In this document: positions 1 through 64,000 of the stretch, piece after piece
Numbering within the stretch: the first letter of the stretch is position 1
Layout of the letters: each line of letters starts with the position of its first letter
Assembly (NCBI RefSeq): GCF_003856835.1
Contig: NZ_CP034145.1
Span: 2,790,001-2,854,000, forward strand
DNA length: 64,000 nucleotides
Source of the DNA: Haloplanus aerogenes
GTDB taxonomy: Archaea; Halobacteriota; Halobacteria; Halobacteriales; Haloferacaceae
Reading direction: 5' to 3'
Notes under the pieces: generated by a model
Database searches by the model: none
Told to the model about the DNA's origin: nothing
Seen by the model: the letters and a program-made list of their open reading frames with translations, nothing else
Translations under genes and position numbers: made by a program

Positions 1-60
1 GGTGGTCGTCCATTCGTGCGATTCCAGATACCGTCGATCCGTGGGTACGTCGAAGCTCAT
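1..60 (-). CDS. gcvH: Glycine cleavage system H protein, N-terminal fragment
   Basis: Only the first 20 codons lie in the window; they read MSFDVPTDRRYLESHEW and so on, the usual opening of haloarchaeal GcvH. GcvH is the lipoylated shuttle that carries the aminomethyl group of glycine between the P, T and L proteins. The ATG shares the bases ATGA with the stop of gcvT, so the two are translationally coupled in one operon running leftwards. The lipoyl-lysine region is outside the window. Confidence 0.85.
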   Translation of the reverse strand, partial: MSFDVPTDRRYLESHEWTTT

Positions 61-1151
61 TTGTCGATGAAGGGGGGAGTTACTACGTTCGCCTGTTTCG
101 GTTCGCCCCGGACCAGCACCCGAACGCGGGTGCCCGGAGGTGCCTGTTCGGTCGAGAGGTAGCCGAGACCGATGGGTTCGCCGAGCGTGGGACTCATCGT
201 CCCGCTCGTGAGATGGCCGAGATGCTCGCCGTCGGCGTCGACCACCTCGTAGCCGTGGCGGGGCACGCCCCGTTGCTGGAGGACGACACCCCTGAACCGC
301 TCGTCGACGCCCTCGCTCTCGACGCGTTCGAGGGCGTCACGCCCCACGAACTCCGTGTCGAGGTCGACCGTCCACCCGACGCCCGCCTCGTAGGGGGTAC
401 GGGGTTCGTCCTCGGGATCGAAGTCCTGCCCGGAGAGGAGAAAGCCCATCTCCAGCCGCAAGGTGTCGCGAGCGCCGAGGCCACAGGGCTGGCAGTCGAA
501 CGCCGACCACACCGTCTCGGCCTCGTCCCACGGGACGAGGAACTCGAAGCCGTCCTCGCCGGTGTACCCCGTCCGCGACGTGAAACACCGCACGCCGGCC
601 ACGTCGAGGAACGCCGCGTCGAAGCGGGCGATATCGCGACTCGCGCCATCGGTCGCCGCCGCGGCGAGATCGGGCGCATCGGGACCCTGCAGCGCCAGCA
701 TGGCCCACTCCTCCGTGGCGTTGTGGACCGTCGCGTCGAGATCCCACTCGTCGCGATACTCGATCCAGCGCGTGTACATTTCGGTGTCGTGCCCCGCGTT
801 CGGGATGAACAGGTACTGCGGGACACCGTCGGCATCGGCGAGCCGAAACACCACCGTGTCATCGAGGATGATCCCCTCGTCGTCGGTGATACACGCGTAC
901 TGGGTATCGCCCGGATCGAGTTCGGCCACGTCGTTGGTGGTCAGTCGCCCCATCAACTCCGCCGCGTCGGGGCCTGATACCCGAATCTCGCCCATATGCG
1001 AGACGTCGAAGAGGCCGGCCGACTCCCGAACGGCCGCGTGTTCGGTCCGGATCGAGTCGAACTCGACCGGCATCTCCCAGCCGCCGAACTCGGTGAACGA
1101 GGCATCCCGGTCGGCGTGGATCGCGTGTAAGGGTGGCTTCCGTAGGCCCAT
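57..1151 (-). CDS. gcvT: Aminomethyltransferase (glycine cleavage T protein)
   Basis: A 364-residue protein that transfers the methylene carbon of glycine from aminomethyl-GcvH to tetrahydrofolate and releases ammonia, in the cytoplasm. The start region (GGWEMPVEF), the DVSHMGEI motif near residue 50, GARDTLRLEMGFLLSG near 230 and the C-terminal barrel (GYLSTEQAPPGT) match the GcvT/YgfZ folate-binding family at normal length. It is followed by gcvH with a 4-nt overlap. The upstream gap to the divergent gene at 1301 holds both promoters. Confidence 0.95.
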   Translation of the reverse strand: MGLRKPPLHAIHADRDASFTEFGGWEMPVEFDSIRTEHAAVRESAGLFDVSHMGEIRVSGPDAAELMGRLTTNDVAELDPGDTQYACITDDEGIILDDTVVFRLADADGVPQYLFIPNAGHDTEMYTRWIEYRDEWDLDATVHNATEEWAMLALQGPDAPDLAAAATDGASRDIARFDAAFLDVAGVRCFTSRTGYTGEDGFEFLVPWDEAETVWSAFDCQPCGLGARDTLRLEMGFLLSGQDFDPEDEPRTPYEAGVGWTVDLDTEFVGRDALERVESEGVDERFRGVVLQQRGVPRHGYEVVDADGEHLGHLTSGTMSPTLGEPIGLGYLSTEQAPPGTRVRVLVRGEPKQANVVTPPFIDK

Positions 1152-1300
1152 ATCCGTATCTCGACGCCTCGTGACCTAATGGTTTTGTCCGTCGCTGAAC
1201 GGATAGTTATTGGATAAACCGTATACTGCAATACAGAATCGAGGGTGCGCGTCCCAACCGAAAAGCGAAAGTCCAGCCCTGCTCGTACGTGCCCGTCTGG

Positions 1301-1942
1301 ATGGTATCCACCCGACGACTTCGACTGCTGTCCCTGTGTCTCGGTCTCGGTGCGCTCGCCGTACTCGGGTGGCAGTATTCGGTGGCCGACCTGCTCGCCT
1401 ACATTCGGGGCGAGAATCGGTGGGTCGTCGTGTTCGGCCTCGGTGTCTTGTATCTCGTGCGCCCACTGCTGCTGTGGCCGCTCAGCGTGTTCTCCGTGTT
1501 CATCGGCTACGTGTTCGGCTTTCCCGTCGGCGTCCCGCTGGTGCTTGGAGGGACGCTGCTCACCTGCCTCCCGCCGTTCCTCGTCGCGACGCACTTCGGC
1601 CACGAATTCGGTCGACTCGCAACCCACGGTTCGGCGCTGGTCGAGACGACCGGCGAACTCCGGGGAATGGTCGCCGCACGCCTCTCGCCTGCCCCTGCCG
1701 ACGCGGTGTCGTACGGGGCCGGCATCGCCGGCGTGCCGCTCCGGAGCTTCGCGCTCGGCACACTCGTCGGTGAACTGCCGTGGGCGCTGTTTTACGTGCT
1801 TCTCGGTCGCTCCCTTCGCACCTTCTCGGCGGCAGGGATCGAACAGATCGACCTCCGTCTGCTCCTCCTCGCCGCGCTCGTCTCCGTCCTCCTCGTCGCA
1901 CGGCCGCTCTACGAATACCTCCGGGACCGACTCCGATTCTAA
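1301..1942 (+). CDS. TVP38/TMEM64 (DedA-like) membrane protein
   Basis: A 213-residue integral membrane protein of the TVP38/SNARE-associated family. It has a hydrophobic N-terminus, then the family core GYVFGFPVGVPLV followed by a proline-rich turn (TCLPP), an amphipathic middle section and two more membrane segments. The substrate is unknown; DedA/VTT relatives act as lipid scramblases or in membrane homeostasis. I chose the ATG at 1301 over the one at 1289 because it begins a natural MVSTRRLRLL start. Its stop overlaps by 4 nt the stop of the convergent flippase gene. A paralogue lies at 42483-43109. Confidence 0.8.
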   Translation: MVSTRRLRLLSLCLGLGALAVLGWQYSVADLLAYIRGENRWVVVFGLGVLYLVRPLLLWPLSVFSVFIGYVFGFPVGVPLVLGGTLLTCLPPFLVATHFGHEFGRLATHGSALVETTGELRGMVAARLSPAPADAVSYGAGIAGVPLRSFALGTLVGELPWALFYVLLGRSLRTFSAAGIEQIDLRLLLLAALVSVLLVARPLYEYLRDRLRF

Positions 1943-2922
1943 CCGTCGACAGGCGTGGAGTTGCGTCGATTGCGGAGGAACCGGTAGAGGACGAACACCG
2001 CCGTTCCAAGAAGGGCACCGAACCAGAGCGTGCCGACGCGGATGACGAGCGTGGAACTGACGGCGACCGTCCGCGAGTAGCCGAGGACGACGAGCAACCC
2101 GACCATCGTCGCTTCGGCGGCGGCCAGGCCGCCGGGAAGCAGGCTCGCAGCGCCGACCACGGAGCCGAGGCCGAACACGAACAGCGCGAGGAGGAGCGAA
2201 GAATCGACGACGAACCCGTTCAGGACGATCCACAGCGCGACCCCTTCGAGCCCCCACGCGACGACGCTGATGCCCATCGAGACGACGAGCGGTCGGAGCC
2301 GGAAGAGCGTGTACGTATTGTCGTAGAACTCCCGTACGTCGTCGGCGTATCCGCCGATCACCGGAATCGTCTCGAGGCCGTCGAGCAGTCGCAGACAGAG
2401 GGTGCGCCACTGGATGAGCATCAGCCCGCCGAAAAACAGTGCCGCGACGACTACCAGCGTCGTCGACGACTGCTGATAGACGACGAGACCGAGGCCGGCG
2501 AACGCCATCAGCGCGAGCAGGTCGGTGACACGCTCCGCGCCGACGACCGACGCCGTTCGATTCACGGCGACATCGTGGAGGTCCCGGAGGAACCACGCCT
2601 TCCAGACTTCGCCGGCCTTGCCCGGGGTGACGACCATCATGAGGCCGCTCACGAACACCAACAGACTCGATCTGAGGGGCACGTCGATGCCGAGTTCGTG
2701 CAGGTAGAACTCCCACTTCAAAAATCGGACGCCGTAACTGACGGCGACGAGTCCGAACACGGCGCCGATTCGCCACCACTCGAGGAGCGTGAGCGCATCG
2801 ACCACCGCATCGGCGTCCCCAAAGAGGAAGAGACCGAAGAACACGACGACGGTCAACAGCGCTGTGACCCAGAGACCGTGTGTTCGAACCGCGCGTCGCA
2901 CACGGGGGAGAACGCCGCTCAT
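1939..2922 (-). CDS. Flippase-like membrane protein (LPG_synthase_TM / UPF0104 family)
   Basis: A 327-residue protein with about eight membrane segments. It carries the family hallmarks TPGKAGEVWKAWFLR (near residue 80) and SLLPGGLAAAEATMVG near the C-terminal end. Family members flip or transfer lipid-linked groups; the archaeal function is unproven. The start is fixed by an ATGA overlap with the stop of the PHP gene, making it the last gene of a three-gene operon (UbiA, PHP, flippase). In this context I infer transport of a lipid-phosphate sugar across the membrane. Confidence 0.8.
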   Translation of the reverse strand: MSGVLPRVRRAVRTHGLWVTALLTVVVFFGLFLFGDADAVVDALTLLEWWRIGAVFGLVAVSYGVRFLKWEFYLHELGIDVPLRSSLLVFVSGLMMVVTPGKAGEVWKAWFLRDLHDVAVNRTASVVGAERVTDLLALMAFAGLGLVVYQQSSTTLVVVAALFFGGLMLIQWRTLCLRLLDGLETIPVIGGYADDVREFYDNTYTLFRLRPLVVSMGISVVAWGLEGVALWIVLNGFVVDSSLLLALFVFGLGSVVGAASLLPGGLAAAEATMVGLLVVLGYSRTVAVSSTLVIRVGTLWFGALLGTAVFVLYRFLRNRRNSTPVDG

Positions 2923-3557
2923 CGCTGCAGGAGAGCGAGGGCGTCGTTGAGTTTCGTGGCGACGTGCCCCGACAGGTACCCTCCACGGCCGCCAGTCTCG
3001 GTCGTGCCTGCGAGAATCGCGTCGAGAACGGGCCCCCCACACTCCGTGTAGGCGCGCCCGATCTCCATCGGGAAGTGGGCGTCGCTGCCGCCTGTGATCG
3101 CGAGGTCGTGTTCGGCTGCGAACGAGCGGGCCGCCCGGTTGTAGCGCGAAAAGACGCACCGCGAGTTCGTCACTTCGACACCGTCGACCGCGGCGGCAAT
3201 CCGATCGAGATCCTCGGCGTAGTATTCACGGAGCCTGTCGAAGGGGTGTGAGAGGACGGCCACGCCACCCTGCTCGTGAACGTGATCGACGACCGTGAGT
3301 GGATCCGCTTTCGGCGGCACCTCGTCGACACCGAGGGCGAGCAGGTGCCCCTGCGAAGTCGTCACCTCGACCCCCGGAACGACGGTGAGGGAGTCGGGTG
3401 CGAGCCTCGCCACCGCGGCGTAGCCGTCGAGCGTGTCGTGATCGGTGATGGCGATACCGTCCAGACCGGCGGCGACCGCGGCGTCGACGATCCCGGAAGG
3501 CGTCGCGCGCGAACACGGCGACGCGTCGGTGTGGACTTGCAAATCGAAGCGGCTCAT
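2919..3557 (-). CDS. PHP-domain phosphoesterase
   Basis: A 212-residue PHP metallo-phosphoesterase. Visible motifs are DLQVHTDAS at residue 5, ITDHDTLDGY, VPGVEVTT with a following GH, LSHPFD, and GSDAHF near residue 160. The usual first motif is HxH; here the first histidine is glutamine (QVH), so one metal ligand is altered while the rest are present. Both ends overlap neighbours by ATGA (UbiA upstream, flippase downstream), so it is translated as part of that operon. The substrate is unknown. Removal of the 5-phosphate from a lipid-linked phosphoribose would fit the operon, but that is inference. Confidence 0.85.
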   Translation of the reverse strand: MSRFDLQVHTDASPCSRATPSGIVDAAVAAGLDGIAITDHDTLDGYAAVARLAPDSLTVVPGVEVTTSQGHLLALGVDEVPPKADPLTVVDHVHEQGGVAVLSHPFDRLREYYAEDLDRIAAAVDGVEVTNSRCVFSRYNRAARSFAAEHDLAITGGSDAHFPMEIGRAYTECGGPVLDAILAGTTETGGRGGYLSGHVATKLNDALALLQR

Positions 3558-4462
3558 CGAATCACCTGCACGACGAGAGCCGGGACGTTGTACAGCACAC
3601 CGGCGGCGGTGAGTCCCCACAAAAAGAGATTCAGGATCGACGGGCGGTCGGTCAGCAGATACTCGGGTCGGCCGGCGATGTCGGTCGTGTAGACGAGGTG
3701 GTGGTACCGAAAGGCGCCGAAGAAGGCGAACGGGAGCGTCAGCATCATCGTATGACTGGTTCGTGAGAAGGAGTACAGCGAGTACGCCATTAACAGCGTT
3801 GCCATCGTCATCACGAGGAGTTGATCGAGGTTTCCCTCCGAATACGCGTCGAGCACCACCCGAGTGTCACGGGGATCGGTGGCGAGTTCCAGTTCGCTCC
3901 GGCGCTTGCCGAGGGCGAGCACCAGCGCGAGGAGGAAGGTGCTGACGATCAACCACGGACTCAAGAACACGCCGATGGCGACGACACCGGCGACTGCGCG
4001 GAGCACGAACCCGATGGCGACGACGAGAATATCGACGAAGACGACGTGTTTGAGATAGAGCGAGTAGAGCGCATTCTGGGCGAGATAGACGCCCAAGACG
4101 GCGAGAAACAGGGGGCCAAGACTGTAGGCAGCGACGAGACCCGCGACGACGAGTGAGCCGCCGAAAGCGACGGCAATCGGGACGGATACCTGTCCGCTGG
4201 CGATGGGGCGGTGTCGTTTCTCCGGGTGGTTTCGATCCTCCTCCAGGTCGCTAACGTCGTTGAAGATGTAGGCCGCGCCGGCTATCGCGGTGAACGCCGC
4301 CACGCCGACGAGGAGTTCGATCCACGCGCCGAGATTCAAGAGGTTCTTCGAGAAGACGATTCCCAGAACCATCACGCCCTGTTTGTACCACTGCCACGGA
4401 CGGAGTGCCCGGCACAATCCAGTGACCGTGGCGACTGGATTGGTCGCGGAAAGTTCCGTCAT
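3554..4462 (-). CDS. UbiA-superfamily transferase resembling decaprenyl-phosphate phosphoribosyltransferase
   Basis: A 302-residue polytopic membrane enzyme. The first Asp-rich motif reads NDVSDLEEDRNHPEKRHRP (near residue 67), very close to the NDVRDVEADR.HPTKRFRP motif of mycobacterial DPPR synthase, with a second motif GKRRSELEL and the FGAFRYHHLVY segment typical of that branch. Those enzymes move phosphoribose from PRPP to polyprenyl phosphate, unlike menaquinone or heme O UbiA proteins. It heads an operon with PHP and flippase-like genes. A TATA element lies at 4490-4497. The DPPR-like branch is clear from sequence; the exact product is inferred. Confidence 0.85.
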   Translation of the reverse strand: MTELSATNPVATVTGLCRALRPWQWYKQGVMVLGIVFSKNLLNLGAWIELLVGVAAFTAIAGAAYIFNDVSDLEEDRNHPEKRHRPIASGQVSVPIAVAFGGSLVVAGLVAAYSLGPLFLAVLGVYLAQNALYSLYLKHVVFVDILVVAIGFVLRAVAGVVAIGVFLSPWLIVSTFLLALVLALGKRRSELELATDPRDTRVVLDAYSEGNLDQLLVMTMATLLMAYSLYSFSRTSHTMMLTLPFAFFGAFRYHHLVYTTDIAGRPEYLLTDRPSILNLFLWGLTAAGVLYNVPALVVQVIR

Positions 4463-4487
4463 TCGGTTGTTCGGATTTCCGACAGCG

Positions 4488-4498
4488 GATATATAAAT
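4488..4498 (-). promoter_or_regulatory. TATA box of the UbiA-PHP-flippase operon
   Basis: On the minus strand the stretch reads ATATTTATATA, about 28-31 nt upstream of the UbiA start codon at 4462, in an otherwise GC-rich region. This spacing fits an archaeal box A with a leader of only a few bases. Confidence 0.6.
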
Positions 4499-4517
4499 AT
4501 TCGGTCACGGCGTCAGG

Positions 4518-4940
4518 TTAATCCGCTCCGGCGAGATACTGGTCACGGGTTCGGCCATCGGAGTATAGATCCGCAAGGACGTGCGTGTACACCGACGCGA
4601 GCGTACAGATCGCCCAGTAGCGGCTCACGGGGTAGAGGAAGGCAACGAGTGCGCCGCCGAGGAGGAGGTGACTCAGAAGCCGCTGATCGCGCCAGACATC
4701 GCCGTGGTCGAATATCGACGCCTGATCGGCGAAGATCCGTGACGGGTCGCGGAGACACCGCCGGAGGCTGGTCCAGTCGCCACGGTTCAGGCGAGCGATT
4801 ACGAAGTGATCGAAGTCGATTCCGACGCCGAGGGCGACGAAGTACACCCACAGGAGGATCCGAGAGTGCTGGGCGGGGGCAGCGGCGGCGACGGGGATGC
4901 CGAGGACGGCGGCGAGGAGTGCGTGGTTTCGAGAGTACAT
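4518..4940 (-). CDS. Membrane-bound metal-dependent hydrolase (YdjM/DUF457-like)
   Basis: A 140-residue membrane protein with conserved polar residues inside hydrophobic segments: IDFDHFVIARL (residues about 40-50), SHLLLGG and YTHVLADLYSDG near the C-terminus. This Asp/His pattern is typical of the small archaeal YdjM-like metal-dependent membrane hydrolases of unknown substrate. It is transcribed in the same direction as the UbiA operon, 55 nt upstream, but that operon has its own TATA box. A phosphatase-like role in the lipid-sugar locus is possible but not shown. Confidence 0.7.
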   Translation of the reverse strand: MYSRNHALLAAVLGIPVAAAAPAQHSRILLWVYFVALGVGIDFDHFVIARLNRGDWTSLRRCLRDPSRIFADQASIFDHGDVWRDQRLLSHLLLGGALVAFLYPVSRYWAICTLASVYTHVLADLYSDGRTRDQYLAGAD

Positions 4941-4988
4941 CGTAGATCAGTCTCGACTAGCGGTGACAGCGGGAGATGGAGAGAGGAA

Positions 4989-4996
4989 CAATAAAG
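4989..4996 (+). promoter_or_regulatory. TATA-like box of the epimerase-glycosyltransferase operon
   Basis: CAATAAAG stands about 29 nt upstream of the epimerase start codon at 5022, the right distance for a nearly leaderless transcript. Confidence 0.45.
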
Positions 4997-5021
4997 ACAC
5001 TGCGTTAGTCAGTCCGACACA

Positions 5022-6113
5022 ATGAGTGAGTCGGATCAAGAGACGTCTCCGGTATCTCACTACGACTCGGTGGTAGTGACGGGCGGAACGGGGTTCCTCG
5101 GCCTGCACACGTGTCAGCACTTCGCAGAGCGGGGATATGACGTGACGGCGCTGGATCTGAAACCGTTCGACGCGGCGGACGACACGGCAGGTATCGACTT
5201 CGTCGAAGCGGACGTTCGCGACGAAGACGCCGTCGTCGAAGCGTTCGAACGGGCGAACGCCGACGTGGTCGTCCACACGGCGGCAGCCCTGCCCCTCTGG
5301 GACGACGCCAAGATTCGCGATGTGACGATCGGCGGGACGCGCTCCGTCCTGTGGGCCGCGAAGGAACTCGACATCGACCGCGTCGTCTACGTCTCCTCGA
5401 CCGCGGTCTACGGAACCCACGACACGCATCCGATCACCGAGGAGTCGCCGCTGGACGGCGTCGGGCCGTACGGCGAGGCGAAGATCGAGGCCGAAAACGT
5501 CTGCAGGGACTTCCGTCGAATGGGAATGTGCGTCCCCATCGTCAGGCCAAAGACGTTCATCGGCCCACAGCGCCTCGGCGTCTTTCAGGTGCTCTTCGAC
5601 TGGGTGGAAGACGGTGCGAACGTTCCCCTCGTCGGCTGGGGGAACAACCGGTACCAACTCCTCCACGTCAAGGATCTGGTGCGGGCGATCGAACTCCTGT
5701 TCAGCCGCGACGAAGGTGAGGTGAACGACACGTTCAACGTCGGTGCGACGGAGTACGAGACGATGAAAGAGGACTTCCAGGCGTTGCTCGACGAAGCGGG
5801 AACGGGGAAACGCGTCGTCGGGACCCCCGCGCCGCTGACCGTCCTCGCGCTTCGAGTCCTGAACGAACTCGATCTCTCGCCCCTCTACCCGTGGGTGTAC
5901 GAGACGGCCCACGAGGACTCCTACGTCTCCGTCGAGAAACTCCGTGGACTCGGCTGGGACCCCGAATACTCGAACGAGGAGGCCCTGATCGACACCTACC
6001 ACTGGTACCTCGAAAATTACGAGCCGACACAGGAGCAGACGGGCAAGGACCACCGCGTCGCGTGGGACCAGGGTGCGCTCACACTCGTGAAGTACGCTTT
6101 CAAGCAGTTCTAG
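5022..6113 (+). CDS. NAD-dependent epimerase/dehydratase (extended SDR)
   Basis: A 363-residue extended short-chain dehydrogenase. The Rossmann motif TGGTGFLG is at about residues 19-26, the SST active-site serine segment and the YGEAK catalytic Tyr/Lys are near residues 127 and 152, and WGNNRYQLLHVKDLVRAI is the usual sugar-nucleotide epimerase stretch. The substrate is probably a sugar nucleotide or lipid-linked sugar. The next gene begins directly after the stop codon with no gap, so the epimerase probably acts with that GT39-type glycosyltransferase. Confidence 0.85.
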   Translation: MSESDQETSPVSHYDSVVVTGGTGFLGLHTCQHFAERGYDVTALDLKPFDAADDTAGIDFVEADVRDEDAVVEAFERANADVVVHTAAALPLWDDAKIRDVTIGGTRSVLWAAKELDIDRVVYVSSTAVYGTHDTHPITEESPLDGVGPYGEAKIEAENVCRDFRRMGMCVPIVRPKTFIGPQRLGVFQVLFDWVEDGANVPLVGWGNNRYQLLHVKDLVRAIELLFSRDEGEVNDTFNVGATEYETMKEDFQALLDEAGTGKRVVGTPAPLTVLALRVLNELDLSPLYPWVYETAHEDSYVSVEKLRGLGWDPEYSNEEALIDTYHWYLENYEPTQEQTGKDHRVAWDQGALTLVKYAFKQF

Positions 6114-7583
6114 ATGGATATCGACCGCAGAGAGGCGACCGTCGTCGGTTCCCTCATCTCGCTCGGTGCGGCGTTGCGAGTCTTCCGGATCGGGACCGAG
6201 AGTCTGTGGCTCGACGAAGCCGCGTCGGTCAGCTACGTCACGACGATGAGCGTCCGCGAACTCGTCGTCAGAATCCCGTGGACGGACAACAGCCCACCGC
6301 TGTACTACCTGTTGCTCGACGCGTGGACGGAGCTGTTCGGCGTTTCGGAAGCCAGCGTCCGACTGCTGTCCGCCGTCTTCGGAATCCTCTCGATTCCCCT
6401 GCTGTACCTCATCGGAAAGCGGCTGTTCGGCGAGCGCGTCGGGCTACTGAGCGCCGGGATACTCGCGCTCTCACCCTTCCAGCTCTGGTACGCACAGGAA
6501 GCGCGAGCATACAGTTTGCTGTTGCTCCTCTCGCTGCTGTCCTACTACTACTTCCTCCGGGTGGATGGCGACGGAACCGCAGCCGACACGGTCGGATACG
6601 TGGTGTTCTCGGTCTTGCTCGGCTACACGCACGTGTTCGGATTCTTCGTCATTCTCGCGCAGTCGCTCTACGTCCTGCTCAGATACGTCCCCGCAACCGA
6701 GGGGCTCGTCGGGGAGGAAGTCGTGGCGTGGATCAAACATCAGTCGCTGATCGGCCTCCTGCTCTCCCCCTACGTGGTCGTGTTGCTGGTTAGAATCGTC
6801 GCCGAGCAGGGGGACGTGTGGGTGTCGATGCCCACCCTCAGGAGTATCGTCGCCGCGCCAGTCGTCTACTTCGGGACGACGGGCAGCGTCCGCCGGAGCA
6901 TCCCGATCAACCTCCTGATACTGGCCGTTCTGGGGGGACTGACGCTGCTGTCGCTGACGCCGCTTCTCCGGCAGTTGCGAGCAGGCGAGTGGCCATCGCC
7001 CGACACCGAGAGCGGGTACGCCACGCTCAACGCACTGCTGTGGTTTCTCGTGCCGATCGTCGTGCCGATCGTGCTGTCGGTCCTGCTCACCCCGATATAT
7101 CTTATCCGGTATACGATTCCCGCGTCGGCGGGCCTGTATCTCCTCGTGGCGAAGGGGATCGAGACGATTCCGCGGCGCAACGTGCGACTGGTCGCGGCCG
7201 GACTGATCGTGCTGACGCTCGTCCAGCCACTCCCGATCCTGTACGCCGACGACCAGAAAGAGCAGTGGCGGGAAGCGGCACACGCGATCGAGTCGAACGC
7301 CGACGAGGGGGATCTGATCGTGATCAGCGCGACGTACGTGCAGACGCCGTTCGAGTACTACTACGAAGGGAAGCTGGCGGTGGTGCCGGTCGAGGAGGAC
7401 GTGTCGGCGACGGCCCTCCGGTCGAACACACGGGGTCACGACACCGTCTGGTTGATCACGTCACACGTAAAAGACCACGAGCGGGAGCGACTGAGGGACC
7501 TGCTCGACGACGACTACGTCCGCGTGGACGAGATTCAACTGAATCGGATCAGGATACAGAAATTCAGCACTGCGTCGGCATAG
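6114..7583 (+). CDS. GT39/ArnT-like membrane glycosyltransferase
   Basis: A 489-residue GT-C fold protein with about ten membrane segments. The first extracytoplasmic loop carries LWLDEAASVSYV (residues about 29-40) with the catalytic-type acidic residue, followed by TDNSPPLYYLLLDAW and RLLSAVFG, as in dolichyl-phosphate-sugar transferases. Such enzymes use a polyprenyl-phosphate sugar on the outer face of the membrane to modify proteins or lipids. The start codon abuts the stop of the epimerase gene (TAGATG). It ends 27 nt before the convergent wtpB. Confidence 0.85.
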   Translation: MDIDRREATVVGSLISLGAALRVFRIGTESLWLDEAASVSYVTTMSVRELVVRIPWTDNSPPLYYLLLDAWTELFGVSEASVRLLSAVFGILSIPLLYLIGKRLFGERVGLLSAGILALSPFQLWYAQEARAYSLLLLLSLLSYYYFLRVDGDGTAADTVGYVVFSVLLGYTHVFGFFVILAQSLYVLLRYVPATEGLVGEEVVAWIKHQSLIGLLLSPYVVVLLVRIVAEQGDVWVSMPTLRSIVAAPVVYFGTTGSVRRSIPINLLILAVLGGLTLLSLTPLLRQLRAGEWPSPDTESGYATLNALLWFLVPIVVPIVLSVLLTPIYLIRYTIPASAGLYLLVAKGIETIPRRNVRLVAAGLIVLTLVQPLPILYADDQKEQWREAAHAIESNADEGDLIVISATYVQTPFEYYYEGKLAVVPVEEDVSATALRSNTRGHDTVWLITSHVKDHERERLRDLLDDDYVRVDEIQLNRIRIQKFSTASA

Positions 7584-7610
7584 CGCGGGCACGAACGGCC
7601 GAGCGTGTGG

Positions 7611-8423
7611 TTACTGCCACGGGTTCGACGCGACGGTGTGGAGGATGGCCAGCGCCAGCACCGAGACGGCGACGAGGACGATGGCGACCGGATACGCGGC
7701 GTCGAGGCCGAGCGAGACGAACGACACCCAGATCTGGACGGGCATCGTCCGGGGGTAGTACGCGAGCATCATCGTCGCGCCGAACTCGCCCATCGCGCGA
7801 GCGAACGCGAGCGTCACGCCCGCGAGGATGCCCGGCCCGGCCAGCGGGAGCGTGACGCGCCGGACGGTCGTCAGTCGGTCCATCCCGAGGACGCGCGAGG
7901 CGTGTTCGAGCGACCGGTCGACGCCCTCGAACGCCGCCTTCGCCGTCACGACGACGAACGGCGACGCGACGAACGTCTGGGCGAGCACCACGCCCGCGAG
8001 CGACCGCGTGAGCGGGAGGCCCGCCGCGGCCGCCGCGTCACCGAGGAGCGTGTTCGGTCCGACCACTGTGAGGAGGACGACCCCACCCACCGTCGGCGGC
8101 AACACGAGGGGAAGCACCACGGCCGCGAGGACCGCATCCGTCCACCGCGTGTCGGCGCGGGCCAGCCAATACGCGAGCGGCAGGCCGAAGACGGTGCCGA
8201 CGAGGGTGCTGAGCGTCGCGGAGAGCACGGACGTAGTCACCGCGTTCACGACTGTCGGCTCGGTCAGACTGGCGGCGACCGCACCCGGTGGCGCCGAGAG
8301 GAACAGCGACGCCAGCGGCGCGAGATAGTAGCACAACAGCAGGCCGCCGAGGGCGAGCGTGACGGTGAGCCAGTCGAGACGGAGCGAGAGCCGTCGGCGC
8401 ATCGATTGGGCCGACATCGTCAC
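7611..8423 (-). CDS. wtpB: Molybdate/tungstate ABC transporter permease
   Basis: A 270-residue permease with six membrane segments and a clear EAA loop (SRVLGMDRLTTVRRVTLPLAGPGI near residue 170). It belongs to the ModB/WtpB/CysT branch. The GTG start at 8423 overlaps the stop of the binding-protein gene as GTGA; an in-frame ATG at 8417 is an alternative. No ATPase gene follows: downstream is the end of a convergent glycosyltransferase gene, so the ATP-binding subunit must be encoded elsewhere. Molybdate or tungstate specificity rests on the binding protein and the adjacent Tfx regulator. Confidence 0.85.
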   Translation of the reverse strand: MTMSAQSMRRRLSLRLDWLTVTLALGGLLLCYYLAPLASLFLSAPPGAVAASLTEPTVVNAVTTSVLSATLSTLVGTVFGLPLAYWLARADTRWTDAVLAAVVLPLVLPPTVGGVVLLTVVGPNTLLGDAAAAAGLPLTRSLAGVVLAQTFVASPFVVVTAKAAFEGVDRSLEHASRVLGMDRLTTVRRVTLPLAGPGILAGVTLAFARAMGEFGATMMLAYYPRTMPVQIWVSFVSLGLDAAYPVAIVLVAVSVLALAILHTVASNPWQ

Positions 8424-9418
8424 CGGAGGATCGTCACGTCCGACACCGGTTCACGGAGTGATCTGGCGTCGGCAGTCGTCGCTCGCCGCACCTCGGGCGG
8501 CACCTCGCCCCGGTAGCGCGGGAACCCCTCACGGCGCAGGAAGCCCGAGTCGTCCAGATAGTCGCCGGTCGTGTGGACGACGAAGACCGACCGCGCGGCG
8601 TCGCTCGGCTTCCGGATCGTCGAACCGTAACTGATGAGGTCGCCACGGATCTCCTGTCCGCTCGGCAGCGTGTAGGAGACGGTCGAATACCGGTCGGCGT
8701 GGTCGGGGTTGCTGAGGTCGATCCGGTCGGGGAGGTCGACGTAGTCGTAGCCGCGTTCGACGGCCATGTTTCGGTAGGCGAAGGCGGCGTCGATAGCACC
8801 GGTCTCGAACTTGCTGAGCAACGCCGTCTCGGGGTAAATCTGCCGACGGGCCGGAATCGTCTCGTGGAGCGCCGGCGCGTCGTCGTAGTAGCGAGCGGCG
8901 AGTTCGAGGGAGAAGAGCGTCCGATACCCCAGCGGATCCTGATCGGGGTCGGTACGGCCGAGTCGGACGGCACCGTCGGTCAGCGGTTCGTACCACTGTT
9001 CCGTACCCGCGTCGGCGACACGCCGACCGCCCTCGGTGTCCGGGTTGTACGCGAGGACGACCGCGTTGCTCGTGAAGGTCGCGTACCACGGCGGCGAGAG
9101 CGGGTTCTCGAAGAGCGCGGTGTCGGCGACGGTAAGGATGTCGGGATCACGTTTCCCCGCGGCGACCATGCGCGCGACGGTCGCCGAGCCGTGGGCTTCG
9201 ACCCGGATGGGCACGTCGACGGCGGGAGTGAGCCCCGACTCCAGGGCGTGCTGAAGGCTCCCGGCGGCGAGAATCGCGACCGTCAGGGTCCGGCCGCCAC
9301 CGTCGCCGGCAGTGCCCGCCCGCGCGCCCCGCCCGACACAGCCCCCCAGTCCCACCGCCCCCAGCGCGCCGACCCTCCGCAAGAACGCGCGACGGGAGTG
9401 GGTGGGGTTCTCGTCCAT
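8420..9418 (-). CDS. wtpA: Molybdate/tungstate-binding lipoprotein
   Basis: A 332-residue extracytoplasmic solute-binding protein. It has a twin-arginine signal (SRRAFLRR) and a lipobox-like LGGC near residue 27, so it is a Tat-exported lipoprotein. AHGSATVARMVAAG and DPDQDPLGYRT match the WtpA/ModA family oxyanion-binding loops. It is the first gene of a wtpA-wtpB pair and is divergent from a Tfx-type regulator. The 59-nt divergent spacer carries an inverted repeat. Confidence 0.85.
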   Translation of the reverse strand: MDENPTHSRRAFLRRVGALGAVGLGGCVGRGARAGTAGDGGGRTLTVAILAAGSLQHALESGLTPAVDVPIRVEAHGSATVARMVAAGKRDPDILTVADTALFENPLSPPWYATFTSNAVVLAYNPDTEGGRRVADAGTEQWYEPLTDGAVRLGRTDPDQDPLGYRTLFSLELAARYYDDAPALHETIPARRQIYPETALLSKFETGAIDAAFAYRNMAVERGYDYVDLPDRIDLSNPDHADRYSTVSYTLPSGQEIRGDLISYGSTIRKPSDAARSVFVVHTTGDYLDDSGFLRREGFPRYRGEVPPEVRRATTADARSLREPVSDVTILR

Positions 9419-9436
9419 AGAGTCGTGTACTAATGG

Positions 9437-9458
9437 TTGAGAAAAAAGTTTATCTCAA
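9437..9458. promoter_or_regulatory. Inverted repeat in the wtpA/tfx divergent promoter
   Basis: TTGAGA (9437-9442) and TCTCAA (9453-9458) form a dyad with a 10-nt AT-rich spacer inside a 59-nt spacer that is much more AT-rich than its surroundings. It lies about 20-40 nt from both start codons, so it overlaps the expected TATA elements of both genes. It is a candidate operator for the Tfx protein or another Mo/W regulator. Confidence 0.55.
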
Positions 9459-9477
9459 ATGATTTTGTTTTAGTCGC

Positions 9478-9903
9478 ATGGTCTCGGCCGAATCGACGAC
9501 GCTGACCGACCGACAGGTGGAGGTGCTCGAACTCCGGGAGCAGGGGCTCACCCAGCGTGAAGTCGCCGAGCGACTGGGGAGTACGGGGTCGAACGTGAGT
9601 GCCATCGAGCGCGCGGCGGAGCAAAACGTCGAGCAGGCCCGGCGAACGCTGCAGTTGATCCGGACGATCCGCTCGCCCGTCCGCCTGACCGCCGACACCG
9701 GCACGACGTTCGACGACCTAGTCGACACCATCTACGACCGGGGCGACGAGGACGGCGTGAAGATCGCCTACTGCCGACCGGAACTCTACGCCCACCTGTT
9801 CGGGCAACTCGAACCGTACACGACGCGGAATCGCCTCGACAGGGAGATCGAAATCGGCCTGACCCGCGACGGCGAGGTGAAGGTGTTCGTCCCCGACCAG
9901 TAG
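9478..9903 (+). CDS. Tfx family DNA-binding protein
   Basis: A 141-residue transcription factor. The N-terminal helix-turn-helix (residues about 8-50: TDRQVEVLELREQGLTQREV, then AERLGSTGSNVSAIERAAE) and the C-terminal domain are typical of Tfx, first described as a protein binding the promoter region of the molybdenum formylmethanofuran dehydrogenase operon in a methanogen. It is divergent from wtpA, so control of molybdate/tungstate uptake, and of itself, is the natural inference. Confidence 0.88.
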   Translation: MVSAESTTLTDRQVEVLELREQGLTQREVAERLGSTGSNVSAIERAAEQNVEQARRTLQLIRTIRSPVRLTADTGTTFDDLVDTIYDRGDEDGVKIAYCRPELYAHLFGQLEPYTTRNRLDREIEIGLTRDGEVKVFVPDQ

Positions 9904-9974
9904 GCATCATCGACGGACGTGCATCGGTGCGCCGGCGACCAATCGCGACGGCGTCGCTCTCGGGATCGGTGAGC

Positions 9975-10523
9975 ATGAGCGCCGCGGAAGCCGGCGACGG
10001 TGACGCCAACAAACTGCTCGCCCGTGCCGACGACGAACGGATCGTCACCCGAAGCGTCCGGATGTACCTCGACGCGGTGGTCGACCCCGTCGTCATCGTG
10101 GTCGGTCACGAGGCGAACCGGGTTCGAGCCGCGCTCCCCGAGGCGGTCCGCGTCGTCCACAACCCCGACTACGCCGACGGGCAGGCGTCGTCGGTCCGGA
10201 TCGGCATCGGTGCCCTCCCGGACGACGTGGACGCCGCGGTCGTCGGCCTCGGCGACATGCCGTTCGTACGACCCGAAACCGTCACCCTGCTCGCTCGCGC
10301 CTTCCACGCGGGCGCTGGAGACCCACTCGCGGCCGCGTTCGACGGCCGACGCGGCAACCCGGTCTGTTTCGGACGGCAGTGGTTCGACGCCCTCCGCGAC
10401 GTGCGCGGGGATACGGGCGGGCGGGAACTCCCCCTGACGGCGCCCGACGCCGCGCTGGTCGAGACGGCCGACCCCGGCGTCCGCCGGGATATCGACCAGC
10501 CGTCCGACCTGCCGTCGGAGTGA
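9975..10523 (+). CDS. MobA/MocA-like nucleotidyltransferase with eroded N-terminus
   Basis: A 182-residue protein related to molybdenum-cofactor nucleotidyltransferases: ANKLLAR, VVIVVGHEANRVRAAL, HNPDYADGQASSVRIG, GLGDMPFVRPETV and GNPVCFGRQWFDAL are all present. The NTP-binding signature (LAAGxSxRMG) is not: the equivalent stretch reads MSAAEAGDGDANK, with the first Gly changed to Glu and about two residues, including the conserved Arg, missing. The ATG at 9975 is the best start; an in-frame GTG lies at 9927. It sits beside the Mo/W uptake genes but may be non-catalytic or a decaying gene. Confidence 0.65.
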   Translation: MSAAEAGDGDANKLLARADDERIVTRSVRMYLDAVVDPVVIVVGHEANRVRAALPEAVRVVHNPDYADGQASSVRIGIGALPDDVDAAVVGLGDMPFVRPETVTLLARAFHAGAGDPLAAAFDGRRGNPVCFGRQWFDALRDVRGDTGGRELPLTAPDAALVETADPGVRRDIDQPSDLPSE

Positions 10524-10568
10524 CCAACCCCCGGCAGAGCGAAGTGATCCCCTCGCGTACACGCACTC

Positions 10569-11381
10569 ATGACCGGACACGTCGGCCGCGTTGCCCTGCG
10601 AGTGACCGATCTCGACCGGACGGTCGCTTTCTACGAGGACGTGATCGGGTTGGAGACGCTCTCCCGTGACGGCGACCGGGCCGTCCTCGGGGTCGACGAA
10701 CCGCTGCTGATCCTCCAGAGATCGGACCGCCCGGCCCGCGGTCCGGACGAGACCGGCCTCTTCCACACCGCGTTTCGAGTCCCGTCGCGCGCCGCCCTCG
10801 GCGACGCCCTCGCCCGGATCGAAGCGGCGTGGCGCCTCGACGGGGCCTCGGATCACCACGTCAGCGAGGCGCTCTACCTGCGCGACCCGGAGGACAACGG
10901 CATCGAGGTGTACTGCGACCGACCGCAGACGGAGTGGCCCACGACCGACGACGGCCGGGTCGAGATGGACACCCTGCCGCTGGCGCTCGATCCGCTCCGC
11001 GACGCCGCGGCGGGTGACGACCGGGCACCGTCCGGCACGACCGTCGGCCACGTCCACCTCGAGGTGTCGGATCTCGACGCGGCGCGGTCGTTCTACGCCG
11101 ACGATCTCGGCCTGAACGTCCGGGCGTCGATGTCCGGAGCGCTCTTTCTCGCGTTCGGCGACTACCACCACCACGTCGGCGCGAACGTCTGGAACGATCG
11201 GTCGACGCCGCCCGACGGCAGAGGACTGGCGTGGGTGGAACTCGTCACCAACGACGCGGACGCGATCCGCTCGCGCATCGATACGGTGACGGCCCGCGAG
11301 GAGGGATTCGAGGTGGTAGACCCCGACGGCATCACGATCCGGGTGCGCCGACCGGCGTCTCACCCGCCTTCCGGCCGGTGA
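10569..11381 (+). CDS. VOC-family (glyoxalase/extradiol dioxygenase-like) protein, two domains
   Basis: A 270-residue protein with two vicinal-oxygen-chelate domains: residues 4-120 (HVGRVALRVTDLDRTVAFY, with PEDNGIEVYCD) and 157-263 (VGHVHLEVSDLDAARSFY). The overall layout resembles CatE-like ring-cleaving dioxygenases. The first domain keeps His and Glu ligands; in the second the terminal ligand strand reads GITIRVRRP without the usual Glu. The substrate cannot be told. It stands alone between the MobA-like gene and a regulator. Confidence 0.75.
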   Translation: MTGHVGRVALRVTDLDRTVAFYEDVIGLETLSRDGDRAVLGVDEPLLILQRSDRPARGPDETGLFHTAFRVPSRAALGDALARIEAAWRLDGASDHHVSEALYLRDPEDNGIEVYCDRPQTEWPTTDDGRVEMDTLPLALDPLRDAAAGDDRAPSGTTVGHVHLEVSDLDAARSFYADDLGLNVRASMSGALFLAFGDYHHHVGANVWNDRSTPPDGRGLAWVELVTNDADAIRSRIDTVTAREEGFEVVDPDGITIRVRRPASHPPSGR

Positions 11382-11484
11382 GTCGTGTTCGGCGTGGCAT
11401 TCGAGTAACGCCCGCAGCGCGCCAGTCGGTTTAGCATTGGCCAAATTCAGAATACGGAACCGTAGCAACTGTGGTCAAAATTGC

Positions 11485-11498
11485 TTAGTATATGCTAA
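11485..11498 (+). promoter_or_regulatory. TATA-containing near-palindrome before the HTH-10 regulator
   Basis: TTAGTATATGCTAA is an imperfect palindrome (arms TTAG/CTAA) that contains the only TATA-like sequence upstream of the regulator, about 35-40 nt before the preferred start codon at 11528. Confidence 0.4.
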
Positions 11499-11527
11499 CC
11501 ATAACTGCCGACAGAGCGACGCCACGC

Positions 11528-12247
11528 ATGAAGGAAATCGAGTTCGCGATCCGCTACGAGCCGGGCGCCGACAAGCTGATGGACGTGTTCCACGAGAATC
11601 CGAGCCTCTCGTGTCGGTCGTCGGCCTGTTACTCGAACGAGACGGCGATGTGGCGGATCGACCACGTCCGCGGCTCCGAGGCGGCCGTTGAGGCGTTCGC
11701 GGAGGTGTTTCTCGACGAGGATCGTTGCAACGAGTGTCTCGACCGGCCGACCTGTGACTCCAGTCGGGAGTACCACGTCCTCGACCGGACGCCGGAATCT
11801 CGGACCATCTACACGTACCGGCGCGAGGTCCACCGCTGTCACTCGCTGCCCTACTTCGTGCTGGATCACGTCGGTGACGGCGTCGTCTTCGAATCCAGAC
11901 GGACGCAGGGAGAGTACCGCTGGAAGATTCTCTACCCCGGCAACGAACCGGTCGGCGAACTGTTCGACACCATCGACCGCATCCTCCGGCAGGGCCTCTC
12001 GCTGGAACTCTCGCATCTCCGCCAGTCGGGGAACTGGAACGCCGACACCCGCACGGCCTTTCAGCTCTCACACGAGCAGTGGGATATTCTGAGCCACGCC
12101 GTCGAGGAAGGCTACTACGCCCGCCCGCGCGAAGTGACGGTGGCGGAACTGGGCGAGCAACTCGGGCTGCCGCGGTCGACGGTCCAGTATCGCCTCCGCT
12201 CCGCAGAGGACCTGATCGTCACGGAGTTCGTCCGCAACACGCTCTAG
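11528..12247 (+). CDS. HTH-10 (Bat-type) transcriptional regulator with Cys-rich N-terminal domain, DmsR-like
   Basis: A 239-residue regulator. The C-terminal HTH-10 domain (residues about 180-239: SHEQWDILSHAVEEGYYARP, REVTVAELGEQLGLPRSTVQ) is that of the bacterio-opsin activator family. The N-terminal domain has Cys29, Cys34, Cys67, Cys70, Cys76 and Cys104, a pattern like DmsR, the activator of the molybdenum-dependent DMSO reductase genes of haloarchaea. I prefer the ATG at 11528; the ATG at 11492 lies within the TATA-like TTAGTATATGCTAA element. A metal or redox-sensing role is inferred. Confidence 0.75.
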   Translation: MKEIEFAIRYEPGADKLMDVFHENPSLSCRSSACYSNETAMWRIDHVRGSEAAVEAFAEVFLDEDRCNECLDRPTCDSSREYHVLDRTPESRTIYTYRREVHRCHSLPYFVLDHVGDGVVFESRRTQGEYRWKILYPGNEPVGELFDTIDRILRQGLSLELSHLRQSGNWNADTRTAFQLSHEQWDILSHAVEEGYYARPREVTVAELGEQLGLPRSTVQYRLRSAEDLIVTEFVRNTL

Positions 12248-12600
12248 CCGATCAACAGCCGGAGGTTGTACGCGGTGGTGAACGCCCCGACGATAGCGAG
12301 CATCGCCGGCGGCCCGTAGTAGAGCGCGGAGTCGGCGTCGCGGGCGCCGTGGAGGCTGATCGCCAGACAGACGAAGAAGGCGAGCAGTTTCAGCCCGACC
12401 AGTCCCGACAGCCCGAACGCCTCGATGGCCATTCGGAGCAAGACGTTGCCCTCAGCCACCGCGTCGTCGTATCCGACGAGCGCGAGGGTGGTCACGATGT
12501 CGCCGACGCCGTATGTGGCCGCGGAGACGAACCAGAGCCAGGAGAACTCGGCCGGATCGAACGGCGTCTCCTCCAGAGAGACGGGGACGGCAGATTCCAT
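12244..12600 (-). CDS. Small membrane protein, function unknown
   Basis: A 118-residue protein with about three membrane segments (WLWFVSAATYGVGDIVTTLA, LVGLKLLAFFVCLAISL, AMLAIVGAFTTAYNLRLLIG). I do not recognise a characterised family; similar proteins are usually annotated as hypothetical membrane proteins in haloarchaea. Its stop codon and that of the convergent regulator share the four bases CTAG. Confidence 0.7.
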   Translation of the reverse strand: MESAVPVSLEETPFDPAEFSWLWFVSAATYGVGDIVTTLALVGYDDAVAEGNVLLRMAIEAFGLSGLVGLKLLAFFVCLAISLHGARDADSALYYGPPAMLAIVGAFTTAYNLRLLIG

Positions 12601-12731
12601 ACCCGATCATCGTTACGTCGGCTAATAACGTCGACTCCCAAATTATCACGAACGAAAAGAGGGACGGGCGACACGGCGCCGTCGGGAGCGAGAACCGGGA
12701 CGTATATCCCCACGAGCGGGGTAGGGCGGCT

Positions 12732-13190
12732 ATGGACCTGTTCGGACGGGGGGACGACGGCGAGGCGGACGGGGAGCCACGGGTCGCGCTGTTCGTCGAC
12801 GGGCCGAACGTCCTTCGGAGCGAGTTCGACGTAGACCTCGACGACGTGCGTGAGGCCGCGGCGGCGGTCGGGGTGCCGGCCGCAACCCGCCTCTACGTCG
12901 ACGAACACGCCACGCCCGAACTCATTCAGGCCGCCGAAGCCCGCGGATTCGAGGTGATCGTCACCAGCGGCGACGTGGACGTGAAACTCGCGGTCGACCT
13001 CACCCGCTTCGCCGTCGAGGGTCGCGCGGACGTGATCGCTATCGCCTCCCGCGACACCGACTTCAAACCCGCCATCGAGGCGGCCAACGCCTGCGGCCTC
13101 CGGACGCTCGCCATCGCCCCCGGCGAACACGGCCGGTCCGATGCGCTGCGCAACGCCGCGGCGGAGAGCGTCACGCTCGACGACGCCTGA
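12732..13190 (+). CDS. NYN-domain (PIN-like) putative ribonuclease
   Basis: A 152-residue protein of the archaeal NYN/TIGR00288 type. RVALFVDGPNVLRSEF (near residue 15), VTSGDVDVKLAVD and AIASRDTDFKPAI give the set of acidic residues that bind metal in PIN/NYN nucleases. The family is predicted to cut RNA; no target is known. The ATG at 12732 starts the conserved domain after a short acidic tail, while the longer reading frame upstream is noncoding in character. Confidence 0.8.
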   Translation: MDLFGRGDDGEADGEPRVALFVDGPNVLRSEFDVDLDDVREAAAAVGVPAATRLYVDEHATPELIQAAEARGFEVIVTSGDVDVKLAVDLTRFAVEGRADVIAIASRDTDFKPAIEAANACGLRTLAIAPGEHGRSDALRNAAAESVTLDDA

Positions 13191-13199
13191 TTTTTAACG
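13191..13199 (+). promoter_or_regulatory. TATA box of the TatD-like gene
   Basis: TTTTTAACG stands 26 nt before the GTG start at 13221. That spacing implies a leaderless transcript and supports the GTG as the true start. Confidence 0.6.
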
Positions 13200-13220
13200 T
13201 CCGCGCTCCGATCCACACCC

Positions 13221-14075
13221 GTGACCGACCCCGATCTCGACACGCCAGTCCTCGACGATCACCTCCACCTCGACCCGGACGCCGGCCGGGGGCTGGAGGC
13301 CGTGCGTGACTTCCGTCGCCTCGGCGGGACGCACCTGCTGGTCGTCAACAAACCGTCGTGGCATCTCGGCGTCGAGGCCGAGACTGGCGAGGACTTCCGG
13401 GCCGTCTTCGACCGGACGCTCGACGTCGTCACGGACGCCGACGACCTGCTTCCCGGTCGAGCGTGGCCCGTCCTCGGCGTCCATCCCGGCCTGATCTCGC
13501 GGCTCGTGGACGACCGTGGGTTCGCGCCCGACGAGGCCCGCGACCTGATGCAGGCCGGCCTCGACGTGGCCGCCGAGTACGTCCGCGAGGGACGCGCGCT
13601 CGCGCTCAAGACCGGCCGTCCCCACTACGACACCCCCGACGCGGTGTGGGACGCCTCGAACACGGTCCTCCGTCACGGGTTGGCGCTCGGCGCCGACGCC
13701 GACTGCGCGGTCCAACTGCACACCGAGGCCAGCGAGGACCTCACCGATATCGCCGGGTGGGCCGAGGAACGTGGGCTCTCCTCCCACCGCGTCGTCAAAC
13801 ACTACGCGGGGCCGACGCTCGCCGGGCCGACACCCAGTGTGATGTGTCGCAAAGAGTGGCTCCGCGAGGCGGCCGAGCGCGGCGACCCCTTCCTCATGGA
13901 GACGGACTTCGTCGACGACCCGGACCGGCCGGGGGCGGTGATGGGGCCGAAGACCGTTCCCCGGCGCGTCCGCATGTTGCTGGACGAGGGGTACGACGAT
14001 GCCGTCCGGCGGGCACACGTCGAGACGCCCGCGCAGGTGTACGGAATCGATACCGAGGCGACGCTGACGGGGTGA
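13221..14075 (+). CDS. TatD-related metal-dependent hydrolase (TIM barrel)
   Basis: A 284-residue member of the archaeal COG1099-like TatD family. Metal-binding positions are visible: DDHLHLD at residue 12, VLGVHPGLISR, the TEASED segment, VKHYAG and METDFVDDP. TatD-like enzymes act on nucleic acids or other phosphoesters or amides; the substrate is unknown. It uses a GTG start directly at the predicted transcription start. It begins 30 nt after the NYN gene but has its own TATA box. Confidence 0.82.
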   Translation: MTDPDLDTPVLDDHLHLDPDAGRGLEAVRDFRRLGGTHLLVVNKPSWHLGVEAETGEDFRAVFDRTLDVVTDADDLLPGRAWPVLGVHPGLISRLVDDRGFAPDEARDLMQAGLDVAAEYVREGRALALKTGRPHYDTPDAVWDASNTVLRHGLALGADADCAVQLHTEASEDLTDIAGWAEERGLSSHRVVKHYAGPTLAGPTPSVMCRKEWLREAAERGDPFLMETDFVDDPDRPGAVMGPKTVPRRVRMLLDEGYDDAVRRAHVETPAQVYGIDTEATLTG

Positions 14076-14123
14076 CGGGGTACATAGGAAAGGTCTTTGA
14101 GTCCACAAGCGTTCGAACGAGGT

Positions 14124-14705
14124 ATGACCGACGTGGAGGACACGTTCTACACGGAAGACCGCTGGCAAAACTGGATCGGCCGCGTAGCCGAGGAGGATCT
14201 CGACCCCGAGAACGAGGATTCGGCGCGCCTCCTGCTCAACCTGCAGGACGACGCCGCCATCGCCGTCGCGAAGATCGTCAACGCGTACGAGGACGGCCGC
14301 CTCGACGAGGAGGAAGCCATCGACGAGTTGACCGACGTGCGCGACATCGTCCTCGACGACGTGGAACTGGAGGACGAGGAAAAGCGGATGCTCGTCGACG
14401 GCGTCCAGACCAGCCTCGTCTGTGTCTTCTACGCCGCCGAGGAGTACATCGCCGCCGGCCCGGCCGAGGACGGCACCATCGAGGAGTACGTCCACGCCGC
14501 GGCCGACGCCGAGGCCAACGAGGATCTCGACGCCGCACTCGGCTACCTCGTGCAGGCCGGGACGCGCATCATCGACGGCGACGAACTCGACATCGCGCTG
14601 GTCGAGGATCTGGAGTACGGGCTGGTGTCGGAGTGGGTCAACGGACTGGACAGCCTCCAGAGCGCGATGAGCGACCCCGAAGTGGTCGAAGAAGACGACG
14701 AGTGA
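14124..14705 (+). CDS. DUF2150 family protein
   Basis: A 193-residue strongly acidic cytoplasmic protein (FYTEDRWQNWIGRVAEEDL at the start, DDVELEDEEKRMLVDGVQTS in the middle). This is the haloarchaeal DUF2150 family, of unknown function, and the length is normal. The start at 14124 follows an AT-rich stretch and gives the conserved N-terminus. Confidence 0.8.
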   Translation: MTDVEDTFYTEDRWQNWIGRVAEEDLDPENEDSARLLLNLQDDAAIAVAKIVNAYEDGRLDEEEAIDELTDVRDIVLDDVELEDEEKRMLVDGVQTSLVCVFYAAEEYIAAGPAEDGTIEEYVHAAADAEANEDLDAALGYLVQAGTRIIDGDELDIALVEDLEYGLVSEWVNGLDSLQSAMSDPEVVEEDDE

Positions 14706-14751
14706 TAATTGGGCCGGCACCCTTTTGCGTGTCCCCCGGAAACACCGGGCG

Positions 14752-16593
14752 ATGAGCTTCCGGGGCGACCGTCGTGCCGTCACCGTCCAGGTCGGAGCGA
14801 TCCTCCTTTTCGGGATACTCGTTCTCCTCCTCGCCACCTATCAGGCGACGATCGTCCCCCAGCAGAACGAACAGGTCGAGTTCAACCACAACGTCGAGGT
14901 CCAGCAGGACCTGCTCACCCTCCGGGGCGAACTCCTCGAAGCCGCCGACGGCGAGCAGTTCCGCGCGGTCACCATCAAACTCGGCACCACGTATCCCGAG
15001 CGCGCCCTGTTCGTGAATCCGCCGCCGGCGTCGGGGACGATAGGGACGGCCGACGCCGGGGGGATGGGCGTGCACAACGTCCGCGCCACCAACGAGGAGA
15101 CGCGCGACTACCTGAACGGGAGCCAGGAATACGGAACCAACCACGTCAGCTACCGGCCGTCCTACAGCGTCTACCAGAACGCCCCGGCGACGACGTATCA
15201 GAGCGGCGTCCTCGTCAACGGCTTCGACTCGGGGCGGGCCGTCGCCATCAGCGAGCAATCGATCGTTCGCGGCAACGAGATTCGGCTCGTCGCCGTCGCG
15301 GGCAACCTCTCGCGGTCGCAAGTGCGAGCCATGGACGTCCAGCCCCGGTCGCTGAGTACCGTCCACCAGTCCACGACGGTCCGTGACAACGGGAGCGGGA
15401 TCGAGATCACCGTCCCGACGACGCTCTCGGAAGACGCGTGGGAGTCACTCCTCCGCGACGAACTCGATCCGGCCGGCGATCCGAACAACGACCGGTACGT
15501 GACGGGCGTGACGGACGTGGCGGGGACCGACGCCGTTCGCATCACGCTCGAAGCCGGACGCACCTACCGGCTCCGAACGGCGCTGGTGGGGGTCGGGATG
15601 GGTGGCGAGACGCCACAGCCGGCGTACGTGACCAACGTGACCGAGCGGAACACGTCGCTGGCGGCGGGGACGCCGCTCGTCGTCGAGGTGCGCGACCGCT
15701 ACAACAACCCCGTCGATCCGACGACGTATCCGACCGACGTGACCGTGAACGTCACCGAGGGGCGGGATCTGGTCGCGCAGAACCGGACGACCGTCAGAGC
15801 GGACGGTCGGGCACAGGTCACCTACACCGGCGGTGAGGGGACCGTCACGCTCGCCGTCGAGCGGTTGAGCGGCCCCGAGTCCGAGGTGAGCTTCAATGTG
15901 ACCGAGCGGACAACGAGCGACAGCGACGACAGTAACGACACGACGCCGAACCTCCGGGTTAGAGTCGACGATCTGACTAACACCGACACCGGGGCGCCAC
16001 ATTACATCGTCTCCTACGACGCCTCGAACGCGAACGGCCAGTTCGACCGCGTCGAAGTGAAGTTCATGTCCGACAGCGGCGGTAGCGGCACGGAGATCGG
16101 GCAGTCGGAGCGGGGGAGCGTGGAGTTCCAGACGACCTACGGTGGGAACACCGACTACTACATCACGCTCCGCGCGTACTACGAGGACGGGAACGGGGGA
16201 ACGACCGTCGAGCGGATCCGAACGGTCATCGACGAGGCGGACGCGCGGAACCCCAGCGACAACGAGGATTTGAGCGAATCCGGCAGCCCGTCGCTCGCCT
16301 CGTGGTCTATCGAGGACAGAACCAACAACAACGTGAGATACCGCTTCCAGTACGACGTCGACACCCGGGGGAACTTCCGGAACGTGTACCTCGGCGTAAT
16401 CAGCCGCGACGGCAACGGTGGAAAGACCGTCGAGAATACGACGCAGTCGGGGCGGACGTGGCAGGGGTCGACCTACGGCGTCAACGCCGAGTACAAGGTG
16501 ACGATTCTCGTCACCGACGCCGACGGCGTCGTGGTCGAGGAGAAGATGCGAATCGACCGGGCCGACGGGGATGCCAATGGCGATCCGCCCTGA
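14752..16593 (+). CDS. Secreted pilin-like surface protein with C-terminal Ig-like repeats
   Basis: A 613-residue protein beginning with a short basic tail and a pilin-like hydrophobic helix (RRAVTVQVGAILLFGILVLL), then an extracellular region rich in NxT/S glycosylation sequons. The C-terminal third holds two related blocks, about residues 400-500 and 505-613, sharing the pattern RVRV/RYRFQYDV ... FRNVYLGVISRDGNG/DRVEVKFMSDSGG ... YKVTILVTDADG/YYITLRAYYEDGNG, which look like Ig-like folds. It overlaps the next pilin-type gene, so the two are probably parts of one surface structure. The function is unknown. Confidence 0.75.
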   Translation: MSFRGDRRAVTVQVGAILLFGILVLLLATYQATIVPQQNEQVEFNHNVEVQQDLLTLRGELLEAADGEQFRAVTIKLGTTYPERALFVNPPPASGTIGTADAGGMGVHNVRATNEETRDYLNGSQEYGTNHVSYRPSYSVYQNAPATTYQSGVLVNGFDSGRAVAISEQSIVRGNEIRLVAVAGNLSRSQVRAMDVQPRSLSTVHQSTTVRDNGSGIEITVPTTLSEDAWESLLRDELDPAGDPNNDRYVTGVTDVAGTDAVRITLEAGRTYRLRTALVGVGMGGETPQPAYVTNVTERNTSLAAGTPLVVEVRDRYNNPVDPTTYPTDVTVNVTEGRDLVAQNRTTVRADGRAQVTYTGGEGTVTLAVERLSGPESEVSFNVTERTTSDSDDSNDTTPNLRVRVDDLTNTDTGAPHYIVSYDASNANGQFDRVEVKFMSDSGGSGTEIGQSERGSVEFQTTYGGNTDYYITLRAYYEDGNGGTTVERIRTVIDEADARNPSDNEDLSESGSPSLASWSIEDRTNNNVRYRFQYDVDTRGNFRNVYLGVISRDGNGGKTVENTTQSGRTWQGSTYGVNAEYKVTILVTDADGVVVEEKMRIDRADGDANGDPP

Positions 16594-17005
16594 TTCCGAC
16601 CGCGGCCAGTCGGAAGTCGTCAGCGAGGTGCTGGCGGTGGCGCTAGTCGTCATCATCGTGACGGTCACCGGAACGTATCTCCTCCAAGACGTGACGACGC
16701 CGGACGAGGAGACGCGTGCCCAGATGACGCTCTCCGTGACCGACGACCGGATCGAACTGACCCACGCGGGCGGCGAGGCCGTCCCGGAAGACGCGCTGAA
16801 CGTGGTGGTGCGGGTGAACGGGACCGAACAGCCGGGAATTACGTGGGAAAGTGGAAGCGTCGACGGCGACGGCGACGCGACGTTCGACCCCGGGGAACGC
16901 TGGATTCGCGTCGGCCTGTCGCTCTCGGGCGACGCTAGGGTACGTGTCCTGCTTGCCGACACCCACACAGGAACCGTACTGCTCGACCGAACGGTGACGC
17001 CGTGA
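16577..17005 (+). CDS. Type IV pilin N-terminal domain protein
   Basis: A 142-residue archaeal pilin-like protein. RGQSEVVSEVLAVALVVIIV is a class III prepilin-type signal: basic residues, a short polar stretch, then a hydrophobic helix of about 20 residues. The remainder is a beta-rich domain with a VDGDGDATFDPGERW loop. It overlaps the end of the 613-residue surface protein by 17 nt, so the two are co-translated. An ATG at 16571 would add two residues. Confidence 0.8.
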   Translation: MAIRPDSDRGQSEVVSEVLAVALVVIIVTVTGTYLLQDVTTPDEETRAQMTLSVTDDRIELTHAGGEAVPEDALNVVVRVNGTEQPGITWESGSVDGDGDATFDPGERWIRVGLSLSGDARVRVLLADTHTGTVLLDRTVTP

Positions 17006-17046
17006 GGGCACAAACTACTCACGGCCGGCAGCCGAAACCGCGAGAG

Positions 17047-17316
17047 ATGAGCGTCGTCTCCCGACTCGCCGCCCTCGCCGGCGCGCTTCTCCTCGCCGTC
17101 AGCGCGCTCGCGGCCCTGTGGGGTGTCGGCCTCGTCGGCTGGATGCTCTGGGCCGGCCCGACCGCCACCCGGGTCATGGCCACGATGGTCGCGTTCGGCC
17201 TCTCCATCGGGTGTGGGCTGACCGGTGTCGTCCTTCGGAAGCACGCCGCGGGCACGCTCCTACCGAGCGACGTTGATCTCTCCGTCGGGTTCCGGGGCGG
17301 GCAGGGAGGACTGTGA
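17047..17316 (+). CDS. Small two-helix membrane protein
   Basis: An 89-residue protein with two hydrophobic segments (residues about 8-38 and 45-63) and a short polar tail. I recognise no family. It follows the pilin gene at 41 nt and may belong to the same transcript. Confidence 0.6.
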   Translation: MSVVSRLAALAGALLLAVSALAALWGVGLVGWMLWAGPTATRVMATMVAFGLSIGCGLTGVVLRKHAAGTLLPSDVDLSVGFRGGQGGL

Positions 17317-17504
17317 GCGAGGGCGCAAGGAGCGAGTGAGGGCGCAGGGAACGAGCCCACGTGAAGCGACCGAGGCTTCGAACCGAGCGGGGGAGAAACG
17401 CCCGCGAGACGAGTGGAGTGAGCCACGGAGCGACGAGATGCCCTTCGACGTTCGACGTAGCTAGCATCGACAAACCCATATGCTGGCTCGAAGAACACGG
17501 GGGT
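17317..17504. other. Purine-rich spacer before hmgB
   Basis: 188 nt of GAGCGAG/GAGTGAG-type low-complexity sequence (for example GAGCGAGTGAGGGC at about 17331), common between haloarchaeal genes. It stays open in the hmgB frame but does not encode the conserved hmgB start. It also contains the hmgB promoter region with CATATG at about 17477-17482. I see no RNA gene. Confidence 0.4.
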
Positions 17505-18842
17505 ATGACCGCCGTCGGCATCGACGCAATCGAAATCTGGACGGGGAAGCTCAAACTCAACTTGGCCGAGACGTTCGCACCGGCCAAGGACGAGTCCCCG
17601 GAGAAGTACACGAAGGGCCTCGGACTCGAGGTTTCGTCGTTCCCCGACACGTACGAAGACATCGTCACGATGGGGGCGAACGCCGCCAAGCGGTTGATGG
17701 ACCGCAAGGGTCTAGCACCCGACGACATCGGTCGCATCGACGTGGCGACCGAGAGCGCCTTCGACAACTCCAAACCCGTCTCCACCTACATCGCCGGGTG
17801 TCTGGAAGAGGTGTACGACGGCGACTTCCACCACGCGAACAAGGGCGAGCGGAAGTTCGCCTGCGTCGCCGGGACCCAGAGCATCGACGACGCGTACAAC
17901 TGGATCAAGGCGGGGCGCAATCGCGGCCGCGCGGCGCTGGTGATCGCCACCGACACCGCGCTCTACGCCCGCGGTGACCCCGGCGAGGCCACACAGGGTG
18001 CGGGCGCCGTCGCCATGCTCATCTCGGAGGACCCGAGCGTGGTCGAACTGTCGACCGAGCAGGGCTACGGCAGCGCCGACGAGACGGACTTCCTCAAACC
18101 CAACCAGCAGTTCCCGAGCGTCGACGGCAAGCGCTCGGTGCAGGTGTATCTCGCGCGGATGCGCGAGGCGCTGACGGACTTCGAGAGCGTCGCCGGCCGC
18201 ATCCACCCCGACGACTACGCCTACTTCCCGTTCCACACCCCGTTCCCGGGGATGGTGCGGAAGGCCGCCCTCCTCGGGTTCCGGCACATGACCCGCGATA
18301 CGGAAATCGAGGACGGACTCGCGGACGAACTCGGCCGCCAGCCCCGCGAGGAGGAGTACGAAGACTGGGACGCGTACGAGGACGCGATCCGGGAGTACAT
18401 GGACGCGCTGAAAGAGACGGAGACGTACAACGACTGGTACGCGCGGGCCATCGACCCGACGCTCACCCTCTCCCGGCGGGTCGGCAACTGGTACACCGGC
18501 TCCGTCCACGTCGCGCGGGCGAGCGCGCTCAAGACCGCCGCCGAGACGGGGCGGGCGCTCTCGGGCGAGAAACTGCTCGTCGGCTCCTACGGCTCCGGCG
18601 CGCAAGCCGAAATCCACTCCGAAACGGTCGCCGACGGCTGGCGCGACGAGGTCGACGCGTTCGACATCGACGAGCAACTCTCACGGCGCTACGACCTGAG
18701 CTTCGAGGAGTACGGCCGCGTCCACGACGCCCACAACCACGAGAAAGAGCGGGAGTTAGAGGAGTTCACCGTCCCGAGCGGCGAGTTCGTCTTCACCGGC
18801 TGGGGCCGGATGAACGAACGCAAGTACGAATACGTCGACTAG
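17505..18842 (+). CDS. hmgB: Hydroxymethylglutaryl-CoA synthase
   Basis: A 445-residue HMG-CoA synthase, which condenses acetyl-CoA with acetoacetyl-CoA at the start of the mevalonate pathway for archaeal isoprenoid lipids. The catalytic Glu83 (VATESAFDNSK), Cys120 (KFACVAGTQ) and the His of HTPFPGMVRKA are present. The start at 17505 (MTAVGIDAIEIW) matches the family N-terminus. It converges on a COG1709 regulator with a shared CTAG at the stop codons. Confidence 0.93.
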   Translation: MTAVGIDAIEIWTGKLKLNLAETFAPAKDESPEKYTKGLGLEVSSFPDTYEDIVTMGANAAKRLMDRKGLAPDDIGRIDVATESAFDNSKPVSTYIAGCLEEVYDGDFHHANKGERKFACVAGTQSIDDAYNWIKAGRNRGRAALVIATDTALYARGDPGEATQGAGAVAMLISEDPSVVELSTEQGYGSADETDFLKPNQQFPSVDGKRSVQVYLARMREALTDFESVAGRIHPDDYAYFPFHTPFPGMVRKAALLGFRHMTRDTEIEDGLADELGRQPREEEYEDWDAYEDAIREYMDALKETETYNDWYARAIDPTLTLSRRVGNWYTGSVHVARASALKTAAETGRALSGEKLLVGSYGSGAQAEIHSETVADGWRDEVDAFDIDEQLSRRYDLSFEEYGRVHDAHNHEKERELEEFTVPSGEFVFTGWGRMNERKYEYVD

Positions 18843-19546
18843 GGGAGTTCCCGCAGTTTCGCGAGCGCCTCGTCCAGATCACAGGTCGACACGGCGAGCG
18901 CGAAGCCGTCGATTTTCGCCAGCGCTGTCGCGTGTTCCCACAGGTCCTCGGGTTCGAGACCGTGGAGGACGACGGCGTTGGGTGTCGGATTCACCACCCG
19001 GAGCGCGACCAGCGGCGACTCCCCGCGGGTCACGTCGGTGAAGACGAGCGCGCGGTTCGTGCTCTGGCCGTAGAGGCGATAGAACTCCTCGCTCGGGAGG
19101 CGTTTGATCGCCTCGATGCTGTTGATGACCGTGTGGCCGCTGACGTGATCCCGATCACCGGGGACCACCTCGGTCGCGTCCATGGCCTCGTAGAACCGTT
19201 CCAGCGGGATCGACGTGGGATACTCACGGAGGTCGTGGACGATGTCGCTCTCGAAGCCCGCGGAGATGACGCGCGCGTACTGGCGGATACGACCGCCGCC
19301 ACGGGACTCGTCGATGTCGAGCAACGCCCGGACGATCCGGCTGACGACACCGATCCCGGGGCTCTCACGCCGACCGCTCTCGTAGTCCGAGATGACCGAG
19401 GAGGAGACGTCCAGCCGCTCGGCGAGTTCGGTCTGTGAGATATCGAAGTCGGTCCGCCACTTCCGGAGGGTCGCGCCGGGGTTGGAGCTGAGCGTTATTT
19501 CGCCAGCGATGCGCCTGGCGAGGTCGTCGCGGGGATCGTCGCTCAT
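18839..19546 (-). CDS. COG1709-type HTH transcriptional regulator
   Basis: A 235-residue archaeal regulator. A Cro/C1-type helix-turn-helix lies at about residues 25-65 (TLRKWRTDFDISQTELAERL, DVSSSVISDYESGRRES), followed by a larger domain with GHTVINSIEAIKRLP and FTDVTRGESPLVALRVVNPTP. The ligand is unknown. It converges with hmgB, with stop codons overlapping by four bases; regulation of the mevalonate pathway is a guess from location. The start at 19546 (MSDDPRDD) is preferred over the ATG at 19573. Confidence 0.8.
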   Translation of the reverse strand: MSDDPRDDLARRIAGEITLSSNPGATLRKWRTDFDISQTELAERLDVSSSVISDYESGRRESPGIGVVSRIVRALLDIDESRGGGRIRQYARVISAGFESDIVHDLREYPTSIPLERFYEAMDATEVVPGDRDHVSGHTVINSIEAIKRLPSEEFYRLYGQSTNRALVFTDVTRGESPLVALRVVNPTPNAVVLHGLEPEDLWEHATALAKIDGFALAVSTCDLDEALAKLRELP

Positions 19547-19674
19547 TGGCCACCCCACCGGCCCTGTGACCACACCATACCGAATGAGGCGAGCGGTGAG
19601 CGCAAAAGGCTACCGACTCGGGGGACGGACGAGGGAGAGGTGGCCTTTAGGCGACCCGCGCCCAGAGAGAGCCC

Positions 19675-20445
19675 ATGACCCGGACCATCGACGACGCGAC
19701 GGCCGACCGACTCGGGGCGCGACTGGCCGACGCCGCGCGTGACGGCACGGCACTCGACCCGTCGACCCTCCCCGACCTCACCGTCGCGGACGGCTACGCG
19801 ATTCAGCGAGCACTGCTCGACCGCCGCACGGCCGACCCCGTCGGCTACAAAGTGGGGTTCACCTCACCCGCGATTCAGGACGAGTTGGGCGTCGACGCGC
19901 CCGCCTACGGCCGCGTCCTCGCCGACACCGTCCGGTCGGAAGGACGGCTCGACGCCGCCGCCCTGATCGACCCGAAACTCGAACCGGAGCTCGCGCTCCG
20001 TCTGGGCGAACCGCTCGACCCGCCGGTGACACCTGCTGACGTACTCGCCGCGGCGGATGCCGTCGTCCCCGTGATCGAAGTGGTCGACTCGCGGATCGAG
20101 GGGTGGGAGCTGACCGCTGGGAGCGCCGTCGCCGACAACGCCCTCGCCGCAGGCGTGGTCCACGGCGACCGGATCGGCGACCCCGCCGACCGCGACCTGT
20201 CGCTCGAAGGCGTCGTCGTGCGCCGGAACGGCGAGCGCGTCGCGACGGGCGTCGGCGCCGACGTACTCGGCTCGCCCGCGCGGGTGGTGTCGTGGCTGGC
20301 CGACGCGCTCGCCGACCGTGACGAACGGCTGAGCCCCGGCGATCTGATCTCGACCGGATCGCTCACCGAACTGATCCCCTTCGACCCGGGCGACACCGTC
20401 GAGGTGCGCTTTGCCTCGCTCGGCTCGGTGACTGTTTCGCGCTAA
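19675..20445 (+). CDS. 2-keto-4-pentenoate hydratase / FAH-family protein
   Basis: A 256-residue protein like MhpD/DmpE/DmpH (hydratase or oxalocrotonate decarboxylase). YKVGFTSPAIQDELGVDAPAYG near residue 60 and the metal-binding DPKLEPELALRLG near 100 are diagnostic. It probably acts on a 2-oxo-pentenoate from catabolism of an aromatic or other ring compound, but no pathway neighbours are present. CTTTAGG at about 19643 may be its TATA element. Confidence 0.8.
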   Translation: MTRTIDDATADRLGARLADAARDGTALDPSTLPDLTVADGYAIQRALLDRRTADPVGYKVGFTSPAIQDELGVDAPAYGRVLADTVRSEGRLDAAALIDPKLEPELALRLGEPLDPPVTPADVLAAADAVVPVIEVVDSRIEGWELTAGSAVADNALAAGVVHGDRIGDPADRDLSLEGVVVRRNGERVATGVGADVLGSPARVVSWLADALADRDERLSPGDLISTGSLTELIPFDPGDTVEVRFASLGSVTVSR

Positions 20446-20486
20446 CGGGCGACAACCTCAAGCCAGTCACGGGCCGACGGTCACCC

Positions 20487-21104
20487 ATGCCCTCGACGGT
20501 CGTCCACCTCGCCGTCGGCGCCGTCGTCGCCGCCGCACTCCTGGGCGACGAGTTCGACCGCCGCTCGGTGGCCGTCGTCCTCGCCGCGACGGCGATACCG
20601 GATATCGACACCTTCGCCGGCCTCTACCTGCAGGGCGCCCACCGAGCCCTGTTGCACACGCTCGTCCTGCCCGCCGTCGCCGGCGCGGTTCTCACGTACG
20701 ACACCCGAGTTCGCACGGCCTCGCGCCTCCACGCGCGCTGGGGGCCACGCGGCGTCCGTGTGGCGTGGGTCGCGCTCGCGGCGCTCCTCCTCGGTGGCAT
20801 CCTCCCCGACCTGATGACCAACGGCGTCAACGCCTTCTACCCGCTCTACGACCGCTTCCTGACCGTCGACGGCGAACTCCTGCTATCCAATCAGCGGGGC
20901 GTCGTCCAGACGTTCGTCGACCTCTCGGCCGATCCCGAGCGGACGACCCAGAACACCCACTACTGGACGGGAGTCGATCCGTCGCCGGGAGCGGAACCGG
21001 AAAACGTCGAGCGCATCTTCCCCGTCGTCCGCTCGGGCTTCCAGTTGCTCGTGGTCGTCCTCGGGGCGTTCACACTGGGGGCGCGGTTCTGGGAGGAGCG
21101 ATAG
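20487..21104 (+). CDS. Membrane metal-dependent hydrolase, YdjM/DUF457-like
   Basis: A 205-residue membrane protein with the pattern MPSTVVHLAVGAVVAAAL, ATAIPDIDTF, HRALLHTLVLP and GGILPDLMTNGVNAF. The His and Asp residues inside hydrophobic segments are the signature of the YdjM-like membrane hydrolases. The substrate is unknown. It is followed 40 nt later by the photolyase gene on the same strand. Confidence 0.75.
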   Translation: MPSTVVHLAVGAVVAAALLGDEFDRRSVAVVLAATAIPDIDTFAGLYLQGAHRALLHTLVLPAVAGAVLTYDTRVRTASRLHARWGPRGVRVAWVALAALLLGGILPDLMTNGVNAFYPLYDRFLTVDGELLLSNQRGVVQTFVDLSADPERTTQNTHYWTGVDPSPGAEPENVERIFPVVRSGFQLLVVVLGAFTLGARFWEER

Positions 21105-21144
21105 CGAGGGTGCGTTCATGTGAGTCCAACCATTACCCCTCGCG

Positions 21145-22563
21145 ATGGTCACCACGACGCTCCTGTGGCTCCGCCGTGATCTCCGCCTCCACGACAATCC
21201 GGCGCTGGTCGCGGCCGCCGACGCCGACCGCCTCCTCCCAGTCTACGTCTTCGACGAGGATCACTACGGCACCGCCGACTTCGGCGGCACCGACTCGTTC
21301 ACCTACGAGAAGACCGGGGGTCGGCGAACGCAGTTCCGGATCGACGCCATCGCGGACCTTCGCTCGCGCCTGCGCGACCGGGGGAGCGACCTCGTCGTCC
21401 GCGTCGGCGACCCCGAAACGGTCCTGTCGACCCTCGCGGACCGCGTCGATGCCGACGCCGTCCACGTCCACACGCGCCCGACGCCAGAGGAGCGAGCGGT
21501 CGAGCGGGCGGTGGAGCGGGTCGTCGACGCCGATCTCGTCCGCCACTGGAGCCACACGCTGTACCACCCGGACGACCTCCCGAACGACGTGTCGACCATC
21601 GACGACACGTACACGCCGTTCCGGAAGGCGGTGGAGTCGGGGGCGAGGGTTCGCACGCCGGCGTCGGTGCCGACGCTGCCGGATCGACCGGCGGCCGCCG
21701 TCGACGCGGGCGTGATTCCCGACGCCACCGACCTCGGCGTCGAGGCCGATCCGATAGACGACCGCGCCGTGCTGGCGTTCGAAGGTGGCGAGACGGAGGG
21801 GCTGGCCCGCCTCGACGAGTATCTCTGGGCGACCGACTCCCTCCGGGAGTACAAGGAGACCCGGAACGGGTTGCTCGGGCGGGACTACTCCTCGAAGTTC
21901 TCGCCGTGGCTGAACGAGGGATGTCTGTCGCCGCGGCGGGTGAGCGCTGCGGTGGACGCGTACGAGGACGAACGCGTCGCCAACGACTCGACGTACTGGC
22001 TCCGATTCGAACTCCTGTGGCGCGATTTCTTCCAGTTCCAGTTCGCCAAGCACGGCGGGACGTTCTTCACGCCGGGCGGCATCCGCCGTCGCGACATCGC
22101 GTGGCGCGAGGACGACGCGGCGTTCGACCGCTGGACACGCGGCGAGACGGGGATTCCGTTCGTCGACGCAAACATGCGCGAACTGGCGGCGACGGGCTAC
22201 CTGTCGAACCGCGGCCGGCAGAACGCCGCCTCGTTTCTGGCGAACGACCTCCGCGTCGACTGGCGGTGGGGTGCGGCCTACTTCGAGACGCGGCTGCTCG
22301 ATTACGATCCGGCGTCGAACTACGGTAACTGGGCGTACGTCGCTGGCGTGGGCAACGACTCTCGGAACCGCTCGTTCGACGTACTGTGGCAGGCGCATCG
22401 GTACGATCCGGACGCCGAGTACGTCCGTCGGTGGGTATCCGAACTCGACCGCCTGCCGCCGGACCGGGCCCACGAACCGTGGACTCTCCCCGACGACGAA
22501 CGGGCGGCGCTCGACTATCCGGCGCCGATGGTCGACCCCGAGACGCAGTACGGTGAGGGATGA
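21145..22563 (+). CDS. DASH-family cryptochrome/photolyase
   Basis: A 472-residue flavoprotein. The N-terminal photolyase alpha/beta domain starts with LLWLRRDLRLHDNPAL, and the C-terminal FAD-binding domain has YSSKFSPWLNEGCLSPRRV, TGIPFVDANMRELAATGYLS, NRGRQNAASFLAND, and NYGNWAYVAGVGNDSR, the wording of the DASH subgroup. DASH proteins repair cyclobutane dimers mainly in single-stranded DNA using light and FADH-, and often bind MTHF. Its stop overlaps the next gene, a [2Fe-2S] ferredoxin, as ATGA. Confidence 0.9.
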   Translation: MVTTTLLWLRRDLRLHDNPALVAAADADRLLPVYVFDEDHYGTADFGGTDSFTYEKTGGRRTQFRIDAIADLRSRLRDRGSDLVVRVGDPETVLSTLADRVDADAVHVHTRPTPEERAVERAVERVVDADLVRHWSHTLYHPDDLPNDVSTIDDTYTPFRKAVESGARVRTPASVPTLPDRPAAAVDAGVIPDATDLGVEADPIDDRAVLAFEGGETEGLARLDEYLWATDSLREYKETRNGLLGRDYSSKFSPWLNEGCLSPRRVSAAVDAYEDERVANDSTYWLRFELLWRDFFQFQFAKHGGTFFTPGGIRRRDIAWREDDAAFDRWTRGETGIPFVDANMRELAATGYLSNRGRQNAASFLANDLRVDWRWGAAYFETRLLDYDPASNYGNWAYVAGVGNDSRNRSFDVLWQAHRYDPDAEYVRRWVSELDRLPPDRAHEPWTLPDDERAALDYPAPMVDPETQYGEG

Positions 22564-22895
22564 GCGAGCCCGACCGCTGCGACGTGGTCTACGTCCGCAT
22601 TGACGACGGCGACGGCGATCACCTGTTGACCGCACCCGTAGGGTCGAGACTCCGGGACGTGCTCCGCGACGCTGGTCACTCGCCGCACACCCGTCTCACC
22701 GCGCGGGCGAACTGCGGCGGGCGGGGGCTGTGTGGCACCTGTGGCGTCCGGCTCGACGAGAGTCCGGCTCCGGACCACTGGCACGACGCCCTCGCGGATC
22801 GCTGGGGGTATCCGCGGCTCTCCTGTCAGGTGACGCTTCGCGAGGACGTGCGGGTGCGCCTCCCAGCAAAGATGATCTGGGGGCGGCGGGAGTAA
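22560..22895 (+). CDS. [2Fe-2S] ferredoxin coupled to the photolyase gene
   Basis: A 111-residue plant-type ferredoxin domain protein. The cluster ligands are Cys52, Cys58, Cys61 (NCGGRGLCGTCGV) and Cys89 (RLSCQVTL). There is no reductase domain. The ATG overlaps the photolyase stop by 4 nt, so the two proteins are made together. A role in reducing the photolyase flavin is inferred from this coupling and is not shown. Confidence 0.85.
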   Translation: MSEPDRCDVVYVRIDDGDGDHLLTAPVGSRLRDVLRDAGHSPHTRLTARANCGGRGLCGTCGVRLDESPAPDHWHDALADRWGYPRLSCQVTLREDVRVRLPAKMIWGRRE

Positions 22896-22899
22896 GGAC

Positions 22900-23085
22900 T
22901 CAGACCGGCCGGCCGTCGACGTCGGTGCCGACGAGGTAGGTGCCGAGAGTCAGGAGCGCTGCCGCGGCGACGGCGACCAGGTCGACGGTTCGTGTCGTCC
23001 CGGGGAACACGGTCGGGAGGAACGCCGCGGTTCCCACGATCATCAGGACGATACCGATCAGGCCACGCTGCTTGAGGCCGAGCAT
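22900..23085 (-). CDS. Small two-helix membrane protein
   Basis: A 61-residue protein with two hydrophobic segments (residues 8-28 and 34-52: IGIVLMIVGTAAFLPTVF and VDLVAVAAAALLTLGTYLVG). It converges on the ferredoxin gene with a 4-nt gap. The function is unknown; small proteins of this shape are common in haloarchaea. Confidence 0.6.
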   Translation of the reverse strand: MLGLKQRGLIGIVLMIVGTAAFLPTVFPGTTRTVDLVAVAAAALLTLGTYLVGTDVDGRPV

Positions 23086-23150
23086 ACGACACCGCTCGTG
23101 CCCCAGTCACATAATTGATTAGCTTTTGCGCCGGCGGCTGGGGTGCCGAC

Positions 23151-23411
23151 TCACCGCCGGTACTCGTGGCCGACGACGAGGGCGACGACGTTCGCGAGGA
23201 GGAGGCTGGCGAACACCGTGGTCTGCTGGCCCTGGAGGCCGCCGACGAGGAGGGGCAGGTAGAGGAACGGCAAGGCCACGGCGGCCCAGAACGCCAAGAA
23301 TCGAAGGGGGGCGACGACGACAGCGAGACTCAGGCGGACGAGCCGGGAGTCGGTGAGTTCCTCTGGGCGGGGCAAGCGGTCGATCGGAGCGGTGGGGGAC
23401 GAGTTCGACAT
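23151..23411 (-). CDS. Small membrane protein, function unknown
   Basis: An 86-residue protein with a polar N-terminus (residues 1-25) and two membrane helices ending in the basic tail GHEYRR. I do not recognise a family. A TATA element (minus strand GGTATATG, 23448-23455) and a strong dyad (23411-23444) immediately precede the start codon, so expression is probably controlled. Confidence 0.6.
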   Translation of the reverse strand: MSNSSPTAPIDRLPRPEELTDSRLVRLSLAVVVAPLRFLAFWAAVALPFLYLPLLVGGLQGQQTTVFASLLLANVVALVVGHEYRR

Positions 23412-23444
23412 CGGGGACACCTCGACTGATAGGTGTCTCCCCGA
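23411..23444. promoter_or_regulatory. Inverted repeat between TATA box and start of the small membrane protein
   Basis: TCGGGGACACCT (23411-23422) pairs with AGGTGTCTCCCCGA (23431-23444): 7 plus 5 base pairs with a 2-nt bulge and an 8-nt spacer. It fills the space between the TATA element at 23448-23455 and the ATG at 23409-23411, so it would cover the transcription start as an operator or form a hairpin at the start codon. Confidence 0.55.
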
Positions 23445-23554
23445 GACCATATACCCCGCCGAGCGTTCCCGTCGTTTCGGGGTATTTCACGCGCGTCGCG
23501 TGTGGTACGCAGTCCTTCACGAACACTTCTAATCGGTCGTAACCTTTCATTGCG

Positions 23555-23590
23555 TTCTCTCATTCTTTTATTCTGGATAGAACGAGAGAA
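23555..23590. repeat. Inverted repeat upstream of the kinase-like gene
   Basis: TTCTCTCATTC (23555-23565) and GAACGAGAGAA (23580-23590) pair over 10 of 11 positions with a 14-nt AT-rich loop. It lies in an unusually AT-rich stretch about 90 nt before the start at 23678. It could be an operator or a hairpin; nothing else is coded in 23412-23677. Confidence 0.45.
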
Positions 23591-23677
23591 TACAGTGCGA
23601 GCGATTTAGGGGGTCATTAGCGACTTCGAACCGGTGTTCTCTTAACGCCGGTGACGCGTAGGACACGACGAACGTTC

Positions 23678-24367
23678 ATGTCGAATGCGAGCGCCACCAC
23701 AGAGCGGCAAGTCGACAGCAATCTGTTCATTACCGTCTCCGGACCACCGGGATGTGGTGCGACGACGCTCACCGAGGGACTCGCGGATGCACTGAACTGC
23801 GGGTACGTCATCGGCGGCGAAATCTTCCGCGATCTCGCCGAGGAGCGCGATATGTCGCTGCAGCAGCTCATCGCCAAGGCCGAAGAGGACGACACCATCG
23901 ACCGGGCGCTCGATCAGCGGCTCCGCCGGATCGCCGAGCAGTGGGGGGCGGCGAACAAGGCGTTCATCCTCGAATCGCGGCTCGCCGGGTGGCTCGCGGG
24001 TAACCGTGCCGACCTGCGCATCTGGCTCGACGCACCGGAGGAGGTCCGCATCGAACGGCTCAGCGACTACGAAGTGAGCTACGAGATCGAGCGACCCGAC
24101 GAACGTGCCTCGGAGGAGATCGACCTCAAACACCTCGACGAGGAGGACGAAATCGGGCCGCTCCTCCGCGTCCGCGAGGTGAGCGAGGCCGGCCGCTACG
24201 AGAGTTACTACGGCATCGACGTGGATGACCAGTCCTTCTACGACCTCTCGATCAACACCGCCCGGTGGGACGCCGACACCGTCCTCGACATGGTACTCAC
24301 GGCTATCGAAGGCTACGACCCGGAGACGGACGAAGGCGCCTTCACCACCCGCGACGTGACGATTTAA
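23678..24367 (+). CDS. Cytidylate-kinase-like P-loop ATPase
   Basis: A 229-residue protein similar to archaeal cytidylate kinase: FITVSGPPGCGATTLTEGL, GGEIFRDLAEERDMSLQQL, DRALDQRLRRIAEQWG, FILESRLAGWLAG and DLRIWLDAPEEVRIERLSDY. The phosphate loop reads GPPGCGATT, with Ala where most have Lys; some archaeal Cmk proteins also lack that Lys. The 60-residue C-terminal part is extra. It may be a paralogue of true Cmk with another role. The start at 23678 (MSNASAT) is preferred over 23651. Confidence 0.7.
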   Translation: MSNASATTERQVDSNLFITVSGPPGCGATTLTEGLADALNCGYVIGGEIFRDLAEERDMSLQQLIAKAEEDDTIDRALDQRLRRIAEQWGAANKAFILESRLAGWLAGNRADLRIWLDAPEEVRIERLSDYEVSYEIERPDERASEEIDLKHLDEEDEIGPLLRVREVSEAGRYESYYGIDVDDQSFYDLSINTARWDADTVLDMVLTAIEGYDPETDEGAFTTRDVTI

Positions 24368-25296
24368 TCCTCGCCGACGAGTGCGCGGCGGAGTCGTGGC
24401 AGTTCACCCCGTATCGCTCGCCGCTTGACCAGCAGGAATCCGAAGAAGATCAACGCGAAGCCGGCCGCGGTGGCGACCGAGAGCCCTTCGTCGAGGAAGA
24501 GCCACCCGGAAAGCGCCGCGAATATCGGAGCGACGTAGGAGACGAGGTTGATCTCGACGGCCCCCAGTCGATCCAGCAGGTCGAAGTAGATGAGGAAGCC
24601 GAGGGCGCTGGCGGCCAGCGAAAGGTACGCGAGCGCGAGCATTCCCTCGACGGTGACGGTCACGCCTGCGAGCGACTCACCGAGGCCGAGCGAGACGGCG
24701 TGCATGAGGAGCGCACCGCCGAGCATCGACCACGCTTCCAGCGTCTCGATCGGTAACTGGGCCTCGATCCGCCGAGTCAGGACGGAGCCGAGCGCGAACG
24801 AAGTCGCGGCACCGAACACGAGGAGTTTCGCGACGACACCGCCCGTCAGGAGCGCACCCGGTTCGGGCCGGGCGAGAACGATCACCCCCAGCAACCCGAA
24901 GCCGAGGCCGACGATGCCGACAGCGGTCAGGCGTTCGTCGGGGAGGAACGCGCGGGCGAAACCAGTCGTCAGGACGGGGCTGAGACTGACGATGACGGCG
25001 GCGGCCGCGCTGGTGACGGCCGGGTCGGATTCGCCAATAAAGAGAAAGACGTGGTAGCCGGCGATCAGGAGCGTCGACCCGACGGCGACGAGCGCCCACT
25101 GGCCGCGGCCACGCGGGATCGGATCTTCGACGACCCACGCGGCGTACGCGAGCATGAGGACGCCGGCCACGTCGTAGCGGATCGCCGCGAACAGGACCGG
25201 CGGGAAGTAGTCGAGGCCGGCCTTGATCGCCATGAACGCCGAGCCCCAGATGGCCGCGAGAGTGAGAAAGAGCGCGAGATTGCGGTAGCGGGACAC
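24364..25296 (-). CDS. EamA/RhaT-family (DMT) transporter
   Basis: A 310-residue protein with ten membrane helices and two EamA repeats (AAIWGSAFMAIKAGLDYFPP at the start, YLSLAASALGFLIYF and PIFAALSGWLFLDEGLS in the second half). Members export metabolites or amino acids; the substrate is unknown. It uses a GTG start. Its stop overlaps by four bases (TTAA) with the stop of the convergent kinase-like gene. Confidence 0.85.
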   Translation of the reverse strand: MSRYRNLALFLTLAAIWGSAFMAIKAGLDYFPPVLFAAIRYDVAGVLMLAYAAWVVEDPIPRGRGQWALVAVGSTLLIAGYHVFLFIGESDPAVTSAAAAVIVSLSPVLTTGFARAFLPDERLTAVGIVGLGFGLLGVIVLARPEPGALLTGGVVAKLLVFGAATSFALGSVLTRRIEAQLPIETLEAWSMLGGALLMHAVSLGLGESLAGVTVTVEGMLALAYLSLAASALGFLIYFDLLDRLGAVEINLVSYVAPIFAALSGWLFLDEGLSVATAAGFALIFFGFLLVKRRAIRGELPRLRRALVGED

Positions 25297-25321
25297 GGCG
25301 GTTATCGACCCGACGCGGCAC

Positions 25322-25870
25322 TCAACGTTTCGATTCCCGCCGCTGGTCGCGGATCGTTCGAAGCACGTCCTGCCGGGCGACGATGCCGACGAGTTCGCCG
25401 TTTTCTACGACCGGCAGCCGATTGATATCCCGTTCGTCGTCGGCCAGCAGGTCGAGGATGGTGTCGAGGTCGGTGTCGGGTGTGACCGTCACCACGTCCG
25501 CCGTCATCACCTCGCGGATCGGTCGGCCGGCGTGTTTCGCGAGGTCGATGCCGAGGTCGAGGTCGTCCCACGACACGTCGATGGCGTAGGTGAGCGTCTC
25601 GGTGAAGGGCGGGAGGCCGATGGGAAGCCACAACACGCGGTCCTCGGTCTGGAACAGGTGGACGAGGTCGTGTTGGGTGACGATGCCGACGACGCGGCCA
25701 CCATCGACGGCTTCGCCGTCTTCCCGAGGCGTCTCCGACGTCTCGCTCTCGACGACGGGAAACCCGTTGAAGTCGGCCCGTGCCAGTCGGCCGAGCACCT
25801 CGCTTACCTCGTCGTCCGGCGCGACCGTCTCTACGTCCGTCTCCATCAGGTCGCGAGCAGTCAAGGGCAT
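25322..25870 (-). CDS. CBS-domain pair protein
   Basis: A 182-residue stand-alone protein with two CBS domains: residues 6-75 (ARDLMETDVETVAPDDEVSE ... GIVTQHDLV) and 118-178 (REVMTADVVTVTPDTDLDTI ... GIVARQDVLRTI), joined by an insert of about 40 residues. CBS pairs sense adenine nucleotides or other ligands. The start at 25870 (MPLTARDLM) is the conserved one; the frame stays open upstream by chance. Confidence 0.82.
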   Translation of the reverse strand: MPLTARDLMETDVETVAPDDEVSEVLGRLARADFNGFPVVESETSETPREDGEAVDGGRVVGIVTQHDLVHLFQTEDRVLWLPIGLPPFTETLTYAIDVSWDDLDLGIDLAKHAGRPIREVMTADVVTVTPDTDLDTILDLLADDERDINRLPVVENGELVGIVARQDVLRTIRDQRRESKR

Positions 25871-26120
25871 GCGTGTGGTGAGGGCCGTCGACCGTGTAGG
25901 TGTTACGGGTCGCTCGACGCGGCACGCGGGACCGAACGGCACCGACTCCCCGACACCGCGTCCGACTACCCGTCCCCGTTCGCCCCGCCATCGATTAGTG
26001 TAAATGCGCCACACAGTGGGGTATGGGTCACTTAGTGCGGTGCCGTACGGAGGCGGGAATCGAACTGGACCGAGCCGATCGATGGGCGGCGGAAATACGG
26101 AGTGCAGTGGGTGACGGGGC

Positions 26121-27035
26121 ATGAACGGGCCTGTCCTCCAGGCTGCGGGGAGCGAGACCGGATTCGTCGGCGAATATCTCACCGACTTCGGAATCCCTCC
26201 CAGTCTGGCGAGCGCGATCGGCTCTGCAGCTGTGTTCGTCGTGGTGTTCGTCGCGCTGTACATCATCGGGAAACAGCTCTTCGTTCCCTTTGTCGACGGT
26301 CTGCTCCGTCGGCAAGGTGTCGACGAACACGCTCGGAAGCCTCTCCGGGTGCTCAGCTACGCGATCGTCGTCCTGGGTGGTCTCGGCCTGGGCTTCGCGC
26401 TCGCGGGCTACGGCAACATCCTGCTTGCCCTGTCGACCGTCGGGGCAGCCGCCACGCTCGCGATCGGGTTCGCGCTACAGGACGTCATCAAGAACTTCGT
26501 CGCCGGCGTCTTCATCTACACGGACCAGCCGTTTCGAACTGGCGACTGGATCGAGTGGGGAGGGAACTCCGGGTTCGTCGAAGATATCGGTCTCCGGGTA
26601 ACTCGCGTTCGCACGTTCGACAACGAACACCTGACGGTTCCCAACTCGCAGTTGACCGACGACGTGATCAAAAACTACGACAGAAACCGGACGCTACGGC
26701 TCAAATTCACGTTCCGAATCGGTTTCGAGGACGACATCGACGACGCGATGGACCACATCATCGCCGCCGCGGAGGCGGAAGAAGAGATCCTGGAAGAGCC
26801 GGCACCGTCGGTCAAATTGATGGAGATCAACGAGGCGTCGTTCGACCTACAGGGCCGGATCTGGATCCGCGATCCTGGCGATTCCGATTTCCTCGGGATT
26901 CGCGGGCGGTTCGTCAAGGATGTCACCGACCGGTTCGAGGCCGCGGGAATCTCGATCCCGTATCCACACCGCACCGTCGACGGCTCGCTCGACACGTCGT
27001 CGCGCGTCCGATCGGGGTTCGTGTCGGACGATTGA
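26121..27035 (+). CDS. MscS-family mechanosensitive channel
   Basis: A 304-residue membrane protein. Three N-terminal helices are followed by the pore-lining TM3 and beta-domain signature (STVGAAATLAIGFALQDVIK, NFVAGVFIYTDQPFRTGDWI, then LTVPNSQLTDDVIKNYDRN). It opens under membrane tension to release solutes on osmotic downshift. It is a monocistronic gene. The preceding 250 nt (25871-26120) contain no gene that I can see. Confidence 0.88.
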   Translation: MNGPVLQAAGSETGFVGEYLTDFGIPPSLASAIGSAAVFVVVFVALYIIGKQLFVPFVDGLLRRQGVDEHARKPLRVLSYAIVVLGGLGLGFALAGYGNILLALSTVGAAATLAIGFALQDVIKNFVAGVFIYTDQPFRTGDWIEWGGNSGFVEDIGLRVTRVRTFDNEHLTVPNSQLTDDVIKNYDRNRTLRLKFTFRIGFEDDIDDAMDHIIAAAEAEEEILEEPAPSVKLMEINEASFDLQGRIWIRDPGDSDFLGIRGRFVKDVTDRFEAAGISIPYPHRTVDGSLDTSSRVRSGFVSDD

Positions 27036-27116
27036 TCATGTCCGAGACGGTTCGGATGCCGGAGCCGAACGCGACATCCCGTCATCGACGCCAACGACCG
27101 ACCCAGCGCCGCCGTA

Positions 27117-27125
27117 CGTTTAAGT
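27117..27125 (+). promoter_or_regulatory. TATA box of the RNase HI gene
   Basis: CGTTTAAGT stands about 26 nt upstream of the ATG at 27148, the spacing of a leaderless haloarchaeal promoter. Confidence 0.6.
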
Positions 27126-27147
27126 AACCCGACCGCGAAGGCAGCGT

Positions 27148-27822
27148 ATGGCCGTTCACGGCCGTTCGACGCTCCGGGATCTGTTCGACGACTCGCCCAC
27201 GCCCCACATCGCGCATCCGCCGCGCACCCATCACCGACACTTCTACGTCGCGACCGACGGCTCCTATCGAGCCGACGGTGGCGGCCTCGGGGCGGTCATC
27301 GAAGCGCGTGACGGGACGCGGGTCGCCCGACTCGCGCTCGAAGACACACCGCCGGACAACAACGTCGCGGAGTATCGGGCGCTGCATCTCGGGCTGGATG
27401 TCCTCGCCGCACGGGCGCCACCCGGCTCGCGGGTCGGCATCCTCGTCGACCACGACGACCTCGCGGCGAACGTCAACCGGGCCGTCCTGACCGCCGATCA
27501 CCCCGACTGGGAGCCAACCGGCCCGGTCACCGTGCCGTCACGGAGCGAGTATCACTGGCGCGGCATCCGCGCCCGCATCGGAGACTTCGACGAACTCCGA
27601 GCGGCGCGGATCGACAGTCGCGTCAACCCCGCGCACCCGCTGGCAAACGCGCCCGAGCGGTACGCCCACGTCAACGGCCGTGAGGAGAAGTGCGTGATTC
27701 CCGAACGAGACGGCCGGCCGTCGCGGACTCACGGCCGTAGTCGCACGCCCTCGCCAGATACCGAGGACGCGACACCCGAGATTCCGCCGCCGTCGCGGGC
27801 CGAACGGCGGGCGGGAGATTAG
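27148..27822 (+). CDS. rnhA: RNase HI-family ribonuclease
   Basis: A 224-residue protein with a type I RNase H fold: YVATDGSYRADGGGLGAVI (Asp near residue 35), NNVAEYRALHLGLDVL (Glu near 73), LVDHDDLAANV (Asp near 99) and a late Asn/His region. It cuts RNA in RNA-DNA hybrids. The C-terminal 50 residues are a Pro/Arg-rich low-complexity tail. Haloarchaea often have such HI-type enzymes in addition to RNase HII. Confidence 0.8.
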   Translation: MAVHGRSTLRDLFDDSPTPHIAHPPRTHHRHFYVATDGSYRADGGGLGAVIEARDGTRVARLALEDTPPDNNVAEYRALHLGLDVLAARAPPGSRVGILVDHDDLAANVNRAVLTADHPDWEPTGPVTVPSRSEYHWRGIRARIGDFDELRAARIDSRVNPAHPLANAPERYAHVNGREEKCVIPERDGRPSRTHGRSRTPSPDTEDATPEIPPPSRAERRAGD

Positions 27823-27824
27823 CG

Positions 27825-30083
27825 CTACTCGTCGCGTTCCTGCGCGTCGACGACCGCCACGCCCGCGAGGTTGACGATGTCTTTCACCTCGTCGCCGCGC
27901 TGGAGGACGTGAACCGGCTTGTCCATCCCGACCAGCATCGGGCCGATGGCGTCCGCGCCGCCGAGCCGTTGCAAGAGTTTGTAGCCGATGTTGCCAGCTT
28001 CGAGGTTCGGGAAGATCAGCACGTTCGCCGGCTCCTCTAGCTCCGCGAAGTCGTAGGTGCCGTTCAGGATGTCCTCGACGACCGCCGTGTCGGCCTGCAT
28101 CTCGCCGTCGACCGGGAAGTCGACCTCGGGATCGTCACGGAGCATCTTCGCGGCCCGCCGGGGCTTGCGCGTGCCCTGATTGTCGACGCTCCCGAAGTTG
28201 GAGTAGGAGAGCAGGGCAGCCCGGGGTTCGACGTTGAACCGACGGGCGAGTTCACCTGTATGCCGGCCGATTTCCGCCAACTCGGCCGCACCGGGGTCCT
28301 GATTCACCGTCGCGTCGGCGACGAAGATCACCCGATTCCGGAAGGTGAGCATGTAGACGCCGGCCGCGTACTCGGCGTCCTCGGCCGTCCCGATCACCTG
28401 CAGCGGCGGACGCAGGGCGGACGGGTAGTGGTGCATCAGACCGGTGAGCATGGCGTCGGCGTCGCCCATCTCCACCATCACGCTTCCGAGGTAGTTGCCG
28501 TCGCGGACGAGTTCGTTCGCCTCGCGCCGGGTGACGCCCTTGCGCTTGCGGAGTTCGTACAGCCGCTCAGCGTACGGTTCGAGTTCGTCCGCGCTGGGAT
28601 CGACGATTTCGGGCTCGAAATCGAGGCTGAGGTCGTCCATCGTCGTCCAGATCTCGTCGCGGTCACCCAGCAGGACGGGCGTCGCGATCCCCTGATCCGT
28701 GATCTGGTAGGCGGCGCGGATCATCTTCTCGTCGGTCCCCTCCGCTAGAACGACCCGTTTGGGGTCCGTTTTGGCCTTGTTGAGGACGACCCGCATCATC
28801 TCGCGGGACTTGCCGAGTCGTGCCTCCAGTTCCTCGCGGTAGGTGCTGAGGTCGATGGATTTCCGGGCCGCGTCGCTCTCGATAGCCGCCTGCGCGACGG
28901 CGGGTGCCACCTCGAACATCACCCGCGGGTCGACGGGTTTGGGGAGGATGTACTCGGGGCCGAACTGGAGCGGTTGGTCGCCGTAGGCCTTCACGACCGC
29001 GTCGGGCACGTCCTTGCGGGCGAGAGCCGCGAGCGCGCGGGCCGCCGCGACCTTCATCTCCTCGTTGATCTCCGTCGCGCGCACGTCCAGGGCACCCCGG
29101 AAGATGAAGGGGAAGCCGAGGACGTTGTTCACCTGATTCGGGAAGTCCGACCGTCCGGTGCCAACGATGACGGTGTCGTCGCGGGCCTCTTTGGCGTCGT
29201 GGTAGTCGATTTCGGGTTCGGGGTTGGCCATCGCGAAGATGATGGGATCGTTGGCCATCGACCGCACCATCTCCTGACTGACGATGCCGCCGACCGACAG
29301 GCCGACGAACACGTCCGCCCCCTCCATCGCGTCGGCCAGGTCGCCCGCCGGGCGGTCCTGTGCGAACTTGGCCTTGTACTGGTTGAGTTCGCCCGCCTCG
29401 ACCCGCTCGGACGTGATGATGCCCGAGGAGTCACACATCGTGATGTTCTCTCTCCGGACGCCGAGGGAGACGTAGAAGTCGGCGGTGGCGATGGCGCTCG
29501 CCCCCGCCCCGGAGATGGTCACCGTCAGATCGTCGAGATCCTTGTCGACGATGTCGGCGGCGTTGACGAGGCCGGCACCGGTGATGATGGCGGTACCGTG
29601 CTGGTCGTCGTGGAAGACGGGGATGGACATCTCCTCGCGGAGGCGCTCCTCGATTTCGAAGCAGTCGGGTGCCTTGATGTCCTCCAGATTGATCCCGCCG
29701 AAGGTGGGTTCCATCGCCCGCGTCGACTTGATGATGTCGGCGGGGTCGTCGAAGTCGAGTTCGATGTCGAAGACGTCGATGTCGGCGAAGCGCTTGAACA
29801 ACACGCCCTTCCCCTCCATGACGGGCTTGGACGCCTGCGCGCCGATGTCGCCGAGACCGAGAACGGCCGAGCCGTTGGAGATGACGCCGACGAGGTTGCC
29901 CTTGGACGTGTACTCGTAGGCGAGGTCCGGGTCCTCGTGGATGTCGGAACACGGGGCCGCCACGCCGGGGGAGTACGCCAGACTCAGATCCCGCTGTGTG
30001 TTCGTCGGCTTCGTCGTCGAAATCTCGATCTTGCCGGGAGGGTCCTGTCGGTGATACTCCCTGGCGTCGTCTTCGAGTCCCAT
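27825..30083 (-). CDS. maeB: NADP-dependent malic enzyme with phosphotransacetylase-like domain
   Basis: A 752-residue hybrid enzyme. Residues 1-420 are malic enzyme ([67 protein letters not shown]) and 430-752 a phosphate-acetyltransferase-type domain ([34 protein letters not shown]). It converts malate to pyruvate and CO2 and makes NADPH; in MaeB the PTA part is regulatory. The start at 30083 ([11 protein letters not shown]) gives the family N-terminus even though the frame stays open for 330 nt more. Confidence 0.92.
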
Positions 30084-30221
30084 AGGCGCGACCACAAGGG
30101 GGCAGACAAAAAACCTTCCGTGGCGCGTCGACAACGGTATTCGGCAGACGACGAGAGCTTCAGCGACGAACGCGCGTGGTGTCACCGGCGCCCACACGTC
30201 AACAGGAGGTATCGTAACTGT

Positions 30222-30248
30222 CGAGAGATTCTCGGCGAGAATCTCTCG
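30222..30248. repeat. 27-nt perfect nested palindrome between maeB and ctaA
   Basis: CGAGAGATTCTCG, one G, then CGAGAATCTCTCG: a perfect 13-bp inverted repeat with 1-nt spacer. Each arm is itself a dyad (CGAGA-gat-TCTCG and CGAGA-atc-TCTCG). A further pair, AGGAGG (30204-30209) and CCTCCT (30261-30266), lies exactly symmetrically about the same axis at 30235. It sits in the 256-nt divergent space (30084-30339), 139 nt from maeB and 92 nt from ctaA. Confidence 0.8.
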
Positions 30249-30310
30249 TGACTTCCAATTCCTCCTAAACGTTTGGGCCGATTCCTCACGAACGGGAGGT
30301 TCGGACAGGT

Positions 30311-30317
30311 CTAAGTA
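30311..30317 (+). promoter_or_regulatory. TATA-like box of ctaA
   Basis: CTAAGTA is about 26 nt upstream of the ATG at 30340, consistent with a leaderless transcript. Confidence 0.5.
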
Positions 30318-30339
30318 CGCAGGGTGCCGAAGCGCGCGT

Positions 30340-31188
30340 ATGAGCCTCCGCGACCGAGTTACGTTTCCCCGGTTCGCCGCGTTCACCACGGGGCTGACGC
30401 TCACGCTCGTCATGCTCGGCGTCTACACCGCCGCGACGGGGTCGGGGCTGGCCTGTTCGGCCCAGTGGCCGCTCTGTGACAACGGCCTCCTCCCCCAGAC
30501 GATTCCGAGTTTCATCGAGTGGTTCCACCGCCTCGTCGCCATGGTGACGGGGTGGTTCATCATCGGCACCGCCGTCTGGGCGTGGCGCCGGCCCGAGACG
30601 GGAACCCGACTCACGGCCACGCTCGCCGCCCTCCTCCTGCCCCTCCAGATCAGCATCGGCGCCGTGACCGTGACGCTCAACGGCATGTTGCCCGACGGGT
30701 ACTCGCCGCCGACGCAGGGCGCCCACCTCGTCGTCGCGCTCACCATCTTCTCGCTGCTCGTGTGGACGGCGCTCTCGGCACGCGAGGAGACGGGACCGAC
30801 GCTCGAACGCGTCCGTCGGGCTCTCCTCGTCGCGCTCGGTGCCCTCGTCGTCACCGTCCTCGCCAGCCGTGTCTTCACGCCGACACCGTACGGTCCGGCG
30901 GGACAGGCAGTCTTCTACGGCGCGGCACTGCTCACCGTCGCCGCGCTCCTCGCCGCGACCCGGTGGCTCGCCGACTCGGCAGTGTCTCGGCTTCGGATCG
31001 CCACGGGGACGGCGCTCACCCTCCTCTTCGTCGGGATGCTCCTCGGCCGTGACCTCGTGTTCTACACGTCGACCGTTCGCCTCGTCAACGCGGCCGCGTT
31101 CCTGCTCGCGGGCGCCATCGTCGCCGCCGTCGCCGTCCTCACGCGGCGGGCACGGGCCGACGGTCGCGTCGGCTCCACGGTGAGTTAG
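30340..31188 (+). CDS. ctaA: Heme A synthase (COX15/CtaA)
   Basis: A 282-residue protein with eight membrane helices that oxidises the C8 methyl of heme O to make heme A for cytochrome oxidase. The first extracytoplasmic loop has the paired Cys39 and Cys46 ([16 protein letters not shown]). Heme-ligand histidines are at [12 protein letters not shown] (His63) and [10 protein letters not shown]. The length is that of the short archaeal/Bacillus type. It converges on an alcohol dehydrogenase gene with a shared TTAG at the stops. Confidence 0.9.
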
Positions 31189-32252
31189 AATTCGGTGACG
31201 ACTTCGACGCCCGTCGTCTCGTAGTCGGTCATCGCCGCCAGTCGCTCCGGCACGTCCGACAGTGACACTTCCCGGCGGACGAGACGCGCGGGTTCGATAG
31301 AGCCCGATTCCAGCAAGCGGAGCAGTTCGTCGTAGCGCGTCGGCGGCATCCCCCGCGCCCCGTGGAAGTCGGCCTCCATCATCGCCATGCGCTCCACCGG
31401 GAGCGACACCTCGCCGCGTTCCTCGTCGGTCGTCAGCCCGACCTGGACGTGGGTCCCCCGGCGGCACAGGGAGAACACCGAGTTCCGACAGGTCTCGGCC
31501 ACACCGAGAGCGTCGACGGAGACGTGGGCGCCGCCGTCCGTCTCGCCGCGAATCGCGCCAGTGACCTCCTGTCCCGACTTCCCGTCGGCGTTCACCACGG
31601 CGTCGGCACCTAGATCGCTGGCGAGGTCGAGCGCCGCGTCGCGGATGTCGACGGCGACGACCCGTGCGCCGAGGGCATCGGCGATGTGGACCGTCGAGAG
31701 ACCGACGCCGCCACAGCCGTGGACAGCGACCCAGTCGCCGGCGCCGACATCGCCGCGAGCGGTCAGCGCGTGGAAGGCAGTCATGAACCGACAGCCGAGC
31801 GCCGCCATGTCACGGGCCGAGACACCGTCGGGGAGGGGCATGGCGTTGTAGTCGGCGTGGGGGGCGTGGACCTGTTCCGCGAACGCCCCCTGGGCCTCCT
31901 GCTGGAACCCAAGGGCGAGGCCGTCCTCGCAGACGTTGCCGTGGCCGCTCAGACACTGGGGACACGAGCCGTCACCGAGGTTGAACGGGACGGCGACGCG
32001 GTCGCCCTCGCTCACCGTCTCGACCTGGTCGCCGACGGCGACGACCCGACCGGCGGGTTCGTGTCCGAGGATCTGACCGTCCGAGACGCGGTCCCCGACC
32101 CATTCGCCGTGGCCCTGCCAGGCATGCCAGTCGCTCCGGCAGACGCCACAGGCCTCGACCTCGACGACCGCGCCGTGAGGCGCGGGATCGGGTCGTTCGA
32201 CGTCGGTGATCTCCAGCGGTTCGCCGTGTTCCCGGAGGACTGCGGCGCGCAT
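31185..32252 (-). CDS. Zinc-dependent alcohol dehydrogenase (MDR family)
   Basis: A 355-residue medium-chain dehydrogenase. Catalytic zinc ligands are in EACGVCRSDWHAWQGHG and GHEPAGRVV; the NAD(P) motif is VHGCGGVGLSTV. The structural zinc lobe reads GDGSCPQCLSGHGNVC, so the first of the usual four cysteines is Asp. The substrate (an alcohol or aldehyde) is unknown. The start at 32252 (MRAAVLREHG) is the conserved one. Confidence 0.87.
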   Translation of the reverse strand: MRAAVLREHGEPLEITDVERPDPAPHGAVVEVEACGVCRSDWHAWQGHGEWVGDRVSDGQILGHEPAGRVVAVGDQVETVSEGDRVAVPFNLGDGSCPQCLSGHGNVCEDGLALGFQQEAQGAFAEQVHAPHADYNAMPLPDGVSARDMAALGCRFMTAFHALTARGDVGAGDWVAVHGCGGVGLSTVHIADALGARVVAVDIRDAALDLASDLGADAVVNADGKSGQEVTGAIRGETDGGAHVSVDALGVAETCRNSVFSLCRRGTHVQVGLTTDEERGEVSLPVERMAMMEADFHGARGMPPTRYDELLRLLESGSIEPARLVRREVSLSDVPERLAAMTDYETTGVEVVTEF

Positions 32253-32359
32253 ACCCGTCGCCACGCCGCGACGGCCCAAAACTCATAGGGATTATCGCCA
32301 CTGTCGATACGTTCGTGCCGGCACGGTGCAGCGCGAATCGACCGTGGCTTCGGAGACGC

Positions 32360-33856
32360 TCACATGAAATCGGAGAGGCCGGACTGGCCGTCGTCGGTGT
32401 CCGCGTCCGCGTCCGCGCCCGCATCCGCATCCGCATCCGCAGTCTCTCCGTCTCCGTCTCCGTCTCCGTCAACTGGATCGTCCGCGCCGTCCGCGTCGTC
32501 GGCATCGCCGTCGAGAACACGCCCCTCGTCGACGCCGTCACTCACGTCCCCCCGGCCTCCGCCGAACGCCCCCGAATGCTCCTCTAGCTCCGACTCACGG
32601 AGTTCCTGTGCGTCGGCGACGATGGACTCTACCTTGTTCGTCGTCTCGCCGCTCCCCGTCACGAACGACACCGCCGCCTCGTCGAGATCGTAGTAGGCGA
32701 CCATCGCGACGGTCAGATCACGGGGCTTGCAGTGGTGAGTCATCGCCGCGAGGAAGGGGAGCACCTCGCGACGCGCCGTCGCCATGCTGAAGCCGCCGCG
32801 CTCGGCCACCTTGCGGACTACTTCGTCCGCGGTCGAGTCGGAGGAGGGCCAGAACTGTGGACGGTTGAATCGCGTCCACCCGCCCTTGGACCCGTCGCGC
32901 GCGGCCGCCACGCCGCCGGCGAGGGCATCGGTCGCGTAGCGCCAGTAGCCGTACTCCTGGCTAGCGCGTACTCGCCCCAACCACCGGTCGGCGTCCGCGA
33001 GGCTGTCGTACGCCCGAGCGAGTTCCGCCCCCTCGTACACCTTCGTGACGTTCTCCGCGATCCACTTCGTCAGATCGTCCGGCGTCTCGTCGACGCGGTA
33101 CGCCGACTGGATCGCCTCTTCCGCCGACTCCTCTTTCAACACCGCGTCGAGGAATGGAAAGACCCCCAAACTCCGGTCGCGGTCGCTCGTCACCACGTCG
33201 TCGACGGTCAGCCGACGGTCGTCCTCCGCGGCCGCCTGCAGGTCGTTCACCGCCGAACGGAGGTCGCCGTCGTTCACCTCGGCGATACGGTCGAGGGCGT
33301 CGGCGTCGAATTCGACGTTCTCGCGCCGGCAGATGTCCCGGAGGACGGGGACGATCGAACGTGCCGATACGTCCCGGAATTCGATCTCCCGACAGGCGTT
33401 GCGGAGTCCTCGACTCATGTCGTAGTACTCGTTGGCGATCAGGACGATGGGCTGATCGGCGTCCTTGACGACCCTGGTGATGGCACTCGCACCGCCGCGG
33501 TCGTAGTTGCCGTGAATGTTGTCCGCTTCGTCGAGGATGACCAGTTGCCGACCGCCGCTCCCGTCTCCCATCGATCCGGCGAGCGTCGCGTTCTTCGCGG
33601 CGCGACCGGCGAACCGTTCGATCACGTCGGCCGTGCGCTGGTCGGAGGCGTTGAGTTCGACCGTCTCCCACCCCATGTCGGCCGCGAGAGCGTGGGCAGC
33701 AGAGGTCTTGCCCACACCCGGACTGCCGTGGACGACGACCGCCTCTCGGTGGTCGTCCCACGTCTTCGCCCACTCCGCCAGTGCGTCACGGGCCTTGTCG
33801 TTTCCCCGGACCGCGGAGAGCGTGGATGGGCGGTATTTCTCCGTCCAGTCGGTCAT
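32360..33856 (-). CDS. rfcB: Replication factor C large subunit
   Basis: A 498-residue clamp-loader subunit that opens and loads PCNA on primed DNA with the small RFC subunit. The N-terminus MTDWTEKYRP, Walker A HGSPGVGKTSAAHAL (near residue 43), Walker B VILDEADNIHG and the SRG-type RGLRNACREIEF are present. The last 75 residues are an acidic Asp/Ala/Gly tail that ends in QSGLSDFM, a PCNA-interacting (PIP) motif QxxLxxF. A TATA-like TTTAGTG (33880-33887) stands about 25 nt upstream. Confidence 0.93.
   Translation of the reverse strand: MTDWTEKYRPSTLSAVRGNDKARDALAEWAKTWDDHREAVVVHGSPGVGKTSAAHALAADMGWETVELNASDQRTADVIERFAGRAAKNATLAGSMGDGSGGRQLVILDEADNIHGNYDRGGASAITRVVKDADQPIVLIANEYYDMSRGLRNACREIEFRDVSARSIVPVLRDICRRENVEFDADALDRIAEVNDGDLRSAVNDLQAAAEDDRRLTVDDVVTSDRDRSLGVFPFLDAVLKEESAEEAIQSAYRVDETPDDLTKWIAENVTKVYEGAELARAYDSLADADRWLGRVRASQEYGYWRYATDALAGGVAAARDGSKGGWTRFNRPQFWPSSDSTADEVVRKVAERGGFSMATARREVLPFLAAMTHHCKPRDLTVAMVAYYDLDEAAVSFVTGSGETTNKVESIVADAQELRESELEEHSGAFGGGRGDVSDGVDEGRVLDGDADDADGADDPVDGDGDGDGETADADADAGADADADTDDGQSGLSDFM
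32395..32470. repeat. Low-complexity 6-nt repeats in the rfcB tail
   Basis: Runs of GTCCGC, ATCCGC and GTCTCC encode the DADADA / DGDGDG stretch of the RFC tail on the minus strand. It is in-frame repeat expansion inside a coding region and no separate element. Confidence 0.75.
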
Positions 33857-34410
33857 TACCGGACGAAGGCGCGAGACGCGTTTAGTGGTTCCGGAGCGAC
33901 CCCAAACCGGCCTACCCCTCAACATCTCGAAGAATATTTCCGGAGAGCGCGGACCGCATCATGCAGTACTGGACGGGAGTCGCTCCGTGATCTAGGAGTC
34001 GCCGCGACAGTCATCGCCGTCTGGACGAACATGTCAAATTCGACAACACACTTATACACCAGGCTCTACAAGCATCCGATGCCCGCGGCCCACCTCTCCC
34101 CCCCATCAACTGGCACCCCAGTTCGAACGCGAATCACTCGCCGTTCGGGGCCGCGGTTCGTTTTTCGGCGCTACGACAACCAGCCAACATCGGTATCGAG
34201 AACAGATCGTCACGAAGGATGAGGCTCAGTGACTACTCTCGCCGCCATCGTCGGACGGCGCTGCCGCTATCGGCTCCTGTGAGTCGTTACGTCAAATAAA
34301 AGAATCCGCACCGAACGACCGCTTTCGGCGGTCAGTCGTGGTTCGTCGGACGATCGTAACCGTCGATCGAGCCGCACGAAGCGACTCGATCGTGGCTCAC
34401 GATCGACCGA
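33857..34410. other. Intergenic region between rfcB and the S-layer gene
   Basis: This 554-nt stretch holds the rfcB promoter (TTTAGTG at 33880-33887) and, at its other end, hairpins beyond the S-layer gene: GACCGC/GCGGTC around 34318-34335 and the dyad at 34386-34406. In the middle a TATA-like TTATAC (34052-34057) stands 25 nt before an ATG at 34079 that opens a 47-codon frame to 34222 (basic, Ser/Thr/Pro/Arg-rich). I do not consider that frame a proven gene. Confidence 0.5.
34386..34406 (-). terminator. Dyad just past the S-layer gene stop
   Basis: TCGATCGTG (34386-34394) and CACGATCGA (34398-34406) form a perfect 9-bp inverted repeat with a 3-nt spacer, starting 5 nt after the S-layer stop codon on its strand. 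The position suggests a transcript-end hairpin; archaeal terminators are usually U-tracts, so this could instead protect the 3 prime end. Confidence 0.5.
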
Positions 34411-37353
34411 TTAGTTGTCGCGCCGAGCGGCCAGCAGCGCAGCCGCGATGAGCGCGATGACCGCGACGATGGCACCGAAGCCGGGACCGCCGCCCTCAGT
34501 GGGCGTCGGCGTCGCCGTCGCCGTCGGTTCCGGCGTCGGTTCCGGCGTCGGTTCCGGCGTCGGTTCCGGCGTCGGTTCCGGCGTCGGCTCCGGCGTCGCG
34601 GTGTCCGTCGGCGTCGGTTCCGGCGTTGCCGTCGGTTCCGGCGTCGCCGTCTGGACGTTCTGGACGATCTCTACCTCGACCGTGTCCGAGTTGTAGGAGT
34701 CGTCGGCCTCGAGCGTGTACGTGCCCGTCTGCACGTCCTCGAGCTCCAGCGACACCATGTAGGAGCCGTCGTAGCTCCACTCCTCGGTGGTTGCGAGGGC
34801 GACGGAGTCACCCTCTTCGGTCAGCAGTTCCACGGTAATCGAGTTGTCGTCCGGACGCAGGTTCGTGCGGCCTTCGACGACCATCGTGTCGTCGACGCCC
34901 ACCGGGTTCACACCGGAGGCTTCCATGCCGTCGGGGTAAACCGAACCGATCGTCGTCCGGGAGTCAGCGAGGCGGAACTGCTGCGTGACCATGCGGTCGT
35001 CGCTCGCAACAGCCTCGGTCGTCTGGTCCAGGAGACGTGCGCGGGCCTGACTACCGGTCAGCGAGTCACTGTCCAGGTTGCTCGCGAGGGACTGGAGACG
35101 CGAGTACGCGTCACTGCCCGACGTGGACAGACCTTCACCGAACTGATCGTCGCGGCCGGCGGTCATCGCGTGCGCACTGACCTGACCTTCGACGAGGTCG
35201 CTACCAACGTTGAGGTCCTCTTCCTCGAACGTGTTGTCGTCGTCGACGGAGAGGTCAGTGTAGTGGACGTTACCGCGCTCGTCGATGAAGATGAACGCCA
35301 CGGTCTGGGAGCCCAGCGCCGTGCCGGTCACGTTCACCACGCGGTCGTCGGTGGAGACCTGCCCACCGATCGTCTGGATGTTGGCGTCCAGTTCCGTGTC
35401 GGTGACGCGCAGCGACTTCTGGCTGCTCGTCCCCGTGTTGAACGTGGAGACGTTCACGTCGGAGTCGATGCTGCCCGTCCCACCGACGTCGGCCGTGTCG
35501 ATCACGCCGAAGCGGTACGTACCGGGCTGGGAGAGGAGGTCGTTCCCGTCACCGTCGCCGGCGGAGAGAACGAGGTCCTCCTTCTCGAACGTGTTGTCTG
35601 CGTCGACGTTCAGCGAGGTCTGAGTGATACCGTTGTCACTCCGTCCGTCGAGGTCGACGAGCTGGTAGTCGCCCTGGCGGCGGACGTAGAAGGCAACGTC
35701 GTCGATACCTTCCGACGCCGTACCGTTCAGGTCGACTTCGCTACCGACAACGTACGTGTTGCCGGGCTGGTTGATCTCGACGTCACCCTGCTCGACCGTG
35801 AGCGAGGGATCGTCCTCGAGGCGGCTCGAGATGGCTGCGCCGTCGATGGCGGAGCCAGTCGGCGCAGTCGAGTTCTGTGCGTAGAGGTTGACGTCGACAC
35901 TGCTGTCGTCGAGGTTGGTCGTGTCGATCTGACCGATGCCGACACCCGTGTCGTCGTCAATCTCGACGACTGCGTAGGCGTAGCCGCCGTTCGTAAGTCG
36001 GGAGCCCTTCGAGACAACATCTCCGACGTTCCGGAAGATGCTGTTGTTCGCGGTCGGGGACTGGGTCTGCGAGCGGAACTCGTCGGACTCGATGGTGACG
36101 ACGTGGAAGTCGCCAGCGTTCGAGCCGCGGATCCTGAAGGTCACGTCCTCACCGCGCGTGACGCGCGACGAGTCGAGATCGAGGGACACGTCGTCGTCAC
36201 CGGTGACGGTGACGGTCGTGCTCTGGCTGGCCTCACCGAAGTCGAGGTCGTCCGTGCCAGCGAGCGTGATCGTGAACGTTCCCGTGTTGAGGTCCGAGAG
36301 ATCGAGGTCCCAGTTGACCTCGTTGCTACCGGCGCCCATCTGCCCAACGTCACTCGCGGTCCGAGTCGCCGGGTCGGACGTGCCGCCGGGGTCGTCGTTA
36401 CCCGTGATGGCGTCGCCAGTCACGTCGAGACCGTCGTCGTTCTCGACGGTGACTTCGAGGTCCTCGGCGTCCTCGTAGTTCCAGGAACCGACGACCGTCA
36501 GTTCACCAGAGCCTTCGTTATCGTCGCCCTGCGGCACGGAGCCGCCGGCGATGTCAGCGCCCTGCGCGTTCTCCACGTCGAGCGTGGTCACGCGCGGACG
36601 CTGGACGGTCACGCCATCGGAGCCGGAGGCACCGTCGGTCGTGTAGCGACCGGTTGCCTGGTCCTGCGGGACGTCCGGGACTTCGAGGGGCACACCCTCG
36701 GCGTCACCGGCCGTCTTCACGATGCCACCCGAGAGGGTGCCACCGAGTTCGAGGCCGGACTCGCCCTGGAAGACGGTCGCACCGGGGTAGATGACACCGG
36801 TACCGTCGGCGGTGTTGAAGTCGCCACCTGCGCCGTCGCCACGGTTGTCAGAACCGCCGGCGCTAGCAGTGACGTCGAACCCGGGGTCCGTCGGGGCACT
36901 GCCGACAGCCGCCGTCGCGGCCAGGGTTCGGGGGCCAGTGGAAGCTCCAGAAGCGTCAACATTGACCACGATTTCCAGATCCTCAGATCCGGAGGCACTG
37001 GTGTTGATGCCGATCTCAACGTCACCACCACCAGTAACCGTAGTGTTGTTGACCGAGAATCCACTGCTACCCTGGAATGCCGCGCTCTCGACGCTGTTAG
37101 CCGAGACGCCGCTAACTCCAGAGTAAGTGAGCGTTATTGTGTCTGTACCATCTGCACCGCCGGTGACCGAGGTGAAAGTGACCGTTTGGTCAAAGCCAGG
37201 ATCACCGGTGGGAACGTCGGTGGCAGTAGCGCCACTGTCACCACCATAATCCGCAGCAGCCGTCCCCGAAAGCGCGACGGTGCCCGCGAAAACGGAGAAC
37301 ACCATCAGCGCCGCGAGGATTACTGCGCGGGCCTTGTCGTTATAGTCTGTCAT
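34411..37353 (-). CDS. csg: S-layer glycoprotein with PGF-CTERM anchor
   Basis: A 980-residue surface-layer protein that forms the cell envelope. Residues 1-33 are the haloarchaeal surface-glycoprotein signal (AVILAALMVFSVFAGTVALS, cleaved near GTAAA). The mature part is acidic, beta-rich and has several NxS/T sequons (NNTTV, NTSAS, NNSIF, NSTAP, NGTAS, NVSTF). Near the C-terminus a Thr/Pro/Glu-rich region (TPEP repeats) precedes GGGPGFGAIVAVIALIAAAL and ARRDN, the PGF-CTERM signal processed by archaeosortase A and replaced by a lipid. The start at 37353 is fixed by the signal peptide. Confidence 0.92.
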   Translation of the reverse strand: MTDYNDKARAVILAALMVFSVFAGTVALSGTAAADYGGDSGATATDVPTGDPGFDQTVTFTSVTGGADGTDTITLTYSGVSGVSANSVESAAFQGSSGFSVNNTTVTGGGDVEIGINTSASGSEDLEIVVNVDASGASTGPRTLAATAAVGSAPTDPGFDVTASAGGSDNRGDGAGGDFNTADGTGVIYPGATVFQGESGLELGGTLSGGIVKTAGDAEGVPLEVPDVPQDQATGRYTTDGASGSDGVTVQRPRVTTLDVENAQGADIAGGSVPQGDDNEGSGELTVVGSWNYEDAEDLEVTVENDDGLDVTGDAITGNDDPGGTSDPATRTASDVGQMGAGSNEVNWDLDLSDLNTGTFTITLAGTDDLDFGEASQSTTVTVTGDDDVSLDLDSSRVTRGEDVTFRIRGSNAGDFHVVTIESDEFRSQTQSPTANNSIFRNVGDVVSKGSRLTNGGYAYAVVEIDDDTGVGIGQIDTTNLDDSSVDVNLYAQNSTAPTGSAIDGAAISSRLEDDPSLTVEQGDVEINQPGNTYVVGSEVDLNGTASEGIDDVAFYVRRQGDYQLVDLDGRSDNGITQTSLNVDADNTFEKEDLVLSAGDGDGNDLLSQPGTYRFGVIDTADVGGTGSIDSDVNVSTFNTGTSSQKSLRVTDTELDANIQTIGGQVSTDDRVVNVTGTALGSQTVAFIFIDERGNVHYTDLSVDDDNTFEEEDLNVGSDLVEGQVSAHAMTAGRDDQFGEGLSTSGSDAYSRLQSLASNLDSDSLTGSQARARLLDQTTEAVASDDRMVTQQFRLADSRTTIGSVYPDGMEASGVNPVGVDDTMVVEGRTNLRPDDNSITVELLTEEGDSVALATTEEWSYDGSYMVSLELEDVQTGTYTLEADDSYNSDTVEVEIVQNVQTATPEPTATPEPTPTDTATPEPTPEPTPEPTPEPTPEPTPEPTATATPTPTEGGGPGFGAIVAVIALIAAALLAARRDN
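34526..34597. repeat. 12-nt tandem repeat in the S-layer stalk
   Basis: Six tandem copies of GGTTCCGGCGTC (the sixth has one change, GGCTCC). On the minus strand it encodes the repeated TPEP units of the Thr/Pro-rich wall-spanning stalk, where O-glycosylation is expected. The copy number could vary by slippage. Confidence 0.85.
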
Positions 37354-37691
37354 GTGTTTCGTTGTTGTGTTCGCAGTGACATTCCGGAGGTCGCTCCTCT
37401 TTCCTGTCGATTTGTGACCGTGCCGTCCGGAGGGACAGCGCAATCACTGGTAGGGGTACGGCCCTTTCTTTACCCAAGTCTGGTATATGTTTTGTGGTCT
37501 TGTCGTGTGTGTGTCAGACATAGGCAGGTCGTCTGCACGGGCACAACACGGGAGGAAAATCACGGATGGGGGGGACTCCTGATGGTAGTCGTCGATTGGT
37601 CGGACGGGACCGGATGTCAATCAGAATTAATATAGGCACCAACCGAGCGAGAATCGGATTCCATTTACGTCGGCCGCCCGGAGGCGGAAGT
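37354..37691. other. S-layer promoter and long leader; lipoprotein promoter
   Basis: This 338-nt divergent region carries a minus-strand TATA-like element (ACATATACCA, about 37482-37491), which would start transcription near 37465 and give the S-layer mRNA a leader of about 110 nt, similar in length to leaders reported for other haloarchaeal csg genes. On the other side GAATTAATATAGG (about 37623-37636) is AT-rich and probably serves the lipoprotein gene at 37692. I see no gene in it. Confidence 0.55.
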
Positions 37692-38543
37692 ATGCGACGC
37701 CGCGCGTTCCTCGCCTCGGCCGGAATCGCCGCCCTCGCCGGCTGTTCGAACGGTGACGGCTCGACGACAGCCACGCCGACGCCGACAGAGACGGGGGCGC
37801 CGAACTTCGAACTCCGCGGTGCACGCTTCCCCGGCAACAAGACCCTGAACGTCGTGACGAACTTCATCATCGCCGTCGAGAACACAGGGTCGGCAGCGGG
37901 GACGTTCCGATCGCCGCTCCAGATGAAGGTCGGTGACGGCGAGTGGAAAACCGCCGGCGAAGTCGAGATGCCGCTGGACGCCGGTGAAACCGGCGAGTGG
38001 CACAGCCCCGATTTCCTCCCGCAGTATCTGACGACCCTCCACTTCCGTCTCGGCGCCTTCGACGAGACGTGGTCGATAAAGATCCATCCGCGCGAACTCG
38101 ACTTCAGCCACTACTACGCCGTCCCGACGGGACTGTATATCAACGTTCTCGGTGGCTCGTTCGAATCCACGTACTCCACGTCGGGGAACGAGACGGCCGA
38201 CACGACGAACGACACGGCGACGCCCGCCGCGACGACGACACCGGTCTCGGCACCGGATGAGAAAGCATGGGCGGTGATGCAAGTCGACGTACGCAATCGG
38301 CTGGAGGAACCACACGACGCACCGCCCGCATCGTCGTTCGTCCTCGAAGTCGACGGGGAGCAAATGCCCCAGCACCAGGAAGTGAGTGCCAATCCCTACG
38401 AAGGCGGCGAACTCGCTGGACGAACGGTCAGACGGGGCGAGTTGGTGTATGCCGTTCCGGAGGGCACGCGGGCGCGCGATATCAGACTCGTGTGGGAGGC
38501 ATCCCTCCCGAAGGGCGACGTGAAGGCTATCTGGACCAAGTAA
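37692..38543 (+). CDS. Tat-type lipoprotein, function unknown
   Basis: A 283-residue exported protein. MRRRAFLASAGIAALAGCSN shows a twin-arginine-like start and the lipobox LAGC (Cys18), followed by a Thr/Pro linker and a beta-sandwich-like domain (FIIAVENTGSAAGTFRSPLQ, PLDAGETGEWHSPDF) resembling CARDB or DUF4352 extracytoplasmic domains. The C-terminus has WAVMQVDVRNRLEEP. It is divergent from the S-layer gene. The function is not known. Confidence 0.75.
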   Translation: MRRRAFLASAGIAALAGCSNGDGSTTATPTPTETGAPNFELRGARFPGNKTLNVVTNFIIAVENTGSAAGTFRSPLQMKVGDGEWKTAGEVEMPLDAGETGEWHSPDFLPQYLTTLHFRLGAFDETWSIKIHPRELDFSHYYAVPTGLYINVLGGSFESTYSTSGNETADTTNDTATPAATTTPVSAPDEKAWAVMQVDVRNRLEEPHDAPPASSFVLEVDGEQMPQHQEVSANPYEGGELAGRTVRRGELVYAVPEGTRARDIRLVWEASLPKGDVKAIWTK

Positions 38544-38578
38544 GCGTCGTGAAGCGGCTGGGGCGGACGACGGTTGCG

Positions 38579-38710
38579 CTACAACGGGACGGCGGCCGCC
38601 GCGCACCCGACCATCGCGATGAGCAACAGGATGATCGAGAAGGCCTCGACCAAGCATTCGGTGGGCGACAGCAGGCGGAACAGGTCCCTGAGCGTCAGTG
38701 CGCGTTTCAT
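38579..38710 (-). CDS. 43-residue putative membrane protein
   Basis: A short frame, ATG at 38710, with the protein MKRALTLRDLFRLL..., a single hydrophobic helix (AFSIILLLIAMVGCAAAAV) and a basic amphipathic N-terminus. A TATA-like AAGTATA (minus strand, 38731-38737) is about 25 nt upstream. The helix and promoter spacing support a real small protein, but no homologue is known to me. It lies antisense to a longer frame of coding-like composition but no recognisable content. Confidence 0.45.
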   Translation of the reverse strand: MKRALTLRDLFRLLSPTECLVEAFSIILLLIAMVGCAAAAVPL

Positions 38711-38855
38711 TATCAGCGTGTGACTGAGATTATACTTCTGTCGTATTAATGCCTGACCCTAAGTCTCATAGTAGGCTTGGGAGAGATATTATCTCTCGCT
38801 GGCGAGTGAGGGGAGAAACGGGGCTGTAGCCACACAGAGGCCCCAAAGACGGCGA

Positions 38856-40595
38856 TCAGGTGTCCTCGGGCGAATCGAGTTCGACGAGGGCAATGTCTAG
38901 GTGTGAACTCTCCGCGACGACCGTCGGATTCCGATCGTTCACGACAGCCACGCCACTCGTGGTGAGGACCGCGTATCTGATCTGCGGGTCCGTGCGAAGC
39001 CGTTCGACCGAGACTTTCTGCATCGGGCGGTCTGCGTAGAACTGGTACGAGGAGTAGAACCAGACGGCGGCCGCGTTAGGCTGGACGTACACGCGCTCGT
39101 CCGCGGGAACGACGTCGGCGGTTCGTTCACCGAGGCGGCGGAACTCCGTATCGGTCGGTTCGTCGCCGAAGCCAGCCGCGTAGACGGAGGGAGCGCCGAC
39201 GAGCGCACTCACCACGAACACCAGAACGGCGCCGACCGTCAGCCCCCGGGCGAGCGAGCGGACATCGAGCGACACCCCTCCCGGAAGGGAGAGCGATCCG
39301 CGGTCGAGCACGTCCGTGGTCAGCAGCCAGCCGCCGAGACAGACGAGAGTGACGGCGGTCGCGACCGTCCAGTCGGGTGCCAACGGCCCGTCGACCAACC
39401 CACCTGGACCGTAGAGCCGACCGTCGCTCCCGGCCACGACGGCGAGGACGGTGCCCACGACGACGCCGACGGCCGACGGCCGGTAGCCGTCGAGCGCGGT
39501 TGCGACGAGCCACCCCACCGTGATCGCTGCCGGGGCGTACATCGGGAGGATGTACCACGTCTTCGTCCCGAAGAAGGCGAACGGCCCGGCGGCGGCCGCG
39601 GTCCACCAGAGCAGGAAGCCGGGCGTCGCGCTCTCGATGCCGTCGCTCCGGAACGAGACAGCCGCCGCACCGACGCTGGCCAGAAAGAGGAACCACCAGG
39701 GCCGAAACAGCGACTGAAGTTCCGTCGGATATGGATACTCGAAGATCGGCACGAGCGTCTGCCGACCCGTCGAGGGCGTATCGGTACCGACGATACGTTG
39801 CCAGACGGGTTCGAGGAAGATTTCCTCGACGAAGAGATCACCCACGCGAAGGTACACCGCACCCACCCACGACCCGACGGCGACGACGGTGATGGCCGCG
39901 GCGATGCCGACGAATCGCGGGGAGAACCGGTCACGGTAGACGAGGGGAAGCGGGAGGAGCGCGAGGAAGAACACGCCGCCAGCGAACCCTTTCGTCAGGA
40001 GGAGGGCGGCCGCGACGGCACCGACGAGGACGGGAGACGCGTCGTACCGCTCCGTCGCGTGGAACCAGACGAGGGCGACGAGGAGGGAGCCGAAGAAGAC
40101 GTGGAGCATATCCGTGGCACCGAAGCGTGCGGCGTTCGTCCCGACGAGTACCGCCGGCGTCGTCAGGAAGACGGCGGCAGCGACGAGACCGGCCGCTGGT
40201 CCGTAGAGCCGTCGGCCGAGGACGTACACGAGGACGGTGACACCGACTGCCGCCGTGGCGGACGGCAGGCGAACGGCGAACTCGGTCGGGCCGAAGACGC
40301 CGATGGAGAGCGCTTCGAGCCAGATTGCGAGTGGTGGCTTCTCGAGGAACGGCGAGGCGTGAATCGTGTCGAACCCGGCGAGGTGCGGGACCAGCCAGTG
40401 CCCCTGCTCGACGGCGTGGCGAGCGGCGTTGGCGTAGAACGACTCGTCCCACCACCACAGCGGCCGCTCCCCGAGTCGATAGAAGACGACAGCGGTGGCG
40501 ACGACGAACACGACGCCGGTCGGGGCGTCGACAAACGGTGTGCGCAGGCGGTCGATGACCGACTTCACCGACTGGCTCCAACCCTCTGAGACCAT
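38856..40595 (-). CDS. GT39/ArnT-like glycosyltransferase
   Basis: A 579-residue polytopic GT-C enzyme. The first loop has PLWWWDESFYANAARHAVEQ with the catalytic-type DE, then ASPFLEKPPLAIWLEALS, the KPPL motif of ArnT-type transferases. About eleven to twelve membrane segments precede a C-terminal outer domain. It would move a sugar from a polyprenyl-phosphate donor to a protein or lipid on the outer face. It lies 1.5 kb from the S-layer gene, a possible acceptor. The substrate is unknown. Confidence 0.85.
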   Translation of the reverse strand: MVSEGWSQSVKSVIDRLRTPFVDAPTGVVFVVATAVVFYRLGERPLWWWDESFYANAARHAVEQGHWLVPHLAGFDTIHASPFLEKPPLAIWLEALSIGVFGPTEFAVRLPSATAAVGVTVLVYVLGRRLYGPAAGLVAAAVFLTTPAVLVGTNAARFGATDMLHVFFGSLLVALVWFHATERYDASPVLVGAVAAALLLTKGFAGGVFFLALLPLPLVYRDRFSPRFVGIAAAITVVAVGSWVGAVYLRVGDLFVEEIFLEPVWQRIVGTDTPSTGRQTLVPIFEYPYPTELQSLFRPWWFLFLASVGAAAVSFRSDGIESATPGFLLWWTAAAAGPFAFFGTKTWYILPMYAPAAITVGWLVATALDGYRPSAVGVVVGTVLAVVAGSDGRLYGPGGLVDGPLAPDWTVATAVTLVCLGGWLLTTDVLDRGSLSLPGGVSLDVRSLARGLTVGAVLVFVVSALVGAPSVYAAGFGDEPTDTEFRRLGERTADVVPADERVYVQPNAAAVWFYSSYQFYADRPMQKVSVERLRTDPQIRYAVLTTSGVAVVNDRNPTVVAESSHLDIALVELDSPEDT

Positions 40596-40677
40596 CTACA
40601 CCCGTTGGAGAACTGAGTCGGAGTAAAAAGTGCTGATAGCGGCGCGGTGTTCCGACTCGACGGTCGAGAACGGGAAA

Positions 40678-40836
40678 TGCCCGGGGTGGGCTCCGAACCC
40701 ACGATCTCCGCATGTCCCAGGTTACGAGGCTCGGCGGGCCTCGAGGGAGGCGGAGGCTTCCAAGGCCGAGGTGTATCCGCACCGAAGCTCGAATACCCTA
40801 TGAGTGCGGCGCTATGTCCAGCTAAGCCACCCGGGC
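40678..40836 (-). tRNA. Elongator tRNA-Met (CAU) with 85-nt intron
   Basis: On the minus strand: acceptor GCCCGGG pairs with CCCGGGC, discriminator A at 40678, T arm GTGGG-TTCGGAG-CCCAC, anticodon stem CCGCA/TGCGG, and loop CTCATA plus A. The 5 prime exon is 40836-40799 (38 nt), the intron about 40798-40714 (85 nt, after position 37) and the 3 prime exon 40713-40678 (36 nt), without encoded CCA. An intron in elongator tRNA-Met at this place is known in Haloferax; it is removed by the archaeal splicing endonuclease at a bulge-helix-bulge. Confidence 0.9.
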
Positions 40837-40987
40837 GCAGTAGGTCGTAGGCAAATGCCGCCCTTGAAGCTTCCCATATCAATCCACCCTCCGGAGGTGT
40901 ACTGTCGGCGGTTTACCTCAGGGTGGCGAACAGCGCTATCGACGTCCAGCCGGCAGTATTATCAGCCGCCGCGGGGACATTCCGCCC

Positions 40988-41986
40988 ATGAGTCTGCCGG
41001 AGATCGTCCAGTCCACCCTCGACGGCGAGTCCGTGGCGGCGCGCGTGGGACTCGGCGGCGACGACTTGCTTCTCGTGACACCGACGCGGACGCTCGTCTA
41101 CCGGGCGGAGGGCCTCCTCTCCGACGAGGCAGTCGAGGAGTTCCCCCACGATGCCGAGCACGTTGGGGTATCCGAAGGACGACGCAAGGCCAAGATCACG
41201 CTCGATTACGGGCTCGACGGCGAGCGCACGTTCTCGGTGCCGACGAAACAGCTCGATCAGGTGCTCCACCCCGTCCTCGCCGGCGTGTTCAACGCCCGCG
41301 GCATCACGGATCCCGGTGAGACGGTCAAGCAGACCTACCGGTTCAGCGAGTTGACCATCGTCATCACCAGCGCTCGCCTCGTCCGCCACATCGGCGCCGC
41401 CGTCTGGGACGAGGAGTACGAGGAGTACCACTTCGGGGACGTGACCGACCTCGACTTCGAGGAGGGAAGCGTCGCCACGTCGGTCGTCATCACCGTCGAC
41501 GGGCATCAGGAGCGGTTCAAGACGCCGAACGATCAGGCACGGGCCGTACGCGAGGGCCTCGTCTCCGCGGTGTGTGCGTACCACAACGTCGACGACCTGG
41601 AGGAACTTCGCGCGGCGATGGCCGAAGACGAGGACGACGACGAGAGCGTCCCGGACACCGAGGACGGCGACACAGTGTCGTTCGGTGACGGTCCCGATCC
41701 GCTCGACACGAGCGGCGTCGACGGCGACGTGGAGGAGACGGACGAAGGGATGACGACAGACACGGACCGAACGGCCGGCGACACCGCGACGGCAGAGACG
41801 GCCAGCACCGAACGGGACGAGGGGTTCGGTGGCTCGGGCTTCCAGTCGGCGGGCGTCGTCGACGACGACGCCGTTGCCCGCGAACTGTCCGAACTCCGAA
41901 AGCAGGTGGAGGCGCAGAACGAACGCCTCGAACGGCAGGAGCGGACGATCAGACAACTGATCGAGGAACTGCGGCAGGGGCGCTAG
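40988..41986 (+). CDS. Haloarchaeal conserved protein with C-terminal coiled coil (DUF7115-like)
   Basis: A 332-residue acidic cytoplasmic protein. Residues 1-210 form two PH-like or beta-rich segments (LLLVTPTRTLVYRAEGLLSD; SARLVRHIGAAVWDEEYEEY), 210-280 are a very acidic disordered linker, and 283-332 a predicted coiled coil (ARELSELRKQVEAQNERLER, QERTIRQLIEELRQ). The function is unknown; the family name is from memory. It converges with the next gene with a shared CTAG. Confidence 0.65.
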   Translation: MSLPEIVQSTLDGESVAARVGLGGDDLLLVTPTRTLVYRAEGLLSDEAVEEFPHDAEHVGVSEGRRKAKITLDYGLDGERTFSVPTKQLDQVLHPVLAGVFNARGITDPGETVKQTYRFSELTIVITSARLVRHIGAAVWDEEYEEYHFGDVTDLDFEEGSVATSVVITVDGHQERFKTPNDQARAVREGLVSAVCAYHNVDDLEELRAAMAEDEDDDESVPDTEDGDTVSFGDGPDPLDTSGVDGDVEETDEGMTTDTDRTAGDTATAETASTERDEGFGGSGFQSAGVVDDDAVARELSELRKQVEAQNERLERQERTIRQLIEELRQGR

Positions 41987-42369
41987 TCCCGGCCGAGCAC
42001 TTTTCGCACGCAGGAAGAGCCGAAGGGACCGAGTTCGCCGGTGTCGAGTTGGAGGAAATGGCCCGTCGAGAGCGACGCGCCACAGCGCAGGCAGTCGAAG
42101 TCGCCCTCACGGGTGACGACGTGGCGCTCGAAGCGGACGAACCCGCCACGCTGCATCCGGACCCGGCCCTCGTCGCGTTCGATGATGCCCCGGAGTTCGG
42201 CCTCGTCGAGGATCGTTCGAACGAGCGTGGGATCGGTCGTCACCGTCTCGATGCGGTCGACGACGGCCGAGAGCGGCAGATCGTCGTGTTCGAGGGCGGC
42301 GAGCAGGTCGAGGGCGAGGGCGACGCGGTCGTCTTCGTGCGCCCGCTCGCGTGCGCGATCGTCCGTCAC
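41983..42369 (-). CDS. DUF5830-like protein with zinc-binding cysteines
   Basis: A 128-residue haloarchaeal protein. The N-terminal two thirds resemble a winged helix (DDLPLSAVVDRIETVTTDPT, EAELRGIIERDEGRVRM), and the C-terminus has a zinc-ribbon-like DCLRCGASLSTGHFLQ with a later Cys (SSCVRKVLGRD). A DNA- or RNA-associated role is possible. The function is unknown; the DUF name is from memory. Confidence 0.65.
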   Translation of the reverse strand: MTDDRARERAHEDDRVALALDLLAALEHDDLPLSAVVDRIETVTTDPTLVRTILDEAELRGIIERDEGRVRMQRGGFVRFERHVVTREGDFDCLRCGASLSTGHFLQLDTGELGPFGSSCVRKVLGRD

Positions 42370-42482
42370 TGATCGCCGCTTCGACCCGACCCCCCATCAA
42401 CGTCCCGCTCACGTCACTCACGTCACCCACGCGAATCCAGAGAAGCGCAAGCCGTTTGACCGACGGCGACGAGCGACGGAGT

Positions 42483-43109
42483 ATGGACCGTCGCGTGCGA
42501 CTCCTCGCCGGCGTGGGTCTCGTCGTCCTCGTGGCCCTCCTCGGCGTCCTCGTCTCGCCGGGGGCAGTCCTCGACCGGCTGGCGTGGGTGGCGGCCGATC
42601 CGCTCCGCCTGACGGCCGCACTCGTCGTCGTCGCCGTCGTCCGCCCCCTGTTCGCGTGGCCGACGACGCCGCTGGCCGTCGTGGCGGGCTACGGCCTCGG
42701 CCTGCGGGGCTTCCCGCTCGCGCTCGTGTTGGTCGTCGTGACGAGTCTCCCGCCGTACTGGGTGGCGGGGCTCGGGGCGGGTGACGGCTCGGTCGCCGCC
42801 GCGGGCGAGCGACTGGTCGCGGAGACGGGCGACCTGCGGAGCGTCGTCGGGAGTCGCCTCCTGCCGCTCCCGTCGGACGTGGTGTCGGCCGGCGCGGGCG
42901 TCGCGGGCGTCCCGGTCAGGGCGTTCGCGCTCGGCACCGCCATCGGGGAGGTGCCGTGGGTCGCCGCGGGCGTCGTCGCCGGCGCCTCGTTCGGGGCGAT
43001 AGGGGAGGTGTCGCTGTCGGCCGCGATGGACCCGCGGATCGTCGTCGGGGCGGCGGCGCTGGCGGTCCTCGTGTTCGCCGAACCGACCTATCGCCTACTC
43101 CAGCAGTGA
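42483..43109 (+). CDS. TVP38/TMEM64 (DedA-like) membrane protein, second copy
   Basis: A 208-residue paralogue of the protein at 1301-1942: VVRPLFAWPTTPLAVVAGYG aligns with LVRPLLLWPLSVFSVFIGYV, and RLLPLPSDVVSAGAGVAGVP with RLSPAPADAVSYGAGIAGVP, followed by FALGTAIGEVPW / FALGTLVGELPW. Its 3 prime end overlaps the convergent gpmI by 15 nt. The start at 42483 (MDRRVRLLAG) is preferred. Confidence 0.8.
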   Translation: MDRRVRLLAGVGLVVLVALLGVLVSPGAVLDRLAWVAADPLRLTAALVVVAVVRPLFAWPTTPLAVVAGYGLGLRGFPLALVLVVVTSLPPYWVAGLGAGDGSVAAAGERLVAETGDLRSVVGSRLLPLPSDVVSAGAGVAGVPVRAFALGTAIGEVPWVAAGVVAGASFGAIGEVSLSAAMDPRIVVGAAALAVLVFAEPTYRLLQQ

Positions 43110-44609
43110 CTCGCCGGTCATCGCCGCCGGCTGCTCGATACCGACGAGTTCGAGGAGGGTCGGTGCCACGTCACACAGCGAGCCGCCGGGGCGAATCCGC
43201 CGGCCGCCGGACGGGTCGTCGCCGGGGGCGAGGTAGACGAACGGCACCGGGTTGTCCGTGTGGGCGGTGTGCGGGTCGTCGGGCGTCCCCATGTCGTCGG
43301 CGTTGCCGTGGTCGGCCGTGACGAGGACGTGCCCACCGGCGGCGCGGACGGCCTCGACCAGTCGGCCGAGCTGGGCATCGACGGCTTCGACGGCATCGAC
43401 TGCCGCCTCGAAGTCGCCCGTGTGCCCGACCATGTCGGGGTTGGCGTAGTTCAACACCAGTACGTCGGGGTCGTCGCGTTCGATGTAGTCGATGGCGGTG
43501 TCGGTCACCTCGACGGCGCTCATCTCGGGGCGCTGGTCGTACGTTGGCACGCCGGGACTCTCGACGATGTGTCTGATCTCGCCCTCGAACTCCACTTCCC
43601 GCCCGCCGTTGAGGAAGTAGGTGACGTGGGCGTACTTCTCGGACTCGGCGATGCGCAACTGGGTCTTGCCGGCCGTCGAGAGCACCTCTCCAAGCGTGTC
43701 CTCGGGATCGGTGGGTGGGAAGGCGACGGGGAAGTCGAAGCGCTCGTCGTAGGCGGTCATCGTGACGAGGTGGGTGTCGGGCGGGTCGGTGTCGAAGCCC
43801 CAGTCGGGGTCGAAGTCGGTCAGCATCCGGACGAGTTGGCGGGCGCGGTCGGCGCGGAAGTTGGCGAAGACGACGGCGTCGCCGTCCCGGATCGGCGGAC
43901 GGTCGTCGACGAGCGTCGGTTCGACGAACTCGTCGGTCTCGCCGCGGTCGTAAGCGGCTTCGATGGCGTCGACGGCGGTGGCGGCCGTGTGATCGGCCAC
44001 CCGGTTCACGATGGCGTCGTAGGCGCGGTGCGTCCGCTCCCAGTTCTCGTCGCGGTCCATCGCGTAGTAGCGGCCGATCACGGTGGCCACGTCGCCGGTG
44101 CCGTACTCGTCGGCGGCCGCAGCGAGTTGCACGACGGAGTCGACGCCGTCGGTCGGCGGCGTGTCGCGGCCGTCGGTGAAGGCGTGCGTGACCGCCTCGA
44201 CGCCGTGGCGGGCGGCGAGGTCGATCAACGCGTGGAGGTGTCGCTGGTGGGAGTGGACCCCGCCAGTGCTGACGAGACCCATGAGGTGCAGGCGGCCGCC
44301 CGTGTCGGCGACGTGGGAGACGGCACCGAGGAGGGCGTCGTTCTCGAAGAAGGTGCCGTCGTCGATGGAGTCGTCGATGCGCGCGAGCGGTTGGGTGACG
44401 ACCCGGCCGGCGCCGACGTTGAGGTGGCCGACTTCGCTGTTGCCCATCTGTCCGTCGGGGAGGCCGACCCGGCGACCGGAGACGTCGAGGGTGCCGAAGG
44501 CCCCCGTTTCGCGGAGGCGGTCGAACGTCGGCGTGTCGGCGGTCGAGACGGCGTCACGACCGGGCCCGTCGAGCCCCCAGCCGTCGAGGATGACCAGCGC
44601 GGCGTCCAT
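43095..44609 (-). CDS. gpmI: 2,3-bisphosphoglycerate-independent phosphoglycerate mutase
   Basis: A 504-residue enzyme of lower glycolysis/gluconeogenesis that interconverts 3- and 2-phosphoglycerate with two metal ions. ALVILDGWGLDG at the start, the nucleophile Ser58 in GQMGNSEVGHLNVG, DGRDTPPTDG, and the C-terminal metal ligands VLNYANPDMVGHTGDF and LVTADHGNADDM are all present. The length is typical. Confidence 0.95.
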   Translation of the reverse strand: MDAALVILDGWGLDGPGRDAVSTADTPTFDRLRETGAFGTLDVSGRRVGLPDGQMGNSEVGHLNVGAGRVVTQPLARIDDSIDDGTFFENDALLGAVSHVADTGGRLHLMGLVSTGGVHSHQRHLHALIDLAARHGVEAVTHAFTDGRDTPPTDGVDSVVQLAAAADEYGTGDVATVIGRYYAMDRDENWERTHRAYDAIVNRVADHTAATAVDAIEAAYDRGETDEFVEPTLVDDRPPIRDGDAVVFANFRADRARQLVRMLTDFDPDWGFDTDPPDTHLVTMTAYDERFDFPVAFPPTDPEDTLGEVLSTAGKTQLRIAESEKYAHVTYFLNGGREVEFEGEIRHIVESPGVPTYDQRPEMSAVEVTDTAIDYIERDDPDVLVLNYANPDMVGHTGDFEAAVDAVEAVDAQLGRLVEAVRAAGGHVLVTADHGNADDMGTPDDPHTAHTDNPVPFVYLAPGDDPSGGRRIRPGGSLCDVAPTLLELVGIEQPAAMTGESLLE

Positions 44610-44705
44610 GTCGGGAGCGACGCCACGGGCCGTTAACTACCTGTTGCATCGCGTCTGCGCCGAGCCATCGGCACGCCTTTTACCGATGCTCAGGAACACG
44701 GATCT

Positions 44706-46058
44706 ATGACAGACGACGAGCAGGCCCCCGTCCGTGTCGGGGTACTGTCGCTCCACAACAGCAAGGAGACGAAGGCGATTCTGAACGCAGTCGAAGACCT
44801 CGGGCACGAACCGGTGTGGCTCCGCCGCGAGAACACGACGGTTACCATCGAGGACAGCGAGGTGACGGTCGATCCGGACGTAGACGTGGTCGCCAACCGC
44901 CTCCTCCTGTCGACGACGAGCGAACCCGCCGAGTTGCTGGGGCTGGCGACGACGTTCAACCGTATCCGACCGATGCTGAACGAACCGGACGCGGTGCTGA
45001 CCGCCATCCACAAGTTCGCGACGGCGGCGACGCTCGCGGACTGGAACGTTCGCGTCCCCGATGCCTTCCTCGCGCTGTCGAACGAGCGCCTCAACAGCGG
45101 CCGCGGCCGCTTCGGCGACGTGGGCGTCTACAAGACCGCCATCGGCACCCACGGCGGCGGGACGTGGAAGGTCGACCTGACGGAACCGGTCAACCCCCGC
45201 GTCGGCAACCGGCAGGCGTTCCTGCAGGACCTCGTGGAACGCGACGAGAGCCGCCATCGTGACCTCCGAGTGTACATCGTCGACGACGACATCGTCGGCG
45301 CGATGTATCGCTACGCACCGGAGGGGGACTGGCGGACCAACGTCGCCCTCGGCGGCGACGTGGCCGACGCTACCGACGACCTCCCCGAGTCCGCGGCGGA
45401 AACGGCGCTCTACACGGCGGAAGTGATGGGACTGGACTACGCTGGCGTCGACCTCATCGAAGGAGACGACGGCTGGTTCGTCCTCGAAGTCAACCCGACG
45501 GCGGGGTTCAAGGGGCTGTATCAGGCCACGGGCACCAGCCCCGCCCCCTACGTGGCGAAACTCGCCATCGAACAGGCCGGCGGGAGCGTCGACGAGGACC
45601 GCGTCGAACAGCTCTCGGCGACGCTCGACGACTCGACGCCCTCGTGCAAGCCACGCATCACGCCGCCGGAGCAGGAGGACCTGCCGGTCATCGGCTACAT
45701 CGAGGACGTGATCGTCAGCGGCACCAGCGGATCGACGCAGGTGAAAGCGAAGTCGGACACGGGAGCGACGCGGACGAGCATCGACACCAGCCTCGCCGCC
45801 GACATCGGCGCCGGGCCGATCAAGAGCATGACGCGCGTGAAATCGGGGAGCATGAAGTCGGGGAAGGCCCGCCCGGTCGTCGACCTCGTCATCGGCATCG
45901 GCGGCACGCAACACACCGTCACCGCGAGCGTCGAGGATCGGAGTCACATGGACTACCCCCTGCTTCTCGGCCGGGACGTACTCGAACACTACCGGGTGGA
46001 CGTGCGCCGCCGCGCCGACGACGACGAGCGGAGCGACGGTGAACTACTGGAGGAGTGA
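44706..46058 (+). CDS. RimK-type ATP-grasp ligase fused to retropepsin-like protease domain
   Basis: A 450-residue fusion. Residues 1-295 are an ATP-grasp ligase of the RimK/LysX/CofF kind (KFATAATLADWNVRVPDAFL, YKTAIGTHGGGTWKVDL, GWFVLEVNPTAGFKGL). Residues about 325-440 are a RimB/putative ATP-dependent zinc protease domain with the aspartyl-protease motif KSDTGATRTSID (Asp near 351) and LLGRDVLEHYRVDVRR. In bacteria RimK adds glutamates to ribosomal protein S6 and RimB removes them. Here both activities would be on one chain; the archaeal target is unknown. Confidence 0.85.
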   Translation: MTDDEQAPVRVGVLSLHNSKETKAILNAVEDLGHEPVWLRRENTTVTIEDSEVTVDPDVDVVANRLLLSTTSEPAELLGLATTFNRIRPMLNEPDAVLTAIHKFATAATLADWNVRVPDAFLALSNERLNSGRGRFGDVGVYKTAIGTHGGGTWKVDLTEPVNPRVGNRQAFLQDLVERDESRHRDLRVYIVDDDIVGAMYRYAPEGDWRTNVALGGDVADATDDLPESAAETALYTAEVMGLDYAGVDLIEGDDGWFVLEVNPTAGFKGLYQATGTSPAPYVAKLAIEQAGGSVDEDRVEQLSATLDDSTPSCKPRITPPEQEDLPVIGYIEDVIVSGTSGSTQVKAKSDTGATRTSIDTSLAADIGAGPIKSMTRVKSGSMKSGKARPVVDLVIGIGGTQHTVTASVEDRSHMDYPLLLGRDVLEHYRVDVRRRADDDERSDGELLEE

Positions 46059-46114
46059 CGCGCCAGCGCCGGAAGCCACAGGGATTTTGCCTCTGGTTCC
46101 GGTAGAGGCGAGCG

Positions 46115-47173
46115 ATGACGCCGCTCGAACTCGGCCTCCGACTGGTGGCCGGCCTGCTTCTCATTCTGGCGAACGGCTTCTTCGTCGCTATCGAGTTCGC
46201 CCTCACGCGGGTCCGCCAGTACCCCGAATCGGAGTTCGACACCCCCGCCCTCAGCCGGGCGTGGGAGATGACGCAGGATCTCGAAATCTACCTCACGAGC
46301 TGTCAGGTGGGCATCACCGCCTCCAGTATCGCGGTGGGTATCGTCGCCGAACCGGCGCTCGCGGCGCTGTTCGAACCCTACTTCGCCGGGAGCGCGCTGG
46401 CCGGCGTCGGTGCGGGCGCGCTTATCGCGTACGCAATCATCAACCTCGTCCACCTCACGCACGGCGAGCAGACACCGACGTATCTTGGCGTCGAGCGCTC
46501 GAAGTTCGTCTGTCAGTACGGCGCGCGGCCGCTCTACTGGTTCGCGTGGCTCATCTCACCGATCATGCGCGTCGGCGACAGCGTCGCGAAAGGGACGCTC
46601 AAACTGTTCGGCATCGAGATGACGGGCGCGTGGCTCGAAACGGAGGAGCAGGTGATCGAGTCCCGAGCGGACCTCCGGAACCGCCTCGACTCCCTGCTCG
46701 ACGAAGGGGACGTGCCCGAGGAGCGCCAGCAGGAAGTGCTCAACGCCCTCGCAGTCGACGAGATGGCCGTCTCGGAGATCGTGACCGACGCCGACGACAT
46801 CGTCTCGCTGTCGGTCGAGGCGTCGACCGACGAGAACCTGGCGGCGATGCGGTCGACACCACACACCCGCTTCCCGCTCGTCGGTGACGATCTCGCGGAC
46901 TTGCGTGGCATCGTCTACACGCCGTCGGTGCTGACGCATCTGGAGGCGCTGGAACGCGGCGAGCGGACGTTCGAGGACATCGCGGCGCCGCCGATGACGC
47001 TCGCGGCGGAGACGAACGTCAGCGACGCCTTCGACCAGTTTCAGGCGCAGGACCAGGAACTCGCCCTGGTGCTCGAAGACGGCGAGGTGACCGGACTCGT
47101 GACCGCGACGGACGCACTGGAAGCCGTGATGGGCGAACTCGAAGATCCGCTGGATCGGGCGTACGGGGAGTAG
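46115..47173 (+). CDS. CNNM-CBS domain membrane protein
   Basis: A 352-residue protein of the DUF21/CNNM (HlyC/CorC, MgtE-like) class. Residues 1-185 are the transmembrane domain (ANGFFVAIEFALTRVR, SCQVGITASSIAVGIVAEPA, HLTHGEQTPTYLGV). Residues about 215-345 hold a CBS pair (FPLVGDDLADLRGIVYTPSV, LVLEDGEVTGLVTATDALEA). The C-terminal CorC_HlyC domain is absent. Members act in magnesium or cation homeostasis. Confidence 0.85.
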   Translation: MTPLELGLRLVAGLLLILANGFFVAIEFALTRVRQYPESEFDTPALSRAWEMTQDLEIYLTSCQVGITASSIAVGIVAEPALAALFEPYFAGSALAGVGAGALIAYAIINLVHLTHGEQTPTYLGVERSKFVCQYGARPLYWFAWLISPIMRVGDSVAKGTLKLFGIEMTGAWLETEEQVIESRADLRNRLDSLLDEGDVPEERQQEVLNALAVDEMAVSEIVTDADDIVSLSVEASTDENLAAMRSTPHTRFPLVGDDLADLRGIVYTPSVLTHLEALERGERTFEDIAAPPMTLAAETNVSDAFDQFQAQDQELALVLEDGEVTGLVTATDALEAVMGELEDPLDRAYGE

Positions 47174-47186
47174 CGAGCGGCAGGCG

Positions 47187-47771
47187 CTAGCTCTCGTAGT
47201 GTTCCCAGACGTATAGCGTGCCGTAGGAGCGGTACGGCCGCCACGGCTCGGCGGCAGCGCGCATCTCGTCGCGGGAGTCACAGTCGTACAGCGATTCGAG
47301 CCCACGCCGGATGGCGAGATCACCCAGTGGAAGTACGTCCTCGCGGCCGAGGACGAAGATCAGATACATCTCGGCCGTCCACCGGCCGATCCCCGTGATC
47401 GCCGTGAGTTCGTCGATCACGGCCTCGTCGTCGGAGTCGGTGAGCCCCTCGCGGGTGAGGTCGCGGTCGCGGAAGGCCGTGGCCGCGTTGCGGAGGTAGT
47501 CGACCTTGGTGCCCGAGAGCCCGGTGTCGCGGAGGGCGTCGCGGTCGGCGGCGAGCACCGTCGCGGGCGTCACCGCGTCGAGGTGGTCGAAGAGCCGTTC
47601 GCGGATCGCGTCGGCGCTCGCCGTCGACAGTTGCTGGTTGACGATGCTGACGACGAGCCGGCGGAACTCGTCCTCGGCAGGCTGGAGCGTCAGGCGGCCG
47701 TGCGTCTCGATCAGGTCGGCCATCACGGGATCGGTCCGGAGGACGGCGTGGGGATCGGTGGTCGTCGTCAT
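47187..47771 (-). CDS. AlkA-like DNA-3-methyladenine glycosylase (HhH-GPD)
   Basis: A 194-residue base-excision repair enzyme. The core is SIVNQQLSTASADAIRERLF, LSGTKVDYLRNAATAF and the helix-hairpin-helix LTAITGIGRWTAEMYLIF, followed by the catalytic-type Asp in LPLGDLAIRRG. It removes alkylated purines. It is the second gene of an operon; the DUF1405 gene ends one base upstream of its ATG. Confidence 0.88.
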   Translation of the reverse strand: MTTTTDPHAVLRTDPVMADLIETHGRLTLQPAEDEFRRLVVSIVNQQLSTASADAIRERLFDHLDAVTPATVLAADRDALRDTGLSGTKVDYLRNAATAFRDRDLTREGLTDSDDEAVIDELTAITGIGRWTAEMYLIFVLGREDVLPLGDLAIRRGLESLYDCDSRDEMRAAAEPWRPYRSYGTLYVWEHYES

Positions 47772-47772
47772 C

Positions 47773-48456
47773 TCAGCGGTCCTCCCCGCCCGCTGGTGCG
47801 AGCGGATCGAATCGGTCCATGCGGTCGAAGACGCGGTCGGCGATATAGACGGTGCCGACCGACAGGACGAGCGTCGCGAGGATCAGCGGGATACCGGGCT
47901 CGTACCGGAGTGGCGGGTAGTAGCCGAGTCCGTAGTCGAAGACGTCGTTGACGAGGAGGGCGACGAGCGCGGCCTTGAGCGCGCGGTCGGTCGTCCGGCC
48001 GTAGTAGGGGATGGCGAACGCTTCGACGACGAAGAGGAGGTGCGTGAGCATGATGCCCCAGTAGTCCCAGAGGGCGGCGCCGCCGAAGCCGACGTACTGG
48101 TCGGGGTGGAGGTTGAGGGCGACGACGGTCCAGAGGCCGTACTTGATCAGCCAGACGAACGCGAACGTGTGGAGGTAGGCCAGCGGGACGTTCGTCGGGG
48201 CGTCGCGAACGGGGTTGCCGAGGTGGGGGAGGAGCGTCGCGAGCGAGAGCGTCACCAGCGCGAGCGCGGTCGGGGAGTCACCGAAGAGGGGATAGAGGAA
48301 GGTCGGGAGGTCGGCGAAGGAGGGATCGGAGTGGACGTAGAAGCTCACGCCGACGAGGAACGCGGCGCCGTTGGCGACCAGAAGCGTCGAGAGGCTGGGT
48401 GCGTTGCCGAGGTAGTACTCGACGTAGCGCCCGGCGTCGAACGAAACCGTGACCAT
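47773..48456 (-). CDS. DUF1405 membrane protein
   Basis: A 227-residue protein with six to seven membrane helices. AYLHTFAFVWLIKYGLWTVV, WGIMLTHLLFVVEAFAIPYY and NDVFDYGLGYYPPLRYEPGI are typical of DUF1405 (also in Bacilli), of unknown function. The start at 48456 (MVTVSFDAGRYVEYYLGNAP) gives the conserved N-terminus. It is joined to the AlkA gene in one operon. Confidence 0.85.
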   Translation of the reverse strand: MVTVSFDAGRYVEYYLGNAPSLSTLLVANGAAFLVGVSFYVHSDPSFADLPTFLYPLFGDSPTALALVTLSLATLLPHLGNPVRDAPTNVPLAYLHTFAFVWLIKYGLWTVVALNLHPDQYVGFGGAALWDYWGIMLTHLLFVVEAFAIPYYGRTTDRALKAALVALLVNDVFDYGLGYYPPLRYEPGIPLILATLVLSVGTVYIADRVFDRMDRFDPLAPAGGEDR

Positions 48457-48554
48457 CGGTGAAGTGGTGGACCGGTCGGCGGTAAAAGCTGTCGCGTCGT
48501 GGAGGGAGCCACGAAGGCGCGTCAGAGCGCCGTCGAGGGGACCGACGTTCGACC

Positions 48555-48563
48555 ATTTAAGTA
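48555..48563 (+). promoter_or_regulatory. TATA box of the deacylase gene
   Basis: ATTTAAGTA stands about 26 nt upstream of the ATG at 48586, which supports that start and a leaderless transcript. Confidence 0.6.
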
Positions 48564-48585
48564 TCCGCCTCGCGGAGGGACGGAT

Positions 48586-49584
48586 ATGGATTCGGACGCG
48601 GCCTTCACGTACAACGGCGGGAAGGTCGCCCCCGGCGAGCGTCAGAACCTCCGGTACGGCATCAGCGAGACGTATCTCGGCGACCCGGTTCGCATTCCGG
48701 TGACGATCATCAACGGCGAGCGCCCGGGACCGACGGTGTTCCTGTCGGCGGCCGCGCACGGCGACGAACTCAACGGCATCGAGGTGGTGCGCGAGGTGGC
48801 GTTCGAGTGGGATCTCGACGACCTCGCGGGGACTATCGTCTGTCTGCCCGTGTTGAACGTGCAGGGCTTTCTCACCCAGCAACGCTACCTCCCCATCTAC
48901 GACCGCGACCTCAACCGCTCGTTCCCGGGTGATCCGACCTCGACGAGCGCGAAGCGGATGGCCCACGCTATCTTCCGGAACTTCATCGCGCCCTGTGACC
49001 TCGGCCTCGATTTCCACACGTCGACGCGCGGGCGGACGAACATGCTCCACGTCCGGGCCGATACGGGCGACGACGCGGTGTCGCGACTGGCCCGTGCTTT
49101 CGGGGCGAGCGTCATCATCGACAGCGCGGGGAGCGACGGGACGCTCCGGGGCGAGGCGACCCGGGCGGGCGTCCCGACGATCACGGTCGAGATGGGGCAG
49201 GCCCACCGGTTCGAACGCTCGCTGATCGACGACGCACTCGACGGCGTCCGGAGCGTGTTCGCGGAGTACGGCATCCAGAACGGGCGCGTCCGCTGGCCCG
49301 GCTGGCGGACGGTCGTGACCGAGAAGACGTGGATTCGGGCCGACGCGGGCGGTATCGTCGACATGCACCACGAGCGCGGGAGCCTCGTCCACGAGGGCGA
49401 GCGCATCTGTACCATCACGGACCCGTTCAAGGCAGCCGGGACGCCGGTCGAGGCTCCCTTCACCGGCGTCCTGATCGGGGTGCTCGAGAACCCGGTGGTG
49501 TATCCGGGGAATCCGATCTGTCACCTCGCCGAATTGAGTTCGGAGACGGCGCGAATCGTCGACCGCCGACAAGCAGGTCGATGA
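48586..49584 (+). CDS. Succinylglutamate desuccinylase/aspartoacylase-family deacylase
   Basis: A 332-residue zinc enzyme of the M14-like AstE/ASPA family (COG3608). Zinc and catalytic motifs are AAAHGDELNGIEVVRE (residues about 58-73), YDRDLNRSFPG, DFHTSTRGRTNM and TVEMGQ. The C-terminal domain has a lipoyl-like fold (GSLVHEGERICTITDPF). It hydrolyses an N-acyl amino acid or related amide. Members often occur with RimK-type ligases, and one lies 2.5 kb away here. The substrate is unknown. Confidence 0.8.
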   Translation: MDSDAAFTYNGGKVAPGERQNLRYGISETYLGDPVRIPVTIINGERPGPTVFLSAAAHGDELNGIEVVREVAFEWDLDDLAGTIVCLPVLNVQGFLTQQRYLPIYDRDLNRSFPGDPTSTSAKRMAHAIFRNFIAPCDLGLDFHTSTRGRTNMLHVRADTGDDAVSRLARAFGASVIIDSAGSDGTLRGEATRAGVPTITVEMGQAHRFERSLIDDALDGVRSVFAEYGIQNGRVRWPGWRTVVTEKTWIRADAGGIVDMHHERGSLVHEGERICTITDPFKAAGTPVEAPFTGVLIGVLENPVVYPGNPICHLAELSSETARIVDRRQAGR

Positions 49585-49671
49585 TCGACGGAATCGACGG
49601 CTAGCGGCGCCACGAACGCGTTCGCGCGTACGTAACTTCTATACGACACCGGTCCCGACTGCCGGACGAGC

Positions 49672-50100
49672 ATGAGTCAGTCCTATGATCGGGGCCTCAT
49701 CGAGGACTTCGGCCGGTGGCGGGAGTTCTCGGCTGGAATGTGGGCCTGGATCTTCCACAAGTTCACCGGCTGGGTGCTGATCGGCTATCTGTTCACCCAC
49801 ATCGCCGTCCTGAGTACGGCGCTCACGTCGGCCAGCGCCGACCCCGCGACGGTCGCGGCGAATCAGGACCTCTACACGCAGACGATCCGGTCGCTGGAGA
49901 GCCTGCTGGTGGTCCGCATCCTCGAAGTCGGGCTGCTGGCGGTGGCGGTGTTCCACATTCTGAACGGGACGCGGCTGCTGCTGGTCGACCTCGGGATCGG
50001 TCTCGACAGTCAGGACAAGAGCTTCTACGCGTCGCTGATCCTGACGGGCGTCATCGTCGTGGCGAGCATTCCCACCTTCCTCGCGGGGGTGTCGCTCTGA
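49672..50100 (+). CDS. sdhC: Succinate dehydrogenase cytochrome b subunit
   Basis: A 142-residue membrane subunit with three helices. It carries [20 protein letters not shown] (with heme-region His) and [18 protein letters not shown], typical of SdhC. It is the first gene of the complete sdhCDBA operon for complex II, which links succinate oxidation to the quinone pool. Its TGA overlaps the next ATG by one base (TGATG). Confidence 0.92.
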
Positions 50101-50480
50101 TGGCCGAGCGCTACTCGTCCTTTACCGCTGGCGGGCGCCTGTGGCTCTGGCAGCGCATCACCGCCGCCTTCCTCATCGTCGTGCTCGCCTTCCACTTCTT
50201 CCTCCTCCACTTCGTCCACCACGCCGACGAGGTGACGTTCGCGATGAGTGCCGGCCGGATGGAGACGTGGAGTTACTACTCGCTGATGATCCTCTTTCTC
50301 GTGACCGCGACGTTCCACGGCGTCAACGGCGTCTACAACGCCCTGATCAACGCCGGCCTGACGGGCACGAAGCGACAGGTCGTGAAGGTGGTTCTCGGCG
50401 CCGCGAGCCTCCTCTTGCTCGTGCAGGGCTTCCGAACCGCGAACGCGTGGGCCGGCATCGACCTCCTCCCAATCCTATGA
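50100..50480 (+). CDS. sdhD: Succinate dehydrogenase membrane anchor subunit
   Basis: A 126-residue protein with three helices. WLWQRITAAFLIVVLAFHFF and LFLVTATFHGVNGVYNALIN carry the His residues expected for heme b and quinone sites. It starts within the sdhC stop codon and ends in an ATGA overlap with sdhB, so the three genes are translationally coupled. Confidence 0.9.
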   Translation: MAERYSSFTAGGRLWLWQRITAAFLIVVLAFHFFLLHFVHHADEVTFAMSAGRMETWSYYSLMILFLVTATFHGVNGVYNALINAGLTGTKRQVVKVVLGAASLLLLVQGFRTANAWAGIDLLPIL

Positions 50481-51358
50481 GTACGCAACGACAGCAACCG
50501 GAGACCGAGAGCGAGGCGGACAGCGCGGAAACCGAGACAGCCCAGGAGCGCCGACTCGACGAGAAGCGTCGGCGGGCCGAGGAGCGCGAACGCGAACGCG
50601 TCGAGGCCGAGGAACGGATCGCGGCCGACGCGGAGCGCTACCACCTCAAGGTGTTCCGGTACGATCCGGAGGTGGAAGGAAAGCAGGAGCCTCGCTTCGA
50701 CGACTTCCACGTCCCCTACGAGCCGGGGATGACGGTGTTGGACGCGCTCATCTACGCACGCGACCAGTTCGACGCCAGCCTCACCTTCCGGCACTCCTGC
50801 CGGCAGGCGATCTGTGGCTCGGACGCCCTCTTCGTCAACGGCCGACAGCGCCTCGGGTGTCAGACGCAGTTGTCGGACCTCGACCAGCCGGTACGGATCG
50901 AACCGCTCCCCCACCAAGAGGTGGTGAAGGATCTGGTCGTCGACATGGAACACTTCTACGACCAGATGGAGGCGGTCGAGCCGTACTTCCAGACGACCGA
51001 TCGGCCGGACGGGGAGTTAGAAGAACAGCGCCAGAGCCGCGAGAACCGCGAGAAGATCAAGAAGTCGACGCGGTGTATCTGGTGTGGCGCGTGTATGTCC
51101 TCCTGCAACATCGCGGCGGGCGACAACCAGTATCTCGGTCCGGCGGCGATCAACAAGGCCTACCGGTTCGCGATGGACGAGCGGGAAGGCGAGGACATGA
51201 AACAGCGGCGCCTGGAAATCGTCGAGGAGGAACACGGCGTCTGGCGGTGTCAGACGCAGTTTTCGTGCACGACTGTCTGTCCGAAAGACATCCCCCTGAC
51301 CGAGCACATCCAGGAGCTGAAACGTGAGGCAGTCAAGAGCAACCTGAAGTTCTGGTAA
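50477..51358 (+). CDS. sdhB: Succinate dehydrogenase iron-sulfur subunit
   Basis: A 293-residue subunit with three Fe-S clusters. The [2Fe-2S] site reads HSCRQAICGSDALFVNG then RLGC, with Asp in place of the third Cys, as in E. coli SdhB. The [4Fe-4S] site is CIWCGACMSSC, and the [3Fe-4S] site is CQTQFSCTTVCP. The first 53 residues are an extra charged, Glu/Arg-rich, probably coiled-coil extension not found in bacterial SdhB. Confidence 0.93.
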   Translation: MSTQRQQPETESEADSAETETAQERRLDEKRRRAEERERERVEAEERIAADAERYHLKVFRYDPEVEGKQEPRFDDFHVPYEPGMTVLDALIYARDQFDASLTFRHSCRQAICGSDALFVNGRQRLGCQTQLSDLDQPVRIEPLPHQEVVKDLVVDMEHFYDQMEAVEPYFQTTDRPDGELEEQRQSRENREKIKKSTRCIWCGACMSSCNIAAGDNQYLGPAAINKAYRFAMDEREGEDMKQRRLEIVEEEHGVWRCQTQFSCTTVCPKDIPLTEHIQELKREAVKSNLKFW

Positions 51359-51360
51359 TC

Positions 51361-53190
51361 ATGTACGAATACGACGTTATCGTGGTCGGCGCGGGCGGGG
51401 CGGGCCTGCGCGCGGCCATCGCGGCACAGGAAGCGGGGGCGGACGTGGCGATGGTCACGAAACTCCACCCCGTCAGGAGTCACACGGGCGCGGCCGAGGG
51501 CGGCATCAACGCCGCCTTGCGCGACGGCGACGACTGGGAACTCCACGCCTACGACACGATGAAGGGCTCGGACTACCTAGCCGACGCCCCGGCGGCGGAG
51601 GCGCTGACACAGGAGAGCCCGAAAGAAGCCATCCAACTGGAACACTGGGGCATGGCGTTCTCCCGCGAGGACGACGGCACCGTCTCCCAGCGTCCCTTCG
51701 GTGGCCTCTCGTTCCCGCGGACGACGTACGCGGGCGCCGAGACGGGCCATCACCTCCTGCACACGCTGTACGAACAGGTCGTCAAGCGAGGTATCGAGGT
51801 GTTCGACGAGTGGTACGTGCTGAACCTCGCCGTCACCGACGAGGACGACCCGGACGAGCGGACCTGTCACGGCGTCGTCGCCTACGAGACGGCGACTGGG
51901 AACGTGGAGGCGTTCCGAGCCCGCGACGGCGTCATCCTCGCCACTGGCGGGCTGGGACAGGTGTACGACCACACCACCAACGCGGTGGCGAACACGGGCG
52001 ACGGCGTGGCGATGGCCTACCGTGCGGGCGTTCCGGCCGAGGACATGGAGATGATCCAGTTCCACCCGACGACGCTCCCCTCGACGGGCGTCCTGATTTC
52101 GGAGGGCGTCCGCGGCGAGGGCGGCATCCTCTACAACGACGAGGGTGAGCGGTTCATGTTCGAACACGGCTACGCGAAAAACGACGGCGAACTCGCGTCG
52201 CGGGACGTGGTGGCCCGCGCCGAGTTGACGGAGGTCAACGAGGGTCGAGGGATCGAAGACGAGTACGTCCACCTCGACATGCGCCACCTCGGCGAGGAGC
52301 GTATCGTCGACCGGTTGGAGAACATCCTCCACCTCGCGGCGGACTTCGAGGGTGTCGACGGACTGGAAGAGCCGATGCCGGTCAAGCCCGGCCAGCACTA
52401 CGCGATGGGTGGCATCGAGACGAACGAGTACGGCCAGACCTGCGTCGACGGGCTGTACGCCGTGGGCGAGTGCGCCTGCGCGAGCGTCCACGGCGCGAAC
52501 CGCCTCGGCGGCAACGCGCTCCCCGAACTCACGGTGTTCGGCAAGCGCGCCGGCACCCACGCCGCAGGCGGAGAGACCGAGGACCCGGAGATTCCGGTCG
52601 GCAAGACCGACGACGCCGAACCCGGCGACGTGGAGACGCCGGTCGAACTCGGCGAACCGTGGACGAGCGAGGCCGTCGCGGACGGCGGCGCGACCGCCGA
52701 GACGGGCGAAGCCGTCGTCGAGCGTGCGCTCGAACGCGAGCGCGAACGCGTGAACCGCCTGCTCGAACGCGACGAAGGCACTCAGCACGCGGAGATTCGG
52801 GCGGCGGTCCAGCACACGATGACGGAAAACGTCAACGTGTTCCGCGAGGAGGAGGCGTTGAAGGAGGCGCTGGTCGACATCCACGCCGCGCGCCAGCGTT
52901 ACCGCGACGTGTACGTCGCCGACCCGTCGAGCACGTACAACACGGACCTGATCCAGACCATCGAGACACGGAACCTGCTGGACATCGCGGAGATGATCAC
53001 CGTGGGCGCGCTCGCACGCGAGGAGTTCCGGGGCGCTCACTGGCGCAAGCAGTACCAGGAACGCCGCGACGACGAGTGGCTCAAGCACACGATGGTGTCG
53101 TGGAACGACGGGCGCCCGGAACTCTGGTACAAACCGGTCGTCCTCGACGGAGAGAACCAGACGTACGAGCCGAAAGAGCGGAGTTACTGA
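51361..53190 (+). CDS. sdhA: Succinate dehydrogenase flavoprotein subunit
   Basis: A 609-residue flavoprotein. It has the FAD motif VVGAGGAGLRAAIAAQEAG, the covalent-FAD histidine in HPVRSHTGAAEGGINAAL, the active-site stretch PTTLPSTGVLISEGVRGEGG, GGIETNEYGQT and HGANRLGGNALPEL. It oxidises succinate to fumarate on the cytoplasmic side. It starts 2 nt after the sdhB stop. Confidence 0.95.
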   Translation: MYEYDVIVVGAGGAGLRAAIAAQEAGADVAMVTKLHPVRSHTGAAEGGINAALRDGDDWELHAYDTMKGSDYLADAPAAEALTQESPKEAIQLEHWGMAFSREDDGTVSQRPFGGLSFPRTTYAGAETGHHLLHTLYEQVVKRGIEVFDEWYVLNLAVTDEDDPDERTCHGVVAYETATGNVEAFRARDGVILATGGLGQVYDHTTNAVANTGDGVAMAYRAGVPAEDMEMIQFHPTTLPSTGVLISEGVRGEGGILYNDEGERFMFEHGYAKNDGELASRDVVARAELTEVNEGRGIEDEYVHLDMRHLGEERIVDRLENILHLAADFEGVDGLEEPMPVKPGQHYAMGGIETNEYGQTCVDGLYAVGECACASVHGANRLGGNALPELTVFGKRAGTHAAGGETEDPEIPVGKTDDAEPGDVETPVELGEPWTSEAVADGGATAETGEAVVERALERERERVNRLLERDEGTQHAEIRAAVQHTMTENVNVFREEEALKEALVDIHAARQRYRDVYVADPSSTYNTDLIQTIETRNLLDIAEMITVGALAREEFRGAHWRKQYQERRDDEWLKHTMVSWNDGRPELWYKPVVLDGENQTYEPKERSY

Positions 53191-53506
53191 GACGGAACGG
53201 AACCGGCCATCGCCGACGGCGGCCGAGAACGATAACCCGTACGAGGATCGGTGGCCGCGCGACGCGGCTGCCGGTTGTTTCCACTAATCGCCAGACTGCG
53301 GCGGGTCGATGGGCGAGCTTTCTGCCGTGAAGACCGTATTCAACGACACCCTGAGCCCCAAATGTTGCTCTAATTATCACTAACGATATTCAAACGCCCG
53401 GATTTATCACTCATCGCCACATCTGTCGGGTCAACACGCCGACGCGTGCCCGTGCGGGAGCAGCGAAACCGATCCCCCCGGCTCCGGCCCGGCGTGTCGA
53501 CAAACC
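53191..53506. other. Intergenic region before the first pilin gene
   Basis: 316 nt between sdhA and the pilin. The first half is GC-rich without features that I can name. From 53360 it is AT-rich, with two TTATCAC elements (53374-53380 and 53404-53410); the second, in ATTTATCAC, is the likely box A. The last 67 nt are the pilin leader with the 59-nt element at 53440-53498. Confidence 0.5.
53440..53498 (+). promoter_or_regulatory. Conserved 59-nt pilin leader element, copy 1
   Basis: This stretch is identical over 59 nt to 54075-54133, upstream of the second pilin. It contains short hairpins (CCCG-TG-CGGG near 53450) and ends 8 nt before the start codon. Given the box A ATTTATCAC at 53402-53410, it would occupy nearly all of the 5 prime untranslated region. 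Confidence 0.7.
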
Positions 53507-53926
53507 ATGCAACTGAAAGAACTACTGACAGAGGACCGCGCAGTCAGCCCGGTCATCGGCGTGATTCTGATGGTGGCCATCACCGTCATTCTCGCCGCCG
53601 TGATCGGCACGTTCGTCCTCGGACTGGGCGACCAGGTGAGCGAGAGTGCACCGCAAGCTAGCTTCAGCTTCGACTTCGACGTTGCGGACAACAGCAGCGT
53701 GACACTCACGCACGAAGGCGGCGAAACGCTGGAGAACAGTAACATCGGTGTGAGCGGTGACAATGGCGCTCCCAACGACGCCAACAATTTCACCGGAGAT
53801 ACGATCACCGCCGGTGACTCCTCCGTCTATGGGAGCATCGACTCCGGCGAAACGATCCGTGTGATCTGGACGAATCCCGCTGGGGGAGAAACGAACACCA
53901 TCGCCCGCGCGACTGCACCGCAGTAA
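53507..53926 (+). CDS. Type IV pilin (PilA family), copy 1
   Basis: A 139-residue archaeal adhesion pilin. [20 protein letters not shown] is a class III signal cut by prepilin peptidase PibD next to the conserved Ser-Pro, with hydrophobic helix residues 14-40 ([20 protein letters not shown]). The 100-residue outer domain ends in TIARATAPQ. The first 48 residues and the last 20 are almost identical to those of the pilin at 54143; the middle differs. Confidence 0.88.
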   Translation: MQLKELLTEDRAVSPVIGVILMVAITVILAAVIGTFVLGLGDQVSESAPQASFSFDFDVADNSSVTLTHEGGETLENSNIGVSGDNGAPNDANNFTGDTITAGDSSVYGSIDSGETIRVIWTNPAGGETNTIARATAPQ

Positions 53927-54017
53927 TCCGACTGCGGTATCGCCATACCATTTTTCGCGAGCTAACACACGTCAGGAGCGACTGTACTGGGAGATGGGTG
54001 GCCCTTAGATATCGCTG

Positions 54018-54045
54018 GTGATAATTTGCTACGCAAATTTATCAC
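54018..54045. promoter_or_regulatory. Inverted repeat covering the box A of pilin 2
   Basis: GTGATAATTTGC (54018-54029), TAC, then GCAAATTTATCAC (54033-54045): arms of 12 and 13 nt that pair except for one extra A. The right arm contains ATTTATCAC, the element 106 nt upstream of the pilin start that matches the box A position of pilin 1. It is a candidate operator. Confidence 0.55.
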
Positions 54046-54074
54046 GTGCGGGCGCATTTTCCGCACTAACACGT

Positions 54075-54133
54075 CGACGCGTGCCCGTGCGGGAGCAGCG
54101 AAACCGATCCCCCCGGCTCCGGCCCGGCGTGTC
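54075..54133 (+). promoter_or_regulatory. Conserved 59-nt pilin leader element, copy 2
   Basis: Identical to 53440-53498. The element lies at the same distance from its box A and its start codon as the first copy, with different sequence on both sides (upstream spacer and the 9 nt before the ATG). Confidence 0.7.
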
Positions 54134-54142
54134 CACGCAATC

Positions 54143-54586
54143 ATGCAACTGAAAACCCTACTGACGGAAGACCGCGCAGTCAGCCCGGTCATCGGCGTGA
54201 TTCTGATGGTGGCCATTACCGTCATTCTCGCCGCCGTGATCGGCACCTTCGTCCTCGGCCTGGGCGACCAAGTGAGCGACAACGCACCGCAAGCCAGCTT
54301 CAGCTTCGAATTTACCGATAACGGCGGATTCGACGGCGGGTCCGGTGACTACGTGAATATCACGCACGACGGTGGCGAGACGCTCGACAACTCGACACTC
54401 GAAGTGCAGGGCGACGGAGCGAACGACCTCGCATACGTCAGCGACTCGACCTGGGACGACGCCATCTCTTCGGGAGACCAGATCAGCTACGAGAACGTCA
54501 ACAGCGGCGAGACGGTCCGTGTCGTCTGGACCAACCCCAACGGCGGCAGCACGAGCACTATCGCTCGCGCGACTGCACCGCAGTAA
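54143..54586 (+). CDS. Type IV pilin (PilA family), copy 2
   Basis: A 147-residue pilin with the same signal and helix as copy 1 ([20 protein letters not shown]) and a diverged outer domain ([20 protein letters not shown], then [20 protein letters not shown]). It ends with the same TIARATAPQ. Tandem duplication followed by divergence of the exposed domain is the simplest history. PilA pilins mediate adhesion. Confidence 0.88.
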
Positions 54587-54658
54587 GCGCGTCGCGACCC
54601 CTCGATTCTTTCACCGCCAATCGTCAGCCTCAGTAGCGGCGGGTTCGTATCGGCACGT

Positions 54659-54877
54659 ATGGACCTCGACGGGTATCTGAATCGGGACACGGCGCTGATC
54701 ATCCTCCTCCTCGTTCTCGGCATCGGAGGCTCGGGACTCGCCCGTGGCCTCCTCGCCGAACAGGGGTACGACGCGCTGGGGTCGGCCGTGTTCGTGCTGG
54801 GCTACGGGACGATGGTGTTTCTGCTGTGGTACGGCTGGATTCGACCGCTCGACATCACCGGCCCGAGCGGTCGATAG
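54659..54877 (+). CDS. Small two-helix membrane protein
   Basis: A 72-residue protein with two hydrophobic segments (TALIILLLVLGIGGSGLARG and SAVFVLGYGTMVFLLWYGWI). It follows the pilins by 72 nt on the same strand. The function is unknown and I recognise no family. Confidence 0.6.
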   Translation: MDLDGYLNRDTALIILLLVLGIGGSGLARGLLAEQGYDALGSAVFVLGYGTMVFLLWYGWIRPLDITGPSGR

Positions 54878-54980
54878 ACTACTGTCGGCTGGCAGTCAAT
54901 CGAAACAGTTACGCCCGGCAGTAGAGCGCCGTCGGTAAACGGAACTTTAATGGCCGATTCCGGGCGAGTTGTGGGTACGA

Positions 54981-55232
54981 ATGCTCCCGCTACAGATCAT
55001 CGACAGTTTCCTGCTCAACTACAACGTCGGGCAGGCCCTGTTGCTGGTTTTCATCCTCGCGACGGTCGGGACGCTCCCACTGAAATCCCGGCGGATCATC
55101 GCCGCCAACGTGACGATCTTCGGCCTCGTGTTCATCATGACGCCGCAGGCGCTCGCCCCGATGCATTACCTGTTCCTCGGCATCGTCCTACTGGTGGTCG
55201 GGCCGGTGCTGTGGGTGACGGCCGAACGATAG
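54981..55232 (+). CDS. Small membrane protein, function unknown
   Basis: An 83-residue protein with two to three helices (LLVFILATVGTLPL, RIIAANVTIFGLVFIMTPQA, YLFLGIVLLVVGPVLWVT). The ATG at 54981 is preferred over the in-frame GTG at 54969. CTTTAATGG at about 54943 may be its TATA element. No family recognised. Confidence 0.6.
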   Translation: MLPLQIIDSFLLNYNVGQALLLVFILATVGTLPLKSRRIIAANVTIFGLVFIMTPQALAPMHYLFLGIVLLVVGPVLWVTAER

Positions 55233-55270
55233 AGCGCGACGTTTAACCGGACGAGGATGCAAGCGAAGCT

Positions 55271-55810
55271 ATGACGAAACCGGGCATCCCCGGCGACGAC
55301 GCGAGAACGGTCGATCTCCCGTGCGGCGAGACCGTCCGCGCCACCGACCTCGATCTGGGGATGCGGGAGTTCGAGTGTGCCTGTGGCGACGTCCACGCCG
55401 TCGTGATGGACGTCCACCCGCCGGAGCGATTTCTCCCCGAGTTCCTGGTCGATCTCCTTCGGGAGACGGTCGAGACGAGCAGCGAGGAGATGCCGGAGTT
55501 CGACACCCCCCACCTGCTCGGCGTCGTGCTGGAGGAGTTCCCCGAGCAAGTGGCCGTCGCGGATCTGAGCGACGAGGGCGATGTGGGGTACGCTCTGCTC
55601 TGGGTGGCGGGCTTCGACTCCCGACGCCTCCACGAAGTCGTCGTCGAACTCGTGATCGAACTGATGGAACACGCCGTCAGCCACGCCGACGACGACGCGG
55701 CGATCCAGGAGTTCGAGCAGCAGATGCTCGAATTCGACGTGTCGGCGTTCGTCGATCAGTACCGGGCAGAGCGGGATCTGGACGCTGACGACGTGTACAG
55801 CAGCGTCTGA
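55271..55810 (+). CDS. DUF5815-like acidic protein
   Basis: A 179-residue acidic cytoplasmic protein found in haloarchaea. LPCGETVRATDLDLGMREFE followed by CACGDVHAVVMDVHPPERFL gives three cysteines that may bind zinc. The rest is helical and very rich in Asp/Glu. The function is unknown; the DUF name is from memory. Confidence 0.65.
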   Translation: MTKPGIPGDDARTVDLPCGETVRATDLDLGMREFECACGDVHAVVMDVHPPERFLPEFLVDLLRETVETSSEEMPEFDTPHLLGVVLEEFPEQVAVADLSDEGDVGYALLWVAGFDSRRLHEVVVELVIELMEHAVSHADDDAAIQEFEQQMLEFDVSAFVDQYRAERDLDADDVYSSV

Positions 55811-55891
55811 CGGCCGACGACGCCCCCGTCTGACAGTCGTCGGACGGTCGTCTCACTGAACACTAAGGCGTTCCCGGCCGTTGTCAGACGT

Positions 55892-56104
55892 ATGCACCCC
55901 CGATCACGGCAGTACGAGCAACTCCGGGGCGTGCTCTCCGAAGCCGACGAGCCACTCACGGCACGTGAGATCCTGACGCTCCTGGAGGAACAGGAGGAGT
56001 TCGAGAGCGCCCACCGCGTCGCGACGATTCTCGGTCGCTGGGCCGAGGAGGGTGACGTAGAAGTCCTCCACGGCAGCCCCTACCGCTACCGGCTGAACAA
56101 CTGA
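55892..56104 (+). CDS. Small winged-helix-like protein
   Basis: A 70-residue protein. ADEPLTAREILTLLEEQEEF, then ESAHRVATILGRWAEEGDVE and YRYRLNN read as a single winged-helix DNA-binding domain (recognition helix around SAHRVATILGRW, wing ending in YRYRL). It stands alone before carB. The target is unknown. Confidence 0.65.
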   Translation: MHPRSRQYEQLRGVLSEADEPLTAREILTLLEEQEEFESAHRVATILGRWAEEGDVEVLHGSPYRYRLNN

Positions 56105-56229
56105 GCCCCGGAGACGCCGTCGAGCGCGACACCCCTTGTTACCGGCTCTCGTTTCGAAATCCGTAATTTCGTTTCGTATCTCGTACTGTTTCGTGGGGCT
56201 TATTACGATGTGCGGACTCCGATTCGACG

Positions 56230-59200
56230 ATGACCGACGAGGCCACCGTGGCGGACACTACCGCCACCGACTCCGAGGATCGGACGATACTGTTGATCGG
56301 GAGCGGCCCGATTCAGATCGGACAGGCCGCCGAGTTCGACTACTCCGGCGCGCAGGCCTGCCGAGCCCTGCAGGAGGAAGGGGCCCGAGTCGTCCTCGTC
56401 AACTCGAACCCCGCGACCATCATGACCGACCCCGACATGGCCGATCGGGTGTACATCGAACCCATCACGACCGAGGCCATCTCGGAGATCATCCGGCAGG
56501 AACAGCCGGACGGCGTGATCGCGGGGCTCGGCGGCCAGACGGGACTGAACGTCACCGCCGAACTCGCCGAGGAAGGTGTGCTGGAAGAACACGACGTGAA
56601 GATCATGGGGACGCCCCTCGACACCATCTACGCGACGGAGGACCGCGACCTCTTCCGCCAGCGGATGGAGAAGATCGGGCAACCGGTCCCCGGGTCGACC
56701 ACCATCTCGCTCGACGAGGGCGAGGAAGTGAGCGGTCTCGACGAGTCGGCGCTCCGCGAACGCGTCGAGGCGGCGGTCGACGAGGTCGGTGGCCTCCCCG
56801 TGATCGCCCGGACGACCTACACGCTCGGCGGATCGGGGTCCGGCGTCGTCGCCGAGATGGACGAACTCATCGAGCGCGTCCGCAAGGGGCTCCGCCTCTC
56901 GCGGAACAACGAGGTGCTGATCACCGAGTCCATCGCGGGCTGGGTCGAACTGGAGTACGAGGTGATGCGCGACGCCGACGACTCGACCATCATCATCTGT
57001 AACATGGAGAACCTCGACCCGATGGGCATCCACACGGGCGAGTCGATGGTCGTCACGCCGTCGCAGGTGATCCCCGACGACGGGCACCAGGAGATGCGCG
57101 ACGCCGCACTCGAAGTCATCCGCGAACTCGGCATTCAGGGTGGCTGTAACATCCAGTTCGCGTGGCACGACGACGGCACCCCCGGCGGCGAGTACCGGGT
57201 CGTCGAGGTGAACCCGCGCGTCTCGCGTTCCTCCGCACTGGCGTCGAAGGCGACGGGGTACCCCATCGCCCGCGTCACCGCGAAGGTCGCCCTCGGCAAG
57301 CGCCTCCACCAGATCGAAAACGAGATCACCGGCGAGACGACGGCCGCCTTCGAACCCGCCATCGACTACGTGGTGACGAAGATTCCCCGGTGGCCGAAGG
57401 ACAAGTTCAGCGACGTGGACTTCACGCTCGGCACGGCGATGAAGTCGACGGGCGAGGCGATGTCCATCGGCCGGACCTTCGAGGAGTCGCTCCTGAAGGC
57501 GCTCCGGTCGACGGAGTACGACCCGGCCGTGGATTGGGTCGACGTGGACGACGAGACGCTGGAGACGGAGTATCTGGCGACGCCGACGCCCGACCGCCCC
57601 TACGCCATGTTCGAGGCGTTCGACCGCGGCTACACCGTCGACGACGTGGTCGACCTGACCGGCATCAAGGAGTGGTACGTCGAGCGGTTCAAACGCGTCT
57701 CCACCGCGGTGGCGAACGCCGCCGAGGGCGGCTTCACGGAGGCGGCCGTCAAGGGCGTCACCAACGCCGAAATCGCGTCGACCGCCGGCGCCGACGTAGG
57801 CACCGTCGAGACGGCCGTCCCCGGACGCACGTACAAGCAGGTCGACACCTGCGCCGGCGAGTTCGCCGCGCAGACGCCGTACTACTACTCCTCGCGCAAG
57901 CCCGAGTTCGTCACCGGCCCGTTCGAGGGCGACGCGGCGGCGGGCGAGTTGCGGGTGGACCGCGACGTGGAGAGCGTCGTCGTCGTGGGCGGCGGCCCCA
58001 TCCGCATCGGGCAGGGCGTCGAGTTCGACTACTGTTCGGTCCACGCCATCCAGGCGCTCCGCGACGAGGGCATCGATGCCCACGTGGTCAACAACAACCC
58101 CGAGACGGTGTCGACGGACTACGACACCTCCGACGGCCTGTTCTTCGAACCCATCACCGCCGAGGAGGTGGCGGACGTGATCGAAGCCGCCGACGCCGAC
58201 GGCGTGATGGTCCAGTTCGGCGGGCAGACCTCCGTCAACATCGGCCACCCGCTCGAAGCCGAACTACAGCGTCGCGACCTCGACTGTGAGATCCTCGGCA
58301 CGAGCGTCGACGCCATGGACCTCGCGGAGGACCGCGACCGGTTCAACCGCCTGATGGACGAGCGCGGCATCGCCCAGCCGGAAGGCGGGTCCGCGACCAG
58401 CGAGGCCGAAGCGCTCGAACTCGCGAACGACATCGGCTATCCCGTCCTCGTCCGCCCCTCCTACGTCCTCGGCGGGCGCGCGATGGACGTGGTGTACAAC
58501 GACGAGGATCTGAAGGAGTACATCGAGGAAGCGGTTCGCGTCTCGCCGGACAAGCCGATCCTCATCGACGACTTCCTCGAGGACGCGGTCGAACTGGACG
58601 TGGACGCCGTCGCCGACGGCGAGGACGTGCTGATCGGCGGCGTGATGGAACACGTCGAGAGCGCCGGCGTCCACTCGGGCGACTCGGCGTGTATGATCCC
58701 GCCGCAGGCCGACGAGGTGACCGAGGTGATGGACCGCGTGCGCGAGGTGACGGTCGAAATCGCGCGCGAACTCGACACCGTCGGCCTCCTGAACGTCCAA
58801 CTCGCCGTCAAGGACGGCACGGTGTACGTCCTCGAAGCCAACCCGCGCTCGTCGCGGACGGTGCCCTTCGTCTCGAAGGCGACGGGCGTCCCCATCGCCA
58901 AACTCGCGGCGAAGGTGATGGCGGGCTACTCGCTGGACGAACTCGACGCCCGGGAGCAGATCCCGGAAAAAGTGAGTGTCAAGGAGGTTGTCCTGCCGTT
59001 CGACCGCCTGCCCGGCAGCGACCCGCGCCTCGGCCCGGAGATGAAGTCTACTGGCGAGGTGATGGGCACGGCCGAACACTTCGGCAAGGCCTACGAGAAG
59101 GCGCAGTCGGCGACGGGCAAGGCCATCCCGAGCGAGGGAACGGCGGTCGTCGATCTCTCGGCCGCGGAGTTCCCCGACCCCGACAGCGAGGCGGGGCAGG

Positions 59201-59463
59201 CGCTGATCGACGCGTTCGCCGAGTTCTACGACGTACAGGAGTTCGACGACCTGCCCGAGGCGATCCGCCGCGGTGAAGTGGACGTGATCGTCTCGCGGAA
59301 CCGCGAAGCGCTCGAAGTCGCCGTCGAGGAGGACATCACGTACTTCTCGACGCACGCGTCCGCGGAGGCGGTCCTGACTGGCCTGCACCACCAGGACGAC
59401 CCCATCGACGTGCAGGCCACCTCGGACCGGCCGAAGGTGCAGAAGCAGTGGGGCGGCGAGTAA
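56230..59463 (+). CDS. carB: Carbamoyl-phosphate synthase large subunit
   Basis: A 1077-residue enzyme that makes carbamoyl phosphate for arginine and pyrimidine synthesis. Two ATP-grasp halves are visible: GSGPIQIGQAAEFDYSGAQA in the first and GGGPIRIGQGVEFDYCSVHA near residue 590 in the second, each followed by VEVNPR / LEANPRSSRTVPFVSKATG, and a C-terminal allosteric domain (VDVIVSRNREALEVAVEED). The small subunit gene carA is not beside it in this window. Confidence 0.96.
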   Translation: MTDEATVADTTATDSEDRTILLIGSGPIQIGQAAEFDYSGAQACRALQEEGARVVLVNSNPATIMTDPDMADRVYIEPITTEAISEIIRQEQPDGVIAGLGGQTGLNVTAELAEEGVLEEHDVKIMGTPLDTIYATEDRDLFRQRMEKIGQPVPGSTTISLDEGEEVSGLDESALRERVEAAVDEVGGLPVIARTTYTLGGSGSGVVAEMDELIERVRKGLRLSRNNEVLITESIAGWVELEYEVMRDADDSTIIICNMENLDPMGIHTGESMVVTPSQVIPDDGHQEMRDAALEVIRELGIQGGCNIQFAWHDDGTPGGEYRVVEVNPRVSRSSALASKATGYPIARVTAKVALGKRLHQIENEITGETTAAFEPAIDYVVTKIPRWPKDKFSDVDFTLGTAMKSTGEAMSIGRTFEESLLKALRSTEYDPAVDWVDVDDETLETEYLATPTPDRPYAMFEAFDRGYTVDDVVDLTGIKEWYVERFKRVSTAVANAAEGGFTEAAVKGVTNAEIASTAGADVGTVETAVPGRTYKQVDTCAGEFAAQTPYYYSSRKPEFVTGPFEGDAAAGELRVDRDVESVVVVGGGPIRIGQGVEFDYCSVHAIQALRDEGIDAHVVNNNPETVSTDYDTSDGLFFEPITAEEVADVIEAADADGVMVQFGGQTSVNIGHPLEAELQRRDLDCEILGTSVDAMDLAEDRDRFNRLMDERGIAQPEGGSATSEAEALELANDIGYPVLVRPSYVLGGRAMDVVYNDEDLKEYIEEAVRVSPDKPILIDDFLEDAVELDVDAVADGEDVLIGGVMEHVESAGVHSGDSACMIPPQADEVTEVMDRVREVTVEIARELDTVGLLNVQLAVKDGTVYVLEANPRSSRTVPFVSKATGVPIAKLAAKVMAGYSLDELDAREQIPEKVSVKEVVLPFDRLPGSDPRLGPEMKSTGEVMGTAEHFGKAYEKAQSATGKAIPSEGTAVVDLSAAEFPDPDSEAGQALIDAFAEFYDVQEFDDLPEAIRRGEVDVIVSRNREALEVAVEEDITYFSTHASAEAVLTGLHHQDDPIDVQATSDRPKVQKQWGGE

Positions 59464-59484
59464 GGTAGCGTCCCGTCCCGACCG

Positions 59485-60306
59485 CTAATCCAGTTTTCCG
59501 AGCGCTTCGAAGAAATCCGACGTCGGCCCGGCGACGCGCATCGGCGAGTCGGCGCGCCCGACCCGCACGTCCGTCGGCGGGTCGAGTTCGCGGAGGACGC
59601 GTCCGTCGCCGACGACGACCGCCTCGTCGGAGCCCGAGACGTGAACCGTGATCTCGCTATCCAACCCGACCACGAGCGGCGGCATTCCCTCGCGCGCACA
59701 CATCTCGTTGACGACGAGGCCGTCGACGCCGGGATGGACGAGCGGTCCCGACTCGCTGAGGTTGTAGGCCGTACTCCCGGTGGGCGTGGCGACGAGGACG
59801 CCGTCGGCACGGCTCGAAGAGTAGCGCGAGCCATCGACACGAACGTCGAGGTCGACGCCGCCACTTGGACCACGGATCGGCCCCTGCACGACCACCTCGT
59901 TGGTTGTCGGCGGGGCGGTCCATCCGTCGCCGTGGGCGGCCAGTCGCGGCGTCTCGCGCACGGTCATTTCGCCGGCGCGGAAGGCGGCGACCTGATCCAG
60001 AACGACGTCGACGGCCTCGTCCGGACCGACGGCGTTGAGAAAGCCCACTTCGCCGAGGTTGACGCCGAGGATGGGCGTGCCGTCGGACCCGCGGGCGGCG
60101 TAGAGGAAGGTGCCGTCGCCACCGATGCTGACCACGAGATCGCAGTCGTCGAAGTCGTCGATGGGCGTGCCGTCGACGTCGAGCGTGTCGGCCGTGGTGG
60201 TGTCGACGGCGACCGAAGCACCCTCCGCCCGGAGTTGCTGGCGGAGCTCCGCCGCGAGAAACGCCGCCCGGCTGTTGTTCTTCTGTGCGACGAGACCGAC
60301 GTACAT
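59485..60306 (-). CDS. nadK: NAD kinase
   Basis: A 273-residue enzyme that phosphorylates NAD to [18 protein letters not shown] at the start, [16 protein letters not shown] (GGDGT motif near residue 60), [15 protein letters not shown] and [18 protein letters not shown] (near 165) are all present. The start at 60306 gives the conserved N-terminus. It converges on carB with a 21-nt gap. Confidence 0.92.
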
Positions 60307-60383
60307 ACCCCGCCCTTGCCCCGTGAGAAAAAAAGCCCACCGGACGGACAACATTCATGATACCAGCGCGCGGAGAGCAACCA

Positions 60384-60455
60384 ATGGAACATCCCGCGAG
60401 CGTGACCGTCGACGACGGCCGTCGCGGGCGACGAGGTGGAGGCACACGACGATGA
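60384..60455 (+). CDS. Possible 23-residue leader ORF before the KaiC gene
   Basis: ATG at 60384 opens MEHPASVTVDDGRRGRRGGG and three more residues; its TGA overlaps the next start as ATGA (60452-60455). The peptide is basic and of low complexity, so it may not be a functional protein. The overlap suggests translational coupling if it is translated at all. Confidence 0.25.
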   Translation: MEHPASVTVDDGRRGRRGGGTRR

Positions 60456-61540
60456 CCGAAGACGAAGAGGAGGACGACTGGTTCGAACGGGCGCTCCGAG
60501 AGGAGGAGGAATCGGAGACCGACACCGCCGCCGAGACGACACCCGACACCGGTACCCAGGGATTCGAGGACCTCGGGAGCGACACGGGAGAGACCGATAC
60601 CGAGCCCGATTCGACCGGCTCGCCGTTCGACGAGGATTTTGCCAGTGCGTTCGAGAACGCGCCCGACATCGGCGAGAGCGGCCTCGGCGGAAGCGAGAGC
60701 GGCGGGGGGAGCGGCGAGATGGTCGGCGGCAGTGACGGTGCCGGCACCGGCGCCGACGCGGGACCGGGCGGAGGGACGCCCCCGGGCGGCGAGCCGACGA
60801 CGGCCGACCCGTTCGCTGGGGAAGAGGCGGATTTCGACACCTCGATCGCCCGGATCGACCTCGGCATCGAGGGCCTCGACAACATGATCCTCGGCGGCGT
60901 GCCGGAGCGCTCGCTCATCTCGGTCATCGGATCGGCGGGGACCGGGAAGACCACGTTCGGCCTCCAGTTCCTCCAGAAGGCGCTGGCGGACGGCGACCGA
61001 GGCATCTATCTGACACTCGAGGAGAGCTCGGATCGCATCTACGACACCGCGGAGGAGAAAGGCTGGTCGTTCGAGGCGTACGCCGACGAGGGGCGACTCG
61101 CCGTCGTCCACCTTGACCCCGTCGAGATGGCGAACAGTCTGGGAAGCATCCGCAACGAGCTTCCGGAACTCATCAAGGACTTCGACGCCGATCGGGTCGT
61201 CCTCGACTCGGTGTCGCTACTGGAGATGATGTACGACCGGCCCGCCGAACGCCGGAGCGAGGTGTACCAGTTCTCGAAGTCGCTCAAGGAGGCGGGCGTA
61301 ACGACGCTCGTGACGAGCGAAGCCAGCAGCGACACGGCCTACGGCTCACGCTACGGGATCATCGAGTATCTCGCGGACGCAGTGTTCATCCTGCAGTACG
61401 TCCGCGCCTCCGACTTTCAGGAGACGCGACTGGCCGTCGAGATTCAGAAGATTCGCGACGCGAACCACTCCCGGGAGACCAAACCCTACGAGATCACCAA
61501 CGAAGGGCTGAGCGTCTACCGGCAGGCGAACATCTTCTAG
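60452..61540 (+). CDS. KaiC/RadA-superfamily ATPase with acidic N-terminal extension
   Basis: A 362-residue protein. Residues 1-120 are acidic, Gly/Ser/Thr-rich and probably disordered. Residues 128-362 are a single KaiC-type domain: GIEGLDNMILGGVPERSLIS, Walker A IGSAGTGKTTFGLQFLQ (near 160), LTLEESSDRIYDTAE, Walker B DRVVLDSVSLLEMM. It may act as a signalling or regulatory ATPase, as haloarchaeal KaiC-like (Cir) proteins are thought to. The stop shares CTAG with the convergent nitroreductase. Confidence 0.82.
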   Translation: MTEDEEEDDWFERALREEEESETDTAAETTPDTGTQGFEDLGSDTGETDTEPDSTGSPFDEDFASAFENAPDIGESGLGGSESGGGSGEMVGGSDGAGTGADAGPGGGTPPGGEPTTADPFAGEEADFDTSIARIDLGIEGLDNMILGGVPERSLISVIGSAGTGKTTFGLQFLQKALADGDRGIYLTLEESSDRIYDTAEEKGWSFEAYADEGRLAVVHLDPVEMANSLGSIRNELPELIKDFDADRVVLDSVSLLEMMYDRPAERRSEVYQFSKSLKEAGVTTLVTSEASSDTAYGSRYGIIEYLADAVFILQYVRASDFQETRLAVEIQKIRDANHSRETKPYEITNEGLSVYRQANIF

Positions 61541-62205
61541 TCGTCCGCCGTCGCCGGCGACTCGCGCGCCACCGGATCGAACTCGTCGAGGTGGAGGAAC
61601 TCCTCGGTCGGGCGGCGGAACTTCCGGGGGCGTTCGAGGTCGGCGGCCTCGTCTTCGGGGTAGCCGAGCGTGACGACCATGACCGCCTCGTAGTCGTCGG
61701 GGACGTCGAACTCCTCGCGGAGGGCGTCGGCGTCGAACCCGCCCATGGGGCAGGAGGCGATGCCTCGCCCCCACGCGGCGTGCATGAGCGTCATCGCGGC
61801 GAGGGTGCTGCTCTGAGTCGTCCAGACGCGTCGCGTCTCGCTGTCGGCATTCGAGAGCCCCTCGACGGTGTCGAGACGCGCCTCCGCGGCCTCCTCGTTG
61901 GGCAGGTACCCCTTCTCCAGCAGGTCGCTCGTAACGCGCTCGGCGTGGTCGCTCGGGTCGAGCGTCCCGAGGACGACCACCGCGGCCGCGGCGTCGGTGA
62001 CGTGTTCCTGCCCGTAGGCGACGGACTGGAGTCGCTCCAGGTCGTCGCCACGGACGACGAGGAACTCCCACGGCTGAAGGTTGAACGACGAGGGGGCGTG
62101 GCGAACGTCCTCGAAGAGGTCGTACAGCGTTTCGTCGTCGATGTCGGCGTCCGAATACTGGTGGACGGACCGACGCGTGCGAATGACGTCGTCGAACTCC
62201 ATCAT
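61537..62205 (-). CDS. Nitroreductase-family flavoprotein
   Basis: A 222-residue FMN enzyme. RTRRSVHQYSDADIDDETLY at the start (FMN-binding Arg/Ser), APSSFNLQPWEFLVVRG near residue 37 and AWGRGIASCPMGGFDADALR are standard. It probably reduces nitro compounds, quinones or a similar acceptor with NAD(P)H. An ATG at 62202 could also serve as start. It has no operon partners. Confidence 0.85.
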   Translation of the reverse strand: MMEFDDVIRTRRSVHQYSDADIDDETLYDLFEDVRHAPSSFNLQPWEFLVVRGDDLERLQSVAYGQEHVTDAAAAVVVLGTLDPSDHAERVTSDLLEKGYLPNEEAAEARLDTVEGLSNADSETRRVWTTQSSTLAAMTLMHAAWGRGIASCPMGGFDADALREEFDVPDDYEAVMVVTLGYPEDEAADLERPRKFRRPTEEFLHLDEFDPVARESPATADD

Positions 62206-62327
62206 CGGTTAGAGGCGTCGGAGCAACAAGAACCGGCGGAAGTCGGCCGAACTCGCCGGCTGTGGATAGATAGCGCGACTCGTACGTCGGTGCCGGCTGT
62301 CGACGACGATGGTGACAACGATCCGTA

Positions 62328-62744
62328 TCAGCGCACGATGGTCACGGGCACTGACGACCGGCGGACCACCCCCTCAGCGACGCTGCCGAGCAAGATGCGG
62401 GAGACGCCGGCGCGGCCGTGACTCCCGAGGACGACGTGGTCGAACGGGTCTTCGTCGACGACGTCGACGATGACGCGGGCGGGACTTCCCACCTCGATCC
62501 GGGTGTCGAACGGGTGGTCGGTGAAGTCCCGCGCCGCGTCGAACTGTTCGCGCGCCGTCTCACGGGCGCGTTCGTACCACGCCTCGGAACTGCCGGGGAG
62601 GGCGCGCTGGCCGAAGCCGGCCGTGACCGGGTCGATGACGTACAGCAAGGAGAGGTCGGCATCCGGCCACTCTGAGACGGCGAACTCCAAGGCCGCCTCC
62701 GACTGTGGCGTGCCGTCGAACGGAACGAGGACGTGGGCTGGCAT
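62328..62744 (-). CDS. Universal stress protein (UspA family)
   Basis: A 138-residue protein. HVLVPFDGTPQSEAALEFAV at the start and VVLGSHGRAGVSRILLGSVA with the ATP-binding G-x2-G-x9-G(S) pattern at the C-terminus identify an ATP-binding UspA protein. Haloarchaea have many; the specific role is unknown. Confidence 0.9.
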   Translation of the reverse strand: MPAHVLVPFDGTPQSEAALEFAVSEWPDADLSLLYVIDPVTAGFGQRALPGSSEAWYERARETAREQFDAARDFTDHPFDTRIEVGSPARVIVDVVDEDPFDHVVLGSHGRAGVSRILLGSVAEGVVRRSSVPVTIVR

Positions 62745-62835
62745 ACCCTATCGTACGCGGAACGGACACAAAAACCGTCCCCACCCGAACAGGATCGGGG
62801 TGGGGGTTAGTGGCCGCCGCCGCGTACGCCCGCCG

Positions 62836-63138
62836 ATGCCCGAACGAACCACGCTCGCCGACCTCGACGACCGCCCCCACGCGGAGGTGTTCGACGAGCG
62901 CCGCCCACGAACGGTCCGCCTCTCGCTCGACGCCGACGAACGCGTCCCGCGGCACACCCACGAGGGGACGAACGTCGTCCTCCACCTGCTGACGGGCCGG
63001 CTCGAACTGACGCTGGACGACGAGACGTACGCCCTCGACGCGGGCGATCTGATCCGGTTCAGCGGCGACCGCGAGGCGTCGCCGTACGCGGTCGAACCGA
63101 GCACCGCCGTCGTCGTCTTCGCGCCGGTAGAGGCGTGA
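62836..63138 (+). CDS. Cupin-2 domain protein
   Basis: A 100-residue single beta-barrel. RHTHEGTNVVLHLLTGRLEL carries metal-type His residues, and YALDAGDLIRFSGDREASPY is the second cupin motif. The role (enzyme or sensor) is unknown. It stands alone. Confidence 0.78.
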   Translation: MPERTTLADLDDRPHAEVFDERRPRTVRLSLDADERVPRHTHEGTNVVLHLLTGRLELTLDDETYALDAGDLIRFSGDREASPYAVEPSTAVVVFAPVEA

Positions 63139-63238
63139 TACTGCCGGCTGTACGGCGATAGAGAGGGACACCGGCAGTACGAGTCGGGCGCACACGGCAC
63201 GCGCAGGCCTTTTCAACTACCATCGCTTACCTCACGTC

Positions 63239-63892
63239 ATGGACTCGGCGGTACTACTCGATCTCCTCGGCAACGAGAACCGCCGGCGGATACTGCGTCT
63301 TCTGGCTCGAAAGCCCTGCTACGTGACCGAAATCAGCGAATATCTCGGTGTGAGTCCGAAAGCGGTGATCGATCACCTCCGCAAACTGGAGGAAGCGGGG
63401 TTAGTCGAGAGCCACACGGACGACCAGCGACGGAAGTACTTCCACATCTCGCGAAATCTCCGACTGGAGGTGAGCGTCTCGCCGTACGGCTTCGGCACCA
63501 AGAGCGCCTACCCGGCCAGTCCCAGTCTCGATATGAACGGCCAGTGTCGACACGTCACGCTCGACGCGCCGGGCGAGGCGGACGACGACGTGACGGAACT
63601 CGCGGCGGCGTTCGACCAGTTACAGGCGCTCGAAAACGAACTCTCCCTCGCCCAGCGGTGGGTGTACGGCCGAATCACGGAAATTCTGGACCGGCTGAAC
63701 GACCATCTCGGCGTCGACGCCGACAGCCGCTTCCACGCCGAAGTGCTGGCGGCGGTGGCGACGGGGTCGAAGACGACGGGAGAGATCGTCGAGGCAGTCG
63801 ACGCCCCGACCGACGCGGTCCGAGGGGCGCTGAACACGCTCGCGGATCGCGGACTCGTCAGTCAGCGGGGCGACGAGTGGCGGATCAGCTAA
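63239..63892 (+). CDS. ArsR-type winged-helix transcriptional regulator
   Basis: A 217-residue regulator. The N-terminal HTH (LLGNENRRRILRLLARKPCY, VTEISEYLGVSPKAVIDHLR, KLEEAGLVES) is ArsR-like, followed by a domain with SVSPYGFGTKSAYPASPSLD and a helical segment. A second winged-helix-like section closes the C-terminus (AAVATGSKTTGEIVEAVDAP, GALNTLADRGLVSQRGDEW). The ligand and targets are unknown. Confidence 0.82.
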   Translation: MDSAVLLDLLGNENRRRILRLLARKPCYVTEISEYLGVSPKAVIDHLRKLEEAGLVESHTDDQRRKYFHISRNLRLEVSVSPYGFGTKSAYPASPSLDMNGQCRHVTLDAPGEADDDVTELAAAFDQLQALENELSLAQRWVYGRITEILDRLNDHLGVDADSRFHAEVLAAVATGSKTTGEIVEAVDAPTDAVRGALNTLADRGLVSQRGDEWRIS

Positions 63893-64000
63893 GCTCCTTC
63901 GTCAGCCCGGCCCGCAGGTCGCGCCCGAAGTAGTGGCCGACGAGCGCAGCGAGGAGGCCGGCAGTCGTCCCGACGCCAGCGATCTGAAGCCCGTAGTCCG
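63885..64000 (-). CDS. C-terminal end of a membrane protein (partial)
   Basis: The last 38 codons before the TGA at 63885-63887 read ...DYGLQIAGVGTTAGLLAALV GHYFGRDLRAGLTKELS, one hydrophobic helix and a basic tail. The rest lies beyond the window. Its stop region overlaps the ArsR-type gene by 8 nt. Too little is visible to name a family. Confidence 0.6.
   Translation of the reverse strand, partial: DYGLQIAGVGTTAGLLAALVGHYFGRDLRAGLTKELS

Follow-up and report, generated by a model that had tools for sequence, protein, structure and literature searches.

Does a haloarchaeon make a lipid-linked pentose from PRPP, and which pentose would it be? A group of adjoining genes in Haloplanus aerogenes, whose genome has 3.5 Mb, raises this question. 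They lie in the window, the whole stretch of 64,000 nucleotides that was analysed. The first-pass annotation had read six of them as a PRPP-to-lipid pentose pathway. Its DPPR-type UbiA, the gene linkage, the non-homologous phosphatase and epimerase and the nearby GT-C transferase are supported; the arabinose step is not. In our reading, with a probability of about 0.75, the cassette makes, exports and uses a pentofuranose linked to polyprenyl (probably dolichyl) phosphate. We infer all the chemical steps, the sugar, the carrier lipid and the acceptor. If the reading is true, the making of a lipid-linked pentofuranose from PRPP, so far known in mycobacteria and for some O antigens of bacteria, reaches the archaeal cell surface, where non-homologous proteins carry out the phosphatase and flippase steps.

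Gene content, insertion and distribution

All six genes are present where they had been placed (Table 1). The two ATGA overlaps exist, at 3554-3557 (UbiA and PHP) and at 2919-2922 (PHP and flippase), and the GT39 start abuts the SDR stop. Stop-start overlaps or near-overlaps are also seen at the module in other haloarchaea. A seventh gene of the inserted unit, VTT/DedA, was missing from the earlier list. It adjoins the module also in loci L037-L041, L043 and L076. Its protein scores 30 bits, below the cut-off, against NF052604 (UptA undecaprenyl-phosphate transporter-like). The small protein of 140 amino acids had been called a YdjM-like membrane hydrolase. It has zero Pfam or NCBIfam matches, and we dropped this unproven name. 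Its gene adjoins UbiA also in loci L037, L038, L040 and L041.

Table 1. Features of the cassette in the window, with the basis of each assignment.
Feature	Coordinates	Strand	Basis or remark
Inserted cassette	1192..7615		blastn against the empty site of congener G239
Flanks of the cassette			gcvT on one side, ABC permease on the other
VTT/DedA family membrane protein	1289..1942	+	PF09335, 63.9 bits
LPG_synthase_TM membrane protein, proposed lipid-sugar flippase	1939..2922	-	PF03706, 133 bits; TIGR00374, 82 bits
PHP-family phosphoesterase, proposed phosphoribosyl-lipid 5-phosphatase	2919..3557	-	Pfam PHP plus PHP_C
PHP motif I, DLQVH	3531..3545	-	Gln where the first His is usual
UbiA-family polyprenyl-phosphate phosphoribosyltransferase (PPPRS), predicted	3554..4462	-	Pfam UbiA, NCBIfam, PDB match, residues
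NDVSDLEEDRNHPEKRHRP in UbiA, predicted Mg/pyrophosphate binding motif	4205..4261	-	equivalents of Rv3806c N73, D77, K87, R90
Small membrane protein, 140 aa	4518..4940	-	without family match
Extended SDR, proposed lipid-linked ribofuranose epimerase	5022..6113	+	PF01370 (Epimerase), 151 bits; co-occurrence; tree
SDR catalytic YxxxK, YGEAK	5469..5483	+	
GT39-type GT-C glycosyltransferase (PMT_2), WLDE motif, proposed pentofuranosyltransferase	6114..7583	+	PF13231, 56.7 bits

With blastn, the window is homologous to the congener G239 only at 1-1191 and 7616-9876. The seven genes in the gap, from 1192 to 7615, are therefore best taken as a single insertion, with boundaries drawn from this one congener. 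At the cassette position, G239 has the ATPase gene of an ABC transporter, and the permease and binding protein of this transporter flank the cassette in the window. A replacement in the opposite direction is possible. The G+C content of the cassette genes is 0.61-0.68, against 0.67-0.72 in the flanks. A decayed SDR-UbiA pair lies elsewhere in the same genome, and genome G066 carries a truncated UbiA. Both point to gain and loss of the module. The unit is mobile and accessory, and therefore it probably diversifies the cell surface. It could account for a surface trait that is patchily distributed among haloarchaea.

The survey covered 391 sampled Halobacteria genomes, with a threshold of E <= 1e-30 for the SDR. 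UbiA is present in 46 of these genomes and in 19 of 86 genera. Carriers of the module include Haloarcula, Natrinema and Halococcus strains. The SDR of the window is present in 44, and all 44 lie among the 46 with UbiA. The remaining two are G066, with only a UbiA fragment, and G328. SDR and UbiA are on different contigs in G303 and G339. The Fisher value for this co-occurrence by genome (3e-56) overstates the case because the sampled genomes are related; the nesting of SDR within UbiA is itself plain.

Gene order was compared in 38 haloarchaeal loci from 36 genomes, and the linkage of UbiA, PHP, flippase and SDR holds across related genomes. PHP is present in 38/38 loci, the LPG_synthase_TM flippase in 37/38 and the SDR, within the examined stretch, in 35/38 (one of these 35 copies is broken by stops). 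Most commonly, the SDR is divergent from UbiA-PHP-flippase. These four genes are the conserved core, which recurs in 35 of the 38 loci. The GT39 and 140-aa genes are outside this core, though inside the inserted unit.

The UbiA protein and the proposed pathway

The UbiA protein had been assigned to the DPPR-synthase type by its motif. This motif, NDVSDLEEDRNHPEKRHRP, is present and typical of its family, and the assignment is supported by the best models, the PDB relative and the contact residues. Three decaprenyl-phosphate phosphoribosyltransferase models (224.9, 191.8 and 140.2 bits; the best, NF008977, is slightly below its curated cut-off of 234) and a HAD-UbiA model (175.7 bits) lead its NCBIfam matches. 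The next UbiA-family model scores 59.3 bits. In the PDB, its only relatives are 8j8j and 8j8k, two entries of Rv3806c (E 1.3e-31).

The residues of Rv3806c that contact PRPP have been reported (PMC10994848). Eight of the 11 compared PRPP/Mg contact positions are identical in the cassette UbiA, and R82 is also retained. Rv3806c N73 and D77 correspond to its N68 and D72. In the alignment, virtually every haloarchaeal copy retains K28, Y70, N73, D77, K87, R90, Y138 and K143. The same eight contacts are found in nearly all bacterial UbiA relatives. The genome has five other UbiA proteins; K28 is gone in all five, Y70 in four and K87 in four. Model competition and contact residues led us to reject a quinone, heme or lipid UbiA assignment. 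The clade check gave no grouping with GGGP or quinone enzymes; in the tree, the other UbiA proteins sit on very long branches and not all on one side of a branch, so the class was taken from models and residues. The unity of the haloarchaeal UbiA group has moderate support (SH-aLRT 86). The cassette UbiA is very probably a phosphoribosyl-lipid synthase using PRPP.

The pathway would then proceed as follows. On the cytoplasmic side, UbiA would load polyprenyl phosphate with the 5-phosphoribose of PRPP, a step that family and active site strongly suggest. The PHP protein would strip the 5-phosphate from the phosphoribosyl lipid. The extended SDR, with bound NAD, would epimerise the lipid-linked ribofuranose. 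The likeliest position is C3, which would yield xylofuranose, but C2, which would yield arabinose, or another outcome is possible. The LPG_synthase_TM protein would flip the lipid-sugar, and a GT-C enzyme, here GT39, would attach the pentofuranose to a glycan or protein outside the cell. Finally, the VTT/DedA protein may bring the carrier, polyprenyl phosphate, back for recycling. These predicted steps are specific and easily assayed.

The wider proposal is tentative and, taken whole, somewhat doubtful. It says that haloarchaea own a mobile lipid-linked pentofuranose pathway, with xylofuranose as the likeliest sugar, whose PHP phosphatase and LPG-type flippase take the place of the bacterial proteins. 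In the open-access papers searched, we found no description of an archaeal pathway of this type, nor any pentofuranose that is well established in the surface glycans of haloarchaea. One GC-MS peak of a Natrialba exopolysaccharide was assigned to d-xylofuranose (PMC12457646), a weak indication that is not tied to these genes.

Phosphatase, flippase and transferase

The PHP fold of the putative phosphatase is supported by its AlphaFold model (mean pLDDT 80). The PDB matches of this model include the RNase AM PHP domain, a Bifidobacterium phosphoesterase and an AMP-bound Chromobacterium enzyme. Residues H9, H40, E64, H104, D159 and H161 are retained. Motif I is DLQ[VTI]H in 38/38 copies read. 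Since glutamine (Q7) takes the place of the first histidine in every copy, the catalysis may be unusual. A defence role of this protein was rejected, with only marginal PADLOC matches (16-21 bits).

Locus L098, from an archaeon in the same phylum (Halobacteriota) but outside Halobacteria, bears on these roles. It has four consecutive genes: UbiA (42%), a HAD::GtrA fusion, an SDR (53%) and GT39 (37.5%). The UbiA, SDR and GT39 are homologous to those of the cassette, whereas the HAD::GtrA fusion differs from its PHP plus LPG_synthase_TM. Because HAD and GtrA stand in their place, the two cassette proteins are best read as phosphatase and flippase. The L098 order lends support to four of the predicted roles: phosphatase, flippase, epimerase and transferase. 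In the Citrobacter system, HAD proteins have been proven to act as the phosphoribose phosphatases (PMC11127046). From gene coupling, the fold and this replacement by a HAD phosphatase elsewhere, we infer that PHP is the 5-phosphatase of the phosphoribosyl lipid. A phosphatase non-homologous to the actinobacterial one had been anticipated, and the PHP protein is supported in that slot. For the LPG_synthase_TM flippase, the PDB sequence search found no solved relative.

The GT-C enzyme near UbiA was confirmed as PMT_2/GT39 in the window cassette. GT39 homologues are close by in 11 loci, the window included. More distant PMT_2 proteins are near loci L072-L074, and PF15971 proteins (DolP-mannose mannosyltransferase family) are near about 16 loci, mostly in f4 genera. 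The transferase varies while the core is constant, which fits a changing acceptor. A PDB sequence search gave no relative of GT39, and its predicted structure, from a two-row alignment, has a pLDDT of 45.

The SDR, the sugar and related systems

The SDR is an extended, GalE-like enzyme: its motifs TGGTGFLG and YGEAK match TGxxGxxG and YxxxK. These motifs and an RPK-F-GP-RLGVF block are kept from haloarchaea to Spirochaeta. In the SDR tree, the proteins of haloarchaea, L098, Spirochaeta and Streptomyces group together (SH-aLRT 99). Next come the 35-38% SDRs of L071, L073 and L074 with rhizobial SDR1 (93), and then phage and Azospirillum proteins (85). Rhizobial clusters have a second clade of SDRs beside UbiA (99) in common with four divergent loci of haloarchaea. 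Those loci may therefore yield a different product, and some systems may carry two epimerases; L071, L073 and L074 are loci with two SDRs.

An epimerase non-homologous to the actinobacterial one, first put forward as a possibility, is supported by this SDR. DprE1 was not found in the 37 module genomes (best 66 bits against a cut-off of 500); the listed matches of its profile cover only about the first 220 of 449 positions and reflect FAD-domain similarity. DprE2 and Rv3807c are absent from the genes of the window cassette. The SDR clade occurs without DprE1/DprE2 in bacterial phosphoribosyl-lipid cassettes, and DprE1/DprE2 neighbours mark arabinose systems. In Citrobacter, a single GalE-like SDR, ORF13, decides by itself that the sugar is xylofuranose and not ribofuranose (Kelly et al. 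2024, PMC11127046). We place xylofuranose first because ORF13 alone gives it there and DprE1 was not found here. By this analogy, with the SDR as a putative counterpart of ORF13, the odds that the sugar is xylofuranose fall a little short of even. Unchanged ribose, arabinose and other possible outcomes share the remaining probability.

In the arabinose version, which the first-pass annotation had proposed, the SDR would invert C2 and the exported donor would be polyprenyl-phosphate arabinofuranose. The entry step would be the same as in mycobacteria, and C2 epimerisation is in principle open to extended SDRs, CDP-tyvelose 2-epimerase being one example. However, DprE1 appears in the 37 module genomes only as FAD-domain similarity, and we set aside a route through DprE1/E2 on this ground. 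An arrangement unlike this one, with UbiA beside DprE1 and a DprE2-like SDR, is found on a Bacteroidota plasmid. Rhizobial D-arabinosylation of Nod factors uses noeC/H/O, described as orthologues of mycobacterial genes. Kelly et al. likewise report that arabinose systems have homologues of DprE1/E2 and xylofuranose systems have homologues of ORF13 (PMC11127046). With this SDR clade found without DprE1/DprE2, epimerisation to arabinose is unsupported, and we consider it unlikely.

Equally improbable is the export of unchanged ribofuranose, with a different substrate for the SDR, for example a nucleotide sugar that goes into the acceptor glycan. Most extended SDRs do act on nucleotide sugars, Citrobacter O1 exports unepimerised ribofuranose, and in most loci the SDR gene is divergent from UbiA and so has its own transcription. 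Nevertheless, the SDR is confined to genomes with this UbiA (44/44), and its clade accompanies UbiA in L098, Spirochaeta and Streptomyces although the acceptor genes differ. Finally, a UbiA donor other than PRPP, from which the whole pathway would make a different lipid, is very unlikely: the score slightly below the cut-off (224.9 against 234) and the replacement of Rv3806c Q135 by N and Y157 by F would fit it, but the residues contacting 5-phosphate, ribose, Mg and pyrophosphate are mostly identical, and N and F are also the majority among bacterial relatives.

We therefore return to a lipid-linked pentofuranose made from PRPP, and read the cassette as a probable archaeal variant of the systems that export pentofuranose in bacteria, one whose phosphatase would be PHP and whose flippase would be of LPG type. 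With Citrobacter youngae O1/O2 (PMC11127046), it would share a UbiA-family phosphoribosyl-lipid synthase, a 5-phosphatase, a flippase and a GT-C transferase and, with O2, a single GalE-like SDR epimerase, all predicted roles here. The hosts differ, an archaeon and a bacterium. The phosphatase is PHP in the cassette and HAD in the three-component system of Citrobacter, and the flippase is LPG_synthase_TM instead of SMR/MATE. The GT-C is GT39 (or, in other genera, a nearby PF15971 protein) against GT136 in Citrobacter; as far as known, the GT39 is not of the GT136 kind.

The mycobacterial decaprenyl-phosphoryl-arabinose pathway comprises Rv3806c, Rv3807c, DprE1/DprE2, Rv3789 and Emb/Aft. Its entry enzyme, Rv3806c, is homologous to the cassette UbiA, with the PRPP contacts kept. 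In contrast, the cassette phosphatase, epimerase and flippase are non-homologous to the mycobacterial ones, and DprE1 was not found in the 37 module genomes.

A plasmid cluster of Streptomyces sp. SAT1 (L086) carries SDR-UbiA, an EEP-family phosphatase and an LPG-type protein downstream. The same SDR clade adjoining UbiA and the LPG-type protein resemble the cassette, while the EEP-family phosphatase and two GT2 transferases do not. A Spirochaeta contig carries SDR-UbiA-GtrA, and a faecal (gut) phage scaffold carries UbiA-HAD-SMR-SDR followed by a GT-C-like protein.

SDR clades next to UbiA

Four divergent haloarchaeal loci (L071, L072, L073 and L074) carry an SDR of a second clade directly upstream of UbiA. 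This SDR clusters with the UbiA-adjacent SDR from rhizobial symbiosis plasmids. The first SDR type is present on these plasmids as well. These are possibly two-epimerase systems.

Three rhizobial plasmid clusters (L088, L089 and L104) contain two SDRs, an SMR transporter, a GMC oxidoreductase and UbiA. In the NGR234 cluster, the UbiA component is a HAD-UbiA, and nodU and nodS lie nearby.

A short phage scaffold (L099), unverified and of human faecal origin, has the full set of UbiA, HAD, SMR, SDR and membrane protein (DUF6044). This set may be a surface-modification cassette.

The PHP family and the probable insertion site

In the PHP family, the proposed 5-phosphatase, glutamine replaces the first metal-binding histidine of motif I. 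We found no exception across 38 haloarchaeal loci.

The congener G239 (L130), which has an empty site, presents an ABC ATPase gene (338 aa) at the precise position of the window cassette. We searched the window genome for this ATPase, and the closest one shows just 48% identity. In the window, the genes for an ABC permease and binding protein occur without a partner ATPase gene.

Other genes in the same genome

The window genome holds a degenerate, divergent second SDR-UbiA pair at a different location (L075). Stops interrupt its UbiA part. In the window, the 980-aa protein and the membrane protein after it were compared by eye, from translation only, and the second VTT/DedA-like protein also by eye.

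Coordinates of the features (window positions unless a contig is named)
Feature	Position	Remark
PHP	2919-3557	
ABC permease and binding protein	7611-9418	
980-aa protein	34411-37353	resembles surface-layer glycoprotein; ~30 kb from cassette
Membrane protein	38856-40595	next after 980-aa protein; resembles another GT-C
Second VTT/DedA-like protein	42495-43109	similar to cassette's VTT/DedA gene
Second SDR-UbiA pair	G000:C1 ~779837-781021

Follow-up and report, generated by a model that had tools for sequence, protein, structure and literature searches.

A conserved, pilin-specific 5' leader in Haloplanus that may act as a structured untranslated region

The closest described counterparts of the element reported here were studied in Haloferax volcanii (H. 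volcanii). Leaderless transcripts are stated, for H. volcanii, to be typical for haloarchaea, and the pilA4-pilA3 transcript of this organism carries a 5'-UTR of >100 nt, described as 'rare for haloarchaeal transcripts' (PMC6490895). In H. volcanii, translation was abolished when a stem-loop in the 5'-UTR of the hp transcript was stabilised and became high and constitutive when it was destabilised, and the native stem-loop conferred growth-phase control on reporters jointly with the 3' UTR (PMC2636863). At the DNA level, deletion of CsmR, whose H. volcanii motif is TATCA(N4)TGATA, raises the pilin genes (PMC13286277). Structured 5' UTRs are already known in haloarchaea as a kind of element; the leader described here from Haloplanus is new, clearly conserved and tied to pilins. 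Literature searches, with most subscription papers lying outside their coverage, found no report of a pilin-leader RNA, and Rfam 15 gave no gathering-score match in the whole window, the leader region drawing, in a permissive scan, only a single chance match (E 0.61) that fell far short of gathering.

The window is a 64,000-nt stretch of the Haloplanus aerogenes genome (contig NZ_CP034145.1, positions 2,790,001 to 2,854,000). It contains two tandem genes whose products match Pilin_N (PF07790) with 90.8 and 92.1 bits at a cut-off of 25.2, which identifies both as archaeal type IV pilins. Their features, including the arms of the predicted closing (P1) and inner (P3) helices, are listed below in window coordinates.

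53372..53391, no strand assigned: palindrome AATTATC-N6-GATATTC, CsmR-like, upstream of the box A of pilin 1
53402..53410, plus strand: box A of pilin 1, ATTTATCAC, from the sequence and the box A-leader spacing
53434..53498, plus strand: leader copy 1, 65 nt, whose start is the predicted transcription start; P1 arms 53434-53441 and 53490-53497, P3 arms 53450-53458 and 53474-53481, variable apical loop 53459-53473
53507..53926, plus strand: pilin 1, 139 aa, Pilin_N PF07790 by domain match
54007..54026, no strand assigned: palindrome AGATATC-N6-GATAATT, CsmR-like, upstream of the box A of pilin 2
54037..54045, plus strand: box A of pilin 2, ATTTATCAC, from the sequence and the box A-leader spacing
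54069..54133, plus strand: leader copy 2, 65 nt; P1 arms 54069-54076 and 54125-54132, P3 arms 54085-54093 and 54109-54116
54143..54586, plus strand: pilin 2, 147 aa, Pilin_N PF07790 by domain match

A sequence-only reading of this locus had singled out a 59-nt identity between the two upstream regions, framed by differing bases, lying at an equal box A-ATG distance of about 105 nt and followed by diverged coding parts. The match of 53440-53498 with 54075-54133, read from the sequence, is indeed exact; the bordering bases differ between the copies (C/T on the 5' side and G/C on the 3' side), and with one 5' mismatch allowed the match extends to 65 of 66 nt (53433-53498 with 54068-54133; 98%). 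The distance from box A to the ATG also agrees, at 105 nt for pilin 1 (ATG 53507) and 106 nt for pilin 2 (ATG 54143). The divergence of the coding parts applies to the protein tails (52% identical) and the later coding sequence (61%), but not to the first 105 nt of the CDS, which are still 93% identical; the promoter spacers of the pair share 44%. Chance is excluded as the source of the leader identity because a search of the organism's own genome returned the self and twin matches at 129 and 115 bits, with the next match at 31 bits. Four Pilin_N genes were found in the genome, and only those of the window pair are preceded by the leader.

BLAST searches with the leader against 99 genomes, its own included, found it in all 11 other Haloplanus genomes, often in two or three copies, and outside the genus returned only short, weak matches in four genomes of other genera (best E 6.7e-4). 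Searching 170 family genomes with a covariance model derived from 22 leaders retrieved 23 matches at E <= 8.4e-5, each lying directly before a pilin in one of the 12 Haloplanus genomes (12/12); beyond Haloplanus the model did not find the leader in these 170 genomes, the best outside match having an E of 0.0015. The search before other pilins and in relatives that had been suggested for the 59-mer recovered the leader throughout the genus. As all 23 matches fall in Haloplanus and all precede pilins, the leader is, at the sequence level, a pilin-specific genus trait.

The position of the leader is equally constrained: in 22 of 22 alignable copies its start lies 31–33 nt downstream of the first box A base, and the end of its 3' arm lies 6–10 nt upstream of the ATG. 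The usual archaeal spacing from box A would put the transcription start at the first bases of the leader. Given these spacings, the leader should constitute almost the whole 5' UTR of the pilin mRNA, with the start predicted from the box A spacing. The copies range from 53 to 65 nt, and this 12-nt variation is mostly confined to the loop while the arms stay; one copy (L023) shows an additional 4-nt loss in an internal loop. A leader-encoded peptide was considered and rejected, for the leader contains no ATG and lengths of 53–65 nt keep no reading frame. Separately, the 23rd and most divergent copy (L105 of genome G011), which precedes a tandem pilin, is degenerate, with several P1 pairs that look broken by eye; it was left out of the 22-sequence alignment and may illustrate what loss of the leader element looks like.

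Selection on the leader and recent gene conversion had been posed as alternatives for the identity, and each turns out to hold in part. Across 79 orthologous pairs, defined as reciprocal best matches on the tail, leaders are 81% identical, as against 37% for the 25-nt promoter spacer and 65% for four-fold sites at the beginning of the CDS (first 105 nt; 1053 of 1625 identical, counted where the first two codon bases agree). Orthologous leaders are therefore conserved above the neutral expectation at the same position, and the refuting case of leaders as different between strains as the coding regions was not found across the 12 Haloplanus genomes. Selection on the leader is supported by these alignments, since it is conserved genus-wide between two unconserved flanks and keeps fixed distances to box A and the ATG.

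Within genomes, a second process appears to have been superimposed. Paralogous leaders of one genome are 88.6% identical, compared to 81.0% for orthologous leaders, and the apical loop, which varies freely between species, is yet identical in both window copies (AGCGAAACCGAT). Two copies of the related genome G002 share another loop; in all, loops common to two paralogues were seen within G000, G002, G008 and G001, pointing to concerted evolution. For pilin 1, tail identity to a G003 pilin is 83% and leader identity 88%; for pilin 2, compared with another G003 pilin, the values are 76% for the tail and 83% for the leader. The window leaders, at 98%, are closer to each other than to either counterpart. 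Because the tails are closer to the G003 orthologues and the leaders closer to each other, these comparisons indicate that the pilin duplication predates the species split and that the leaders were homogenised later. Judged from the alignments, the exact identity of the window copies needs recent gene conversion between the tandem paralogues, on top of selection, because the loop is identical despite diverged protein tails. The window copies differ in the 8–9-nt linker that separates the leader from the ATG, which shows that no single continuous recent tract replaced both the leader and the coding start.

The extreme form of this explanation, in which the identity purely records a recent duplication or conversion and the leader itself is functionless, would fit both the greater likeness of paralogous leaders within a genome and the identity of the normally variable loop in the window pair. 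We regard it as very improbable: it is already largely refuted by the conservation of the leader over 12 species, which exceeds that of four-fold sites and contrasts with the unconserved flanks, and a single tract spanning leader and CDS does not account for the diverged linker. Selection, in our reading, explains the existence of the leader across the genus, and gene conversion explains the exact identity.

RNAalifold predicts that the leader folds by a closing helix, P1, in which ACACGYCG pairs with CGGCGUGU, and an inner helix, P3, in which CCG.G.GGG pairs with CCC.C.CGG around the variable loop. Over the 22 sequences, 323 of 330 P1 and P3 cells (97.9%) can pair, compared to at most 53.4% in slid controls; two pairs have changed on both sides (three cells), giving a covariation score that 12 of 500 shuffles also attained. 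The energies speak less clearly: the consensus energy of the alignment was matched in 33 of 500 column shuffles, and although single leaders are predicted to fold with about -23 to -32 kcal/mol, this is ordinary with respect to dinucleotide shuffles (mean z -0.73 sense and -0.54 antisense for the 22 leaders). The RNA structure envisaged in the sequence-only reading is thus backed by near-universal pairing and, thinly, by covariation but not by folding energy, and the end-closing hairpin is favoured as the best, though not a proven, model. For leader copy 1 (53430-53500), the minus strand is predicted to give the more stable fold (z -3.07 vs -1.79 for the sense strand), which is not general over the 22 leaders; this and the apparently broken P1 pairs of L105 weigh against the hairpin.

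The same data can be read at the level of DNA, with a regulator or nucleoid protein binding the initially transcribed region and the complementary arms forming the dyad of its binding site. The high conservation of the unpaired stretches of the leader and the failure of folding energy to favour either strand are what such a site would predict. However, the arms shift apart by up to 12 nt, which exceeds one helical turn, and several one-sided changes keep G-U pairs of the sense strand, such as a G in P1 that faces C in 8 and U in 14 of 22 sequences, so that we consider a DNA element unlikely. A further possibility retains RNA but makes it a two-state riboregulator, in which the end-closed fold (P1 and P3) exchanges with a mutually exclusive one, GACGCG:CGUGUC together with GGAGC:GCUCC, under a ligand, protein or salt cue. 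The second fold is pairable in 95.1% of cells, against 97.9% for the first, and single sequences split between the two in predicted ensembles; however, it gains no support from covariation, all 500 of 500 shuffles reaching its score, and no ligand or protein is known for it, leaving this version less probable than a DNA site.

Returning to the end-closing hairpin, we think it reasonably probable, though well short of assured, that the leader is a structured 5' UTR by which the translation or stability of the pilin mRNA is controlled. In this model, the 59-mer would be the core of an untranslated 5' leader, conserved and specific to pilins, with transcription predicted to begin at the first bases of this leader. 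The extreme 5' end of the RNA (ACACGYCG) would pair with CGGCGUGU, ending about 8 nt before the AUG, while the inner helix (CCG.G.GGG with CCC.C.CGG) would bear a loop free to vary. Such a hairpin would most likely keep the pilin mRNA in a state of limited, adjustable translation and may additionally shield its 5' end from decay, and pilin output could thereby be set after transcription.

Set beside the described systems, the leader resembles pilA4-pilA3 of H. volcanii in belonging to a haloarchaeal mRNA for PilA-type pilins whose 5' UTR is unusually long; however, sequence similarity between the two is not established, and the available description of that transcript does not mention structure or conservation (PMC6490895). 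With the hp stem-loop, as examined in H. volcanii reporters, it would share a hairpin in a haloarchaeal 5' UTR, one that sets translation efficiency there. The differences are that the hp stem-loop, at -7.4 kcal/mol, is a weak one from another gene and depends on the 3' UTR for growth-phase control (PMC2636863), whereas the Haloplanus leader is predicted to reach about -23 to -32 kcal/mol.

Long leaders that differ in sequence from this one stand before other pilin genes, and similar closing stems may precede other haloarchaeal pilins. The strongest case comes from a genus of 15 genomes (g28) that, judged by its pilin operon, is probably Haloferax: in 11 sequences upstream of pilins beginning MDIK (L183, L186, L190, L199, L202, L205, L206 and L208-L211), a 9-bp closing helix with zero broken pairs ends about 10 nt before the ATG, and with a 12th sequence included none of 200 column shuffles equalled this class. 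The remaining leader classes of g28 were equalled in 3, 13 and 66 of 200 shuffles; by this measure, class B among the four is clearly structured, D (three sequences) weaker, and A and C not significant. In Haloplanus itself, we observed a second leader type, with closing arms CGCCGAA and TTCGGCG, in 3 of the 12 genomes, before a dispersed, solitary pilin paralogue (L102, L103 and L104).

Order-wide tests gave a mixed picture, and many of the pilins in them are non-independent because they belong to related species. Between 54 pilins and 120 control genes, a single-sequence closing-stem score showed no enrichment (p = 0.89), and fold-energy z differed (-0.96 vs -0.34, p = 0.0075). Testing another 37 pilins for a contiguous helix likewise revealed no enrichment (4/37 vs 6/120 controls). 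A looser duplex test, defined after these two failed tests and after inspection of the sequences, was passed at p <= 0.05 by 12/60, 6/37 and 5/51 pilins as against 5/120 controls, the set of 51 being the 54 minus three Haloplanus-type leaders; this amounts to 18/97 for the two later sets (Fisher 7e-4) and 23/148 for all sets (p = 0.0024). Taken together, similar stems before other haloarchaeal pilins are suggested by the sequences, with one class strongly supported and a modest order-wide enrichment. The broader proposition, that haloarchaeal adhesion-pilin mRNAs as a class have an extreme 5' end that folds back to no more than about 10 nt from the AUG, in an architecture that recurs while its sequence is lineage-specific, and form a widespread, possibly bistable riboregulatory module, is one that we put forward tentatively and consider doubtful. 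In addition, a GTGT / GGYGTG motif was noticed post hoc 5–24 nt before the ATG of 24/84 pilins compared to 2/120 control genes; in 60 further pilins, GTGT occurred in 11, against the same 2/120 controls (p 1.2e-4), and enrichment was absent at two other offsets.

Upstream of the leader lies a second element. Haloplanus pilin promoters contain, exactly or nearly, the palindrome that adjoins box A in the window, with an exact TATC-N6-GATA in 14 of 22. Searching the H. aerogenes genome for AATTATC-N6-GATAATT with <=2 mismatches located 10 places (control 0): the two pilins and sites near an archaellin, FlaC/FlaDE, a chemotaxis receptor, a HalX response regulator, a histidine kinase, a universal stress protein, an ABC transporter and a gene left unassigned. 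The palindrome adjoining box A of the window pilins and archaellum genes fits the CsmR operator of H. volcanii (PMC13286277); as distinct from the leader, it is a DNA site lying upstream, and its binding by a Haloplanus CsmR is putative. Together with the leader, the palindrome suggests that pili and archaella may share one regulator in Haloplanus.

A conserved structured leader limited to surface-filament genes marks a place where archaea may control a filament after transcription; it stands out as a possible post-transcriptional control point because haloarchaeal transcripts are typically leaderless, as stated for H. volcanii (PMC6490895). The leader also offers a compact test system: it comprises a single hairpin, 12 species supply natural variants of it, and the tandem copies can be exchanged. 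If folded pilin 5' UTRs do prove to be class-wide, they would constitute a widespread archaeal riboregulatory module in organisms with typically leaderless mRNAs.
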